Under the pieces are notes generated by a model. The model saw only the letters and a list, made by a program, of their open reading frames with translations, did not search any database and was not told the origin of the DNA. The translations under genes and the position numbers were made by a program. From the NCBI GenBank assembly GCA_947650365.1, contig OX393557.1, positions 2,102,138 to 2,166,137 of the forward strand: DNA of 64,000 bases. Reading direction: 5' to 3'. Shown here in pieces: positions 1-64,000 of the stretch. Every line of letters begins with the position of its first letter. Within the stretch, counting starts at the first letter, position 1. The DNA is from Chamaelirium japonicum (lineage: Eukaryota; Streptophyta; Magnoliopsida; Liliales; Melanthiaceae).

Positions 1-547
1 AAATCAATGCATGTATCTTTCTTAACACACATCCAAACTTCACGCGCCTTAAAGCAATTCCAAAACACATGTTCGATATCTTCATCTTGTTCTCCACACC
101 ACGGATAGCTCCCGTATCCGATACTCATCCACCGCCACAGGAATTTAGCAGTCGGTAAAACTCCATGTAAAAGTTTTCACAAAAAAAGTTGTACCTTAGG
201 GGGAAGGCGTAGCTCCCACATTCCAACTCCCCTCCAGTTGCCAAGATCAGTCGTCACCATCGTTGCTCCCCCCATAATGTCCTCAAGCATCCTGCTATAT
301 TTGGGTCCAAGAGCAATGTTTATCTTAACCAACTCGCTGAACCCGTAGTACAGTATGCTTAAGCCATGAGGATGTTCGTCGCCTCGCCTAGAGCCTCCAG
401 GATTCCACTGAAATACTATTATGATTCCTGATCCACCTCGCCCCCATTGTATTCCCGCGCAAAATATACCAAAGATTAGCCATCGCCATGTGAATATGTA
501 GGTTAGCAAAGCTCGAAATCTGAAGGCCCCCCGCACTTTTCGGCTTG
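1..547 (-). mobile_element. L1-type LINE, 3' part of ORF2 (after RT, zf-RVT region)
   Basis: This is the C-terminal part of a plant LINE ORF2 on the minus strand, cut by the window edge. At its right end it reads KPKSAGGLQI, the conserved block that follows the reverse transcriptase in plant L1 elements. At 40-125 it reads YPWCGEQDEDIEHVFWNC, a typical zf-RVT zinc-finger motif with C and H ligands. The frame between these blocks is interrupted, so the copy is not coding. It continues at 2435 and is separated from it only by an LTR insertion. The 3' end and poly(A) tail lie outside the window. Confidence 0.85.
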
Positions 548-552
548 GTAAA

Positions 553-2429
553 TGTTGGAATTAAATTCTATTATCAGAGTCGCAGCAGAAGCAAAAGATA
601 GATCCGAAGGTCTCACAGTGTATGTCTCATTATTATTAATTCTACAAAACAATCTATATACAAATCTATGATCTTAGTATATGTGCAGACACCCTAGAGG
701 CATACTACGATCTACGAAACAAGACATGCATGCATCTAGTTAGGTGTTTAGAACCATCATGCCTTATGGATTTATGATCTGAAGAGAACGGAACGATGAT
801 GAACCACACGTGAATCGCAAGGGAAGCTGTCGGATGGAACCTTGTCCTTTGTGAAGGGAGGAATCCTCGAAGTCCTATCTCTGAGTGCAAGGACTATGAG
901 CCGACGGAGGAATTCGTTGCAAATATAACGATGAACCACGAGATCTCCTCCTTCTCTTTCTTTCTTCTTCCTTCTCCTTCCTTCCTCCTTCTTCTTTCTT
1001 CTTCTTCCTCTTTCTTCTTTGGCCGAAACCACAAAGAGGGAGAGAGGAGAGGGGGACTTAGGTTTTTGGAGAAGGAGGCACTAGGGTCGGCCCCCTCTCT
1101 CTCTAATCCCTTTATACGGCCGGTCCCAGTTGCTATACGCAAGCCAGGGTCGGCCCCCTAGAGATAGGGATGAGAGGGGGGGGGGTCGGTTTTTAGGGTT
1201 TCCCTGTCTATCGTGAAGTCTGGACGAAAACACCCTCACAAAACGTAAAACATTGTAAAAGAGATAAAGTAAGGTGCACTACTCGGAATCGAGTTCCGTC
1301 AATGCCTATGAGCTTCTGGAATTATTCCACTCATTTTAAAATCCATATTCAATATGGTATGAGCCATATTTTGGTATTTACCAAAATACTCCTATGGCCC
1401 TTAACACATGTGAATTAGGTTCTTAGGCTTCGGGCTTGCGCTCCATTGTGCTATTTCGTATCCAACGTGTCCAACCAGGTCGGGAAACAATTTTTATACG
1501 TAACAACAGGGTTGAACCTTCAGGGTTCAGGATCTCTAGCTCCAACCGGATCCCTGATTAACTGTCCCGGTGACACACCAAAGTTCCATTAATCAGCCAT
1601 AATCTGATTAACCCGCGTAGCCACCCAGAATGCCACACGAGTTGAACTCTAGTAATCCTAAACTTATGTTACTCCCTCGTTACCCTATTCTCTACTGTAC
1701 TCTGACAATCCTTAGTCCCTCTTATTACTGGTGCTAGGATTTGATGACTTGTCATCTATAACACCACACATCTTCCGGTGCTATGCCTAGCATCCAAAAC
1801 ATCGTCAGTCATATTGACAACCACCAGGTCTGGGTTAATTGTGTGGACAGATTGACTCATCAAAATACACCCATCCAATATTGAACGTCGGATAACCTGT
1901 AGGGATTGCATGCCCACTCAAGCGCTAGTCGGGTAACTCAACGTACCGTGGTATTGGACTATGGATGATCTGCACACGTTGGCACATCAAAGTACCACTC
2001 AACTAGTTGGCTCAGTGTACATGGTCCCTCAGGGTTAAGGATAGATTATCTATAATAGTAAGACAGTTTATGCACCAGTGTCTGAATCACTGAACTGTGT
2101 ATCGTCTTGGTTCTTGTTCAATACAATTATCGTGCTTGATCAGGTGAATAAGAATCCCACGTTTCCGTAGTGGAGACTTCACCACATCGTCTACCTACCA
2201 ACAACTTATTCTCGGTGAAGCGACCTGCATCACCAAAACTGTGAACCGGTCTCCTGGATCTCCCAAGCATGGATCCACCATGAGTCTCAGTGGCCTACTA
2301 TGTTCCCTAGGGTCCTTAATTCTATATAAGTTAACATACACCAAAATAGTATTATAATAAAAGCAATAACCAAAGTCATCTTTATTAATGTTAATACAAA
2401 AAATCCACACTCAAGACACACGAGCTACA
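553..2429 (-). mobile_element. Solo Copia LTR (family A) inserted into the LINE
   Basis: The 1.88-kb stretch begins TGTTGGAATT and ends in CTACA. It matches, over nearly its whole length, the 5' LTR of the Copia element at 12955-14909. No internal domain lies beside it. The flanking 5-mers are GTAAA (548-552) and GTAAT (2430-2434), a target duplication with one mismatch. LINE coding blocks either side (LLSWEVIIT and KPKSAGGLQI) are contiguous without it. It is therefore a solo LTR left after LTR-LTR recombination, and younger than the LINE. Pyrimidine-rich tracts near 950-1020 are part of the LTR. Confidence 0.88.
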
Positions 2430-2434
2430 GTAAT

Positions 2435-3652
2435 AATAACTTCCCAAGATAGGAGATGGATATGCCTGGATCCTTGTGAATCGCCCCAAAAGAACGCCCT
2501 GCACATCCAATCCAACTGATCGATTACCCTCATAGGCAATCCCTCAGTGGTCAACGCATAAATTAGTACTGCACACAACATTGATCGCAGCAGCTCCAGC
2601 CGCCCAGCTTGAGAAAGTAATTTCGCCATCCATCCGGATAGCTTGGCTTCCATCTGGCTAATGATAAATGGTACTGTTTCTTAGGAATGCACCCCCCCTG
2701 AATAGGAATACCCAAGTGCATCCATAGGTCTCTTACTTCCGTCATTCTGAAGGTTTTCAACACCTGTTTCCTTATTCCCATTGGAACACATTTGGAAAAT
2801 TTAACACTCGAATACCTGATGCAGAAAAGCGATATTAGCTTCACAACTGGCATCGCGGATCCAAGATTGATTCACCACCTCGTGACACTTCGGGTCCGAA
2901 ATCCGAAAATTCAGGAATATCCAGGGCACCTTAGCAAGCCCGGTATTGAGCGTTGTAGATACTAGAACAGGTGCATGGTCGGATGCACATCTTGGAAGAT
3001 GCTTTGCTACCGTATCATCCAGCTTCAAAGTCCAGTTAGTATTGACAAAACATCTGTCTAGCCTCTCCAATATTCACTCCTGACCTTGCTGGTTATTGTA
3101 CCAAGTATACGCTTCACCTGAGAATCCCGCATTCCTCATGCCTCCATAATTTAGCATTTGAAAAAAATTCTATGTGCTTGAGGACCATCGAAATGGTTGA
3201 CCACCCGACTTATCGTCAAGGGTCAAAACGCAGTTGAAGTCTCCAACCAAACACCAGGGGAATTCCAGACTCCCAATCAATCACAGATTCGCCCACAACT
3301 GCCTCCTTTCCACAGCAGTCATCGTGGCATAAACCACCGACATAATTATGGATCCCATCCTAGGGCAAGTAAACACCACATGCAAAACTTGTTTTTGCCT
3401 CGACAGAGCCGTAACCATCCCAATCTCCGGCCTCCACATACACACTATCCCACCAAACAACCCGTCAGAAGGAGCACAAGCCACTTCAAACCGACCCTGA
3501 AACACATCCTAGATACGCCTTAGTTGATTAGCCCGGCTATGACTTTCAACCAGAAATAAGAATCCAGGCCTATATTGCATGACCAACAACTTCGAATAAC
3601 CCACCACCGCCGGTCAGAGCAACCCCTAACAATTCCAAAATAACAACTTCAT
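2435..3652 (-). pseudogene. LINE ORF2 endonuclease and partial RT, decayed
   Basis: ORF2 would nick target DNA and copy the element RNA into it. The endonuclease starts at an ATG at 3652 with MKLLFWNC, the usual L1 EN opening. Further blocks are GLFGGIVCMW (near 3455) and RLDRCFVN...HLPRCASDHAPVLV (3070-2960), the C-terminal EN motif with its catalytic-site SDH. The RT catalytic palm with its FADD/YADD box is not present. Sequence resumes with LGIPI and CRAFFWGDSQGSRHIHLLSW, the conserved block before zf-RVT. The ORF is out of frame in places and then interrupted by the solo LTR. Confidence 0.82.
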
Positions 3653-3659
3653 TTAGGAA

Positions 3660-5500
3660 GAGCTGAAATGAAGGCAGTTGGGATCCTGGTTCCCTTACCT
3701 GACTTCTTGAGTACCGACCCACGCAATGCCAACCGATCTCTAGCCCTTGTTTTGGACCGTGCCTGAGCACTCTGATGACCTTTTTCCCCTGGCCTCCTCC
3801 CGCCTGGTCCTCCCAGTCATCCTCCATCCCTTCACTCCCAGAAAAACTATCGTCAGTATTCTCCATTAACATCTCTGACTTGGCCTCTGTTCGCTGGAGC
3901 ATAGTGGTTGTCCGATTCACTGCCATTTCGTGTCTGACTTCCAACTGCAACAACACCCGCTCAGTGTCATTACCCTGCACTGTAGCGAAATCTGATGGAA
4001 CCTCTGGCGATCCTGGTCTGCCATGGTCCTCCCCCAATGTGGCCCAAGCAATACTGCCAGATGGAGCCGCGTGTACCCCCTTCCCTCCCCCTGAGACCAA
4101 GCTTGGTGAATCCCCCCCTGAGCCAATCTTACAGATCTTATTCACTTCAACCACATGGTTAGCATCCCCCAACTTCTCATCCTAATCCCTCGGGATCAAT
4201 ATTGCCCTCTGCTACGTCCACGTGCATGGATTGAGAGTACTGGCCCTGCTCTGATATTAAATGCAACGACAAAAATCATGATCCAATAGACGCCTCGGGT
4301 GTCCTATTCAGAGTGTTGGGCTTCAGATTCGGGGTCGAGATCGGTAATGACGGCATCCCTCTGCCCTCAGGGACTGGCTCTACCCTCCGACCACCACGAC
4401 TCACTAGTTTCCACCTATTGTGACCCGCCTAAGTTCCTGCATCCCCGTACCCTTCTGTCGGTCAATTGACCTGACTCCCTCCAGCACCTCCTGTAATTTC
4501 TTCTCGGTTTCGGTTTCCAGTTTCGACACCGACAGGCCAACCCATCCTTTGGACCACCACCATCCATGGGCCAAATGTCGAAGTCCTTCCCGCAGGATAC
4601 CCCTATCCTCTAACCTCCTTTGGCACTGGAGGAACCCTCCCTAGATCAAACATCTCCATCCAAACCTCCCCCTAAACCATCGGCCCCTTATCAGCATATT
4701 CCCTAGTTCCAGTTGGGGAACCGCTGATTAATTATTCTGCCTCCCTCCGGGCATTGATGGAGAAGGTGACCCATGTTCTCATAAACAAACGGTTGATAGA
4801 ATGCAAGTCTCTGAACACTGATACTCACATTAGTTCCCTGAGGTAAGGCCTTCATGAGATTGACCTCCATGCAGACTCTCGTGTACTGACCCTGCAAGCC
4901 CTCCAACGACTTCTGATCCACTCTGATTGGCCTCCCCGTCGCCGACACAATATCATGCACCAAATCCTCATCAGCTGGCAGATCCAGACCGGAGCATGAT
5001 CGACCTTCTCCTGGGGTAGTTGGAAAATGGAGTCCACTGTTTCAGAGGAAGTGCCCGTCCCTCAAAGATCCATGGACTCCCCTCCCAAACATCAATCATA
5101 TCTTCCTCCACTTCAAACCGGAAGCAGGAAAAACCATTTCGGAGGTCCATAACTTGCACCTTCCCAGGACAAGGCCATCGCTGTGCCACTTGATGCCGTA
5201 AATTTTCAAGCGGGATCTTAGGTCCTAAAAACTTCCTGACCAGCGACTGTCTCCACCTCGCCTGAGATGCCTGAAGCTTCTCCTGATCGAGGACCACCAT
5301 ACCATCCACCAGTGGGGCCATCCGAGCTTGGTGATCTGCATCAAATCGACCCCACCAAGTACTTGCTATGGCCGCCGCTAAGTAGCTGCGAGGTCCTACC
5401 TGAGTTCCTCCTAGATCCACCCCAAGCACCGCCGCAGAAGGCTAAGACGGATGAGCAGAAGGAGGAGAAACCGTCGGAAGCTCGCCAATCTCTTTAGGGT
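3660..5500 (-). pseudogene. LINE ORF1 (DUF4283 plus zinc knuckle), decayed
   Basis: ORF1 of plant L1 elements encodes an RNA-binding, chaperone-like protein that packages the element RNA. The longest open piece, 4971-5429, reads RKFLGPKIPLENLRHQ, then LRNGFSCFRFEVEED and WEGSPWIFEGRALPLKQWTP; this is the DUF4283 pattern. The next piece (4703-4963) ends with FVYENMGHLLHQCPEG, a degenerate CCHC knuckle with the first cysteine lost. Downstream, 3570-4172 is an acidic, low-complexity linker (MEDDWEDQAGG) as usual for the ORF1 C-terminus. The reading frame is broken several times, so no product is expected. Confidence 0.8.
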
Positions 5501-5510
5501 CTAATGTTGG

Positions 5511-6012
5511 TGCAAGGAGAAATGCAGTCGGTGGTGTTTTGGGTGCTGAACCTACTGCTACACGTGAGCTAGGTCACATAGAGGTCGGATGAAGCTACAA
5601 ATGAAGCTAACAAGGCTAAAACAGTTGAGGTCGAGGAGATGATCTTCAATGTTCAATGGTTCAAGGCTATAAAGAGTTTTGAGGAGGTGATCTTCAATCT
5701 TCAATGTTCAATGGCTCAAAGCTATAAAGAGATTTGAGGAGGGGGCAACAGACATCTCGGAAGATGGCAATAGGTTACAAGATGTTTGGGAGGTGGAAGC
5801 TAGGACTGATCAGGAGGCTGGTATATATATTGGCTTGAAATACCTCAAACAAGGTCTCAATTCGTCGCCTCATGCTCTCGAAAGTGATCTAAGGTTTTTG
5901 AATCTTCGACGATCCAAAGAGAATGATCGAATCCATTGACAATGATCACAATCACAGATAAAAGATAATAAAGAAAAGCAATCCATATGACACAAAGAAA
6001 TTTGTTCACGTA
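5511..6012. other. Intervening sequence, no gene seen
   Basis: No coding region or RNA is recognisable here. A local direct repeat is visible near 5640-5740, where the phrase around 'gatcttcaatgttcaatgg' recurs about 50 bp further on. The rest looks like decayed transposon sequence of unknown family. Confidence 0.5.
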
Positions 6013-6202
6013 TGTGATGACCAAGATCCAATAGCCAAGAGCCAAGACTCTTGAGACTGTAATGCCAAGATAGATGAGGTGAGGTGAGGTGAGGTGTACA
6101 AGGCCATAAGTTAGCCCCACATCGCTTGGAGATAACAAGATCCTGAGCTACTTATATAATTTTCCCTCCAAAACATAGAAGACACATTTTAAAATCATTC
6201 TC

Positions 6203-6295
6203 GCTACGGATTTCGTAAGAACTCCATAGTTAAAGCATGCTCAAGTGAGAGTAGTACTAGGATGAGTGACAACCCTAGGAAGTTTTCGTGCGTGC
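6203..6295 (+). other. 5S-rRNA-like segment in Cassandra LTR 1
   Basis: The segment matches the last three quarters of plant 5S rRNA, including AAGAACTCCATAGTTAAAGC and GTGAGAGTAGTACTAGGATG. These cover the positions of box A, the intermediate element and box C of the internal Pol III promoter, with a few changes. It is part of a retrotransposon LTR and not a 5S gene: the 5' portion of 5S rRNA is absent. Confidence 0.85.
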
Positions 6296-6621
6296 ATGGA
6301 CAAAGCGGACAACATCTTGTGTGTTTGGGGCGGATGTTACATGATGGTATCAGAGCCGGTTTTCCTCGCAATGGGGGGATCTAACCCTACACATGGATGT
6401 GTAGCCCTTAAAGGGGTGGATTATGATGACCAAGATCTAATAGTCAAGAGTCAAGAGCTAAGACTCTTGAGACTGTGATGCCAAGATGGATGAGGTGAGG
6501 TGAGGTGAGGTGAGATAAGGTGTACAAGGCCATGAGTTAGCCCCATATCTCCTGCAGAGAAGAAAATCCTGAGCTACTTATATAATTTTCCCTCCCAAAC
6601 ATAGAAGATGTATTTTAAAAT

Positions 6622-6722
6622 CATGCGCCTCTACATATTTCGTAAGAACTCCATAGTTAAGCGTGCTCAGACGAGAGTAGTACTAGGATTGATGACCACC
6701 CTGGGAACTTCTCATGCGAACA
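6622..6722 (+). other. 5S-rRNA-like segment in Cassandra LTR 2
   Basis: This is the second copy of the 5S-derived block, with TCGTAAGAACTCCATAGTTA and GAGAGTAGTACTAGG. It sits at the same place in the LTR as in copy 1, so it was inherited within the element and not inserted separately. Confidence 0.83.
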
Positions 6723-6859
6723 CGGGCAAAGCAGATAATATCTTGTGTGTTTGGGGCGGTTGTTACATAATAGTATTAGAACCGATTCTCCTTGCAATAG
6801 GGGGGGGTCTAACCCTACACGTGGGCGTGTAGTTCTTAAGAGGGGTGGATTGTGACGAC

Positions 6860-7354
6860 TAGGGGTGGCAATGGGTCGGGTCGGGTTGAGACATAGGTAT
6901 TAGGGCAAAACACCCAACCCGAACCCGACCCGTTTAATAAACGGGTCAAAAACTTAAACCCAAACCCGACCTGCCTAATAAACGGGTTGACCCGACCCGA
7001 CCCGTTTAACCCATTTACTAAACGGATCGAGTCGTGTCGGGTCGGGTTGGCTCGGGTTGGGTCAACAAAACCTATGTAAACTTGCCGGGTTGGGTCAAGA
7101 CAAGTCGGATTGGGCCGGGTTTGATTGGGTTGGGTCAGGTTGGCTCGGGTTGGTTCGGGTTGGCTCGGGTCGGGTTGACACGACCCATTTGGTAAACGGG
7201 TCAAGTCAGGTTATAAGTACAAACCCGAACCTGACCCATTAGATAAACGTGTCAATCGGGTCGACCCGTTTATGACCCGAACCCGTTTAGGCCAAACCCA
7301 AACCCGCTAACTTCGGGTCGGGTTGGCGGGTCGAGTCAAGGATTGCCACCCCTA
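6860..7354. mobile_element. hAT-type MITE, 495 bp, inside Cassandra LTR 3
   Basis: The element has terminal inverted repeats TAGGGGTGGCAAT at both ends and a perfect 8-bp target duplication GTGACGAC (6852-6859 and 7355-7362), the hAT signature. The interior is made of degenerate GGGTCGGGT-type and ACCCGACCC-type runs in both orientations, so it can fold on itself. There is no transposase. The target duplication is still perfect, so the insertion is later than the Cassandra array it splits and not very old. Confidence 0.92.
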
Positions 7355-7436
7355 GTGACGACCATGATCCAATAGCCAAGAGCCAAGACTCCTGAGACAG
7401 TGATGCCAAGATGGACAAGGTGAGGTGAGGTATATG

Positions 7437-8250
7437 ATCGACACTAGAATATGTCGATATTAATGCATTATAGTCAACCTTATATGCATAATTTCGTAAT
7501 AGACGATATATACTTTGATGCATATTTGTATTATGCAGGAAATGAAGACATGGATAGAAAACAAGCTAAAAGCAGAGGATAAAGCAAGCAGAGTAACACA
7601 AGATGAATCTAAGCTCGAACGGAACCAAAGAGGACTGAGCCCAAATGTGGAATCCGATATAACACAACATCCGCTCGAGCATATGGAGGCATCCGCTCAG
7701 GCGGATTTGCAAAATATGACAGCCGTTCGTCAAAACGGAGTGCGCAGTCAGAACCATTCGATAACCATCAAAATGCCAAAGCAGTTACCATAACTGCTCT
7801 AGCGGTTTTATAACTATTCCGTATATCACTAAGGATGGGAGGAGGACTTTGAACCAACTCTCAGGAGGGCTATAAAGGCTCCCAAATCCGAAGAAACCAG
7901 GGACGAACTTTGAAGAAGAAGGCAATTGCTTAAGGGTTGGATTGGAGAGAATTTGGGGTAACCCTAGTGACTCCGGCAATAGTAGATGTGATCCATCATA
8001 CTTATCGTTGTATCCAAGAAGAGTATGGTGTTCTAAATTAATCTAGGGTTCCAGGGGAACCCTAACGATTTGTTTGTCTAACTCTCTCTCAATGACAATG
8101 AGCACTTTTTCTTCTTGATTAATGCATAATTTGAGTTTTCTCCTAATGTTGATTACTAGTATTCTCATTATATTCGTGATTGTGATATGGTTAGCATACT
8201 AGACCCATCATATAGGTTGTGTGGAAAACCATCCTATATGATTATTGTGC
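7437..8250 (+). other. LTR-like or leader fragment of unknown retroelement
   Basis: No gene is seen. A TATA-like GGCTATAAAGGCTCCC at 7869-7884 followed by a purine-rich leader and the run CCCTAACGATTTGTTTGTC resembles the promoter part of a plant LTR. The ends cannot be placed, and the segment stops abruptly where Copia LTR sequence begins near 8251. The open frame at 7515-7793 shows no recognisable motif and is probably chance. Confidence 0.35.
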
Positions 8251-8354
8251 ATAGTAGTATTCTAATTAAAGCAATAACCAAAGTCATCTTTATTAATGTT
8301 AATACAGAAAATCCATGCTAAGGACACATGAGCTATAACAATCTCCCACTTGGC

Positions 8355-8921
8355 CTAGCGAGGAACAATAGTCTTAACTCCCATGGCATCCACGTGCTTC
8401 TCAAAAGCCTTGGTCGATAACGCCTTTGTGAAAGGGTCCGCCATGTTATCTGCAGACGCCACCTGAGTCACTGCAACCTCCCCTCGCTTCTGCAAGTCCC
8501 GGATAATGTAGTATTTCTGCTCGATATGCTTGCTCTTCTGGTGATATCTTGGCTCCTTGGATTGTGCTACCGCTCCACTATTGTCATAGTAAAGGATAAT
8601 AGGATCTTGAGCTCCCGGTACGCATCCTAAGTCCGTGAGAAACTTCTTGAGCCACACCGCCTCCTTAGCTGCTTTGCACACGGCAACGTACTCAGCCTCT
8701 GTCGTCGAATCCGTGATGCATCCCTACTTCACGCTCCTCCAACTGACAGTTCCTCCTCCTAATGAAAACACAAACCCTGATGTCAATCTCCTGGATTCCG
8801 GATCTAATGCAAAGTCAGAATCCGTATATCCAATCGGCATCAGTTCCTGTGAAGAGTAAACTATCTCATAATCTCTCGTCCTACGGAGATACTTAGTTTT
8901 GGATACCCAACGAACAGACAT
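8355..8921 (-). pseudogene. Copia RNase H domain (fossil)
   Basis: The translation includes MCKAAKEAVWLKKFLTDLG, then YYDNSGAVAQS, HQKSKHIEQKYY and ASADNMADPFTKALS, the standard C-terminal RNase H pattern of Copia polyproteins. It would degrade the RNA strand during reverse transcription. It belongs to the family A Copia and is broken. Confidence 0.88.
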
Positions 8922-9049
8922 ACCTTTCTATCATCAGGATCATAAAATAAACCACCCTTTGTCCCTTTTGGATACCCAACGAACAGACATACCTTAGTTT
9001 TTGACTCTATCTAATCTCGCTTGTCCTTCCACACATGTGCTGGACAATC

Positions 9050-10450
9050 CTAAATCCTAAAGTGCTGTAGACTAGGCTTTCGCTTCAACCACAGCTCCCA
9101 AGGAGTTAGAGGTACTGACTTTGATGGAACAAAGTTCAAAGTATATGCTGCCGTCTCTAGGGCATATCCCCAAAAACTAGGTGGCAATATTGCATAACTC
9201 ATCATAGTCCGAACCATGTCTAACAAAGTTCGGTTTCTCCTCTCAGATACACCGTTCTGTTGTGGTGTCCCTGGTGCAGTCAACTGGGATACAATCTTAT
9301 GCTCACGCAGGTACCCAATAAATTCATCCGATAGGTATTTGCCTTCTCGATCCGATCGGAGAGACTTGATACTTTTACCTGTCTGCTTTTCTGCTTCAGC
9401 TCTGAACTCCTTGAACTTATCAAAGGATTCAGACTTCCGCCGCATTAGGTATATGTATCCAAACCTCGAGTGATCATCCATGAAGGTGATGAAATACTCG
9501 AAGCCTCCTATAGCACGGACACTTATGGGCCCATATACATCAGTGTGTACCAACTCTAATACCTCCTTAGATCTGCTACCTTTGGCTCGGAAAGATCTTT
9601 TAGTCATCTTGCCTTCCAAGCAAGACTCACACGTCGGTAGGCTTTCTGAAATATCTGGACTTAAGAGTCCTACCTTAACCAACCTGTGAATCCTGTCTGA
9701 GGCTATGTGTCCAAGCCTTAGATGCCAAAGGAGTATTGGATTATCTAATAGATTTTTTCTTTTAAATGAATTAATCACACAAGCTTCAGTTATGTTATCC
9801 TGCTTATGATTGGAGTTAATTACATAGAGACCATTCTGTATCTTTCCCTTACAAACAACGGAACCATTCAATTTAATTGACACACCAGAAGCATCAAATA
9901 AAACTGAAAAACCTTCATTATTCAATAAGGAAATAGAAATTAAGTTTCGTCTCAAAGACGGTACATAAAGTATGTCTCTAAGTAATAAACTTCTTCCATC
10001 AAAGAACTGCAAGATGATATCTCCAACTGCGTCAGCCTCTGCCACGGCCTTAGTTTTTATGCTTAGGATCATCTCCGTATCACCCAGTTTTCTTGTCTCC
10101 TTGAACCCCTACAAATTATTGCAAGCATGGTTAGTGGAACCAGAATCCACAATCCATGAAACTGGAGAACAACTGGATGCTACAAGGGATTCCACTATGT
10201 GGATTCAAGATATACCTGTCTCAGCCTTCTTGGGAGCTGCGCGGCAGTCGCCCTTCCAGTGCCCCTTCTTGCCGCATCGGAAATATTTTCCTTTGGGCTT
10301 CGCCGGACCATTCTGCTTAGGAACCTACAACTGCATCTGGCCCATCTTGATGGGCTTCTTAGACTTTCTTTTCTGAAACTTGCCCTTGGCTTTCAGAGAA
10401 GAATTCCGCTCTATATTCAGGGATTGGGCTCCTGCCTTCATCCTGTCCTC
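9050..10450 (-). pseudogene. Copia protease-to-integrase region (fossil)
   Basis: The longest open piece, 9050-10072, reads LRDILYVPSLRRNLISI (protease-integrase linker), WHLRLGHIASDRIHRLVKVG with CESCLEGKM (HHCC zinc domain), LELVHTDVYGPI, and QNGVSERRNRTLLDMVRTMM (integrase core). The integrase would join element cDNA to host DNA. The stretch to 10450 carries weaker gag C-terminal and protease-like sequence. The region is part of a broken element. Confidence 0.88.
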
Positions 10451-10456
10451 TGCTGC

Positions 10457-11032
10457 CTAGAGCGTCGCTAGGAGCTCTGCGTTAGATATCTCCAACCGGT
10501 TAAGGTTAAAGTTGGTAACGAAGCCCTCAAACACTCCTGACAGAGACGCGAGGAAAATATCGGTCTGGATCTCTGCATCCAAGATGACATCGAAGGAACC
10601 AAGCTCGTTCACATAGCCAAACAATTTCAGTATATAATCCCGAACTAAAGTCCCCTCTGCCATCTTCATGGACACCAATTTATTGATGGTCAGGTAACGA
10701 GTTACCCGACTACGACCCTCGAACATTTCCTTTAGGTAGAGCATCATGTCTGAAGAAAAGGCCATGTCTTCGACTTGCTTCTAAAGGACGGTCTGCAAAG
10801 ATGCCACTATGTAGAACTTGCATATCTCATCAGTATCTAGCCAGTCTTTCCATTCCTTTAACTGGGCCTCAGTTGCACTTGGTCCCGGCATGGTCGGTTG
10901 AGGGGTACTTAGGGCAATTGTGTGTTTGCCAACCCTTAGGACGAGCATCAGGTTACGCTTCCAGTCCTTGTAGTTTGGTCTCGTAAGTTTGTTATCATTA
11001 AGTATGGAGGCAAGGGGGTCGAGCTTGGTCAT
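10457..11032 (-). pseudogene. Copia gag (fossil)
   Basis: The N-terminal piece begins MTKLDPLASILNDNKLTRPN followed by YKDWKRNLMLVL, the usual Copia gag opening. The second piece reads SRVTRYLTINKLVSMKMAEG and LASLSGVFEGFVTNFNLNRL, the UBN2-type capsid domain. Gag would form the virus-like particle. A similar gag piece lies at 43207-43488 in the plus-strand Copia, so the two elements are related. Confidence 0.85.
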
Positions 11033-12940
11033 GATTTCTGTAAATAATGGTTTAAAGCAATAGTTATGGTCTACTATAATCTAATTCATGGAATTTAGAA
11101 ATAGATAATATTTACTCCAACCGCTATGTCTTCACTACCTCATGTGGAGATATCCAGGAATCTAAATTCCCTGGGCTGGAGCACTGAGACTATCGGTCTT
11201 GAATTGGAGACAGCATCTCGGTGAGAGCATGCAACTGCTTCTGCCAACGAGATTTTTATGACCTAGTCTTCATCAGAATTACCCATGGTAAACTGACAGA
11301 TCTCCCAGTCTCCTTTTGGCCAGCTTTATGTGACCCGCGTGCGCAGCAACAGCGGCTTCACACAAGCTTTCGGATGCTTCCCACAAATCTAGGTGGTGTC
11401 GGCAGGGGGGTTCATAGGCTCCCGCAGTGCAGGAAAAAACCATCACCCACTGCCACTGGCATCCTCCATGTCCCGAAGGAAATCACTAGGCGAACCAGCA
11501 TGGAAGGAAACACAGCTCTCATCCGGTGGGAATATCGAACTGCGTACCTTCCACCTAGACCCTTAGTCGGTTGATTGTGGAGGCCAGGGGCTCCCCTTTG
11601 GAGGGAACCTCTTACACATCCCTTCTTTATGAGGTTTTATGCATATCTAGATAGGTCACGACCTCCTAGACATAGACCCTGGTCTACCGTGCTCCCACTA
11701 GGATTACAAAACCTCCCGCAAAGAATTAGTATCCTTGGAAAATATCATAGTCCCTACCTTGAATACTCAGTTTTCGTCTTTCTTGCAAGGATCACATTAC
11801 ATAGATTCCAAGGATCCCGATACTTCACTAGTTTGCTCATAATCCTAAGATCTGGAGCCTAGCCTAAGGTCAACATGGAAAGGACTCCCACTACAATGAT
11901 GCCTTGTTCATAATTTGATGCCTGATGTCATAGTATACCTCATCTCATTATAGGTTTCGATGTTGGCCAAATAAGGACATCCGACAACCTCCGCCGGACC
12001 TCAACCTAATGGTGGCATAACCAAATCGTGATGAGTTCATACTACCATCAAACGTCATCTAGAAAAGGGTATCACACAGTAAAATCCTAACCTAACTTGG
12101 TCACTAGGACCACGTGGGGAAAGGGCATCCTACTAGGGTTATCATACTTCTTGTGCAGACATTAGTTAATTATCTCTAAACAAATCTAACATTGCATCTA
12201 TCCCAGTGCACAGTACTTGGCTACCTGAACTACCACGAGGGCGGTTACCGCCTTTCCTTTTAGCTAGCCACCGGATTCGCACGTCTTAGAACCATTTAGA
12301 GACACCGATGAATCCATAAGCTTAGTACTAACCCTAAGCTTGATCTAGAGACAAACTCACAAGCAAGATAATAAAATTATCATCGAGGTTCTCTAAACAT
12401 TAAGTAAAGAGAATCAACAGATCGAAAAACATCCAAACTGAATCAAGTCCAGGGTCCGACCCCTGAACCTGAATAGCACAGCCAAGATATCCTGCTCTTT
12501 CATTCTGCACGATCTCTGACGACGATCCCTATCATCGCCAACGTGCACGCTTTCGCCGGGTCTTTGCACGCCATGGTACCGCTTGCCCGAACCGTGGATG
12601 TAGCATTATCTTCTTCTTCTTCTTGTGACCGAAAAACTAACACGCTCAGAGCAAGTGCTCGTTCGTGTATAATTTCACTAGAGGATGGTCAACCCCCACC
12701 CTCGCCTATCTAGAGCCTTAAAATCCACAAGCACAATAATAATCAATGCAAAATTAAATTCGGGGTCCGACCCCCGGATGCATGCAATCACAAATTACTA
12801 TTCAGCGTGACACCTTCAAAAAGACGATACATAGCACAATCCATATGCATGATTTACACCGAACCCCGACGAAAACATATGTCATCATATATTCACATAA
12901 TGTTTTCATGAATTCATGTATGAAACATACACCAAAGCGT
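11033..12940 (-). other. Copia leader (untranslated region between PBS and gag)
   Basis: This stretch of about 1.9 kb lacks coding signals and lies between the primer-binding site and gag. Short blocks, for example GTTCAGGGGTCGGACCCTG, recur in the leader of the plus-strand Copia near 41690, which supports common ancestry. A CTT/GAA microsatellite lies at 12611-12628. Confidence 0.7.
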
Positions 12941-12952
12941 GCTCTGATACCA
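12941..12952 (-). other. Copia primer-binding site (tRNA-Met)
   Basis: On the minus strand the 12 bases read TGGTATCAGAGC, complementary to the 3' end of initiator tRNA-Met, 2 bp from the LTR end. This fixes the orientation of the element and identifies 12955-14909 as its 5' LTR. Confidence 0.9.
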
Positions 12953-12954
12953 AT

Positions 12955-14909
12955 TGTTGGAATTGGATCCGCTTATCAGAGTCACAGCGAAAGCAAAAGA
13001 AAGATCCGAAGATCATACGGTGTATGTTTCAATATAATTAATTCTACAAAACAATCTACATGCAAATCTATGATCTTAGCATATGTGCGGACACCCTAGA
13101 GGTATACTATGATCTACGGAAGACATGCATACATCTAGTTAGGTGTTTAGAATCATCATACCTTTTTGGACCTATGATCCGAAGATGACGGAACGATGAA
13201 GAACCGCACTTGAATCGCAAGGGAAACTGTCGGATAGCACCTTGTCCTTTGCGAATTGAAGAATCCTCGAAATCCCGTCTCTGAGTGCAGGGATTACAAG
13301 CCGACGGAGGAATCCGTTGCGAAGACGATGGTGAGTCGCGAGATTTTCTCCTCCTCTTTCTCCTTTCTTCCTTCTCCTTCCTTCCTCTTTCTTCTCCCTT
13401 CTTCTTCCTCTCTTTTCCTTGGCTGAAACCACAAAGATGAGGAGAGGGGAGAGGGTTCGGATTATCTAGAGGAGAGGAGCACTAGGGCCGGCCCTCCCCC
13501 TCCCTATTTCCTTTATAGGGCCGGTCTCCCATGGCTCCAAGGAGGCTAGGGCCGGCCCTAGTAGGATAAGGATAAAGGGGGACGATTTTTAGGGATTTCC
13601 TGTGTCTATCGTGAAGCCTGGACAAAAACGCCCTTCACGAAAAGTGGAAAACTGAAAGAGAGACTGAGTGAGGTGCGCTACTCGGAATCGAGTTTCGTAA
13701 GTGCCTGTAAGCTCTTGGAATTATTTCGCTCAATCTAAGATCCATATTCAATATGTTCTGAGTCATATTTCTGTATTTACCAAAATACCCCTATGACCCG
13801 TAATACATGTGAATTAGGTTCTTAGGCTCCGGGCTTGCGCTCTATTGCGCTACTTCGCATCAAACGTATCCAACTTGGTCAGGGAACAATTCCTATACGC
13901 AACGATAGGGTGGAACATTCAGGGTTCAGGATTTCTAGCTCCAACCGGATCCCTGATTAACTGTTCCGGTGACACACTGAAAGTTTCGTTAATCAGCCCT
14001 AATCCGATTAACCCGCGTAGCCACCCAGAGTGCGACGCGAGTTGAACTCTAGTGATCCTAAACTTATGTTACTCCCTCGTAACCCTGTTCTCTACTATAC
14101 TCCGATAATCCTTAGTCCCTTAAATTACTGGTGCCATGATACGACTCGGGCGGTGAGGAGCACCATCAGATCCCGATCGATCATCTGACTAGGGTTTGAT
14201 GACTTATCATCTATAACACCACACACCTTCCGGTGCTATGCCTATCATCCGGAATATCGTCAGTCATACTAACAACCACCAGGCCTGGGTTAACTGTGTG
14301 GACAGATTGACTCATCAAAATGCACCCATCTAACACTGGACGTCGGATAACCTGTAGGGATTACATGTCACTCAAGCGCCTGCCGGGTAACCCAACGTAC
14401 CGTGGTATTGGACTATGGAAGGTCCGCACATGTTGGCACATCAAAGCACCACACAATTGGTTGGCCCAGTGTACATGGTCCCTCAGGGTTAAGGACAGAT
14501 TATCTATAGTAGTAAGACGGTTTTTGCACTAGTGTCTGAATCACTGATCTGTGCACCATCTTGGTTCCTGTTCAACACGATCATCGTGCTTGGTCAGGTG
14601 AATGGAAATCCCACGTTCCCGTGGTGGAGACTTCACCACATCCTCTGCCTGCTAACAACTTATTCTCGGTGAAACGACCGGCATCACCTAAGCTGTGAAC
14701 TAGTTCTAGGTCTACACAGAACTGGTCCACTGGGTCTCCCAAGCATGGATCCACCATGCGCCTCAGTGGCCTACTGTGTTCCCTAGGGTCCTTTTATTAT
14801 ATGAGTATTTTCATATACCAGAGTAGTATTCTAATTAAAGCAATAACCAAAGTCATCTTTATTAATGTTAATACAACAAATCCATGCTAAGGACACACGA
14901 GCTGCAACA
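12955..14909 (-). repeat. Copia family A 5' LTR
   Basis: The LTR begins TGTTGGAATT and ends GCTGCAACA. It aligns by eye with 553-2429, including shared landmarks such as the TTTATTAATGTTAATACA block near the right end. Just to its right lies the RT of another Copia fragment, with a purine tract next to the junction. The LTR may therefore have been shared by two tandem copies, or inserted into the older one. Confidence 0.88.
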
Positions 14910-14924
14910 CTGTTCTCCCCATAA

Positions 14925-15640
14925 AGAGTAGATTGTAGTTGCTAAAGAGGCCCTTATTAGCTTACTTCTTATGTTGTTTCCTCCTCCGATTGTGCTCAAC
15001 CTGACATACGATGTCTTTTGCATCTCCTGGATCTCCTTCTCTGTAGTAGGATACTGCCTCTTTGCTCAAAACGAAGTGTGAAGCCAATGAAGTAGATGTT
15101 AGCTTTGCATCCTTCATATCAATCCCTTGAAGAAACTTTCAGATATAGGTCCCTTGAGATAACCAGGGCTTCCTAGCCTTTCTGTCCCTCCTGATCTCTA
15201 TGCCGAGGATTTTTCTTGCATTCACGAGATCATTTATCTCGAACTCCTTGCTCAACATCTTCTTGAGTTCAAATATCTTTCTTATGTCACAACATGTAAT
15301 GAGAATATCATCGACATAGAGTTTCAATGTCTCAGTCTCTCCATCCTCAAAGATACGAGTGTAGACGCAATAATCATATATCCTCCTCGAGTAACCGATC
15401 TGTACCATGAATGAGTCAAACTAGTTATACCACTAACTTGGTGACTGCTTAAGTCCATAGATCGACTTCTTTAGTTTGTACGCGTGGTTCTTTTTGACAT
15501 CTTCAATAAACCTGTTCAGTTGTGGCATGTAGATCTCATCCTCAAGATCCCCATAAAGAAACGTCGTCTTCACGCCCATCTGCTCTAGCACCATATCGTG
15601 ATGAGCAATCTGAGCTAGTAGCAGTCAAATAGAGGCATAC
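14925..15640 (-). mobile_element. Copia reverse transcriptase fragment (fossil)
   Basis: On the minus strand the sequence reads MGVKTTFLYGDLEDEIYMPQ, then KKSIYGLKQSP, the catalytic-site motif LKLYVDDILI, and KKMLSKEFEINDL, all hallmarks of Copia RT. It sits directly right of the family A LTR. It is probably a remnant of a second family A element whose downstream LTR is, or was, the one at 12955-14909. It is broken. Confidence 0.85.
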
Positions 15641-15895
15641 TTCTCCATTTAGAAGGGAGGAAACGCACGTTCGTCGGATTCCAAAACAGCCCCAAAAGCA
15701 GCCCAAACCAGCGACTTAACTCGTGCTACCAGTCCCGATTTGCCCGAGTGAATCAGACTCGCTCGTGCAAAATTCTGTGTTGTTCTGCTCGCAGAACTGA
15801 TCGATCTATAGTTCGCCTGGGCAAGGCCAAATTCACCCAAGCGAATTCCTGTTTCCTTTTGCTTTGCGTTGGCCTATTGCAAGCCGAAAACCCAA
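15641..15895 (-). mobile_element. Copia 3' LTR fragment of another family
   Basis: The minus strand reads GATGTAGAGAT followed by TGTTGGGTTTTCGGCTTGCA, the common purine tract plus LTR start of a second Copia family. The adjoining bases to the right look like the end of a pol gene. The LTR is cut off on its left by the RT fragment. It is short and old. Confidence 0.5.
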
Positions 15896-16450
15896 CAATC
15901 TCTACATCGGTTTTAAAATTGAACTCCGACATCGCAACTACTACTGTCTTAGTGTTTGTGATATTCCAATGACATTTTTCTCGTCACTTTTGTACCCTAC
16001 ATCACGTGTCTGATCACCTAGATCAACGATTGACTAAATCCAATTTGCTTTAGACATGCTTGGAATCTACTTCTTCTTTATCTTTTTTGATGGCTGAACA
16101 TGATCCACTTGTAGACTTATTCTTCACTGAACCCTCTGTCTTTGAGTCGGCACAGGTCAATAGGTACAGGACCCATACTGACTCGTCAGGTTGGGCCGGG
16201 TTTTAGATCAATGATCTAAACCCAGACACGGCCCTGGTATATGGATATTCCATTATTCAGGTCCTATCAGGCTATATACGGGCTTAAACAAATAATTTTT
16301 TAATACGAAAATGATCTACTGAAAAGAAGTTTTGAATCCTTGACCAGGTTGTATAGAGCCTACACCTTCGTTACTGTGCTTTTAAATTTTCACGTTTAAT
16401 CTGTTCTGCTCTTATAGAGCTAAAACCTTTGATGCCACATGGCAGTCTCC

Positions 16451-16500
<50 letters not shown>

Positions 16501-16872
16501 CACAATGGGGATGTGGTTTTGGATCTGTGATCTGATTGAGCAGCATTGTAATTGTTCGTGTATTGCACAGGATTAGTACTAGAAAGTATATACAACATTT
16601 GAATAGGACTTTTGGGCCGAGCGAGCTGGGAGTTCAGGGCAACTGCCCAAGCCTGATCCATGACTTGTTCGGGTGGGACAGGAGTTGGACCGTTGATCTA
16701 CTTCTGATTGGGCTGGGCCGGTGGGCCATGCTTCTTTACACCCCTAATCGTAACTCCACCCGGCCCACAACATTTTTGCCATGGTTCAAGTAGCAATTGC
16801 AAATCATGAGAGAGAAAGATTACAATCTATTATGCAAAGTCACTTGTACTCTACATGGGAGTGGAAGCAGAT
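15896..16872. other. Intergenic sequence with a CT microsatellite and a small palindrome
   Basis: No gene was found. It holds a near-perfect palindrome at 16199-16224 (GGGTTTTAGATCA/ATGATCTAAACCC) and a (CT)n run at 16454-16498. GC-rich 'gggctgggccgg' sequence near 16690, followed by CACCCCTAAT, resembles the right end of the hAT MITEs elsewhere in the window, but no matching left end was found. Confidence 0.5.
16454..16498. repeat. (CT)n microsatellite
   Basis: About 22 uninterrupted CT dinucleotides. Confidence 0.97.
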
Positions 16873-16882
16873 AAGACTTCAC

Positions 16883-17628
16883 CTTTTTTTTTTTCGATTT
16901 TTTTTTGGGTAGATCAAAGGAGAGGTCATTGGACCCTCAGTAGGCGCAAGCTAGGATCACCGATCCACCGACGGATGTATGCTAAATCCTAACAACAATA
17001 ACCAACAACCCACAATGGGGGGGGGGGCGGAAACAAACCTCACACTGCGGAACCTAAGCCACATCCTAACAGCCAAAAGAGACAAATCGCTACACCCCAC
17101 CCCCTCGCTGACCTCCGGCGCTAATAGGAACACAGAAGAACGCACCACAAAAGTAAAATAACAAAAAACAATAAAAAGTCAACACAAAATCCAGATCCAC
17201 GCCTGATTCGTCTCCTTCAGTGCCGATGAAATAGCAAAGCTGCCCCGCTTCCACGCACTGCCATGAAATCACCATTGCCACCTAGAACCGTCGGGATCCG
17301 CCACCGTGCAGAGAAGGGAGTTGGAAAAACCCTCGGTGGACACCGGCCAGGGTCCAAATCTACCTATGCCTCTGCCAAACCGGTTGTAAACCCTCGATCC
17401 ACTAGCTGCGGACGCCGATCCAAGGAGTTGGCCGCCACACGACTCTGATCCAGATGAACACAAAATCCGGGCCGAGTTGAAACACCCCTATTCACAGGGG
17501 GGAAGAGGGAGGGGAGGGGGACAAACCCTAACTCTGGCCAGGAAGCTTAATTCGATCCGTGAGTGGCAGTTGGGTAGGCCAAGAGGGGCGAAAACCCTAA
17601 CCCTAGCCTGAGAAAAAAAAAGGGCAGA

Positions 17629-17721
<93 letters not shown>

Positions 17722-17752
17722 CACTCCGATTCCCTCCTAATCATAAATTGAG
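16883..17752 (-). mobile_element. Non-LTR retroposon, about 870 bp, with poly(A) and target duplication
   Basis: The direct repeat AAGACTTCAC occurs at 16873-16882 and 17753-17762. Inside the left copy is an interrupted T-run (16884-16909), that is a poly(A) tail on the minus strand. Inside the right copy, at the 5' end of the minus-strand element, is a long CT tract. This is the footprint of target-primed reverse transcription. The body (CTCAGGCTAGGGTTAGGG, then GC-rich sequence) has no convincing ORF; it may be a LINE-mobilised transcript, a LINE-derived short element or a retroposed gene 5' region. Confidence 0.75.
17632..17720. repeat. (GA)n microsatellite
   Basis: About 44 uninterrupted GA units. 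It lies at the 5' end of the minus-strand retroposon. Open frames coding runs of Leu-Ser or Arg-Glu across it are artefacts. Confidence 0.97.
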
Positions 17753-17836
17753 AAGACTTCACTTTATTAATATGAAAACCATACAATACGATATTGAGAT
17801 ATTATAAGCAAATAATTATTAGGAAGAGTATAATCC

Positions 17837-17842
17837 TTTATT
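17837..17842 (-). terminator. Candidate polyadenylation signal for the MiAMP1-like gene
   Basis: AATAAA on the minus strand, about 220 bp past the stop codon at 18060. Its position suits a plant 3' UTR, but A/T-rich sequence here makes chance occurrence possible. Confidence 0.4.
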
Positions 17843-18059
17843 ATTATGATTATTATTATTATGATATTTATGATGTGATCATTACATTATGACCTAATGG
17901 TCTTTCCACACGAATCCTAGCTCCGTTATTAAACACAAGCACAACAGCTGAGGCCCAAAGACCCAAAAGGATACATTAAGAATACGAGGAGTAGGAGGGT
18001 TCGCGTGAGAAGGCAGCTTGATCTTCAACCCAAACCAAGACCGACCACGAGATTGGATT

Positions 18060-18377
18060 CTAGTTGCACCGTCCGATCTTGACAGACTGCCAATCGTACT
18101 GACCGCAGTAGCCGAGACTTGTGGTGAATGTGTTGCTGAGGGAAGTGCACCCATCGTCGTCGTACATTTGGACGGGCATTTCACCGTCGAAGTCTATCTG
18201 GTATCCACTGACACCCCCGGAGAACGTAAAGCACTGACAGTTGTCTGCAGAAACAGTGTAATAGTTGCCTGGGCAGCCGCCGTCAGTTGACCACCAGTAA
18301 ACAGTGGTTCCCTCACTCTTTGCAACGAACATAACTGCAATCACCATCACCACCATCACCATAGCTTGGTTCGCCAT
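18060..18377 (-). CDS. MiAMP1-like secreted antimicrobial peptide, 105 aa
   Basis: The product is a small secreted cysteine-rich protein of the MiAMP1 family (Macadamia antimicrobial peptide; Greek-key beta-barrel), which acts against fungi and some bacteria outside the cell. Residues 1-23 form a signal peptide with a Val/Met/Ala core. The predicted mature part of about 82 residues begins TTVYWWS. Six cysteines lie at 35, 47, 49, 77, 91 and 104, in the family order GGC, NCQC, DDGC, GYC, GRC. MiAMP1 has the same six-cysteine spacing in a 76-residue mature chain, and the shared GY...Y...GC...W.S pattern near the end also fits. The ATG at 18375-18377 is chosen because it starts the signal peptide; no intron is needed. 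A TATA box lies 155 bp upstream and the leader contains a long GA/CT tract. The frame is fully open. Family assignment is from recalled sequence, not a search. An alternative is another beta/gamma-crystallin-like secreted protein. Confidence 0.85.
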   Translation of the reverse strand: MANQAMVMVVMVIAVMFVAKSEGTTVYWWSTDGGCPGNYYTVSADNCQCFTFSGGVSGYQIDFDGEMPVQMYDDDGCTSLSNTFTTSLGYCGQYDWQSVKIGRCN

Positions 18378-18416
18378 CCTACCTCTTCACACACCAACAG
18401 ACACACATACACACAG

Positions 18417-18419
<3 letters not shown>

Positions 18420-18498
<79 letters not shown>
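18420..18498. repeat. (GA)n microsatellite in the leader of the MiAMP1-like gene
   Basis: About 39 GA units (CT on the coding strand), between the TATA box and the start codon, so probably within the 5' UTR. CT-rich leaders are common in plants and can affect expression; length variation here would be easy to score. Confidence 0.95.
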
Positions 18499-18503
<5 letters not shown>

Positions 18504-18532
18504 TTGGAAAGCTGGGTATGGGTGTTGGGTGA

Positions 18533-18543
18533 CTATATATAGG
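18533..18543 (-). promoter_or_regulatory. TATA box of the MiAMP1-like gene
   Basis: CCTATATATAG on the minus strand, 155 bp upstream of the ATG. Transcription would start about 30 bp downstream, just before the GA/CT tract, which gives a leader of roughly 125 nt. Confidence 0.7.
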
Positions 18544-18669
18544 CGGCACGACAGGGTATGAAATTAAGCTGAGCGATGCTATTTAAACACAGCTTGACAT
18601 AAACGCCGAAAGTCAGGAACCGATTCCGTATCTCCACAAATTGTATGTGTTTATGTCTCCTTGGATGTT

Positions 18670-20050
18670 CAAATCAATGTTTTAAATATCTGACCAAAAG
18701 GCGAACCGGTCCAAACCGGTTCAAACTATTGATCCAACTGTTTAAAACCAATAAGAAATGTGTTTTTTAAAGTAATACTTTCTAAATTCATTAATAAAAG
18801 GTGTAAATAATTGTTTAGCAAGTCACGTCCTAAGAATTTTTAACGATAAGCCCTGTGTTCGAAACCCAACAATTTAAATTTTCTAAATAACAATCACAGC
18901 CTAAGACCTTTCTAACTACCTCTGTAGTACGATAAACCCAAGGCTCAAGATCATTTAGCCTTAAGCCCCACGTTATTCTTTATTTTTTAAATATCTATTT
19001 TACCCCTTTAGTTATAGTGCTATATAGTGCCCGATAAGGATTTCGGTAATAGTGCATATTGAGTGACGGATTTCATTGTAATGCTATAGCGATTTTCTTG
19101 TAGCAGTGATTTCCATTCGGTTGCTACAATGATATCATAGCAGCAGCGACAGTGATTTCACTGTAGCAATCGAATTGTTGTTATACTGCTCGAATTGATA
19201 CTCCAGAATTACTATAGCTGTTACAATAATTTTTTGAGAATCAATTCGAGCAGTACATAGAGTAGCAATTTGGTTGTTACAGTTAAATTATTGTAACTGC
19301 TACTATGATTTCATTGTAGTAACCAAATTGCTACTTTTCTATCCGAATTGTTACTCCATAATCACTATAACAGATCAAAAATCATAGAGTACTTTCAATT
19401 CTGATCAGCATAGTATCAATTCGGTTGCTACATATATTGATTTTGTTGTAGCAACTATAACGATTTCACTGTAGCAAAGTAGCAACCGAATTGTTATTCT
19501 ACTGCCCGAATTGATACTCCAGAATCATAAGAGCAGATAAAAAATCATGGAGTATCATTTTTGGTTAGTAGAGTATCAATTTGGTTGCTGCAGTGATTTT
19601 TCTTTAGCTATTACGATGGAATCATTATAGCAACTGATTGAAATCACTGTTACAATGAAATCACTGTAGTAATCACCGTACAAACACAACTAGCATGTGG
19701 GGTAATGGAAGTGACATTTTTGTCATTTTATAAGGGCTAAAAAAGTCAACAAAAGATTAATATAAATTTAATTTTTTGGGAGCGGCTTGAGCTCAAATAA
19801 AAAACGGTGTCAGGAGCGGAGCTTAAAAGCATCTCCTGGATTTCACAAAGTCCCACCTCCCCCCCCCCCCCCCCAAGGAAAAAATAATAATAATAAAAAA
19901 AAAAAATTTTTTTTTTTTATACAATTGGTTTTAATTTGTGAAATTTTTGGAACAAACCAAGTTTATTAAGAGACCAAACCGAAATATGTTCCGGTTCGAT
20001 CCAATCAGACCAAACCGTATAGTCTGGTTTTCGGTTCTCAAAACAATGGT
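18670..20050. mobile_element. Degenerate inverted-repeat DNA element
   Basis: The left end (GTTCAAATCAATGTTTTAAA, then GCGAACCGGTCCAAACCGG) and the reverse complement of the right end (GTTTGAACCATTGTTTTGAG, then CCGAAAACCAGACTATACGG) share the same order of blocks. Many plant non-autonomous DNA transposons have ends of this kind. The interior includes tandem AT-rich repeats (19030-19690), a poly-C run (19859-19874) and no transposase. No clear target duplication was found, so the exact ends and superfamily are open. Confidence 0.4.
19030..19690. repeat. Degenerate tandem repeat of about 150-165 bp
   Basis: A block with 'cgaattgatactccagaat' recurs near 19190, 19342 and 19507. It alternates with 'gtagcaaccgaattg' and 'tttcactgtagca' motifs on both strands. 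The units are diverged and partly inverted (for example ACTCCAGAAT against ATGGAGTATC), so the region can fold into several hairpins. Confidence 0.6.
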
Positions 20051-20780
20051 TCAAACCCCACCTTCCATGAAACCCTATATTGCTAGCTCTCTTGCTGTCC
20101 TTTGCCTTGCCTGAGCACTGCTATTTGAGCATAGAAGGAAGGGGTGACAAACTCAGACACGATGCCGACATACATTTTGGAGCTTATGTGAGGCTGTATG
20201 TTTTGCGTTGAATATTCCCCTTTGTGCAGAAGCTATACAGGCCATCTCCTTCCCCGCCCGCCCGCCCACCGGCCGGCCGGCCAGAAAGTGAATGCGAGCT
20301 AGACAAGAGGCCGTGTTAAAAACTGTTTATTGGGGACTTAAAATTTTTGGGAGTAACTTCTTCAATGGTTCCACTCACACACAGCCTGATTTTCATATTG
20401 TCCAAACACAAACAAGATAAACCGATGTGACTCACATACGTCCGCGCGTTGGGTCGATTTATTCGTGGGTCAACTACCTACCCAACCCCTAGCTCCAAGT
20501 TGTTGTGTAGTACATTGGAATGAATGACAGCTAATCCAACATGGTTCGATAAGTTTGATCCGGCCAATAATTCTAAATGGAGTCTCTGCAGCCCTAAACA
20601 ACAAATTATTTAAAGACAACAATAATACTTGGCTCCATACCCAGTGAGAGCAAAGACACTCAAACAAAACATAGTCATCAGACAGCGAGCTTATTGTGAT
20701 CTCTACTCCTCCTCCACTAGCTAGATAGGCCGTAACTAGCATCTAGTAGTTGTGGTGCAATACAGTTATGACATTTTAGG
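20051..20780. other. Intergenic sequence, no gene recognised
   Basis: It contains a GC-rich run at 20246-20283 (CCGCCCGCCCGCCC then CCGGCCGGCCGG). The minus-strand open frame at 20470-20742 has no recognised motif. Nothing else is supported. Confidence 0.5.
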
Positions 20781-21360
20781 TAGGGGTGGGACTTGGGCGG
20801 ATCTGACCCGAACACGACCTGCCCAACCCGAACAATGGACAAGCATGGGCAAAACTAGTCAAATTAAAACTTGGATGGGTTTGGACAAAAACAAATCAGC
20901 CCGATTTCAATTTGGACGGGTTTGGGCACCGATCTCCCCAACCCGAGGAACATGAGGAAGTGACACACTAAGGTTGAATGCTTTGATAGTTTTTTTTTAT
21001 GGAAATCAAAGACCGCCTATTTTATGTTGAATGCTAAGAATTTGTTTGAAATATGTGAGGATATGGGTTGGACTTTATGTTTTTGTTAAGCAAATCAAAG
21101 ATTTTTTTTATTCAATTCAAAAATCTGTTGGATTTCTTTTTCATCTATTTATGTGCACAAGCATTTCTAATTGGACAACCTGCCCAACCCGCTTATTATT
21201 TTGCAAATTAGGCAACCCGAGCAACCCGAGGAACTAGAATGGGCAAGCACGGACTGGGCTTCCATGGGTTCCCCGGGTTCAATGGGCAAAACGGGCAAAG
21301 GTTTGTGCAAGTCGGGTTGGGCATGGGCAGACCCTTCAACCCGCCCAAGTCCCACCCCTA
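20781..21360. mobile_element. hAT-type MITE, 580 bp
   Basis: Perfect 20-bp terminal inverted repeats, TAGGGGTGGGACTTGGGCGG at the left and its reverse complement at the right. The flanking 8-mers are ATTTTAGG (20773-20780) and ATTTTAGC (21361-21368), a target duplication with one mismatch. CCCAACCCG/CGGGTTGGG-type runs fill both ends and an AT-rich core lies at about 20950-21170. It has no transposase. It shares the TAGGGGTGG tip with the MITE at 6860-7354 and is a related, distinct family. Confidence 0.93.
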
Positions 21361-21368
21361 ATTTTAGC

Positions 21369-22980
21369 TGAAAAATCATCTTTTCTTTGGTATTTATACA
21401 TATAGCTTTCTGAAATGTAGACTAATTGCTTATTAACCTCTTTAATATCTTCATAGTTGCATATCAACCGCTAAAAACTAGGTAATTACTTGTACAAATC
21501 AACCCCTAAGGTTTACTTGCATCTATCTCAAGGGAAGATATTTCAGTATATTCTAGTTTATCTCCACCCATTGTTACCCAATAGTCTTTAATTAGCCACG
21601 GTCTGTCTTTAACCCGAGGTCTCAAATGACCATTTTACCATTGATATTAGAGTTACCCAAGCTCATCTGCGCTCCATTTATCCGAATTTAAGATTTTTTG
21701 TCTAATTCTTCGAGCCCAAGCATGTATATAATCATCCCAGTTAAACCGTTGTGTAAAAAGTGCCAGTCAAACAATATATATATCGGGAATAATTTCCCCA
21801 AATAGACATCAATTAACATGAGGGGTTGATTTGCACATGCAACCTAGTTTTTAGGGGTCAATATATAAATATGAAGTTCTCAAGGGGCTATATACAAAAA
21901 TGCCCCTTTTCTCTACGAACATTTTCGAACAATAACAAAGTTTTCGAAAAAAAAATAGTTAGTGAAACAAAATAGGGACTTTGTAAGACCGATACGATCG
22001 AATCAATTATCTACAAAAACAACTAGGTTCAAAATCCAACTTCGTAAAATAAGGCAATGGTGATTATTTAGGTAGAAACAATGGCATCTATTCTACCTAG
22101 TCTATAGTCATAACCATAATCATCAAGTCATGCCTTTTTAACTTTGGGTCTGCTTTATGAATCCTTCCGTTGGATATTTTACTTGCAAAACATAAAACAA
22201 TTAGGGTTTCAAATGGCTATAGTAAAGATATTCAAACTTAATCTAATAACAAAATTCTTGCAACAATACAAAATGGAAAATTTTTATCAATTTATTAATT
22301 GTTATTATATTATGGTTGAATTTAAAATATCCAGGATCAATTGTCATTCATTGATGAGGAGGGGCATAATTAATATGCTAGGGGTCGACAATATTCTCGA
22401 CATAGTTTTGCCGATCGGCTTCTCTAGTAAGGCGGCGGGTTCAAAATCCTTCTAAGCTCAAATTCGTGAGTTGGAAAAATCGGGAGCTTCGAAGTCTTGA
22501 GACCCAGGGGTCTTTTGTTCTTCTTGCTAGACCTTCTGGGCTACTCATGTAAGACCGTGTTGATCAGCCTTTTGGGTGTCTAGTGCCTCTTAGGCACATT
22601 TTTATATTTTACACTTTGATAAATTGGTAGGTGTAAAGATCAAACCCCCCCCCCCCCCCCATCCACTAAGAGGGATTTTTTTAAAAAATAAAATAAAATT
22701 CTATAATAATTTCAATGAAGAATTTTATGTTGATGTTGTAAATATTATGTAGTACTATAATTTAATTTTGCTTTAGGTAAATAAAAGTAGACCTACACAT
22801 GTCATCGTCTGGTGAAGAGTACAAAATACTTTCGAGAGGAGAAATTATTGAAGAGAAAGCAGAGGTTATACTCAACAAAGAGATGACATGGTTATTCGAA
22901 AGCAGGAATGTTGATAATGGAATCACAATAATGCTAGAGATCAGCCTTAAGCATAGCTAGAATATCAGTAGTAATGTACA
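21369..22980. other. Intergenic AT-rich sequence, no gene recognised
   Basis: The stretch is AT-rich and low in coding signals. The open frame 22144-22455 (plus) has no recognised domain. A run of about 18 C lies at 22646-22663. The string 'ctcttaggcacatttttat' and neighbours near 22590 look like decayed transposon sequence but cannot be assigned. Confidence 0.5.
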
Positions 22981-22987
22981 TATCTGA

Positions 22988-23296
22988 TTACATAGCCATG
23001 TTTAAAACCATGAGATAGCTCCCAAGGGTCCTCATACATTTCCTTCGCAAGACTGATAAACTCCTCAAAGAGGGCTTACTAAAGTCAGGTAAAGCTTCTC
23101 CAACAAGATTCACTAAGGATGCGTTAGCAGCTAAGTATTGACTGCCTGGCAAGCATGTGGGAAGAAACAGGTTCAAGATGATGTCAAGGACAACGAAAAT
23201 ATAACCGATTGACAGTTGTGTAATCTTCTCCGGAAACGACTCTGCAATTCGAAAATCAAATAAGGCAATGAAGTGAGGAAGATAACAGAATGACAA
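22988..23296 (-). CDS. Unrecognised open frame, possible gene fragment or exon
   Basis: I do not recognise this 102-residue frame. Its composition is protein-like (LPHFIALFDFRIAESFPEKI, IGYIFVVLDIILNLFLPTCL, ANASLVNLVGEALPDFSKP) and has the look of amphipathic helices from an alpha-helical repeat protein. There is no ATG at the open end, so it would be an exon or a truncated copy. The frame is closed to the right and ends with a TAA to the left. It lies beside retroelement LTR sequence, so capture or truncation by transposons is likely. Confidence 0.35.
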   Translation of the reverse strand: MSFCYLPHFIALFDFRIAESFPEKITQLSIGYIFVVLDIILNLFLPTCLPGSQYLAANASLVNLVGEALPDFSKPSLRSLSVLRRKCMRTLGSYLMVLNMAM

Positions 23297-23369
23297 CTTG
23301 TCAACAGTTGTACCTTTGACCAGATCTCAAGAACGATTAACTACTTTGACCACCGAAGCCTATCAATAG

Positions 23370-26300
23370 ATGGCTAAGGCTTCATTTGAGGGGGACGATC
23401 CGGAGATGATGGAAAGAATTGTATGAGAATAGAGTAAGTGTGAGAAAAGAGAATAGAGTGTTCTAGTGAGAAAAGGGAGAAGAGAGAGTAGTGATACTCT
23501 TAGATTCGGAGGTTTGATAGTTTTTATTCCTGAATATTTAGTGGATTTCATCTGCTTGCTGCCCGTTGTTTTTTCCTCTTTCGTCAAGAGAGGGTTTTCA
23601 CGTAAAAATCTTTGTATTTGTTAACGGATAGTCCCACATCGGTAAGGGAGGCACCCATCACCCGCTTAATATACCCCCTGTGGACCTCCCCTTACAAGCC
23701 GGTTTTGTGAGGTGCGAGGGTTTCTAACATGGTATCAGAGCTAGCCCGTCTCCTGCTCCTGCTCCCGCTCCGGGTGCTCCCCACCGATCGTGCCTTGCCA
23801 TGCGTGCTCCGCATGGGAGGATCCTTGCCACGCGTGCTCCGCGTGAGGGGGAGTGTTAACGGATAGTCCCACATCGGTAAGGGAGGCACCCATCACCCGC
23901 TTAATATACCCCCTGTGGACCTCCCCTTACAAGCCGGTTTTGTGAGGTGCGAGGGTTTCTAACAGTATTGTGTGATATTCTCTGATTGTTTTTTCGATAA
24001 CGTTTATTTGAATATTCGATCATCTCATTGATCATCTTTAGGTTGATCATTCATAATCTAAACTAATATCAACCATCTGATAGCGTCGTCTAGTTTAATC
24101 TTGAGTTTCGCGATTGATCTGGCTTAAAGCACCAGATCCTTTCAAGCTAGACCATTGATTCAAAAATTGAACCAACAATGGCGCCACTTATAGGATGTCT
24201 TCGAGACAGCCTATCTTCTAATTTTTGATTGAGCTAGTTTCTGACAAGATTCCACCTGAATCTTGAAGATCTTTGGTCTTCTGATCGGATAAATCCTCGA
24301 CAACTTTTATTCTTTGATCACCTGCTTAAATCATGCCTAGAAGGACCGCTGGAGCTGGAAAAGGAGATGTCACTTCACAGATTGAAGACACAATCTAGGA
24401 ACAAGTTTCTAAACAAGCCTAGCATCTAGAATAGGAACCGTTCATTACGAACAAAACTAAGGAGACTCTCGAGCAAAATATTGATCGGTTCATGAATCTG
24501 GTCATTACTGCTTTAAAAAATCAAACACAGAAAATTACAGTGTTACAGGAAGAAATGGGCTATAACTTAAGCAAACGAACTCGGAATCGAGTTCCGTCTA
24601 TATCTACGGTTTCGTGCTGACACAACGAACCAAATGACACTAAAAAGTCCTAAAACCAAAGAGAATTTAGTAAAATGCCATTGTAACACTAAAAGAACCC
24701 TAACTTGAAATATATGCATCCAAATCCAAATCCGTCAACGACCCCATGCTCACACCATCAAACCCAACCTCTGACCATAAAATACTGATATAAACTGCAT
24801 GTTATTCCTGGACACATTCACACTCAAGGCCACCCCAAGAGGAAAATACCACTGTCATTCAATCAGGTAAGGGGACCTTGTCCATGTAATCCTTAAAATT
24901 ATTTTCTATAAGAGTATATGGATATTCCATAAAAAATGTGTATTGTCTTGTGAATATGGAGGGATTGACCATCTGAGGATTGGGGCTAGCCCAATTAGCC
25001 CAGGGTGTGATATATGCCTAAACTAAGACCTTGGGTGTAGAGCTGCCCCGACTACGGCTAAAACGACTCTTGGAAGATCAGTAGTTCTGTACTTAAAGTA
25101 TGAACGCTAGACCATGTAGTTGTCCCGAATTTTTATTAGAAATAAATGAATGAAAAGGGTTGTATTGTTCCAATGTCTCTACTCACTTTTCCTTATTATA
25201 AGTCGATGATTTAGAGATTAAATTCTTAGATGACTTCCTAGATAAAATTTTCATGGAATAAGAAATTCTAACCTAGATTTGTGTGGTGTTCCAAAAAATT
25301 TTGGGCGATAATGGAGTGATCGTTCCCAAGAGAACCAGGTAGGAGCCTTTGGGGCCCTACAACAGTTACTAGAGAAGATGAACCAATGCCAAAATGAGCA
25401 GGGTATCCCTCGCAAGGGACAACTAATAAAGGAATATAAGGGACTCCAACCCTCGATATTCAACGGAGACCATGACCCATTGGCTGCCGATAGGTGGCTC
25501 AAACAAGTTGGGAAGGTACTCGACGTACTAAAAGTAGAAGGGGAGTAGAGAGTAGTCACCTTGGTCTCATTAATGTTTGAAGGTGAAGCAGATTATTAGT
25601 GGGATTCTATCAAAAGGACCCAACAAAAAATATCGTGGGAGAAATTCACAATGATTTATTTAGAGAAGTACTTGATCAGAATCTGCCCGTGATAAAATGA
25701 CCTCTGAATTTATGATCCTGATACAATGCAAGCTCACCGTTACTCAATACAAGACAACATTTACTGAACTATCTCGTTTCACTGAGTACCTTATTGCCAC
25801 CGAAGAATTAAAGACCAAGAGCTAGGTTTGAACATGCAAGGTTTAAACCCTCACATCTAAACTCGATTAGCAATGCTCCATATTCGTAACTATGGAGAGT
25901 TTGTGCACACCGCTCAAGTCGAGGAGCGAGAATAAGAGGACCACATCATATTCACAAAGGCACTCAGTCACTGTAGTCAAGACCCGCTCTCCCTCCGACA
26001 TGCTTTACCCACTACTCGGCTAGGGAAGGAAACTCCCTGGAGGTCTTTCGCTCTAGAACCTCAGCAAGATGAGGAATCTAATGTTGTAGTCCAAGGTATG
26101 AAAGCTTAAGTCTATTTACTTTGTTTAAACATAATAGAAAATAATTACGCACATGTTTTATGCTAGGTTTCATACCAATGTTTGGAAATATGGCTTGAGT
26201 TATACTCGAACCGGGATCCATGGATTCTTATATATATATATATATCTCAGTCCAATCGGCAAAGGCCTTACAATTAAAAACTGAACCATTAGGCTATACA

Positions 26301-27695
26301 CTCCGCATTACTACCCCATTGAGTGACACTACAAAATCCAACTAAGTATGTCGCAACTGTATTCTCAGAATCGGTAATAGGGATTTGAAGGCCAACCTAA
26401 TACTCCTACATCTAGAGGAATTAAACATATTGCTTGGGATGGATTGGCTATCAGCCCATCGAGCGATAATAGATTGTTACAAAAAGAAAGTAACGTACCT
26501 TCTACCCTCCAGGGGAAAAGGAATTCCATTTTCATAGAGAAAAGATATGGAACCATTATCAATCACTTCACGAACGGGCCAAACTCAACCATCTGACAGG
26601 GGAGGTGGTAAGGGTAAAGCCTACTCCTAAGACCATCCCTATTGTGGAAGAATTTCCGCTAGTCTTTCCTGAAGATGTTTATGGGACTTCCCCTTCAACG
26701 GGAACTAGATTTTGTAATTAAACTAGTGCCAGGAACTACTCCGATATCCATTGCACCATATAGGATGGTACCTATAGATCGAGTTAAACGAACTCAAGAA
26801 ACAATTGGATGGACTATTAGAAAAAGCTAGGGTTCATCAAGCAGAGTACCTCTCCTTGGGGAGCTCCAGTACTATTTGTGTACGTAGAGGAAGGATGGCT
26901 CCAAACAAATGCGTCTTGACTATCCGATGATCAAACAAGTCACCATCAAAAACAAGTATCTGCTGGTACGAATTGAAGATTTATTCGATCAACTTAATGG
27001 AACCAAGTACTTCTCAAAGATTTATATGAGAGCAGGGTACCACCAACTAAGAATCTAGGAGGAAGATATCCCTAATACGGCCTTCAGAACGAGATATGGA
27101 CATTTTGAATTCCGTGTGATGACATTTGGCCTGACCAACGCTTCTGTAGCTTTTATGAAGACAACGAAGGTGAATTTTCTTGGTCACGTAGTATCTGGGG
27201 AAGGTATCACTAGGATCCTTCTATGGTTAATTCAAACCTAAAATGGAAAAAACCCAAGAACATCACTGAGATAAGAAGCTTCGATCTGATAGTACAAAAA
27301 GATGCTCCCCGATCATTTTGAAGTCACCTCGGAGTATAACCATCCATGTATAAGGGCATGTTAGAGGCAAAATTGGCAAACACAAAAATATCTTTAAACT
27401 TTGAGAAAAACTCGAAGTTGGTGTGACAATGGAGGCATGGAGTATCAGTACAGATCGAGGGTTATGGTTTCATGAGAGATTGACAGTCACTGATGTCTCG
27501 CATTTAAGGGAAGACATAATGGTATAAGTCCATCGATCCGAGTTTGCAATCCAACCAGGAGGAAATAAGATGTACCAAAACTTTAAGAGACAATTTTGGT
27601 GGAGTGGACTGAATAAAGACATAGTTCAGTATGTGTCAAAGTGCATCACTTTCTAGAAAGGTAAAGCTGACCTCTAGAGGCCTCTGAACTTATGC
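23370..27695 (+). mobile_element. Ty3/gypsy chromovirus, broken
   Basis: A plus-strand gypsy fossil. LTR-like sequence (start uncertain) ends near 24177 at CCAACA, followed by a TGGCGCC primer-site-like motif. A gag N-terminal region follows from about 24333 (MPRRTAGAGKGD) and capsid sequence from about 25250 to 25830 (GLQPSIFNGDHDPLAADRWL). Protease is at about 26230-26520 (LGMDWLSAHRAIIDCYKKKV), RT at 26690-27230 ([44 protein letters not shown]), and the integrase zinc region at 27530-27680 (NKMYQNFKRQFWWSGL). It has many breaks, is old, and is cut off at about 27695 by Copia LTR sequence. The block 24580-25240 shows no gene and may be an insertion or leader. Confidence 0.82.
23619..23964 (+). 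mobile_element. TRIM (terminal-repeat retrotransposon in miniature), whole
   Basis: Two LTRs of 111 bp (23619-23729 and 23854-23964) are identical by eye and run from TGTTAACGGATAGTCCCACA to GGTTTCTAACA. Directly after the first is TGGTATCAGAGC (23730-23741), complementary to initiator tRNA-Met. Directly before the second is GCGTGAGGGGGAG, a polypurine tract. The flanking 5-mers are GTATT on both sides, a perfect target duplication. The internal region of 124 bp has no coding capacity. The element looks whole and recent. It sits in sequence that resembles the 5' LTR of the chromovirus fossil to its right. Confidence 0.95.
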
Positions 27696-27697
27696 AA

Positions 27698-28730
27698 TAT
27701 CACGGTGTGCTGGGTTACCCGGCCAGGGTTACATCAGTATGCCACTCCTACAGGCCATCCACATCCTTAATAAGATGGGTGGGTTCCTTGGTTTGACCTA
27801 GATCACATTAAGTCCAAGCACCTGGTGATCAACAGTTTGTTTGCTGATTGATCTGGTCGTTCTGCCAAAATGATTGGAGGTGCATTATAACAAGTCAACC
27901 TGGATGGAACCACGACATGTGACCATTCAAGTTCTGATGGTGCTCCCCACTGCTCGAGTTGAGTCACGACACCAATACTGAAGGGACAATGTAACTACCA
28001 CTAAGGAGCAGAGAGAAAGGGTATTCGAGGGAGCATAGTAAGTCTGGGGGAATTGGAGAGCAGTACGTGTCACACTATGGGTGCTACATATGTTAACCGA
28101 GCTCAAAGGACTAGCGGCCGGTACACTCAGGGAGTGTGTTAGTCGAGTTCGGTTGAAACCATGAACCCTAGCCCTAAAGGTTCCACCATATCCACAGTTT
28201 GTTAAAAGCAATAATCTTCATCTAACTTTTGGATCACTAGCATGGAATGAAATATGGGTGCCAGGTGGAGTCCGAGAAACCCTAGTATGACTAGTCACTC
28301 AGAGATCTCACCTCGGCAATTCAGGGTTCATATATGGTATGGTGGTCTTCACAGAGTCATCTTCCTCATTCCTCTCATCCACCATTATAGGTGCGTGTGT
28401 TTGTCCAACGCAACCAAGGAAATCATCATCAAAGGCCTTAGATCCGATGCCAAGAACCTTGGATACGAGATGATCCTTCATGGTTAAATGATCCACATGC
28501 AGGTGATGAATTCTTAAACCCTAATATGTAGACCGTGTGGATCTACATATATGAATTATTTATTCATGTTATAATCTAGCGTAGAATTTGATTTTGCATC
28601 ATGCTAGTTCAATCTAATTCGCTAGATTACCGATTAGGGTATTTTATAGCATATAATCCGTTTTATACACGTAGATACGTTTGTATATCAGATGAAAGAT
28701 GCACCATTCAATTCCACAAATTTTGATTTG
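27698..28730 (+). mobile_element. Copia family B LTR, partial
   Basis: It matches the middle and 3' portion of the LTR at 38830-41098. Shared landmarks are GTGCTGGGTTACCCGG, the 'catcagtatgccact' block, AGGGGGAATTGGAG-like sequence and CCTAAAGGTTCCACC. It joins the chromovirus abruptly at the left. Copia pol sequence on the same strand begins shortly after its right end, so it may be that element's 5' LTR remnant. Confidence 0.65.
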
Positions 28731-29317
28731 CCCACTATTCTGATCCGCCACCTGATCCAGTTTCCAACATATTTGGTATGCAAGATGAAGAAGCCGATAT
28801 ACCGTTAAAAACAGTTACCGGAAATGGAAGAAGCACTTCAATTGGTTTACGTTGGGACTGAAGTATAGGAAACGCCACTAGAATCATTGTGTATTTTTGA
28901 AGGCTACATGATGGGATCTTAATCTACTTGCTCTTGTAAGTGGATGACATGCTTATCGCATCTAAGTGCTCAATTGGCGAAGGAATTCGAGATGAATGAC
29001 CATGACAAGGCGAAGAAGATATTTGACATGAAGATTGCTAGAGACAAGGTGAAGGGAACAATTTACTTATATCAAAAGAGATATTTAGAGAATGTACTAT
29101 AGCGTTTTGGTATGTATGACAACTCAAAATATGTAGGTACGCTATTAGACCCTCATTTTATGCTTAGTGCTACGATATCTCCTAGCATGGATGAGGAATG
29201 AGAGTACATGGCCCACTCTTCCAAAGCTCACGTTCTGTTTGAAAGTTTAGTTGGAAGCATGATGAATGCAATGGTTTGTAGGAGAATTGATATTTCACAA
29301 GCCGTCAGCACAGTGAG

Positions 29318-30772
29318 TGTGACGACCAAAAGCTAATAGCCAAAAGCCAAAAGTCAAGACTCTTGAGGCTGGGATGCCAAGATGGATGAGATAAGGTGAG
29401 GTGAGATATACAAGGCCATAAGTTAGTTCCACATCACCTGGAGAGAAGGAGATCCTAAGCTACTTATATAATTTTCCCTCCCAAACATAAAAGATGCATT
29501 TTAAAATCGTGCGCCTCTATGGATTTTGTAAGAACTCCGTAGTTAAGCGTGCTCGGGCAAGAGTAATACCAGGATGAGTGACCCCCAAGGAAGTTCTCGT
29601 GCAAGCATGGACAAAGTGAACAATATCTTGTGTGTTTGAGGCGGATGTTACAAAACGATATCAGAGTCGGTTCTCCTTGCAATGGGGGGGTCTAACCCTA
29701 CATGAGGACGTGTGGCCCTTAAGGGAGGTGGATTGTGACGACCAAGGGCCAATAGCCAAGAGCCAAAAGCCAAGACTCCTGAGGCTAGGATGCCAAGATG
29801 GATAAGGTGAGATGAGGTGAGGTGTACAAGGCCTCGATTTAGTCCCACATCGCCTAGAGAGAAGGAGATCCTGAGCTACTTATATAATTTCCCCTCCCAA
29901 ACATAGAATACGTATTTTAAAACTGTGCGTCCCTACGGATTTCATAAGAACTTCGTAGTTAAGCATGCTCGGGCGAGAGTAGTACCAGGATGGGTGATCC
30001 CTTGGGAAGTTCTCGTGTGGGTACAGGCAAAGGGGATAATATCTTGGGTGTTTAGGGCAGATGTTACAAAATATTGTGATGGCCAAGATCCAATAGGCTA
30101 AGAGCCAAGACTCATGAGGCTGTGATGCCAAGATGGATGAGGTGAGGTGAGGTGTACAAGGCCATGAGTTAGCCCCACATCTCCTGGAGAGAATGCGATC
30201 CTGAGCTACTTATATAATTTCCCTCCCAAATATAGAAGACGCGTTTTAAAACTGTGCACCGCTACAGATTTTGTAAGAACTATGAAGTTAAGCATGCTTG
30301 GGCGAGAGTAGTACTAGGATAGGTGACCTCCCTGGGAAGTTCTCGTGTGGGCATGGGCAAAGCGGATAGTATCTTGTGTGTTTGGGGCGGATGTTACAAA
30401 AAGGTATCAGAGCCGGTTCTCCTCGGGATGGGGGGGGGTCTAACTCTACACGAGGATGTGTAGCCCTCAAGGGGGGTGGATTGTGATGACCAAGATCCAA
30501 TAGGCCAAGAGCCAAGAGCTCAAACTCCTGAGCCTTTGATGCCAAGATGGATGAGGTGAGGTGAGGTGTACAAGGTCACGAGTTAGCCCCACATCGCCTT
30601 TCCAAACATAGAGACATGTTTTAAAACTGTGCGCCGCTACGGATTTCATAAGAACTACGTAGTTAAGCATGCTTGGGCTAGAGTAGTAGTAGGATGGGTG
30701 ACCTCTTGGGAAGTTCTAGTACTGACACGGGCAAAGTAGATAATATCTTATGTGTTTGATGTGGATGTTACA
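29318..30772 (+). mobile_element. Cassandra TRIM array with four LTRs, inserted in Copia RNase H
   Basis: Four tandem LTRs run 29318-29652, 29734-30068, 30075-30398 and 30482-30772. Each starts TGTGAYGRCCAAG-like and ends TGTTACA. Short internal domains with a primer-binding-site motif (for example GGTATCAGAGCCGG near 30403) and a purine tract lie between LTRs 1 and 2 and between 3 and 4. LTRs 2 and 3 are almost directly joined. Outer flanks are GTGAG on the left and ATGAG on the right, a 5-bp target duplication with one mismatch. The whole array therefore behaves as one insertion that was, or became, multimeric. Confidence 0.9.
29512..30722 (+). other. 5S-rRNA-like segments in the second Cassandra array
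   Basis: Each of the four LTRs carries a 5S-like block: about 29512-29607, 29922-30020, 30254-30350 and 30628-30722. The best preserved is in LTR 2, with TTAAGCATGCTCGGGCGAGA then GTAGTACCAGGATGGGTGAT. These match the plant 5S internal promoter (box A, intermediate element, box C) closely. They are LTR components, not 5S genes. Confidence 0.87.
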
Positions 30773-31470
30773 ATGAGCAGGTATATGCACGATTTTGGAA
30801 AAGGAGACTGGCAGACGGCGAAGTAGAATATGCGGTACTTGAAGGGTACCTTCGATGTTGGATTGAAGTTCCAGCGTGATGACTATGTCGGTCAACAATT
30901 GGTTGGTTACATCGATTTCGATTATGTTGATGACTTGGATTAACATTGATCAACTATATGGTCCTTGTTTATACTTGCTAGAGGACCGGTGTGTTGGTGG
31001 TCGATGTTGTAATCTACAGTAGCTCCATTTACCACCGAGGTAGAGTACATTGTGGTGACAAAGGCTATTAAGGAGGATATTTAGCTGATGAGTTTTATAT
31101 GGTCGATAGCTTGTAAAACTCTGGATTACCTTAGTGTGATAGTTTATTTAGAATTACGTTTGGTATGTATCTTATTACATACGTGTTCTAGTTACAGAAC
31201 AAAAAGGCTTGATAATATAGTAGTCTACCTGAGTGGAAGCCTCAGGTGACTAGTCCTACATAATCCCAAATAGTTCATAGCTTTAATCAGGTTGGTCACT
31301 CATCAAGATAAGTTGTTGGGAATGACAGAGTATGGATATCTCTACCATGGTCATTATTGGGCATAATGTTTATTATCGAGCATAACCAACACGGTGCACA
31401 GATCGGTAATCCAGCATTGGTACATTAGGCCATGTTTTTGTTTAAGGCAATTGGTCTTTAATCCTAAGGG

Positions 31471-31600
31471 ATCATATCTGTTTCACTAATTGGTTGCGTG
31501 GTGACTTGGGTCCCCAACCTGTGAGGGATCTACTCATCATATCTGTTTGACTTACTGGTTGCGTGGTGACTTGGGCCCCCAACGTGTGAGGGATCTACTC
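31471..31600 (+). repeat. 65-bp tandem duplication within the family B LTR
   Basis: The block starting ATCATATCTGTTTCACTAAT at 31471 is repeated from 31536 with a few differences; both contain GGTTGCGTGGTGACTTGGG. Confidence 0.85.
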
Positions 31601-32038
31601 GCAACCCAATTCCACGGTGTGCTAGGTTACCTGACCGACATTGTATTAGCATGTCAATTCTGTAGGCCATATACATCCCTACCGAGAAGTGCATTCCTTT
31701 ACTTGATCTACATGACATAAACCTAGACCTGGTATGTTGTTAATAGTTTGACTATTGATCATATTCGGTTGCTTAGCCAAAGAGATTGAATGTGCGTTGT
31801 AATAGGACAACCTAGATGAATACGAGGCATATGATCACTCAAGTTTGACGGTGCTCCACACTGCTCCAGTTGAGTAATGGCACTATATGGAGGGGCATCA
31901 CATTATGTGGGAGAGAGACTTGAGGATCAAGCAAGCTCCCCCTAGAAGAGTTTGGTGGTTTTTCCAAGTGTCTGCACAGTTTTGTAGAAGCCCTAGATAA
32001 AGGCCCCCCTCTCCCCTCCATCTTTTCTTGTGTCAAGT

Positions 32039-32040
<2 letters not shown>

Positions 32041-32099
<59 letters not shown>
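32041..32099. repeat. (GA)n microsatellite
   Basis: About 29 GA units inside the family B LTR copy. Confidence 0.95.
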
Positions 32100-32102
<3 letters not shown>

Positions 32103-32904
32103 TAAAGGCTTGCAACTACGAGGCACTCAGAGATCATCTTGCGTGAATTCGAGCTTTGTATGTGAGCGGGTGAACTTGAAGGAATTCCTTATTGAGGCGC
32201 GTGTGTGTGGATCTAATCTACAACATGGATCTTCATTAACAAGGCATCCGAACCAAGGCCTCTGAGCAAAAAGAAGAAATTCTCCACGGTTAAATGACCC
32301 GCACTGAGGTATGACAAAATAATCTTTAGATCTAGCACATATATAAATTTGTATACATGCTAGATATTTCATAACACTTGATCATTGTTAGGATTCGATA
32401 TTGAATCATTGGTCACATGTAGATTGGTTTAGAAAAAAATTTAATATGGAACACGCACCATCTACGATCTTCTGATCGAACTTTTGCTTGCACTGTGACT
32501 TTTATTTGGATAATTATTCTCAATATTATCTTCAAGGGATGAAAAAGGATTCGGGGATTGTTCAGAAGCATGTTCAGGTCCATTGCGAGAGAGCAATTTA
32601 CCTAGGGAAGAACCAAGTCCATCATGCTCGCACCAAGCATGTAGATGTTTGGTTCCACTTTGTTTGTGAAATTCTAAAGGAGAAGGTAATTTTCTTGCAG
32701 AAAACCGACACTGCAGATAATCCTACAAATATGTTGACGAAAGTCGTTAGTGTGGTCAAGTTCAAGCATTGCTTGGACTTGATCAACGTTTTGAAAATTT
32801 GACCTCCTTCAAGTGGCAGCATGGCTTTGTTGAAGAAGAGTTTGTTTGAAGCACATTAGAGCACTTCGTTGTACTTGGATGTCTCACATATCTCGCCAAA
32901 GTGT

Positions 32905-33149
32905 AGATTTGTGGGAGAATTGGCTCGATTTGAAAGAGCACAGTAGCATAGGTTTTGCCCGAGCGCTCCTACATCGCAGCCAGACCTCCTAACCCTCTAT
33001 CCAATTTGGCGCCCGGGTGAACTTACTCGTAGCCATCCCCAAGTCTACATCCCTAGTTTGCCCGAGTGCCTACTTATTTCACCTGGACGAACTACGGTCA
33101 TGTTGCACATTTTTGACAAGATTCCTCATGGATTTCTAATTTGTTTTGA
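32905..33149 (+). mobile_element. Possible Copia 3' LTR fragment
   Basis: TTTGTGGGAGAATTGG, a purine-tract-like string, lies about 100 bp after the RNase H end. The following sequence has repeated 'gcccgagcgc'/'gcccgagtgc' phrases like those in the LTR fragment at 15641-15895. It stops where Athila-like gag begins. Confidence 0.35.
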
Positions 33150-34987
33150 CAGTTGGATGGGGGATTTGGTGTGTGATTGTATTGGGAAAAGCAAATCAAT
33201 GCCATGAGAACTGGTAATAACCCATTTTCTAACACCTATAACACAGGATGGAGGAACCATCTCAATTTTGATTGAAAAATCCAAGCCCTTGTCACCTCTT
33301 ATCCCTAACCTCCAAGGCCACCATTCCAAAACTCCAATCAAAACTATCGGCCACCCCAACCACAATATCAGAATCTTAATCCACCCTCTCAAAGAAACCC
33401 AACTTTTTAGGACAAGGTGCTGAGAGCTCTGCAAAATTTAGAAGCTAACACATAACTTTTGCACTCGCACACTTAGCCCATCTCAAAACTCGAATCTCAG
33501 ATGAGACAGCTAGCGAACGCCCTGAACCATAGAGAAAAAGGGAAGCTTCCTAGCTAATCAATTCTGAACCCAAGGAGCCGGAATCAAGTCGAAGAGATTA
33601 ATAAAAATATTTAGTACGAACAAGTCAAGGGTGTCACAACCCTCCGAAGTGGTAGGATCATAGAGAATAAAGTCAATAAACTAAAAAAGGAATTTTCTCT
33701 AGAAACCCCTACCAACAAACCAATCAAAACTCAACCCACACAAGCCACACAAACCCCTAGGTCGGCCGATGAACAATGCCTCGAGCTCCCTTTCCACAAA
33801 TTCTTAAAAGCCCAACTTCGGCTGAAAGAAAAGGAGCGACAATCGAGGACATTATGGACACCTTTCAATATGTTAAAATAAATTTATCTCTATTAGAAGC
33901 CATTATGAAAATTTCCGCCTATGCTAAATTCCTGAAGGATATCTGCACACATAAGCGCAAATCCAAATCTAATGTATCCAAGAAAATTCTCCTCATTGAG
34001 CAGGTAAGTTCTTTGTTCACGAAAGACACGCCCCCAAAACTAAAGGATCCAGGAACCCCAACCATCTCTTATGTCATTGCAGACTACTCCATTGACTCTA
34101 GATCTTGGGGCGAGTGCCAACTTACTACCCTACTCAGTGTACGAAAAACTTGACCTAGGCCAGCTACAACCCACAATAGTTATGTTGTAACTTGCCGACC
34201 GTTCTGTCAAAACACACCAGGGAATCATTGAAGATATGCTGATCAAAGTAGAAAAAATCTACTTCCTGATGAATTTTCTAGTTTTAGACATGGAACCGGT
34301 TAGGAACCATTCTCGTCAAATCCCGGTTATCCTCGGTCGTCCTTTCTTTGCGACAGCAAACACATGTATCAACTATCACAGTGGAGTAATCGATGTGCAA
34401 TTTGGGAACATGCGAGTTAAACTAAATGTTTTTAACTCGGCTAATCAAGGATCTCCAGATATCGAGTGCTACCAAATTAACCTTTTTGACGATTTAGTCA
34501 AGAAAGCACTCCCCTATATCCTAGCCAAGGATCCACTAGAGTCATATCTATCGCACTTCAACCAGTCCAACTTGAGTTTGGAGAGCGATATTAGAGAAAT
34601 AATTGCGTCGTTGGACTCCACAAGCTAACTATATAGCTCCCCGTTAGATAACCAATTTCAAAAAACTCCCAATACCTTCTGGAAACCTTTTCTTATCATC
34701 TATCATTTCACCTCCTGCACTTGAACTTAAGCAGCTCCCTACTTCACTCAAATATGTCTTCTTGGGACCCAATGATTCCCTCCCTGTTATTATTGTTGCA
34801 AATTTTCTAAATGACCAAGAAGACCGCATTGTGGAAATCTTGAAGAAACACAAAAAGGTGATTGACTAGTCAGTAGATGACCTCAAGGGAATTGAGCCCT
34901 TTATTTGTATGCATCTCATTCACCTAGAGAAAGACACCAAAACTATGCATGAAGCATAGTGGCGATTAAATCCTAACATGAACGAGG
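33150..34987 (+). mobile_element. Athila-like Ty3/gypsy gag-protease region, broken
   Basis: Plus-strand fossil. The gag C-terminal linker reads NPFSNTYNTGWRNHLNFD and SQMRQLANALNHREKGKLPS near 33220-33550, followed by GVTTLRSGR. Protease is at about 34090-34440: LDLGASANLLPYSVYEKL with the active-site D-L-G, LADRSVKTHQGIIEDMLI, and IPVILGRPFFATANTCINY. The start of RT (LIHLEKDTKTMHEA, LNPNMNEA) is cut at 34987 by a CACTA end. The element has many breaks and is old. Confidence 0.82.
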
Positions 34988-35530
34988 CACAACAAGAAAA
35001 ATATTTTTTTTCGACGGAATATATCTGTCGAGAAGAACAACTTTTCGTCGCTATAGATAATTACCGACTTTAATTATTTCCGTCGGTACCAAAATATTTC
35101 TGTCGGTAAAGATGGTGTCGACAATAATAATTATGACTACTGATAGTTTCCGTCGGTATTAAATATTATTCCAGAAGGAACATAGTGTAACTGTTGTTAT
35201 AAATTACTGAATTAAATAATAAAGTCAATATTATTACCAACGTTAAACGACATACCGTCTGTAATAAATCTGTAAATACCGACGAAGGAATACTGATTCC
35301 GTCGGTGTTAATATTATTAATGCCGATGCTTGCATACGGGTTTCGTCAGCATAAATCTTATTAATGCCGATGGTACATATGACTGTCGGTAATATTTTAT
35401 TTGTTATAAACTATGAAAATTCTTTATACTGACGAAACTAATAAAGTCCATTGGTAAAATAATTTTAGTTTTTAATTTTTTTAAATTTTATCTTTAATTC
35501 TAGTTATTTTATATAACTACACAACCACAT
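34988..35530 (+). mobile_element. CACTA (En/Spm) terminal fragment
   Basis: The left end CACAACAAGAAAAAT is a mutated CACTACAAGAAAAA-type tip. It is followed by repeated GTCGGTA and CCGACGG motifs in both orientations (35030-35450), the subterminal repeats that bind transposase. The same motif and the same AT-rich follow-on sequence occur at 53058-53620, so both belong to one family. No right end was found, so only about 540 bp of one terminus is present. It interrupts the Athila-like RT. Confidence 0.72.
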
Positions 35531-37205
35531 ATAAAAGAGGTCTAGGATTTGGGGAGAGATGATTGATTGATTGCTTTCTTGGGAGAGAGGTTTTTAGAGC
35601 CATCACTTGGTGCTCATTGGAGGATTCGTGAAACCCATTGTACTCTCTTCAATGAATACGAAGATCGCTCCATGCTACCACTAGTGAAAATAAGCCGAAT
35701 GCCGAACCACTTAAGATCTCTATGTTGTCTGGTTTGTCTGTGATCTCTATTTTGTCTTTTGTGTTGGATCTATGTTTTGCATCTTTGTGGATTGTGTTTG
35801 CATCATCTCTATCATTAGTGTTTGTTCGTTGCTCGCTTCCACTGCACAACGTTGGTATCCATAAAAAACATGAAGCGTTAAATCATCAAACATTTGATGA
35901 TCGCTATCAAAACAACCAACCATCTTTCCCTTTCTCAATCTCTTGCAATCACGAAACAAATAACAACATATAAGGCTAAAACATTCAGATGTTACGATAC
36001 AATATACGAGAAAATTTTTACGAGGAAAATCCAATCGGAAAAAATCTCAACGAGTAAGCTTAGGAAGTCATCCAAATCCACTAATGCAAAAAATAGATCA
36101 TACTAAGACCAGAGACATACCCTCGATGCGTACATATTTAAGCAACCCCCGAATCCACAATGTTGATGGTAAATCTTTTAATCACGTCTTGGTACTCAGT
36201 ACTCAATCTCCCTCCTTGTCAATGATGATCTCACCTTGTTCGACTACCTTGTGAAAACCTTCAGCTGGACCCGATGTATCGAACGATCCGCGCTCGATAT
36301 CTGAGAAACATTTCCAAATCTTGTGCTTTGCTTCGGTACTTCTCTTTAGCATTATTGCATCTTTTCCAGTATTGTGTTTGCATCAAATCCATTTTTTTTA
36401 GTTGCATTTTTTCATTGGGTTATTGCACAGAACATACTAAACCAGAAATCCAGAAAGATTCAACAAACCAAATCAAATACAAAGAAGAAGTAAAGATCGC
36501 AAACCAAATAAGAATGCACTGCAAATTTTAGATGGTTTGATCTTTGGCCTAGTACACCGATAATAGCACGGAGAGATCCACTATCAAAAACAAAGAGTAA
36601 AAAATTAAGGTTCCTCAAACCCTCAACCAAACCCAATATTACGACTTACAAAATCTCTCACGAAGAAAACCTAAACTTCCTTTTACATATTAGGAAGAAA
36701 TCTTACCAACCAAATAAGCAAGGATGCACCCAAACCGAACGCGCGGATCGTGCATCAGCTAGAGTTTTTGGAATTCGTCCTAGAAAATTTATGAAAAATA
36801 TTCTTGAACACACAAAGGACATAGAAAGGATGCACAACAACGTATCGTGCATCAGCTAGAGTCTGGTACATTTTTTGATGCACCAATCATCCTATTTTAT
36901 CCACCCGCACTCCTAGTTGCTGTGGTTTTGTGTACAAGAACTCCAGGTAATATGAGCATCTTTTGATGCAACACAAAAGAATAAAAATAAAGAGGGACTT
37001 AGTGAACGGTCCAAAAGAACATATCTCTCTAAGCCTAAGGATAAAGGATGAAAATATCCCTCAATAGTCTTCAAATTTTCATTTGAATGCCACTCCCCTT
37101 GGAAGTAAACCTAAAACCTAATCCAAACCCTAATCCTAAAACATAAGGGTGAACCCTAGACCTAATCCGAACCCTAAAACCAAAGATCTATTGGCCATGG
37201 GGTGA
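35531..37205. other. Intergenic sequence, no gene recognised
   Basis: Open frames here show no domain. A direct repeat CGTGCATCAGCTAGAGT occurs near 36751 and 36848. Repeated 'aaccctaatcctaaaac' phrases near 37110-37180 recur near 38510-38590, so the DNA between may be an insertion. Confidence 0.45.
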
Positions 37206-38500
37206 ACCCTATGTTGATGATGGGTCGAGTCAAACCTGTATTCTCGGGCCGGTCGTGCGCACGACATGGCTAGGTGTTCTGCGCACAAATGTCGGATCGT
37301 GCACACGACCTGGAGCCCGACTTTCTCGACGCGTCCTTCATCAGAAAAATAAGACTCACATACAGGCAGTGGTGCGCACGACTTTCGACCCAGGTCGATT
37401 GTGTGCATGACTATGTTAGGCAGCACAGGTCAGCCCCCAAGTCATAGACGTTTTGACTTTTCTTTTGGGGATGTATGAGGGAAATTTCAGGATTAAGCTT
37501 ATGTAAACCTATTCCCTTGCTATATAAAGGGGTTTAGGGTTTTGGGGAACACATACAATGGAAGATCCTTTGATTTGAAATGATCGTTGTCTTTTCAAGG
37601 GAAACTTGGCGGCTCTTGGTAAAGCTTCTCATAGAGAAGATAAACCCGGGGGAGGAGCACGCCTTGCTTCTCCCCTAGGCGATTGAAGGGCCGGTGAGCG
37701 ATGTCCACGACGCCATATTGGAGCACCGCTTTGAGGGTGCTTGGTGACCAATCTCGAAAGAATTCTACTCGAAGAAAAGCCTAAAGAAGACTCTCTTTCT
37801 GGAAAAGATGCCTTCGAGGATGGTGGCCAAGCCATAAAAGGTGAGGCCATAATGGGATAAGTCTGAAAGGAGGAACACAAGGCCGTTGGAAGATTCATGG
37901 TGCTACGATGATGTTTCATCTAACAGATCGTGACTAATGAGTATCTAGATCATGGGTATTTTGAAACCCGTGAGGGTTATTTCTACGGAGATTGCCATGT
38001 GTGATCTATTCAATCAGATTTGTTAGATCTGTAGGAGAGAGCGCACAAAGAGGTAAAGCTTTCTTCTCCATTTATTAGTAGCATGTTCAATTTTGATCTT
38101 CTCTATTTGGTGATTTTTCGAAGGACCATTGGTGCATATTGGAGACAGTTCACTCTCCGTTGATGCCCATGGTCATCTTTATGGTGGAGAGATATGTGTG
38201 GATTTGTTAGAGAGCATGGAGTGTCGTCGGATTTAATCATGTTTCTCTTCACAGTGGATTCGTGGAGAAGGTAATTACCAGAGAGAGGACGTAGCCTCAT
38301 TTGGGGTGAACCTCTATAAAATCTTATGTCTCTAATGTCTATGATTTTTCTATGTTCTTGTGCTGTGATGGATCAGTGCAATATGGGATGCACCGATGGG
38401 ATCTGATGTTTTGGGAATCTACGGAACTATGCTGCATAACTATATTATCTTCACCCCTTCTCTATGCTAGGTTCTATCTCGTTCGCTGCATAACAAACTG
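37206..38500 (+). other. Probable solo LTR of unknown family
   Basis: The segment has palindromic GTCGTGCGCACGAC-type motifs (37243-37400) and a TATA box (CTATATAAAGGGGTTTAGGG near 37520) followed by a leader-like stretch, as in plant LTRs. Related CCCTA-rich sequence lies on both sides. No target duplication or primer site was established, so both ends are uncertain. Confidence 0.35.
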
Positions 38501-38819
38501 TAATCCTAAAACCTAAATCCTAGATCTAACCGAAAACTTAAGATCTACAGGCAACAGGATGAACCCTAGAGTCCTAGATCTAATCTAAAACTAATCTGAA
38601 CCAATTCAACCCCGCTTGCCACCGCCACCTTTCATCTCTGAAGTTTGCTGCCATTGAGGTGGTGACGGCGAGCAGCTGCGACTCGCACGACCGTTGTTAC
38701 TATTGTCACCGCTGTCAACCCCGCTCGCCACCGCTGCGCTACTGTCACCGCCAATGCTATCGCCTCCATTGCTGTCGTCACACGCTACTCAACACTATTG
38801 GAATTGGTGAGGTTTACAG
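38501..38819. other. Intergenic, trinucleotide-rich sequence
   Basis: The stretch is rich in GCCACCGCC and GCTGTC-type triplets (38620-38790) and shows no supported gene. Confidence 0.4.
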
Positions 38820-41800
38820 CTCGTAAAAATAAATAGTTTACTTTATATGGTTGATAGCTTAAGATTGCACATTGTACGTATCTTAGTATGTATTCTGATT
38901 ACAGAATAGAGAGTCATAGCTACACGGTAATCTATATGAGTGGGAGACTCAATTTACTAGTACCATATAACCTAAATACGTTCGCAACTCTGACTAGAGT
39001 TGGTCACCCTATCAGGATAAGCTAATGGGATGATAGAGCATGGGTGTCTCCACTATGGTCATTATCAGGTACAGTGTCTATGGCTAAATAGAACCAAAAT
39101 GGTGCACAGATTGGTGAGCAGACACCGATGCACTAAGCCTTATTGCTACTTAGGGTAAAATGGTCCTAAACCCTAAGGAACCATGTCTGGTAGGCTAACC
39201 ATTTGTGTGGTGCGCTAAGCCAATGTGTGAGGGTCCAGTTACATGACCCAAAACCATGATGTACTGGGTTACCCGGTTGGCATTGCATCAGCATGCCGCT
39301 CTTGAAGGTCATCCACACCCCTAACAGAAGATGCATTCCTTGGTTTGACTTAAGTCGTATTAAACCCTAACTAGGTGGCCATCAGTTGGAATGCTGACTG
39401 AATCTGGTTACTCGTTAGGGTAATCAGAGGTACGACGTACGTGATCAACCTGAAAGGAACCAAGTCATATGAGCACTCGAGTCTGACGGTATTATCCACT
39501 ACTCAAGTTGCATCATAGAACTAAATGGAGGGACAAAAGGTTTACCATACTAAGTGGAGAACAGGAGTATGCAAGAGAGCATAGTAAATCTAGGGGAATT
39601 GGAGTGCAGTCTGTATCGTACTCTAGGTGGCTACACAGTTTAACTCAGACTCAGAGGATCGATGATAAACTTAGTAGTGTATCCATCGAGTCCAAGTTGG
39701 AAGCCATAAACACTGGTCCCTAAAGGTTCTACCTTATCAACATTATGTACAGTCCTTGAACTATCTCCTCGATTCACAGAACACAGTTAGAGGAAGTAAT
39801 AAGTCTAATCCTAATAAGCCTATGCTCTATGTGTGCATCGTACTAGTGCACGATAGATGCGTAGGTGCATTTGTATGCTAGGAGAAATTACGGAGTAGTA
39901 CAGAGACACACATAGTCATCTCCTTACCTTAGTGGGCTTCGCTACATGAGTGTGATGCACTAGTTCGTGTTGCGAGTTGACTAGTTAACTTTACTAGGGG
40001 AACCCTAGGTGTTTACTAAGGGCACCTCGGTAATAGTAGAATAACTAGTCATAACCCACGTAAATACACCATGCGAGTTCTCAAGTGAGAGGGGCTACCA
40101 ACTAAAGGCATGGGGGTATTTTGGAAAACCAAAGTATCACCATGCGCTAGGTTGGTCACCCATAGCACATGGGGACAAACATGGGCCGCCCCCTCCTTAG
40201 CTTCTACGAGTTGCTAGCAAGCTTCAAGGGGATGGGGGCTAATATTAAGGGGTTGACTTAAGGGGGCCGGTCACATAAGGTAAATAGGGGCTGGCCTATT
40301 CAATCACAGAAGGGAGAGAGAGAAATAGGGGCTAGCCTACACCTTGCATATGCAAGTTGTAGGGAGGCTAACCCTATATGAAAGCAAGGGAAATAGGGCA
40401 AGCCACTTGATGATGCCCTAGTCGCCCCCCTTCTTCTTCTTCTCCTCTCTCGTCTCCAATGTGTGTGCACAAGGGTTCGAACGCGGTTCTTCTTTCTTGT
40501 GTGATGAGTCGAATACGGAGAAGGCTTGTCACATGGAGGCACTCAGAGATCCATTGACGAGGTGCTGTGCATCAAACGAGATCGGGTGAACTAGAAGGCG
40601 CTTCCCGCAATCTCTTGCTGTCAAAATTTTATACAGAAGATCAATGAAGTTTCTATGATTTCGAGAGCTACAAAACTCCAAATAACCTCAAACTAGATGT
40701 TAAAGGTACGTCTCGAAGTTCTCTACCTACAGTCTAAAAATTCAGCCCAATTAGAATTCGGGATGAAAAGTTATGGTCGTTACACTAGATATATATCGAG
40801 CAGATCTGAGGCTGTCTTCATTGACATAGAAAAAATTTATTGCAGTGAAAGAATCCGCATTAAGGTATGATCTCTATTAGGTAGATCTAGTATAGAGATA
40901 TAACATGCATATATTCTAGATTATTCATTACGCTAGATTGATATTAGGGGGTTGCGTAGTTGTCATGCTAGATTCATTACATTCATACACGCATGTGTAG
41001 AGTTTTGATGAAAGTTTTGATGTGTAACACACACCACCTATGGTCTTCGGACCTATCCTTTACTTTTGTTGTGGGCCTCTACTATGGAATTATTTCAAAT
41101 AATTGGTGTCAAATCTATACTAGTGATATCGTTTTATATTTTTTTAAAAACTATCATGTGCATGCATGATTGGTATGTGCCGCCATCGGGGTTCTACGAG
41201 TAGATTAAGTATATTGTATATATTGTGCATTCTATGAATTGTTCTTACAGGATGCCACTTTGAATTATCTGGATATGTGATTGCTTGTTACCGGGGGTTA
41301 GACACCGTGATAGCGAATATATCTAGATGTGTTTTGCTTTTTGTGTATGGATAGTTTTAGAGCCATAGTCGGGCAAGAGGTAGAAGTTGACCACCTTTGA
41401 TTCCCAGGCTTTTTGCTAGGTTTGTTTTCTTTTTCTTTCTAGAAAATTATGTATGAGCGAGCACTTACTCGAAGCGTATTAGATCTTTTTCAGTTATAGA
41501 TTGAGAAGAAAGACATGCCACGGAGATCCACCACCGAGAGGATGAGCGAAATCTTAGAGGACGATGGCGATTCGGCGAAACGTACACGATGACGGTAAAT
41601 AGCAAAAGCATCAGGAGATCGTATACAGAGACTTGTACCGGATCAAGGAACCTAGTGAAGGAGATAGAGAGCCTGCGTTGTGCTAGTCAGGTTCAGGGGT
41701 CGGACCCTGAACTTGATTAAGTTGTGTGGTTGTTTCTTTCTAGAGTTCTTTATATTTATGTAGAGAGCCCCGATACGATAATTAGATCATTAGTGTTTTA

Positions 41801-44370
41801 GAGGGATGCCCTTTCCCCTCGGTCCTAGAGACCTTATTAGGATAGGATTCCACTAATGATGCTTATTATTTAATTGACTTTTGATGATAGCGTGAATTTC
41901 TTATATTTGGTTATGCCACCATTAGGTCAACACCCGATTAGTCAGGTTTGATGGAATTCTACTATGACATCAATCATTAAGTTTAATAATTAAGGGATAT
42001 GGTAGTGGGAGACCTTTCCTGTCAGGCTTACTTTAGGCTAGGCTCTAGGGTAGTAGGTGATAGCTAGGTTTGCGGAGTATCAATGTTCTTGGGATATGTA
42101 ATATGACCCTTAAGTAGAGAAATCCACTTGAGGTAGGGACTATGATATTTCGAGATCGATTAATACTAGGCGAAAGGCTTGAAACGCTAGTAAGAGCACG
42201 ATTTGACCAGGGTCTAGTGTATAGGTTATTGTGACCGTAGTTTATACTTATACTTGTATTAAAATAACCCTCAACTCAAATAAGGGATATATAAGAGGAC
42301 TCGTTGAGATCTCCTGGCCTCCACAGCCAACTTCTTTGTGTATGGGTGGAAGGGTGTAGCTCAACATCCCCCTCGGGTGAGAGTTATGTTTTACCATGGC
42401 AGATAACGTAGCGCTCCTTCTGGATATAATAGTTATGAGGTTAGGAGAGAAGGGTTTTTTTCCCACCCTCGTGGGGGCCGCATGAACTCCTATATCGTAA
42501 TTTCCTACACTTATGGGTAAACATTCGAAGTGCACATGAGGCTTCCGTTGCTTCGTATGGGGATCATGTTGCACTAACCAAAAGGACAGCTATGGTCTAT
42601 CAAAGCTCTTTATTAGCAGATTTGGATTGGGTCAAGGAAAGACCTGTGTGAGCGGATGACACTACACACTGCCACCTCGGGCTAGTATATTTGATTTTGA
42701 GATATCACATACATGGTTAATTAATCCATAAAGGTGTCTTCACTGTGAGGATAGCGTTGGCATTTGGATATAATTAGCTTATTCTTAAAATTTATAAAAT
42801 AAGCTCTTTGTATTCTTTCTTTCAACCATATAGTTCCCCTGATCGCTATCCCATAAGAAAACTAGTTATCGGGTCTCTAACTATGTAAAGTGGAAACGCT
42901 ATCTTTAGCTTATGCTTAGGGTTATAGATGTATATTGGCTTATAATATCAATATCCCTAAACCAGATCTAACAAGTCCATATGTCACTAGGGCACTAACT
43001 AAGGCATATGATGACTAGCAAGAGTCTAAGGAGATGTGCAAGTTCTATGTCATAGCAGACTTGCGGAAAACTCCTTAGAAGCAAGTCGGAGATATGCCAA
43101 TTCTTCTGAAATAAAGTTTTAATTGCATTAGATATCTGAAAGGCGAAGTCAGTAGACTCTTCGCTCTTCCATCAGGATATTCATCGGTACCAAGATATCT
43201 GGGGGTATGCTTATTTGGAATCACATACTTGAGTTCCAGATCAAACTAGATTCTAAAGGCTTGGTGCCACATAACGAGATGATGGAAGACATCTGTCTTG
43301 CATCATTATCTGGAATCTTTGAAGGCATTGTTAGAGACTTTGGCTTTAACAAGCTAGAGATGACAAATGCAGATCTTCTAGGAGATTTTCAGGAGACAAA
43401 GGATGGGATCAAAATTAAGGGCAAAGTCTTTAGTGCTTATACTAGGTCTTCTCTAGAAGATCCTAAGGGAGTAACTTATCAGAAATAAAAAACTATATCA
43501 GTGCAGAGACTGTTGTGGATTATAAAGTCCGATAATACCAATAACGGAAGTATTTCCGCTACGACGAGTAGAGGGGGCATTGGAAGATTGAGTATGGCCT
43601 CAAGTGTTAAGGGTTAAGTCACTATCTAGTAGCAGTTCTTCTACTTCTTGGAATATGGACTTTGTGTCTACAGAGATTCAAGGAAAGTAGAATGTTACTT
43701 TTATGGTTAAGTGATGCTAACATAGGTACTGATGCTATAAGCCGCTGGGGAAGCTGTTATATGTGATTATCTTAGTTTTTTCAAAACAAGGATTTTGATA
43801 TTTAGAGATTTAGTTTTGTTTCCTCCTTGCTAAATGAAGTTTTTAGTTATAGACAGCACCGTTGGTGTTTATCTCAAACTGAATGGATATCTTCATTGCT
43901 AAAGGAATAGTTTTGAACTATCTCTTTGTATTTAATCCTAATTCGGAAATAAATCTCATGATAGCTACATCGTCTAATTTAAATTTATCTAAATCATTTG
44001 GAGAAGCTAACCTATTTGTGACCCCTCTAATTAAGATACTTTACCTCAAATAAATTCAAAGGTTAAAGAAGGCTGAGTTTTTGTTCTCAGATTTATCGGA
44101 GATCGTTTTAACCTATAAGTGTTATCTGGAAGGAAGAATAACTAAAAAGGACCGCTATGATATTGGTGTTAGTTAAGTTTGACGTCTGTGGAACGTTCAG
44201 AAGGTAGGAGGCTCTTCGATTTAGTCAAGGAAATGAGTACCTATCAGACATGTTTCATGGGGTTTTGAAGGAGCATATAATTATTTTATAGTTAAATGCT
44301 CCAAGGATAACACGTCAGAATGAATTCTTTGAGTGAAGGAATAAGCCTGTTTGACATGGTCCGTTGTATG
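38820..44370 (+). mobile_element. Copia element with family B LTR, broken
   Basis: The 5' LTR is about 38830-41098. It is followed by a primer-site-like ATTGGTGTCAAATC (41103-41116), a long leader that shares blocks with the minus-strand Copia at 11033-12940, gag (42960-43488) and parts of integrase (43860-44370: LEGRITKKDRYDI, SLFDMVRC). No downstream LTR is seen; the element ends at gypsy sequence near 44370. It is heavily broken and old. Confidence 0.72.
42960..43488 (+). pseudogene. Copia gag (fossil)
   Basis: The open piece 43207-43488 includes EDICLASLSGIFEGIVRDFG followed by FNKLEMTNADLLGDFQ. This is close to LASLSGVFEGFVTNFNLNRL in the minus-strand Copia and is a UBN2-type capsid region. 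Upstream bases encode weaker matches. Broken. Confidence 0.75.
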
Positions 44371-46061
44371 ATACCACCCACCTTTTGGATGCGACCGAAC
44401 AGGAGGGTTTGCTTCTGTCGGAGCTCCCAGATGTCAAGATCTCTCCACCGTTCATCCCCTCCGCCTGTCTAGTATGGAGGAGAGATTAGGTCTTCTCATC
44501 ATCAGGACGTAGCATAGGTGTGCCAACTCATCCATTATGACTCGCTGAGTAACCAACATCTACCTGAGGAGCTGGTCACTGAGTGAGACAAGAGGTTGGG
44601 CGGCCTGGGCTGAAGTTTTGCTCCTCACGGGTACAGTATGGGCCTTCTCGTGTCTTTGCCCGCGTCTGGTAGGAGCTATCGGGCTTCTCACGGCTTTCAA
44701 CCGTATGATAGTGGGCATTTTTACAGGAACCAGGCGAAAATCTCATAGACGGCGCCAAAACTAGGGGAAAAATTTCATGGGCGAGGACGCTCGACCAACA
44801 AGACAAGGGAATCACATAAACGGCTAGCTTCGTGAGGAGCGCAAACCCTCCGACGCTCAAGTCAATGAAGATGAGAACGAGGGGGTAGAGAATCAGGAAA
44901 AAAGTATTGATTTTCGAGTTTTGAACATGTACTTTTGAATCCTGGGTTGTACCTTTATAGCCTTTTTGCAAATCACAGAAGGCTGACACGTTGCCGGTCA
45001 TTCTCATACCTTCTATGCCTTCTATGTCAGCTCATATGGGCCCTTAATGGGTCTTATCGTTTTGCCTGCCAGGCGATCGCAAGGGGCCATGAGAGGAGAT
45101 GCATCGGTCTTGTCTATGCCAGGTGGGCATTTTGGAAGGCTCTAATCAGGGAGGCTCTATACCTACTCCCTTCCATGAACTAGGCCCAAAAATGCCCACG
45201 TAGTTCCACAAGAGTAGTAGCACCTGTCGATCTATTATCGTGGGAAGTGCGGGAAATTGACAAGCTCTTCCGCGAGCGAACTGATCGTGCATAAGACGAG
45301 CTCCCAGGCGAGCTAAGGGCGATGATTGATCATGTACAGATAAGGCAAGCTCCTGAGCGAGTTAAGGGCAATGGTTGATCGCGGGCGAGCTGGTCGCGCG
45401 CGGATAAGGAGTGCTCTCGGGTGAGCTAAAGGCGATGGTTGATCGTGGGCGAGCTGATCGCGTGCGAATAAAGCAAGCTCCCGGGCGAGCTAAAGGCAAT
45501 GGTTGATTGTGGGAGAGCTGATCGCGTGCAGATAAAGCGAGCTCCCGGGTGAGCTAAGGGTGATGGTTGATCGCAGGCAAACTGATTGTGTACGGACAAG
45601 GCGAGCTCCCATGCGAGCTAAGGGCGATGGTTGATCACAGGCGAGCTGATCATGCAGATAAGGCGAGCTTCCGGGTAAGCGAAGGGCGATGGTTGATCAT
45701 GGGTGAGCTAATCAGGTGTGGCTAAGGCAAACTATCGAGCGAGCGGTGGTTGCTGAATCTTCTGAAGTATTCTTTGGGCTATATACAGAGGGCGATCTCT
45801 TCCGCAGGCGAGCTGATCGCGTACGATCAGGGCGAGCTCCCGGGCAAGCTCTAGGGATTAGCTGGCCACATCATATTGGACTTTCCTCCTCCAAGTGAAA
45901 TGTGCATGATTTCTCATAGGCGAGCCGATCATGCGTGATATGGATATCCTTCTAGGTTTCCTATAGGTACAAAGGTGATGTCTTTCATGGGCGAGCTGAT
46001 CGCATGTTATCGAGAGCGAATTCCTATGGGCTAGCCGATCTCGCGATCGGGCCCCCTGTCA
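44370..46061 (-). mobile_element. Tat-like Ty3/gypsy LTR with leader and gag start, broken
   Basis: On the minus strand a 1.3-kb LTR runs from TGACAGGGGGC (46061) to about 44762. Its TATA box GGCTATAAAGG is near 44959. The primer-binding site TGGCGCCGTCTATGAGA (44757-44741) follows directly. Left of this, to about 44370, is leader and a gag-like start (EKPDSSYQTRAKTREGPY). The rest of the element is absent. The LTR contains a 64-bp minisatellite. Confidence 0.75.
45265..45745 (-). repeat. 64-bp minisatellite in the gypsy LTR
   Basis: About seven to eight diverged units contain GCGAGCTCCCGGGCGAGCTA and GGCGATGGTTGATCG with GGGCGAGCTGATCGCG. A further decayed unit is near 45800-45850. The unit is not a multiple of three and the region is LTR promoter sequence, so it is not coding. 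Confidence 0.85.
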
Positions 46062-46239
46062 CGAAATAGAGGGGCCAATGCCATTCTCCTACCTACTTCC
46101 CCTATGTCGAACTGGCAAAAGACGACACCGTGCACACGAGCTAATCATGGGCAAACTGGACATCCAGGGCTAGTGAGATGACCTCTCCAACCGAAGACGG
46201 CCTCGCACACTGGGATGGCGGGCTGATACTAAATTTATG

Positions 46240-46400
46240 AGCATTATCATAATATATCGCCCACCACCATCACCACGGCTTGGTTGGCCATGTTCGCACA
46301 CCCTAAAGGACACACACACTAGAACATATTTAGAGAGAGAGAAAGAGGTGTATTGTTTGGAAAGCTGAACCTGTACGTGGGTAAAGTAGATACAGAAGAG
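46240..46400 (-). pseudogene. Partial copy of the MiAMP1-like gene (leader and signal-peptide start)
   Basis: The minus strand matches the 5' part of the gene at 18060-18377. It has the leader phrase TTCCAAACAATACACC, a short GA/CT run, ACACACAC, and an ATG followed by codons for MANQAVVMVV, as in MANQAMVMVV of the whole gene. The mature-peptide part is absent, so it cannot make the peptide. It lies between a gypsy LTR and a purine-rich tract, about 28 kb from the intact copy. Confidence 0.72.
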
Positions 46401-46536
46401 TCTGGCCAGGATGTGCAAGCTCAAGGGCCCAACCTGACACAATGGGACCTGAGTGGGACCACGTCATGCAAGCAGGGCCCACCCAGCCCCCATTGGTAAA
46501 CCACGGCCGCCCTCCCCCTCGGGAAGCATGCAACTG

Positions 46537-46660
46537 GCCAAACAAAAAGAAAAAAAGAAAAGTAAAGAAAAGAAAGAAAGAAAAGGAAAGAAAAGAAAAG
46601 GAAGAAATAAAAGAAAAAAAAAAGAAAAGAAAGAAAGAAAAAGAAGAAAAAGGAAAGTAA
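46537..46660. repeat. Purine-rich GAAA-type simple repeat
   Basis: Runs of AAAG, GAAA and AAGAA cover about 120 bp. The lysine-rich or phenylalanine-rich frames across it are artefacts. Confidence 0.92.
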
Positions 46661-47228
46661 AACCACCATGCACGAGGGGAGGTTGCGTAGACATCTACAC
46701 AAACTTGGATCTACGTCGATCCCTTGATCCAACGGATACAACAAAAGTTCAAGTCACCATCAATTTAATATGCAAGATCCAAATAAATATTCAAAAGGAT
46801 TGAGCCATAACTACCTCGCCAGAAAAATAAAGAAATAAGTATTGATTCCTCCATATATGAGGGAATAAATCTTGGATAGTTATGGGAGAGATGGTCAAGG
46901 GATTCAAATAAATCTTTCCATATCTCTCATACTCCCATTCACCTATAAATAGAGGGGGAAGGGGAAGACTCAAATGGTGGAGGAAAGAGGCAAGGAAGCT
47001 CTGCAAAGAAGAAGACGGCTTCGACTATCGATAACCCAAGGCTTCACGAGGCTTGGGCAAGCCTACTCTACGGGAATAGCTTAGTCCATTGAAAGTCCTC
47101 AGCAATATGAAGACCATTGCACAAGAAGATCAACCCTTCGACTCCATCCACGAAGAAGAAAGCTCAGAGAAGAAACCTTCAACTTCTAAGACGCCAAAAG
47201 TAAAGGCCGGAGAAGAAGATCGAAGCGA

Positions 47229-47447
47229 CATCACCCCGTCGTCTTCAATAAGCCTTTGACTTTGATAGCGCCCAAAAGCCAGAAGAAAAAGATTAAAGCA
47301 GCATCACCCCGTCGTCTTCAACAACCCTTCGACTCCGATATTGCCCAAAAGTCTAAAGAAGAAGATCAAAGCAGCATCACCCTGTTGTCTTCAAGAAGCC
47401 TTCAATTTTGATCATGCCAAAGAAGCTCGGAGAAGAAGAGAAGCCAA
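47229..47447 (+). repeat. 73-bp tandem repeat in the gypsy LTR, three copies
   Basis: CATCACCCCGTCGTCTTCAA-type blocks start at 47229, 47302 and 47375, exactly 73 bp apart by eye, each followed by AGAAGAAGATCAAAGCAG-like sequence. Confidence 0.9.
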
Positions 47448-48188
47448 AACCGACGCCACAACTATCATTACCAAAGTCCACCAAGCTAGAAGAAGAAAGA
47501 AGCATTAGAGATATCCCCATCGCCGTTCGAGGAAAAGATCAAGCCAATGCCAAAGCCAAAGCAAAGCCAAAAAGGCAAAGCAAAGCACCAGTAAAATCCG
47601 CGCCAAAGCAACGCAAGTACCAAAGTCGAGCAACTACGATGGTCACGAGCAAAGCACTACACTTTCCAACCGATACGGCACGAAGTTCGGAGGAACTAAG
47701 GCACCGCAAGCCTCAACCCATCAACGTTCAAGTACAAGCGCCAAAGCAAAGCAAAAGGCAGAGCCACACCAAAATAAAGCCAAAGCCGATGCCAGAAGCA
47801 CAATCAATGCCGTGAATCAATGATCAAGGATAACTAGATCTATCCAGAGTCGAGAGAGATATGAAGATCGAGGAACAAAGTCAAATGCCCCTCATAGCCG
47901 AGAAAGCACGAAGCACGGAAGGGACAAAAGAAATGGTGAAGACTCCTTAGCCTCTCAAAAGACCCTCACCCTGTAAAGATCTCTGTCCTGGGCAACCCCT
48001 TCAGAGCTCTTGCACGAAGTAATATAGAGACGCAGATCAAAAAGACCCTCCAGAGGATCTCTTCCATAATCTTCTGATCAAATCTTTGCCGCACTTGGCT
48101 CACCACCCTGAGTCACTGGGTCCCAATCTTTATAATCTCCGTGTGTGCAATAAAGACAACTTGAATCTTTTTCTGTGCATACAGATTT

Positions 48189-49973
48189 GTGGCACGCACG
48201 ATGGAACCTCCTTTCCTTTTTATCCATACGTATGAAGGAGTTGCCTCAAGTTTCGCCATGGCCAGGATGAACGACAATACGTTTGTTCCAAGTCTTCCAC
48301 CTATCGACGAGTCTCCGCTACTCCAACATGGTGATTCAGAAAACCCGAAGGATAGCGTTCCCCAGGTAGTATGTGCCTACACTCAGTGTACTCAAACTCT
48401 TGCAGTATCTTCATATTAGAAACTACTGCCGAAGATGCTCGCCAAAGTGCTGAAGAGGCATTGGTGCATGAAGAAACAAGTCTCGGTCCTGGAATCCATA
48501 TCCAGAAATTTAGGGAGGACCAGCCCCAACCACGAGCCCATTTGGGTTCTCCAGCGGGTCTTGCACCTCCCTTGCAGGGGGCAAACGTCCGTCATCAAGC
48601 AGAAGCAAGTCGGCGTAACTACGTCTCTGACAACATTGTTGTTCCAAAGGCTAAGTGCAAGGGATGCTCCAGCGATCAACCAAGATCCTATTTCTCCGGT
48701 AGCCGCTCCAGTGCCATGTTCGACTCCCACCCTGGTAGAGGTTGTTCCGGTGATTCTAGCAGCTACTTCAGCATTCGCTTCGGCTCCCGTTGAAGTAGAG
48801 GTCATCTTTCTCGTACCAATTGTGGTGGCTACACAACCTTCGACGGTGGTAACAATGACTGTCCAATAGATACAGTCATTGGTAGCCGACAAGTTGCGCT
48901 CCCAAGGCAGCAATCTTCCTCTAATCATGGCGGCCTACTCGAAGTCATACACCGCAAGGATCCAGTAGCTGCGCTTCCCTGTAGGGTTCCAGCCACTAAA
49001 GTTCTAGCACTTCGATGGGAAAGGCAATCCAAGGTAACATATTGCCCACTTCGTCGAGACTTGCAATAACGCCGGCACCTATGGTGATGAGATGGTGATG
49101 CAGTTCATTCGCACCCTCAAAGGCAATATATTCGGCTGGTATGTCGATCTTCTTTTGGGATCCATCGACAGCTGAGACCAGATGGAGAGGGAGTTCCTCA
49201 ACCACTTCTACAATACTTGGTGTATCGTCAGCATGATTTAGCTTAATACCATCAAGCAAAGGAAGGATGAGCCGGTGATCGACTACATCGATCGTTGGAG
49301 GAACCTTGTGCTAAACTCGCGAGATCGCTTGTCTGAAGACTCAGCCATCGGGATGTGCACCCAAGGCATGCATTGGGGCTTGCTATACATCCTCAAAGGG
49401 ATTAAGCCTCAGTCCATCGAAGAACTCGTAACTTGAGCTAACGACATTGAACTCAACCTAGCAAATCGTGGAAACTTGAAGAGCAAAGACTTTTTGAAGG
49501 TTGAGAAGAAGGACAAGCCACCGATATCCAAACCAATGCAAGTCAATGTTGCCGATGTCGCTTTGACTTCCAAACCACCCAAGATCAATCGTAAGCCGGA
49601 CAAAGACAAGGCTATCACAGAACCTTCACAATCTCAAAGGCCACCGAGGATGACTCTCGAGGAGCTCGAAGCAAAGGAGTATCCCTTCTCCAACTCGGAA
49701 GTCTCTTCCATGTTCTACCAGCTGCTGTAGGAGAAGATGATCAAGCTTCCTCTATAAAAGAGGCCCAAACAAATGCATTATTCCGATGATCCACTCTTCT
49801 GCAAGTATCACCTGGTGGTTAGCCATCCCATCGAGAAGTGCTTTGTCTTCAAAGAAAGAATCATGGCGCTCGCAAAGCAAAGAAAGATAAAGATCGACTC
49901 CAGTGATGTCACTACAGCAAACATGACGTCCATCACCTTCGGCTCCTTCACGCCGGTACTTGTCACTGCATGA
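48189..49973 (+). pseudogene. Gypsy gag (fossil)
   Basis: The capsid region reads HIAHFVETCNNAGTYGDEMV, LKGNIFGWYVDLL, EREFLNHFYNTW, DEPVIDYIDRWRNLVLNSRD and MCTQGMHWGLLYILKGIKPQ, all typical of plant gypsy gag. The C-terminal part has KYHLVVSHPIEKCFVFKE, a cysteine/histidine knuckle. Gag would form the particle. Broken. Confidence 0.85.
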
Positions 49974-50698
49974 CGGAAGACGCCCATGCTACATATCAAT
50001 CACCAAAGGCCGATCATAAAGTCAGCTCCATAAACAAAGGTCTTGAGGCAATGATGGCATACTCCTGTTCTAGCCCGGAGTGAAACAGTATTGCCCTGGG
50101 GGTAACTGTCGCTCATGTCAGCACCTCTCTTAAGCAAAGCTACATCTCAATATGCCCTCCAAGAGAGGTACGATCAAGGAGATCCAGAAGTCGGTCTGCC
50201 AGGCCAACCCTCAGGAAAGTTTGACTACTCTGTCCTCTTTTCTAAGCCTTCATTCGTCTCAATAGAGGAGATCAAGCCAACTGGTTGGGGGTCAGAGAAT
50301 AATCTAACAGAGCCTTCAAAGAAGCAACTTCCTCCAAGTGAAGCAACATCTTAATGTGCCCTCCAAGAGAGGTACGAGCGAGAAGATCCAGAAGATGGTC
50401 TGCTAGGCCAACCCTAAGGAAAGTTTGACTACTACGTCCTCTTTTCCAATCCTTCGTTAGTCCTAATGAAAGAAATCAAACCAACCAGTTGGGGATCAAA
50501 AGGTGGACCAGTAGAATCTCCAGAAGACCAAGTCTCTCCAGTCAATGAAGAATCACCAATCATAACTCTAAGCCCTCCGCTTGATAAGAAGAGTCCATCG
50601 ATAAAGATGCATGGATCATGCTATCTCAGAGGTGAATGTTGTGGTAGGCAAGAAGTTACAAGCTAGGTCGGGTGACGAGAAAGCTCCTCGAATAAAGA

Positions 50699-51650
50699 AT
50701 GTACAAGAAGAAAAACAAATCTCCAGAAAGAAAGGCATTCAAAGTGCCGTCAGCAAATCCTGATGATCTCTTCCAGCAAAGACCTCTAGAACAAGTCACG
50801 CTACAAGAGTTTTTTCCCGACCAATTCCTCCCAACCGATCAGCACTTCAAAGTCTCCTATTGTATGGCCAAAGTCCACGAGATGCCGAGAGACAAAGGTG
50901 AAGTTGAGTCGTCTGAAGAAAGTGACTCCGTCGATGAGGAAAATAGCTCTGATAAGGACGCTACTTCTCATTATGAGGCTATTCTGCACTTGCCACTCGT
51001 GGAAGCATTGCGTCTCCCAAAGAAAGCTCGCCTAGCAATGGCCACGATATTGAAAGATCCAGATAGCTACAAAATAAAGGTGAAAGATGTCGAGAAGGGA
51101 AAAATTATTACCTCCTGCAATGCAGTGATAACCTTCTCAGATGAATACCTCCAACTCGATGCACGATTGCACAACCATCCTGTCTATATCATGGGGCACA
51201 TCAAAAAGAAGCCGGTAAATAGAATCCTGCTGGATTGTGACTCCGCCATCAACATCATGCCAATACAAACAATGAGGTAGCTCGGCATTACCACTGATCA
51301 GCTCTTACAAAGCTAGCTGGTCATCCAAGGGTTCAACCAAGGTGGACAGTTGACCATCAGCATCATTCATCTGAAACTCTCCATCGACCAGCTCGATACT
51401 ACGATCCTCTTCCATGTCATCGACTGCTAGACATTGTATCACCTCTTGCTGGGAAGATCTTGGCTATACGAGAACGACGTTGTGGTGTCCACCTGGCACC
51501 AATGCTTCAAGTACTAAGAAGTGCATCATTGCAGATGACAAGCCATTTAATGAGGCTGAAGCATACCTTGCTGACGCTAAGTTTTACCATGCCAAAGACC
51601 TTGTGGCAGAAGTCCTTCCAACTAAAGCTTCGTGAATCCAAAAAGCTAAA
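50699..51650 (+). pseudogene. Gypsy aspartic protease region (fossil)
   Basis: It reads HPVYIMGHIKKKPVNRILLD then CDSAINIMPIQTM, the retropepsin active-site region, and further LVIQGFNQGGQLTISIIHL, HLLLGRSWLYEND and WHQCFKY. It precedes a long spacer and RT. Broken. Confidence 0.82.
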
Positions 51651-52739
51651 AAGGTGAAGTGGGAAAAATCCTCTTCACCTGCAAATCTAGTGCAACCTTC
51701 CAAGGCGATACACGAAGTCAGGGAAGCACCGGTGCTAAAACAAAAGATGTGTATCAGCTTCAAGCCAAAATCTATACCCCATACTCCATTGCCTGTCCAA
51801 GCTGCTCCGATCCTACGATTGGCACCTCAATGGCTTCGCAACTCTGGACAATCATCCTCTACTCCAGCAAAAGGGCCAGTCCCGCTGCTGTCCGAAGCCA
51901 ACTTCATTACTCTGCATGGAATGATGATGCCACTGTATGGTCTGCACTCTTCGAATTCAACTGGTTCTACCAAATCCATTGACCCCACCAAGCTCATATT
52001 CAAACTAGAAGAACCCTTGGGGCAAAATGCCACCAAATTATTATTCAAAGCTGGTTACAAGGAAGAAGATGCTGCATGTATAGGTACACTACCTTTAGCA
52101 GCAATATCGCATAGGATGACTAAGACTCAAGCTTATCTCCTTCAAAATGGCGAGCAAATTCTCCTGAACCGACGAGGCATCGGCTCCAGCCAAACTTCGG
52201 TGGTCGTCAAAATTGCAGCGAAGAAGGCCTCCACCTCTAAATACATTAAAGTGAAGATAGTAGATGAAGCAGAAAATGGATCATCAGTCTCCGATGCAAT
52301 CTCCACGTATGCCGTTCATACTAAGTCCGGCATCGAGCTCAATGTTGGGACGTGTTCTATAAACAGAAGAAGAGCACTCAAAGCCAATCAAATCCAAGGT
52401 CTGCATCGATGTTCGAAAGACTCGAGCCAATCAAGCAAGGAAAGAGAAAGTTGGCATTCCACCATTTAAGGATGCCATTTGGGGATGTCGTTTCGATTCC
52501 CACCCACCCACCCAAGTCAATTCGTTCGACAGGCATGTCAGATGGTGCCTTCTGCAAAAGCTACCTAGTGGGAGTCAATCATATATCCATTACCGATACT
52601 GAACACGATAATTCTTCTACTTCGGACAACGAGTTGCAAGACGCCCCGTTAGTCCTCAAAGAAGGGGGGCAATCCACCGTCGACAACTTGAAGGAAATCA
52701 ACTTAGGCACATAGGAGGAGCCTCGACCTACATTTGTCA

Positions 52740-53057
52740 GCACACTCTTAACTCCTGAAGAAGAAGTGATGTATATCAAGCTGCTACAAGAATACAGAGA
52801 TGTCTTTGTATGGTCCTAGACGGAAATGCTAGGTCTCGATCCCAAGATCATGGTACACCAGCTCGCCGTCAAACATAGAGCTAGCGCCATTAAGTAAGGA
52901 CAAAGACGCTACCGGCCGGAGTTGGTACCCCAGATAGAAGGCAAAGTCAACAAGCTTATCGAAGCCGACTTTATCCAAAAAGTCAAGTACTCGATATGGA
53001 TCTCCAGTATGATTCCAGTTAAAAAGAAGAACGGCCAAATCAGAGTATGCATGGACT
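52740..53057 (+). pseudogene. Gypsy reverse transcriptase N-terminal part (fossil)
   Basis: It reads EYRDVFVWS, MLGLDPKIMVHQLAVK, RYRPELVPQIEGKVNKLIEA and then VKKKNGQIRVCMD, the fingers of RT. It is interrupted by the CACTA tip at 53058; the remainder of pol is not in the window. Confidence 0.85.
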
Positions 53058-53885
53058 CACTACAAAAAAAAGAGTTTTTACCGAAGAAAATATACCGTCG
53101 GTAAAAGTATATTTCTGTCAGTAAAGCTTTATCGCGACAGACTGAATTTTTGTCACTGGCCATCAGGAAAGAATTTCGTGATGGTCTATTATTTTCGCCG
53201 GTAATAAAAATTAATACCGACAGATATTTTTTAATCATCAGTAATATTTAATTTTTTAACAAAAATTAATATAGTTTATTACCGACGGTAATATAGAGTC
53301 TGTCGGTACAGATATATATATTACTGGTGGGAACAATTATCCAATCGGTTCTAATTATTAAAAACAATTAATTTAATTTATTAATATCGACGGAAGTACT
53401 TTCGATCGTCGGTAATATATCTATCTTTACCGATTGGTATAATCATACCCATCGGTAAAGATTAATATATTACCGACGGATATATATTATCGTCGGTTAA
53501 TATTATTTAAAACCTATTATATGAAAAAAAAAAATTATCGACGGAAATAATATAATCCATCGGTAATAAAACATGAATTTTTTTAAAAAAATAGCTAAAA
53601 TCTAGTTACTTAATTCCTGTCATTTACCAAAATAAATAAAATTATCACAATTCCACAATACACATTATTACCACAATACCACAATTATACCATAATTACC
53701 ATAATACACAAAATTATCATAATTCTCACAATATATAAAATTACCATAATATTACAGATAATACAAAAAATTAGCACAATACCACATTTACCACAATACA
53801 TATTATTTGACAATCACAGATCGATAATTTATAATACACTAAAATAATATTTATTTCATAATATTATCAAATTAATTTTATATAA

Positions 53886-53951
53886 TCAAAAAGCGATGGG
53901 AAGCTGTCGCTCGGCAATAACACAAGTGCTAGCACCCCTAACATCGCAATC
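53886..53951 (-). pseudogene. Last exon of the CACTA gene
   Basis: The 66-bp exon follows a good acceptor TAATTGCAG|G and encodes DCDVRGASTCVIAERQLPIA plus F and a TGA stop. It is in phase with the donor exon ending DDLAVAYDQ at 58177. Assignment as an exon rests on splice signals and phase, not on a transcript. Confidence 0.55.
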
Positions 53952-56900
53952 CTGCAATTAACAATATATATTTGTTAAATAGATGATTGATATTTATAAC
54001 TAATATAATGAGAAATTTGACTTACCCCCCCCCCCAAAATTATATGCCAATTAGTAAGTCATCAGTTAGCATGTTTTAGATGATAAAGTTGGTTTGGATT
54101 CGATCGAATCATTATCAAATCACATCTGATAATTCAGACTTAGATAATTTTTTGTATTTCATACCAGTGAGCAAGTATTTTGTAGATATGTTAAGATTTT
54201 ACCCTCTGATTTACTAATTTTGAGTCTAAGTGTTGGAAAATCATAAGCTAACGTGTTTTGGATTATAAAGTTAGTTTGAATTCGATCGGATCGTTATCAC
54301 ATCACATCCGATAATTCGTACTTTGATGCTTTTTTGTATTTTGGACTTCCGTGCAAGTGTTTAGTAATTATTTTAAGATTTTACCCTTCGATTGACTAAT
54401 TTAGATTTTAAGCGTTGAAAAATCATAAGTTAGCATGTTTTGGATTATGAAGTTGGTTTAGATTCGATCGTATCGTATCCGATAATTCGGACTTGAATGT
54501 TTTTTTATTTTTTGGACTTGCGTGCAAATATTTAGAAGTAATTTTAAGATTTTACCCTCTGATTGACTAATTTAGAGTCTAAGCATTGGAAAATCATAAG
54601 TTAGCGTGTTTTATATTATGAAGTTGGTTTGAATTAAATCGAAACCTTATCGGATCGCACCTGATTTTACCCTTCGATTGAGTAATTTAGAGTCTAAGTA
54701 TTAGAAAATCATAAGTTAGCGTGTTTTATATTTTGAAGTTGGTTTGGATTCAATCGGATCATAATCGGATCGCATCCGATAATTTGGACTTGGATGCTTT
54801 TTCGTATTTCAGACTTGCAAGCAAGTTTTAAGTAGATATTTGTAGATTTTACCCTCTGATTGACTAATTTAGAGTCCAGGTATTGGAAAATCATAAGTTA
54901 GCATATTTTGGATTTTGAAGTTGGTTTGGATTCGATCAGATCATAATTAAATCGCATTCGATAATTCGAAGTTGGATGTTTTTTTGTATTTTGGACTTGT
55001 GACCAAGTTTTTAGTAGATATTTTAAGATTTTACCCTCCGATTGACAAATTTAGAGCCTAAGTATTAGAAAATAATAAGTTAGCGTGTTTCGGATTTTGA
55101 AGATGGTTTGGATTCAATCGAATCAAAATCAAATCGCATCCGATAATTCGGACTAGGATATTTTTTCCTATTTCCGACTTTCGAGCAAGTTCGAAGTATA
55201 TATTTTAAGATTTTACCCTCCGATTAACTAATTTAGAGTCTAAGTGTTAGAAAATCATAAGTTAGCGTGTTTTGAATTTTGAAATTGGTTTGGATTCGAT
55301 CGAATCGTTATTAGATCGCATCCGATAATTCAGATTTGGATGTTTTTTCGTATTTCGAACTTGTGAGCAAGTGTTTAGTAGATATTTTAAGATTTTACCC
55401 TCTGATTGACTAATTTAGAGTCTAAGCGTTGGAAAATCATAAGTTAGCGTGTTTCAGATTTGGAAGTTAGTTTGTATTCGATCAATCGTTATGAGATCAC
55501 ATCCGATAATTCAGACTTTGATATTTTTTTCTATTTCAGACTTGCGAGCAAGTTTTTAGTAGATATTTTCAGATTTTACCCTTTGATTGACTAATTTAGA
55601 GTCTAAGTGTTAGAAAATCATAAGTTAGCGTGTTTCGGATTATGAAGTTGGTTTGGATTCGATCGAATCATTATTGGATCGTATCTGATAATTCGGACTT
55701 AGATTTTTTTTGTATTTTGGATTTGCAAGCAAGTTTTTAATATATATTTTAAGATTTTATCCTCCGATTGACTAATTTAGAGTCTAAGCGTTGAAAAATC
55801 ATAAGTTAGTTTGTTTCAGATTTTTAACTTGGTTTGGATTTGATCAAATCGTAATCGGATCGTATCCGATAATTCGAACTTGGATGGTTTTTTATATTTT
55901 GAACTTCCGAGTAAGTCCAAAGTAGATATTTGAAGATTTTACCCTCCGATTGACTAATTTAGAGTCTAAGCATTGTAAAATCATAAGTTAGCGTGTTTTG
56001 TTTTTTGAAATTAATTTGGATCCGATTAGATCATAATTAGATTGTATACGGTAATTCAAACTATGATGTTTTTTTGTATTTTGGATTTGCGAGCAAGTTT
56101 TAAGTAGATATTGGAAGATTTTACCCTCTGATTGATTAATTTAGAGTCTAATTATTTAAAAATCATAAATTAGCATGTTTTGGATTTTGAACTTAGTTTG
56201 GATTTGAATGGATCATTATCGGATCGCATCCGATAATTCAGATTTAGATGTTTTTTTGTATTTAGGACTTCTGAGCAAGTTTTAAGAAGATATTTAAAGA
56301 TTTTACCCACTGATTAACTAATTTAGAGTATAAGCGTTGGAAAATAATAAGTTAGTGTGTTTCGGATTTTGACTTTGGTTTGAATTCGATCAGATCATTA
56401 TTAAATCGTATCTGATAATTCAGACTTGCAAGTTTTTTCATATTTCGAACATGCGAGCAAGTTTTAAGTAGATATTCAAACATTTTACCCTCTGATTGAC
56501 TAATTTAGAGTCTAAGAGTTGGAAAATAATAAGTTAGTGTGTTTCAGATTTTAAAATTAGTTTGGATTCGATTTGATCGTTATCGAATCGTATTCGATAA
56601 TTTGAACTTGAATGTTTTTTTGTATTTCAGACTTGCGAGTAAGTTTAAAATAGATATTTGAAGATTTTACCCTCCGATTGACTAATTTAAAGTCTAAGCA
56701 TTGGAAAATCATAAGTTAGCGTGTTTTGGATTTTAAAATTGGTTTGGATTCGATTGGATCATATCTGATAATTCAGACTTGGATGTTTTTTCATATTTCA
56801 GACTTCCGAACATGTCCGAAGTAGATATTTGAAGATTTTACCCTCCGATTGACTAATTTATAGTCTAAACGTTTGAAAATCATAATTTAGCGTGTTTTAT

Positions 56901-58176
56901 ATTTTGAAGTTGATTTGGATTCGATTGGATCATAATTGGATCTCATCCGATAATTCAGACTTGGATATTTTTTTGTATTTCGGACTTGAGAGTAAGTTTT
57001 AAGTAGATATTTAAAGGTTTTACCCTCCGATTGACTAATTTAGAGTCTAAGCATTGAAAAATCATAAGTTAGCATATTTTGGATTTTGAAGTTAGTTTGG
57101 ATTCGATTAGATCGTAATCGGATCACATCCGATAATTTAGACTTGGATGTTTTTTAATAATTTTGACTTGTGTATAAGTTTTTAGTAGATATTTTAAGAT
57201 TTTACCCTCCGATTGACTAATTTAGAGTCTAAGCGTTGGACAATCAAAAGCTAGCGTGTTTTGGATATTGAAGTTGGTTTGGATTCAATCGGATTGTAGT
57301 CGGATCATATTCGATAATTCAGACTTGGATGTTTTTTTTTAGATTTTACTCTCCGATTGACTAATTTAGAGTCTAAGCATTGAAAAATCTTAAGTTAGCG
57401 TGTCTTGTATTTTAAAATCGGTTTGGATTCGATTGGATCATTATCAGATCGTATCTAATAATTCGGACATGGATGTTTTTTTATATTTTAGAATTGTGAG
57501 CAAGTTTTAATTAGATATTTGAAGATTTTACCCTCCTATTGATTAATTTAGAGTCTAAATATTTAAAAATCATAATTTAGTGTATTTCAGATTTTAAACT
57601 TGGTTTGGATTCGATCAGATCGTTATCAGATCACATCCGATAATTCGGACTTGGATGTTTTTTTGTATTTCGGACTTGCAAGCAAGTTTTAAGTAGATAT
57701 TTGAATATTTTACCATCCGATTGACTAATTTAGAGTCTATGTGTTGGAAAATCATAAGTTAGTGTGTTTTAGTTTTTGAACTTGGTTTGGGTTTGATCGG
57801 ATCGTAATCGGATCGTATCCGATAATTCGAACTTGGATATTTTTTTATATTTCAGACTTGCGAGCAAGTCCAAAGTAGATATTTTATGATTTTACCCTCC
57901 GATTTACTAATTAAGAGTCTGAGCATTGAAAAAATATATGTTAGCGTGTTTTGGATTTCGAACTTGGTTTGGATTCAATCAGATCATAATCGGATCACAT
58001 CTGATAATTCGGACTTAGATGTTTTTTTGTATTTCGAACTTGCAAGAAAGTCCGAAGTAGATATTTTAAGATTTTTATGATTGACTAATTTAAAGTCTAA
58101 GCATTATAAAAACATACTTGTTTTAATTTTAGTAAGATATATACTTTATATTAATATTATAAAGATTAGTAAGTAC
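53952..58176 (-). other. Intron of the CACTA gene, filled by satellite
   Basis: On the minus strand the donor is TCAG|GTACTTACTAA and the acceptor is TAATTGCAG|G, 4,225 bp apart, both strong plant signals. Almost the whole intron (about 54056-58110) is a tandem array of a 182-bp unit, so the intron grew by satellite amplification inside the transposon. Confidence 0.6.
54056..58110. repeat. 182-bp satellite array, about 23 units
   Basis: Marking the motif TTTTACCCTCYGATTGACTA by eye gives starts at 54201, 54383, 54554, 54669, 54851, 55033, 55215, 55397 and so on to 57894 and about 58075. Fifteen of 22 intervals are 182 bp and three are 181; two are 171, one 144 and one 115. A unit also contains AATCATAAGTTAGCGTGTTT, GGTTTGGATTCGATC and CATCCGATAATTCGGACTTG. 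Units are AT-rich, all in one orientation, and differ at roughly a tenth or more of positions. The array is not coding. Confidence 0.95.
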
Positions 58177-59135
58177 CTGATCATAAGCCACCGCTAGGTC
58201 ATCTCATAAACTCATAAAGTGTTCACTCTAGTTCCATGCGAGCTTCTCTTTCCTCCTCAACCCGCTGCTCGAAGGCCTAACTCTCCTCGCACCCCATCTC
58301 AACCCTGTGTTCAAGGGTCTGCCTCTGCTCACACTCCACGTCTAGCACAGACTGCAACTGAGTTATAACCCCAGTTTGGGTGTCCCATGCCCTCGAGCGC
58401 ATACCTTCTCGTCCAATTAAAGTAGGAGGATGGCGTGACTCTAAGGCCCATATAGAGGATGCGGCCATGCGTGGGAGGTCTGAGCACAGTATCTATCACC
58501 GAGTTGACAAATACTGAGCTAGAGAAGGAGCCAACCTTGCCCGACGAGATCACCATAAGTCTTATTCTCTCCTATATAAAAACAATCAATGATATTCAAT
58601 GATATTTAATGGTATACCTACGAATGTATTAATAGTAACTTAATTACATACGACTTGCGAGGCAACCATGTTGTCTAGAAATGCCCCGTCAGTACGCCGC
58701 CTCGTAGAGGCCTCAAAAAGATCAATCCGATTAGGCTTGTGGCCCAAGGACTATACCTATTTTTTGGTATATAAAATAAATAGATGAGTAAACATAAGAT
58801 TTATAGAGTTTTAAATAATAAAATATTTATACTATTTTCAAACTGGTGGGCAAGCTTGGCCATGGAGGTCCGATCCCCCTCACTGGAGCAAGTGTCGTTG
58901 TGTCATTTCTATTATGTCTACCTCTAGCAGAATTCGTTTGTGTCAATCGATTAAATTTTCAAATATCAATACAAAGTTTGACTATAACATTGAAACAAGT
59001 ATGAATCAACAAAATAATAATCATACCTGAAACTGAGGGGTGGCCCAGTGAGAGACCAAAGACTGTAGAATGTGTAGCGGAGGCGTGCTTCTCACCTTGG
59101 CCGCTGTGGGTGCAAATTTTGGCAAGAAGTCTGCA
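58177..59135 (-). pseudogene. CACTA-encoded plant transposase-like (Transposase_24 type) exons
   Basis: Plant CACTA elements encode a second protein with a Transposase_24-like domain, thought to bind element ends. On the minus strand, exons read LLPKFAPT/LVSHWATPQFQ (59130-59030, ending CAG|GTATGA), then a piece with AKLAHQFENS, then HKPNRIDLFEAS...DGAFLDNMVASQVV (58760-58650), then VFVNSVIDTVLRPPTHGRIL with YMGLRVTPSS, and a coiled-coil-like LDVECEQRQTLEHRVEMGCE...FEQRVEEEREARMELE ending DDLAVAYDQ at 58177. The 58177-58560 exon needs a frame change after CARR and has in-frame stops, so the gene is dead. The N-terminal half is missing. Confidence 0.65.
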
Positions 59136-59640
59136 AACAGCGGGACCCACCGGCCCTGCCTGGTGGGACCCCGAAGACAACAGCGGGACCCACCGGCCCT
59201 GCCTGGTGGGCCCCCGAGTACCACAGTGGGACCCACCGGCCCTGCCTGGTGGGCCCCCGAAGACTACAGCGGGACCCACCGGCCCCGCCTGGTGGGCCCC
59301 CGAGTACAACAGCGGGACCCACCGGCCCTGCCTGGTGGGCCCCCGAGTACCACAGTGGGACCCACCGGCCCTGCCTGGTGGGCCCCCGAAGACTACAGCG
59401 GGACCCACCGGCCCCGCCTGGTGGGCCCCCGAGTACCACAGTGGGACCCACCGGCCTTGCCTGGTGGGCCCCCGAAGACTACAGCGGGACCCACCGGCCC
59501 CGCCTGGTGGGCCCCCGAGTACCACAGCAGGGACCCACCGGCCCTGCCTGGTGGGCCCCCGAGTACCACAGCGGGACCCACCAGCCCTGCCTGGTGGGCC
59601 CCCTAAGACAGTAGCGGGGCCCGCCAGCTTTACCTGGAGA
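59126..59640. repeat. 44-bp minisatellite, about 11-12 units
   Basis: GC-rich units such as ACAGCGGGACCCACCGGCCC then TGCCTGGTGGGCCCCCGAGT recur every 44 bp, with one slightly longer unit near 59526. Two alternating subtypes (CGAGTACCAC and CGAAGACTAC) suggest growth by pairs. Because 44 is not a multiple of three, all frames stay open on both strands, which creates long false proteins. The array sits at the join between CACTA sequence and a gypsy LTR and is probably in the LTR. Confidence 0.95.
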
Positions 59641-60116
59641 ATCCCCAGATGCTGCAGCAGAAACCGCCATTTAACCCAGAATTCCCACCAGAGAATCCTA
59701 TAAATAGTAGAGCCTTCGAATGTAAAAGGATCGATTCTGAAGAGATCGAATTCTGAGTTCTAAAACCAGAGCTCTGGGATTTTCAACTTCTGATCTACCA
59801 TCTCTCTTTGATCTTCTTTTCTCCTTAGAAGAGATCAGAGGGTTTTCAGTGACACTCGGCCTGTCGAGGTCACTTCAACTGAAGTGTTAGTGAATTCGGG
59901 TTGCTCCCTATAGCATGGAGACGTAGGCTTCGGCTGAACTCCGAGATCACATCTCGTGTCACAATCTCTTTTATTGCATATCACTTTCAATTGACATATC
60001 AAAAGGCTTCAACTTCAATCAACAGATCGGCCAACGATCCTCGACGTCAACTTCGACTCCAATTGACTGGTGCTGCGAGAGTCTTCGGGTCGGCACGAAG
60101 ATTTTCCCCCACAGTT

Positions 60117-60136
60117 TGGCGCCGTCTGTGGGATCC
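60117..60136 (+). other. Gypsy primer-binding site
   Basis: TGGCGCCGTCTGTGGGATCC just after the LTR end; the same type of site occurs on the minus strand at 44741-44757. Confidence 0.8.
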
Positions 60137-60258
60137 GAACGAGAAGCCGTGTCCTCTCAATTTCGACTACTAGATCAATAGCCAAACTTCCTCGCCCCCT
60201 CGGTTGCTCAAACAACTGATCGGACATCGGCAATCTCGTTGTACCCTTCGTACTCTGA

Positions 60259-61980
60259 ATGGCGAGAACCAAACACCAGGGTCAACCAGAAGGAAGTAAC
60301 ACTCAACATCAACCTCGTCCTGAGACTCGTTCAATGAGTCAAAGGCTCAACTTCGGGCAGCCCCTTGCTGTCCCCGAGATGGGGGTTCACTCAGGAAGCG
60401 GAAGATCAGTCGATCGACCGATCGCCCCTCATCCTCATCAATCAATTGGGCAGACTGTCCCTGCTCCTGCTGAAGACCCTCCATCGACATACCAAGTCTC
60501 TGCAGTCGATTTTTAATTGCTCCAACTGGCGAAACAAAATGCCACCCTCACGGCTGAGAGGGATGCTCTAAAGAAGGCAGCTTCCGAAGCTGGGATCGTT
60601 TTGCCTATCCCCTCTGCAAGCGAGAGGATCAATCTTCCACAACGCTCAATCCACTCCGAGCAACGGAGATCAATGGGCACTGCTGCCCTCGAGAGGATTC
60701 GACGCGACCCAACTCCCTCTGCTGCTCCTTGGAAGCAAAGTGTTTGGGATCGCCTTGATGACGAGTCTTCCCAATCGTCTTCCGGCCGCAACTGCGACAA
60801 GAAGGCTCCATCAAATCTCAATGCACCAAGGAGGCCCCAAAAGAAAGGCATTCCTTCAAAAAGCCGAATTTCCCCATCCATTCCATTTCAACGTGGACTT
60901 GGATCGGACCTTCGACATCGACTCCAACCGGCAAATACTTCAATGCCCGAGCAAGACCTTGCGATCTTGCCTCTTGACCCACCTCTAGGTCGAGGACACG
61001 GTCGTAGGGACGGTTACTCCTCTGCCGGGCCTCTACATCGAAGTCTCTTCGAGACCACCTTTCCAAGAGGATGGAGAACTCCTATCCTCCCCAAATTCAA
61101 CTGCATCAGAGGAGATCCAAGCCTCCATATACTTGCTTTCAAGCAAGCTCTAACACCACACGAAGAGGAAAACAACGTGCTCTGCCGCACCTTCGTGGGA
61201 AGTCTTGATGAGCCTTCACTCGACTGGTATCACAATCTCCGAGCTGGGTCCATCACCCAGTTCGGTGTTTTGGCTAACCTCTTTGTGCAGCACTATCAAC
61301 TCAATCTAAAGCCAGAGAAGAAACTCGACTCTCTCTACCGACTGAGGATGGGTGCAGACGAGACTCTCCGCAGCTTCACGAGGAGGTTTCGCAACGAGCA
61401 TGCTGCTCTCTCTGGAAGACATCTAGATGATGAAGCCATCATGTTGGCTTTCCAGAACGCCCTCCGCTTCGATTTACACATTTACAATGACTTCATCCGC
61501 AATCCCCCTCCTTCTCTAGGAGCTATGTTCGATCGAATCCAGAGAGAGATCGAGGTTGAAGATGATCAAGTCGCTCGAAAAGGGCGAGAGTCGAAGAGAA
61601 GGCCTACTGAGAGAGAAGCCCCAAATTATGCTGCCAAAGCTCACACCGCCGAGGCAGCAGCCCCTCCAGCCAGCAAGCGATCAAAGAATGATGGACGTCG
61701 ATCTCCAAAGAAGACTACTTTCACCGAGTGGAATCTACCAATCGAGCAAATCCTCGATCACATTCAACATGAAGAGTTCCTTCGATGGCCTAATCCACTG
61801 CAGCCCGACACCAAGTTCACTGCAGACAAAACAGTCTACTGTGATTTCCATCGCAGTCATGGCCATTCTACCGATCAATGCCACCGGCTAAGGTATCATT
61901 TGGAAGATCTGCTACGTATAGGACATCTCCAAGAATTTGTCAAAGGTAGGCAAGATCATTCCGTCAAACATCGACAGTGA
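60259..61980 (+). pseudogene. Gypsy gag, nearly open (fossil)
   Basis: The frame begins MARTKHQGQPEGSNTQHQPR. Its main part contains a helical segment (LAKQNATLTAERDALKKAAS), a basic linker, the capsid domain (LHILAFKQAL, FVGSLDEPSLDWYHNL, LFVQHYQLNLKPEKKLDSLY, RRFRNEHAALSG) and a C-terminal zinc-like motif CDFHRSHGHSTDQCHRLRYH. This is standard Tat-lineage gag of about 570 residues. It is the best preserved LTR-element gene in the window, with about one break. Confidence 0.85.
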
Positions 61981-62300
61981 AGATCTCTCTCGAGATTGAA
62001 AGATCTGGGGGTTAGAGATAGTCTACTTTCGAGCAACCATTCGAATTGCCAGAGAGCACAGCAGTGGAAACTAGCTCCCAACTGGGAAAGTCCATACATG
62101 GTCGAGTCAGAAGAAAGCATCGTCTGCCACGAGCTAGATATCTCAAAATGCTCTACTCTAAGTGTAAATTTCTATGCTGAATAAAGATTGCTCTCAAACG
62201 TCTACTTGTCCGTTCGAATTCTGAGTTATGAGACAGTGCAACATTCAGTTTCAAACCTTCAAGCAAATTCAAGTTGGGCCAGCTCAACCTTCAAGCAACA

Positions 62301-62625
62301 AGGTCGTTTAACAAGTTTAGGGCCTCGTGTTGCGACACGACCCTTTACGTTCTAATGTTAAACGGTTTCGGGTTGTGAAACAGCACAACTCTCAATTTCA
62401 ATCTCCAATATCGTATAACAAGTTTAGGGCCTCGTGTTGCGACACGACCCTTTACGTGCAAATGTTAAATGGTTTCGGGTTGTGAAACAGCACAACTCTC
62501 AATTTCAAGCTACCAGGTCGTTTAACAAGTTTAGGGCCTCGTGTTGCGACACGACCCTTTACGTGCAAATGTTAAACGGTTTCAGGTTGTGAAACAGCAC
62601 AACTCTCAATTTCAAGCTACCAGAA
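62301..62625 (+). repeat. 107-bp tandem repeat, three copies
   Basis: ACAAGTTTAGGGCCTCGTGT starts at 62311, 62418 and 62525, exactly 107 bp apart. Each unit carries hairpin-forming TCGTGT-TGCG-ACACGA and GTTTC...GAAAC arms. Copies differ at few positions, so amplification is recent relative to the element. Confidence 0.93.
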
Positions 62626-63320
62626 TATCAACACTCAGATACATAATCCAAGACACCTTCATCACCTCTGCACTCAGCAAGTACAAAATCCGAGACCTGC
62701 TCTCGGTACCCTAGCAAAGTCCAAAGACAAGACTCAACACTCGAATGAAAAGTTCAAGATCGCAGACAAAGCACCAAGCTCTCAGCCCCAACACATCTCG
62801 ACACGAAGATCAAGGTCCAATGCATTCTGCAGCATTCAGCCAACGTCACTCCAGAGGCAGGACATCTCTCAAACTTACCAAGTCACTACAGAAGACTTCT
62901 ACCACTCGACACTCATAAGAGAAGCATCACGCGCTCTCATGCTCGGGGAAGACTCGTTCTGGAAGTCCACCATCGATGAGGGGGTGAATCTACAATCTTT
63001 CATAGCCAGCATCAACGACGAGACGACTATCACCCAGGAGTCGCGTGATCTTTCGACCAACCCTTAAAAACCTTCCGACGTTGCAGATCGTCCTAAGATT
63101 CAAAAGCCGATTGACAAATGCGAAAACTCATCAACCATTCAAGGGCAAAGTCTGAGGCATGAACCGCAGCATTCGAACAAAGTCCAAATTTAGTCAAAGT
63201 CTGAGACCGACATCTTGGCATTTGGTCGAAAGTCCAAGCTCGCAACCTTGGCACGAAGCAGCAAAGTCCAAGACCTGAGTCTCAGCATTCAAATCGAAGT
63301 CTTCGCTCGTGGCCTCACTC
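62626..63320 (+). other. Non-coding 3' region of the gypsy element
   Basis: No gene. Short phrases such as 'aaagtccaagac' and 'tctcagcattc' recur irregularly, like a strongly decayed tandem repeat. Confidence 0.45.
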
Positions 63321-63700
63321 GAACCTTGACCGGATAATTTTTTACCGATCGGACAAACTTGTCCGATCGGCTAAAATCATTCGATCGGTCGATTTTCTAC
63401 TGGATCTGGCAAAAAACCGAGATTTTTTGCCGATCACGCGAACCTTGACCGGATAATTTTTTACCGATCGGACAAACTTGTCCGATCGGCTAAAATCATT
63501 CGATCGGTCGATTTTTTACTGGATCTGGCAAAAAACCGAGGTTTTTTGCCGATCACGCGAACCTTGACCGGATAATTTTTTACCGATCGGACAAACTTGT
63601 CCGATCGGCTAAAATCATTCGATCGGTCGATTTTCTACTGGGTCTGGCAAAAAACCAAGGTTTTTTGCCGATCACTCGAACCTTGACCGGATAATTTGGC
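63321..63700 (+). repeat. 119-bp tandem repeat, three copies plus a partial fourth, with palindrome
   Basis: GAACCTTGACCGGATAATTT starts at 63321, 63440, 63559 and 63678, exactly 119 bp apart. Each full unit contains two perfect 12-bp inverted arms, CCGATCGGACAA and TTGTCCGATCGG, separated by 2 bp. The three full copies differ at only a few positions. Confidence 0.95.
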
Positions 63701-64000
63701 CTCAACACTATTCAGTAGCAAGGCATTCAATTGCTTTCCTAAAGTTAGCAGGCACCAACAACTGTGATAGGGATCTTATCACAACATCCAGGAGTGCTAC
63801 ATTATCGAACATTATCCATGCTCGCAAATAACGGGAGCTTGGTCTATTAATTCCACAATCCCGGTAGCATGTCATCAACGAGCGGGATTCGCATTGGTAG
63901 CGGGACCCAATTTCAGTGCAGAAGATTCCTCCAACTAGAAAGAGGAAATCCAAGTTTGACCGATCTGGGTGTTCAGTCCATTTGAAATACCTTTTGGTTA
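63701..64000. other. Unassigned sequence at window edge
   Basis: No gene recognised; the minus-strand open frame at 63708-63953 has no known motif. It is probably part of the gypsy 3' region or LTR. Confidence 0.4.

Follow-up and report, generated by a model that had tools for sequence, protein, structure and literature searches.

The window analyzed here, a 64,000-nucleotide stretch of the Chamaelirium japonicum genome, contains a tandem array of 182-bp units that sits inside a CACTA element, itself inserted in a Gypsy pol sequence. The array lies behind the predicted coding sequence of the second gene of the element, and the features of the region are the following:

53058..53885, strand not assigned: CACTA tip CACTACAAAAAAAAG together with a subterminal region containing repeats of ACCGACGG type; this is the element end downstream of its genes
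53886..53951, minus strand: GC-rich piece behind the acceptor-like site, conserved in relatives, probably a non-coding last exon
53952..58176, minus strand: putative 3′-UTR intron, delimited by sequence motifs, from donor-like CAG/GTACTT to acceptor-like TTGCAG/G
54051-58117, minus strand (the strand of the element's genes): 182-bp array, 23-24 head-to-tail units in a single orientation
58177..58562, minus strand: final coding exon of the element's second gene, with an open frame common to relatives and a coiled-coil-like C-terminus
58181..58183, minus strand: stop codon TGA, 7 nt before the donor
58655..58755 (approximate boundaries), minus strand: exon-like piece before the final coding exon of this gene, 84-99% identical in relatives
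59105..60140 (60140 being the provisional right limit of the LTR), plus strand: LTR retrotransposon starting TGTGGGTGC, not part of the element

The tip at 53058 and the ACCGACGG-type subterminal repeats, both already recognized in the first-pass annotation, align with the tips of related copies, whose termini are 63-97% identical and are placed alike with respect to the array; the repeats, a CACTA characteristic, lie within the terminal 830 bp. A CACTAC tip, as expected for the terminal inverted repeats of CACTA elements, occurs in the window and in its relatives. One tip of the window's element is visible, the second tip and second flank lying outside the window; both tips were found, partly degenerate, in L010, L028, and L030 with L054. 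A 3-bp target site duplication flanks L028 (AGA/AGA) and L010 (CTA/TTA, one mismatch), and none was seen for L030 with L054. The L028 element is complete: it spans 7.0 kb and has its tips, the AGA target duplication, and 21 units. The LTR retrotransposon interrupts the window's element at 59104/59105, a breakpoint placed by comparison with the uninterrupted copy L009. Of the CACTA transposase domains (Transposase_21, DUF4218, DUF4216), Pfam matches in copy L009/L029 cover DUF4216 (E 6e-10) as well as DUF4218 (E 3e-23 and 1.5e-11); none of these lies in the window, where the element is cut at 59104. The candidate second gene (tnpA/ORF2 type) has a conserved open frame beside the array, yet the four pieces that we tried gave no Pfam match; the window's own last coding exon is decayed, with two stops within the final 30 codons.

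The description of the array as about 23 tandem units of near-constant length is borne out by three measures: a sharp autocorrelation peak at 182 bp; 23 unit anchors from 54208 to 58079, spaced mostly at 182 bp with exceptions of 115, 144, 171, 178, and 181; and 24 matches in a profile search (54051-58117), all on the same strand. The units of the window have a mean pairwise identity of 82%. Across arrays, 413 of 576 unit spacings are 180-184 bp, and adjacent units never switch strand. The 182-bp array shows the satellite hallmark of head-to-tail units, constant length, and concerted evolution; a further criterion for satellite DNA is the presence of long free arrays at heterochromatic sites. 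The unit is non-coding, and AA/TT-type periodicity, which could link the monomer to nucleosomes, is not diagnostic as computed without a shuffled control.

The monomer is not confined to this locus. Genome-wide, a 25-base unit motif has 3914 occurrences against 0 for its reversed control, so that the repeat is not a product of chance, and the genome holds roughly 10,000-17,000 units, by our estimate in several hundred short arrays. The 100 exact motif matches that were listed, on the largest contig C1 as far as its position 101 Mb, fall into 44 clusters, the longest of which measures 10,955 bp, a length that assembly collapse may have reduced. No seeding of free arrays was apparent, either in the clusters among these listed matches or among the 29 arrays studied, where only two lack adjoining CACTA parts. 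As the array resides at a fixed place in a mobile family, the repeats would be scattered over the chromosomes inside jumping elements, dispersed by transposition.

Our comparison of relatives indicates that the array is a trait of the family. When copies were picked solely by the exon beside the array (exon 2), 20 of 20 others carried the array behind the same junction, each showing 5-8 units past the donor in the 1.25 kb that was read; the proposed assignment of the array to the CACTA element is upheld, and no family member without it appeared in this sample. In 27 of 29 arrays (25 other loci), a CACTA terminus and/or the donor side adjoins the array in the right order and orientation; the two others, namely the main L017 array and a piece of 5 units in L021, have no adjoining CACTA parts within the sequence examined. 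Junction and orientation are the same in both element groups, whose termini share only 63-69% identity. Array length varies between 6 and at least 36 profile hits: L010, a 2.5-kb derivative in which exon 2 was not detected, still has 6 units, and L030 with L054 has 35 profile hits between two tips.

Monomers evolved in concert within element lineages. The per-array consensuses of 23 arrays have a mean identity of 95% (range 89-100%), and single columns separate arrays: at column 172, T occupies 21/21 units of the window, and A occupies 23/23 units of L032, 21/21 of L026, and 13/13 of L024. The same column is mixed in L033 (4 A, 4 T) and L016 (14 A, 7 T), as is column 155 in the window (13 A, 8 T); homogenization is therefore incomplete. 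Higher-order repeats were detected at lags of 6 (L016), 7 (L026), and 7 (L028) units in both codings; when all-base identity was used instead of transversions, 7 of 19 arrays reached p up to 0.05, L020 then not being among them. Thereafter, each unit of a copy decays on its own, with C>T and G>A as the main changes: substitution rates per site are 0.167 for C>T and 0.165 for G>A compared to 0.004-0.043 for other changes, and only 113 of 362 units have their nearest neighbor in their own array. An excess of C>T and G>A is expected of methylated DNA. Weak local similarity at lag 1 persists in L030 and, if transversions alone are counted, in the window, so that a degree of turnover following insertion is conceivable.

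We also searched, by unit-based comparison, for arrays transferred intact, i.e. in unit-by-unit register, and found no independent pair; intact copying to a new site is thus not demonstrated. Clear register was present in two pairs only, both explained by duplication of surrounding DNA: the window and L009 (96.5-97% identity) share the same Gypsy insertion site and are therefore a segmental duplicate or haplotig, and L012a/b is a tandem duplication with an identical left flank. We read the lower-ranked pairs (z 3.6-5.6) as sharing subfamily variants.

How the array relates to the second gene depends on the two splice-like sites. The first-pass annotation had placed the array in an intron of the coding region, removed between in-phase exons, and several observations fit that reading: the donor GT is kept in 26 of the 29 copies having the adjacent exon, window included; the acceptor AG is kept in part of the copies (others are altered, e.g. 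CAG to TAG or CAA); and the AU-rich interval is flanked by GC-richer pieces. However, the stop codon 7 nt before the donor is kept in 28/29 copies and in 26 of those 28 closes the frame bearing the conserved coiled-coil-like end (in L031 and L052 the frame is shifted by indels relative to the stop), and in AG-keeping copies the distance from the acceptor to the shared downstream motif is 21, 22, or 23 nt, so that no single frame is maintained past the acceptor. The in-phase arrangement of the flanking pieces is not confirmed, and a coding intron is highly improbable; the positions of the sites (53952-58176, minus strand) were right, and “strong donor” was a generous term, as CAG/GTACTT does not have the G at +5 of the usual donor consensus. 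The lack of this G would also suit an array that is untranscribed or located past the poly(A) site, with both splice-like sites unused, as would the conservation, noted by eye, that continues for about 35 nt beyond the donor and reaches an AU-rich stretch with a possible poly(A) signal. Against this stands the conservation, beyond the array and in both element groups, of the GC-rich piece and the TTGCAG acceptor; we give this possibility slightly less than an even chance, and treat 53952-58176 as a putative 3′-UTR intron.

The origin and role of the array raise two further alternatives. CACTA elements may have picked up a free genomic satellite that is a mere passenger, an alternative that has a proposed precedent in Chenopodium quinoa (PMC8978399) and would accord with the variable array length and with the two arrays lacking CACTA neighbors; the absence of any cluster above 10,955 bp among the exact matches listed on C1 argues against it, and the junction and orientation common to both divergent groups would demand a single old uptake event; we consider capture quite unlikely. 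Alternatively, selection may keep the array since it serves the element in cis, through spacing, chromatin, RNA stability, or transposition. Its presence in every exon-sampled copy, its retention in L010 and in L030 with L054, and the narrow 180-184 bp period all point in this direction, but unit number varies widely and the monomer consensus contains no subterminal transposase-type motif, even with one mismatch permitted; we regard such a function as rather unlikely.

We consider it probable that the array is a resident 3′-end part of this CACTA family, spread and homogenized in mobile lineages and frozen after insertion. The array sits past the stop of the second gene, between the conserved donor-like and acceptor-like sites, and would be dispersed inside elements by transposition. 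In mobile lineages, it would lengthen, shorten, and homogenize, most likely by out-of-register repair of the excision gap or by unequal exchange; an inserted copy would then be silenced and its array frozen, and the units would mutate independently in a manner fitting DNA that is presumably methylated. A bolder version, which we advance tentatively and consider somewhat unlikely, is that of a built-in satellite forming the permanent 3′ end of a CACTA lineage, rebuilt and homogenized in step with transposition and perhaps needed, i.e. concerted evolution carried without free chromosomal arrays. Satellites are usually viewed as homogenizing by exchange within long chromosomal arrays. Here, arrays apparently frozen in copies that differ in age would preserve the source array as it was at each burst, and could serve as dated snapshots for asking at what time and by what means units are replaced, and whether transposition itself drives this turnover. 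They also offer a specific way for satellite-like repeats to spread along chromosomes.

In the open-access literature, as far as its accessible text extends, we found no CACTA family with a satellite regularly at a fixed 3′ junction. The closest known system is the CACTA-like (Jozin) elements of C. quinoa (PMC8978399), which carry a 171-bp satellite array of 32.5 units near the 3′ end, are named on four scaffolds, and give FISH signals dispersed along chromosomes; that array was interpreted as satellite capture, a related CACTA-less array being present in another species. In both systems a CACTA element harbors a tandem array close to its 3′ end, whereas their monomers are unrelated by short BLAST comparison (best hit E 0.18), and the present family differs from the capture described there in its fixed junction behind a stop, found in 20/20 exon-sampled copies, its lineage-specific homogenization, and its higher-order repeats. 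The satellite CficCl-61-40 likewise links a CACTA element with a satellite, having arisen from a tnp2 fragment of Jozin of which about 40 bp of coding sequence became the start monomer of free arrays (PMC7320549); here, in contrast, the 182-bp unit is non-coding and stays within the element. Tandem repeats resident in transposable elements are also described, in a review (PMC10794571), for Tat-lineage LTR retrotransposons, which have them in the 3′ UTR, and for Arabidopsis Tnat1/Tnat2, whose central repeats measure 60 or 240 bp; these belong to other element classes and do not involve the gene end of a CACTA element.

The 182-bp array is found throughout a family of CACTA elements, and its position suggests that the element carries it. 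In the window (C9:2102138-2166137), Tandem Repeats Finder and autocorrelation gave a 182-bp period, with 23 anchors spanning 54208-58079, and a profile built from the window units gave 24 matches from 54051 to 58117 in a single orientation; together with a CACTA tip at 53058, these counts bear out the first-pass annotation, which had described about 23 near-constant units within a CACTA element. Mean unit-unit identity is 82%, and similarity is nearly flat with distance (0.83 between adjacent units, still 0.81-0.82 at lags of 8-11). The element sits inside a Gypsy pol frame, and this copy is decayed: two stops fall in the final 30 codons of its last exon, ahead of the conserved stop. The features are as follows.

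53058: CACTA tip with ACCGACGG-type subterminal repeats, left of the array (from sequence)
54051-58117: 182-bp array
58177-58562, minus strand: exon 2, the last coding exon of the second element gene
59105 onward: LTR retrotransposon interrupting the CACTA element, right of the array

We examined related copies in the genome (1.52 Gb, 3253 contigs) in three samples: (a) 20 loci of 10 kb each, from at least about 37 other array-bearing places among the matches listed, grouped by eye; (b) four loci chosen by position alone among the listed exact motif matches on contig C1, supplemented with DNA to the left of one of the four and with a single additional place; and (c) 20 copies picked by exon 2 alone from the 38 places listed besides the window and its duplicate L009, with 1.25 kb read on the array side of each (the exon-2 search returned 815 first-look candidates, 40 of which were scored). 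At the 25 loci of samples (a) and (b), one of which is L009, a CACTA terminus and/or donor side adjoins 27 of 29 arrays in the correct order and orientation; the other two are the main array of L017 (18 matches) and a 5-match piece at L021. The donor side is visible in 13 of the 29; the rest would be derivatives, divergent copies or arrays close to where the examined DNA stops. Family members without the array would have spoken against its being part of the element; all 20 exon-2-picked copies carry 5-8 units behind the donor. A complete 7.0-kb element (L028), flanked by a 3-bp duplication, AGA, holds 21 units, and a 2.5-kb derivative with no exon 2 detected (L010) retains 6. Array-less relatives may exist, the samples having been drawn by array, motif or exon 2. 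L017 (C7:10546300-10556299) holds two arrays in opposite orientation, and its larger one is the sole array of that size with no adjoining CACTA part in the examined DNA.

The first-pass annotation placed the array in a coding intron between in-phase exons. The donor- and acceptor-like sites that it noted on either side of the array are conserved in relatives; the in-phase reading does not hold. Most younger copies share an exon 2 frame ending in ...LDEFMSRSSGGSCS*, and in 28 of 29 copies a stop codon lies 7 nt upstream of the donor (9/9 older copies, window and L009 included; 19/20 exon-picked copies), while indels shift the exon 2 frame at L031 and L052; in copies retaining the acceptor AG, a shared motif follows the acceptor at 21, 22 or 23 nt. 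Because the stop precedes the donor and the acceptor-motif distance varies, the array lies behind the coding sequence, either as a putative spliced 3'-UTR intron or beyond the transcript. With a stop so near the donor, nonsense-mediated decay would not be expected.

The unit is by no means confined to the window, as a 25-base unit motif (at most 1 mismatch) matches the genome 3914 times (1946 + 1968) and a reversed control motif 0 times. The motif recovers 185 of 483 known units in a first sample and 31 of 131 in a second; scaled accordingly, the count corresponds to about 10,200-16,500 units, or 1.9-3.0 Mb (0.12-0.20% of the genome). Forty-four clusters, all within the first 101 Mb of C1, account for the 100 exact matches that were listed; the longest contains 14 matches in 10,955 bp. 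Along this part of C1 the repeat is therefore dispersed as short clusters, with assembly collapse possible, and the long free arrays that had been envisaged do not appear there.

Among the arrays compared, no pair at unrelated sites was found in unit-by-unit register, and the two pairs that are in register are duplications of surrounding DNA. L009 (C16:2508000-2517999) has the same CACTA insertion at the identical base of the same Gypsy and is 96.5-97% identical to window 51211-59104 where aligned, with small unit gains or losses between the arrays; it is a segmental duplicate or haplotig. At L012 (C1:52644200-52654199), two element ends that each bear an array are spaced 3964 bp apart, share their left flank and keep unit-by-unit register; element and array were duplicated together, locally and in tandem. 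Since no unrelated-site pair is in register, it is position and sequence that suggest carriage of the array by the element, and intact transfer of an array can only be inferred; the data agree no less well with arrays being rebuilt between lineages.

For the 23 arrays that have 9 or more full units, consensuses average 95% identity (89-100%), and units deviate 6-14% from their own consensus. Across 362 units, decay is mostly C>T (0.167 per site) and G>A (0.165; other changes 0.004-0.043) and is highest at CG (0.24), followed by CHG (0.14) and CHH (0.11), as expected of putatively methylated plant DNA. Several columns carry a single base throughout an array, and that base varies from one element group to another: column 172 is T in 21/21 window units, and A in 23/23, 21/21 and 13/13 units of L032, L026 and L024. 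Fixation is incomplete, because column 172 is mixed in L016 and L033, and the window has 13 A and 8 T at column 155. With transversions only, 11 of 19 arrays of at least 11 units show a preferred lag (permutation p <=0.05, values near 0.04 being weak with 19 arrays tested); lags of 6 (L016), 7 (L026, L028) and 3 (L019) hold under all-base identity as well, and a lag of 10 (L020) in one coding only. Only 113 of 362 units have their nearest neighbour in the same array. Taken together, these observations indicate that units homogenise in mobile lineages, also through multi-unit block duplication, and drift apart after a copy becomes fixed. Spacings of 168-174 bp (64/576) reflect the loss of about 11 bp, roughly one DNA turn, which recurs in many arrays.

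A study of Chenopodium quinoa describes CACTA elements that carry, close to the 3' end, 32.5 tandem 171-bp units, an array interpreted as satellite capture (PMC8978399). The 182-bp case works like the quinoa array as described there, but is family-wide, has a fixed junction behind the stop codon, and shows lineage-specific homogenisation and higher-order repeats. Another Chenopodium satellite originates from a CACTA transposase fragment (PMC7320549), and PMC10794571 reviews retrotransposons bearing 3' UTR tandem repeats. The retrotransposon interrupting the window element contains a 43-bp GC-rich tandem repeat in its LTR (10.8 copies, 90% matches, 59137-59603) and, downstream of its gag-like frame, short arrays of 107 bp x 3.1 (62290-62624) and 119 bp x 3.2 (97% matches, 63315-63697).
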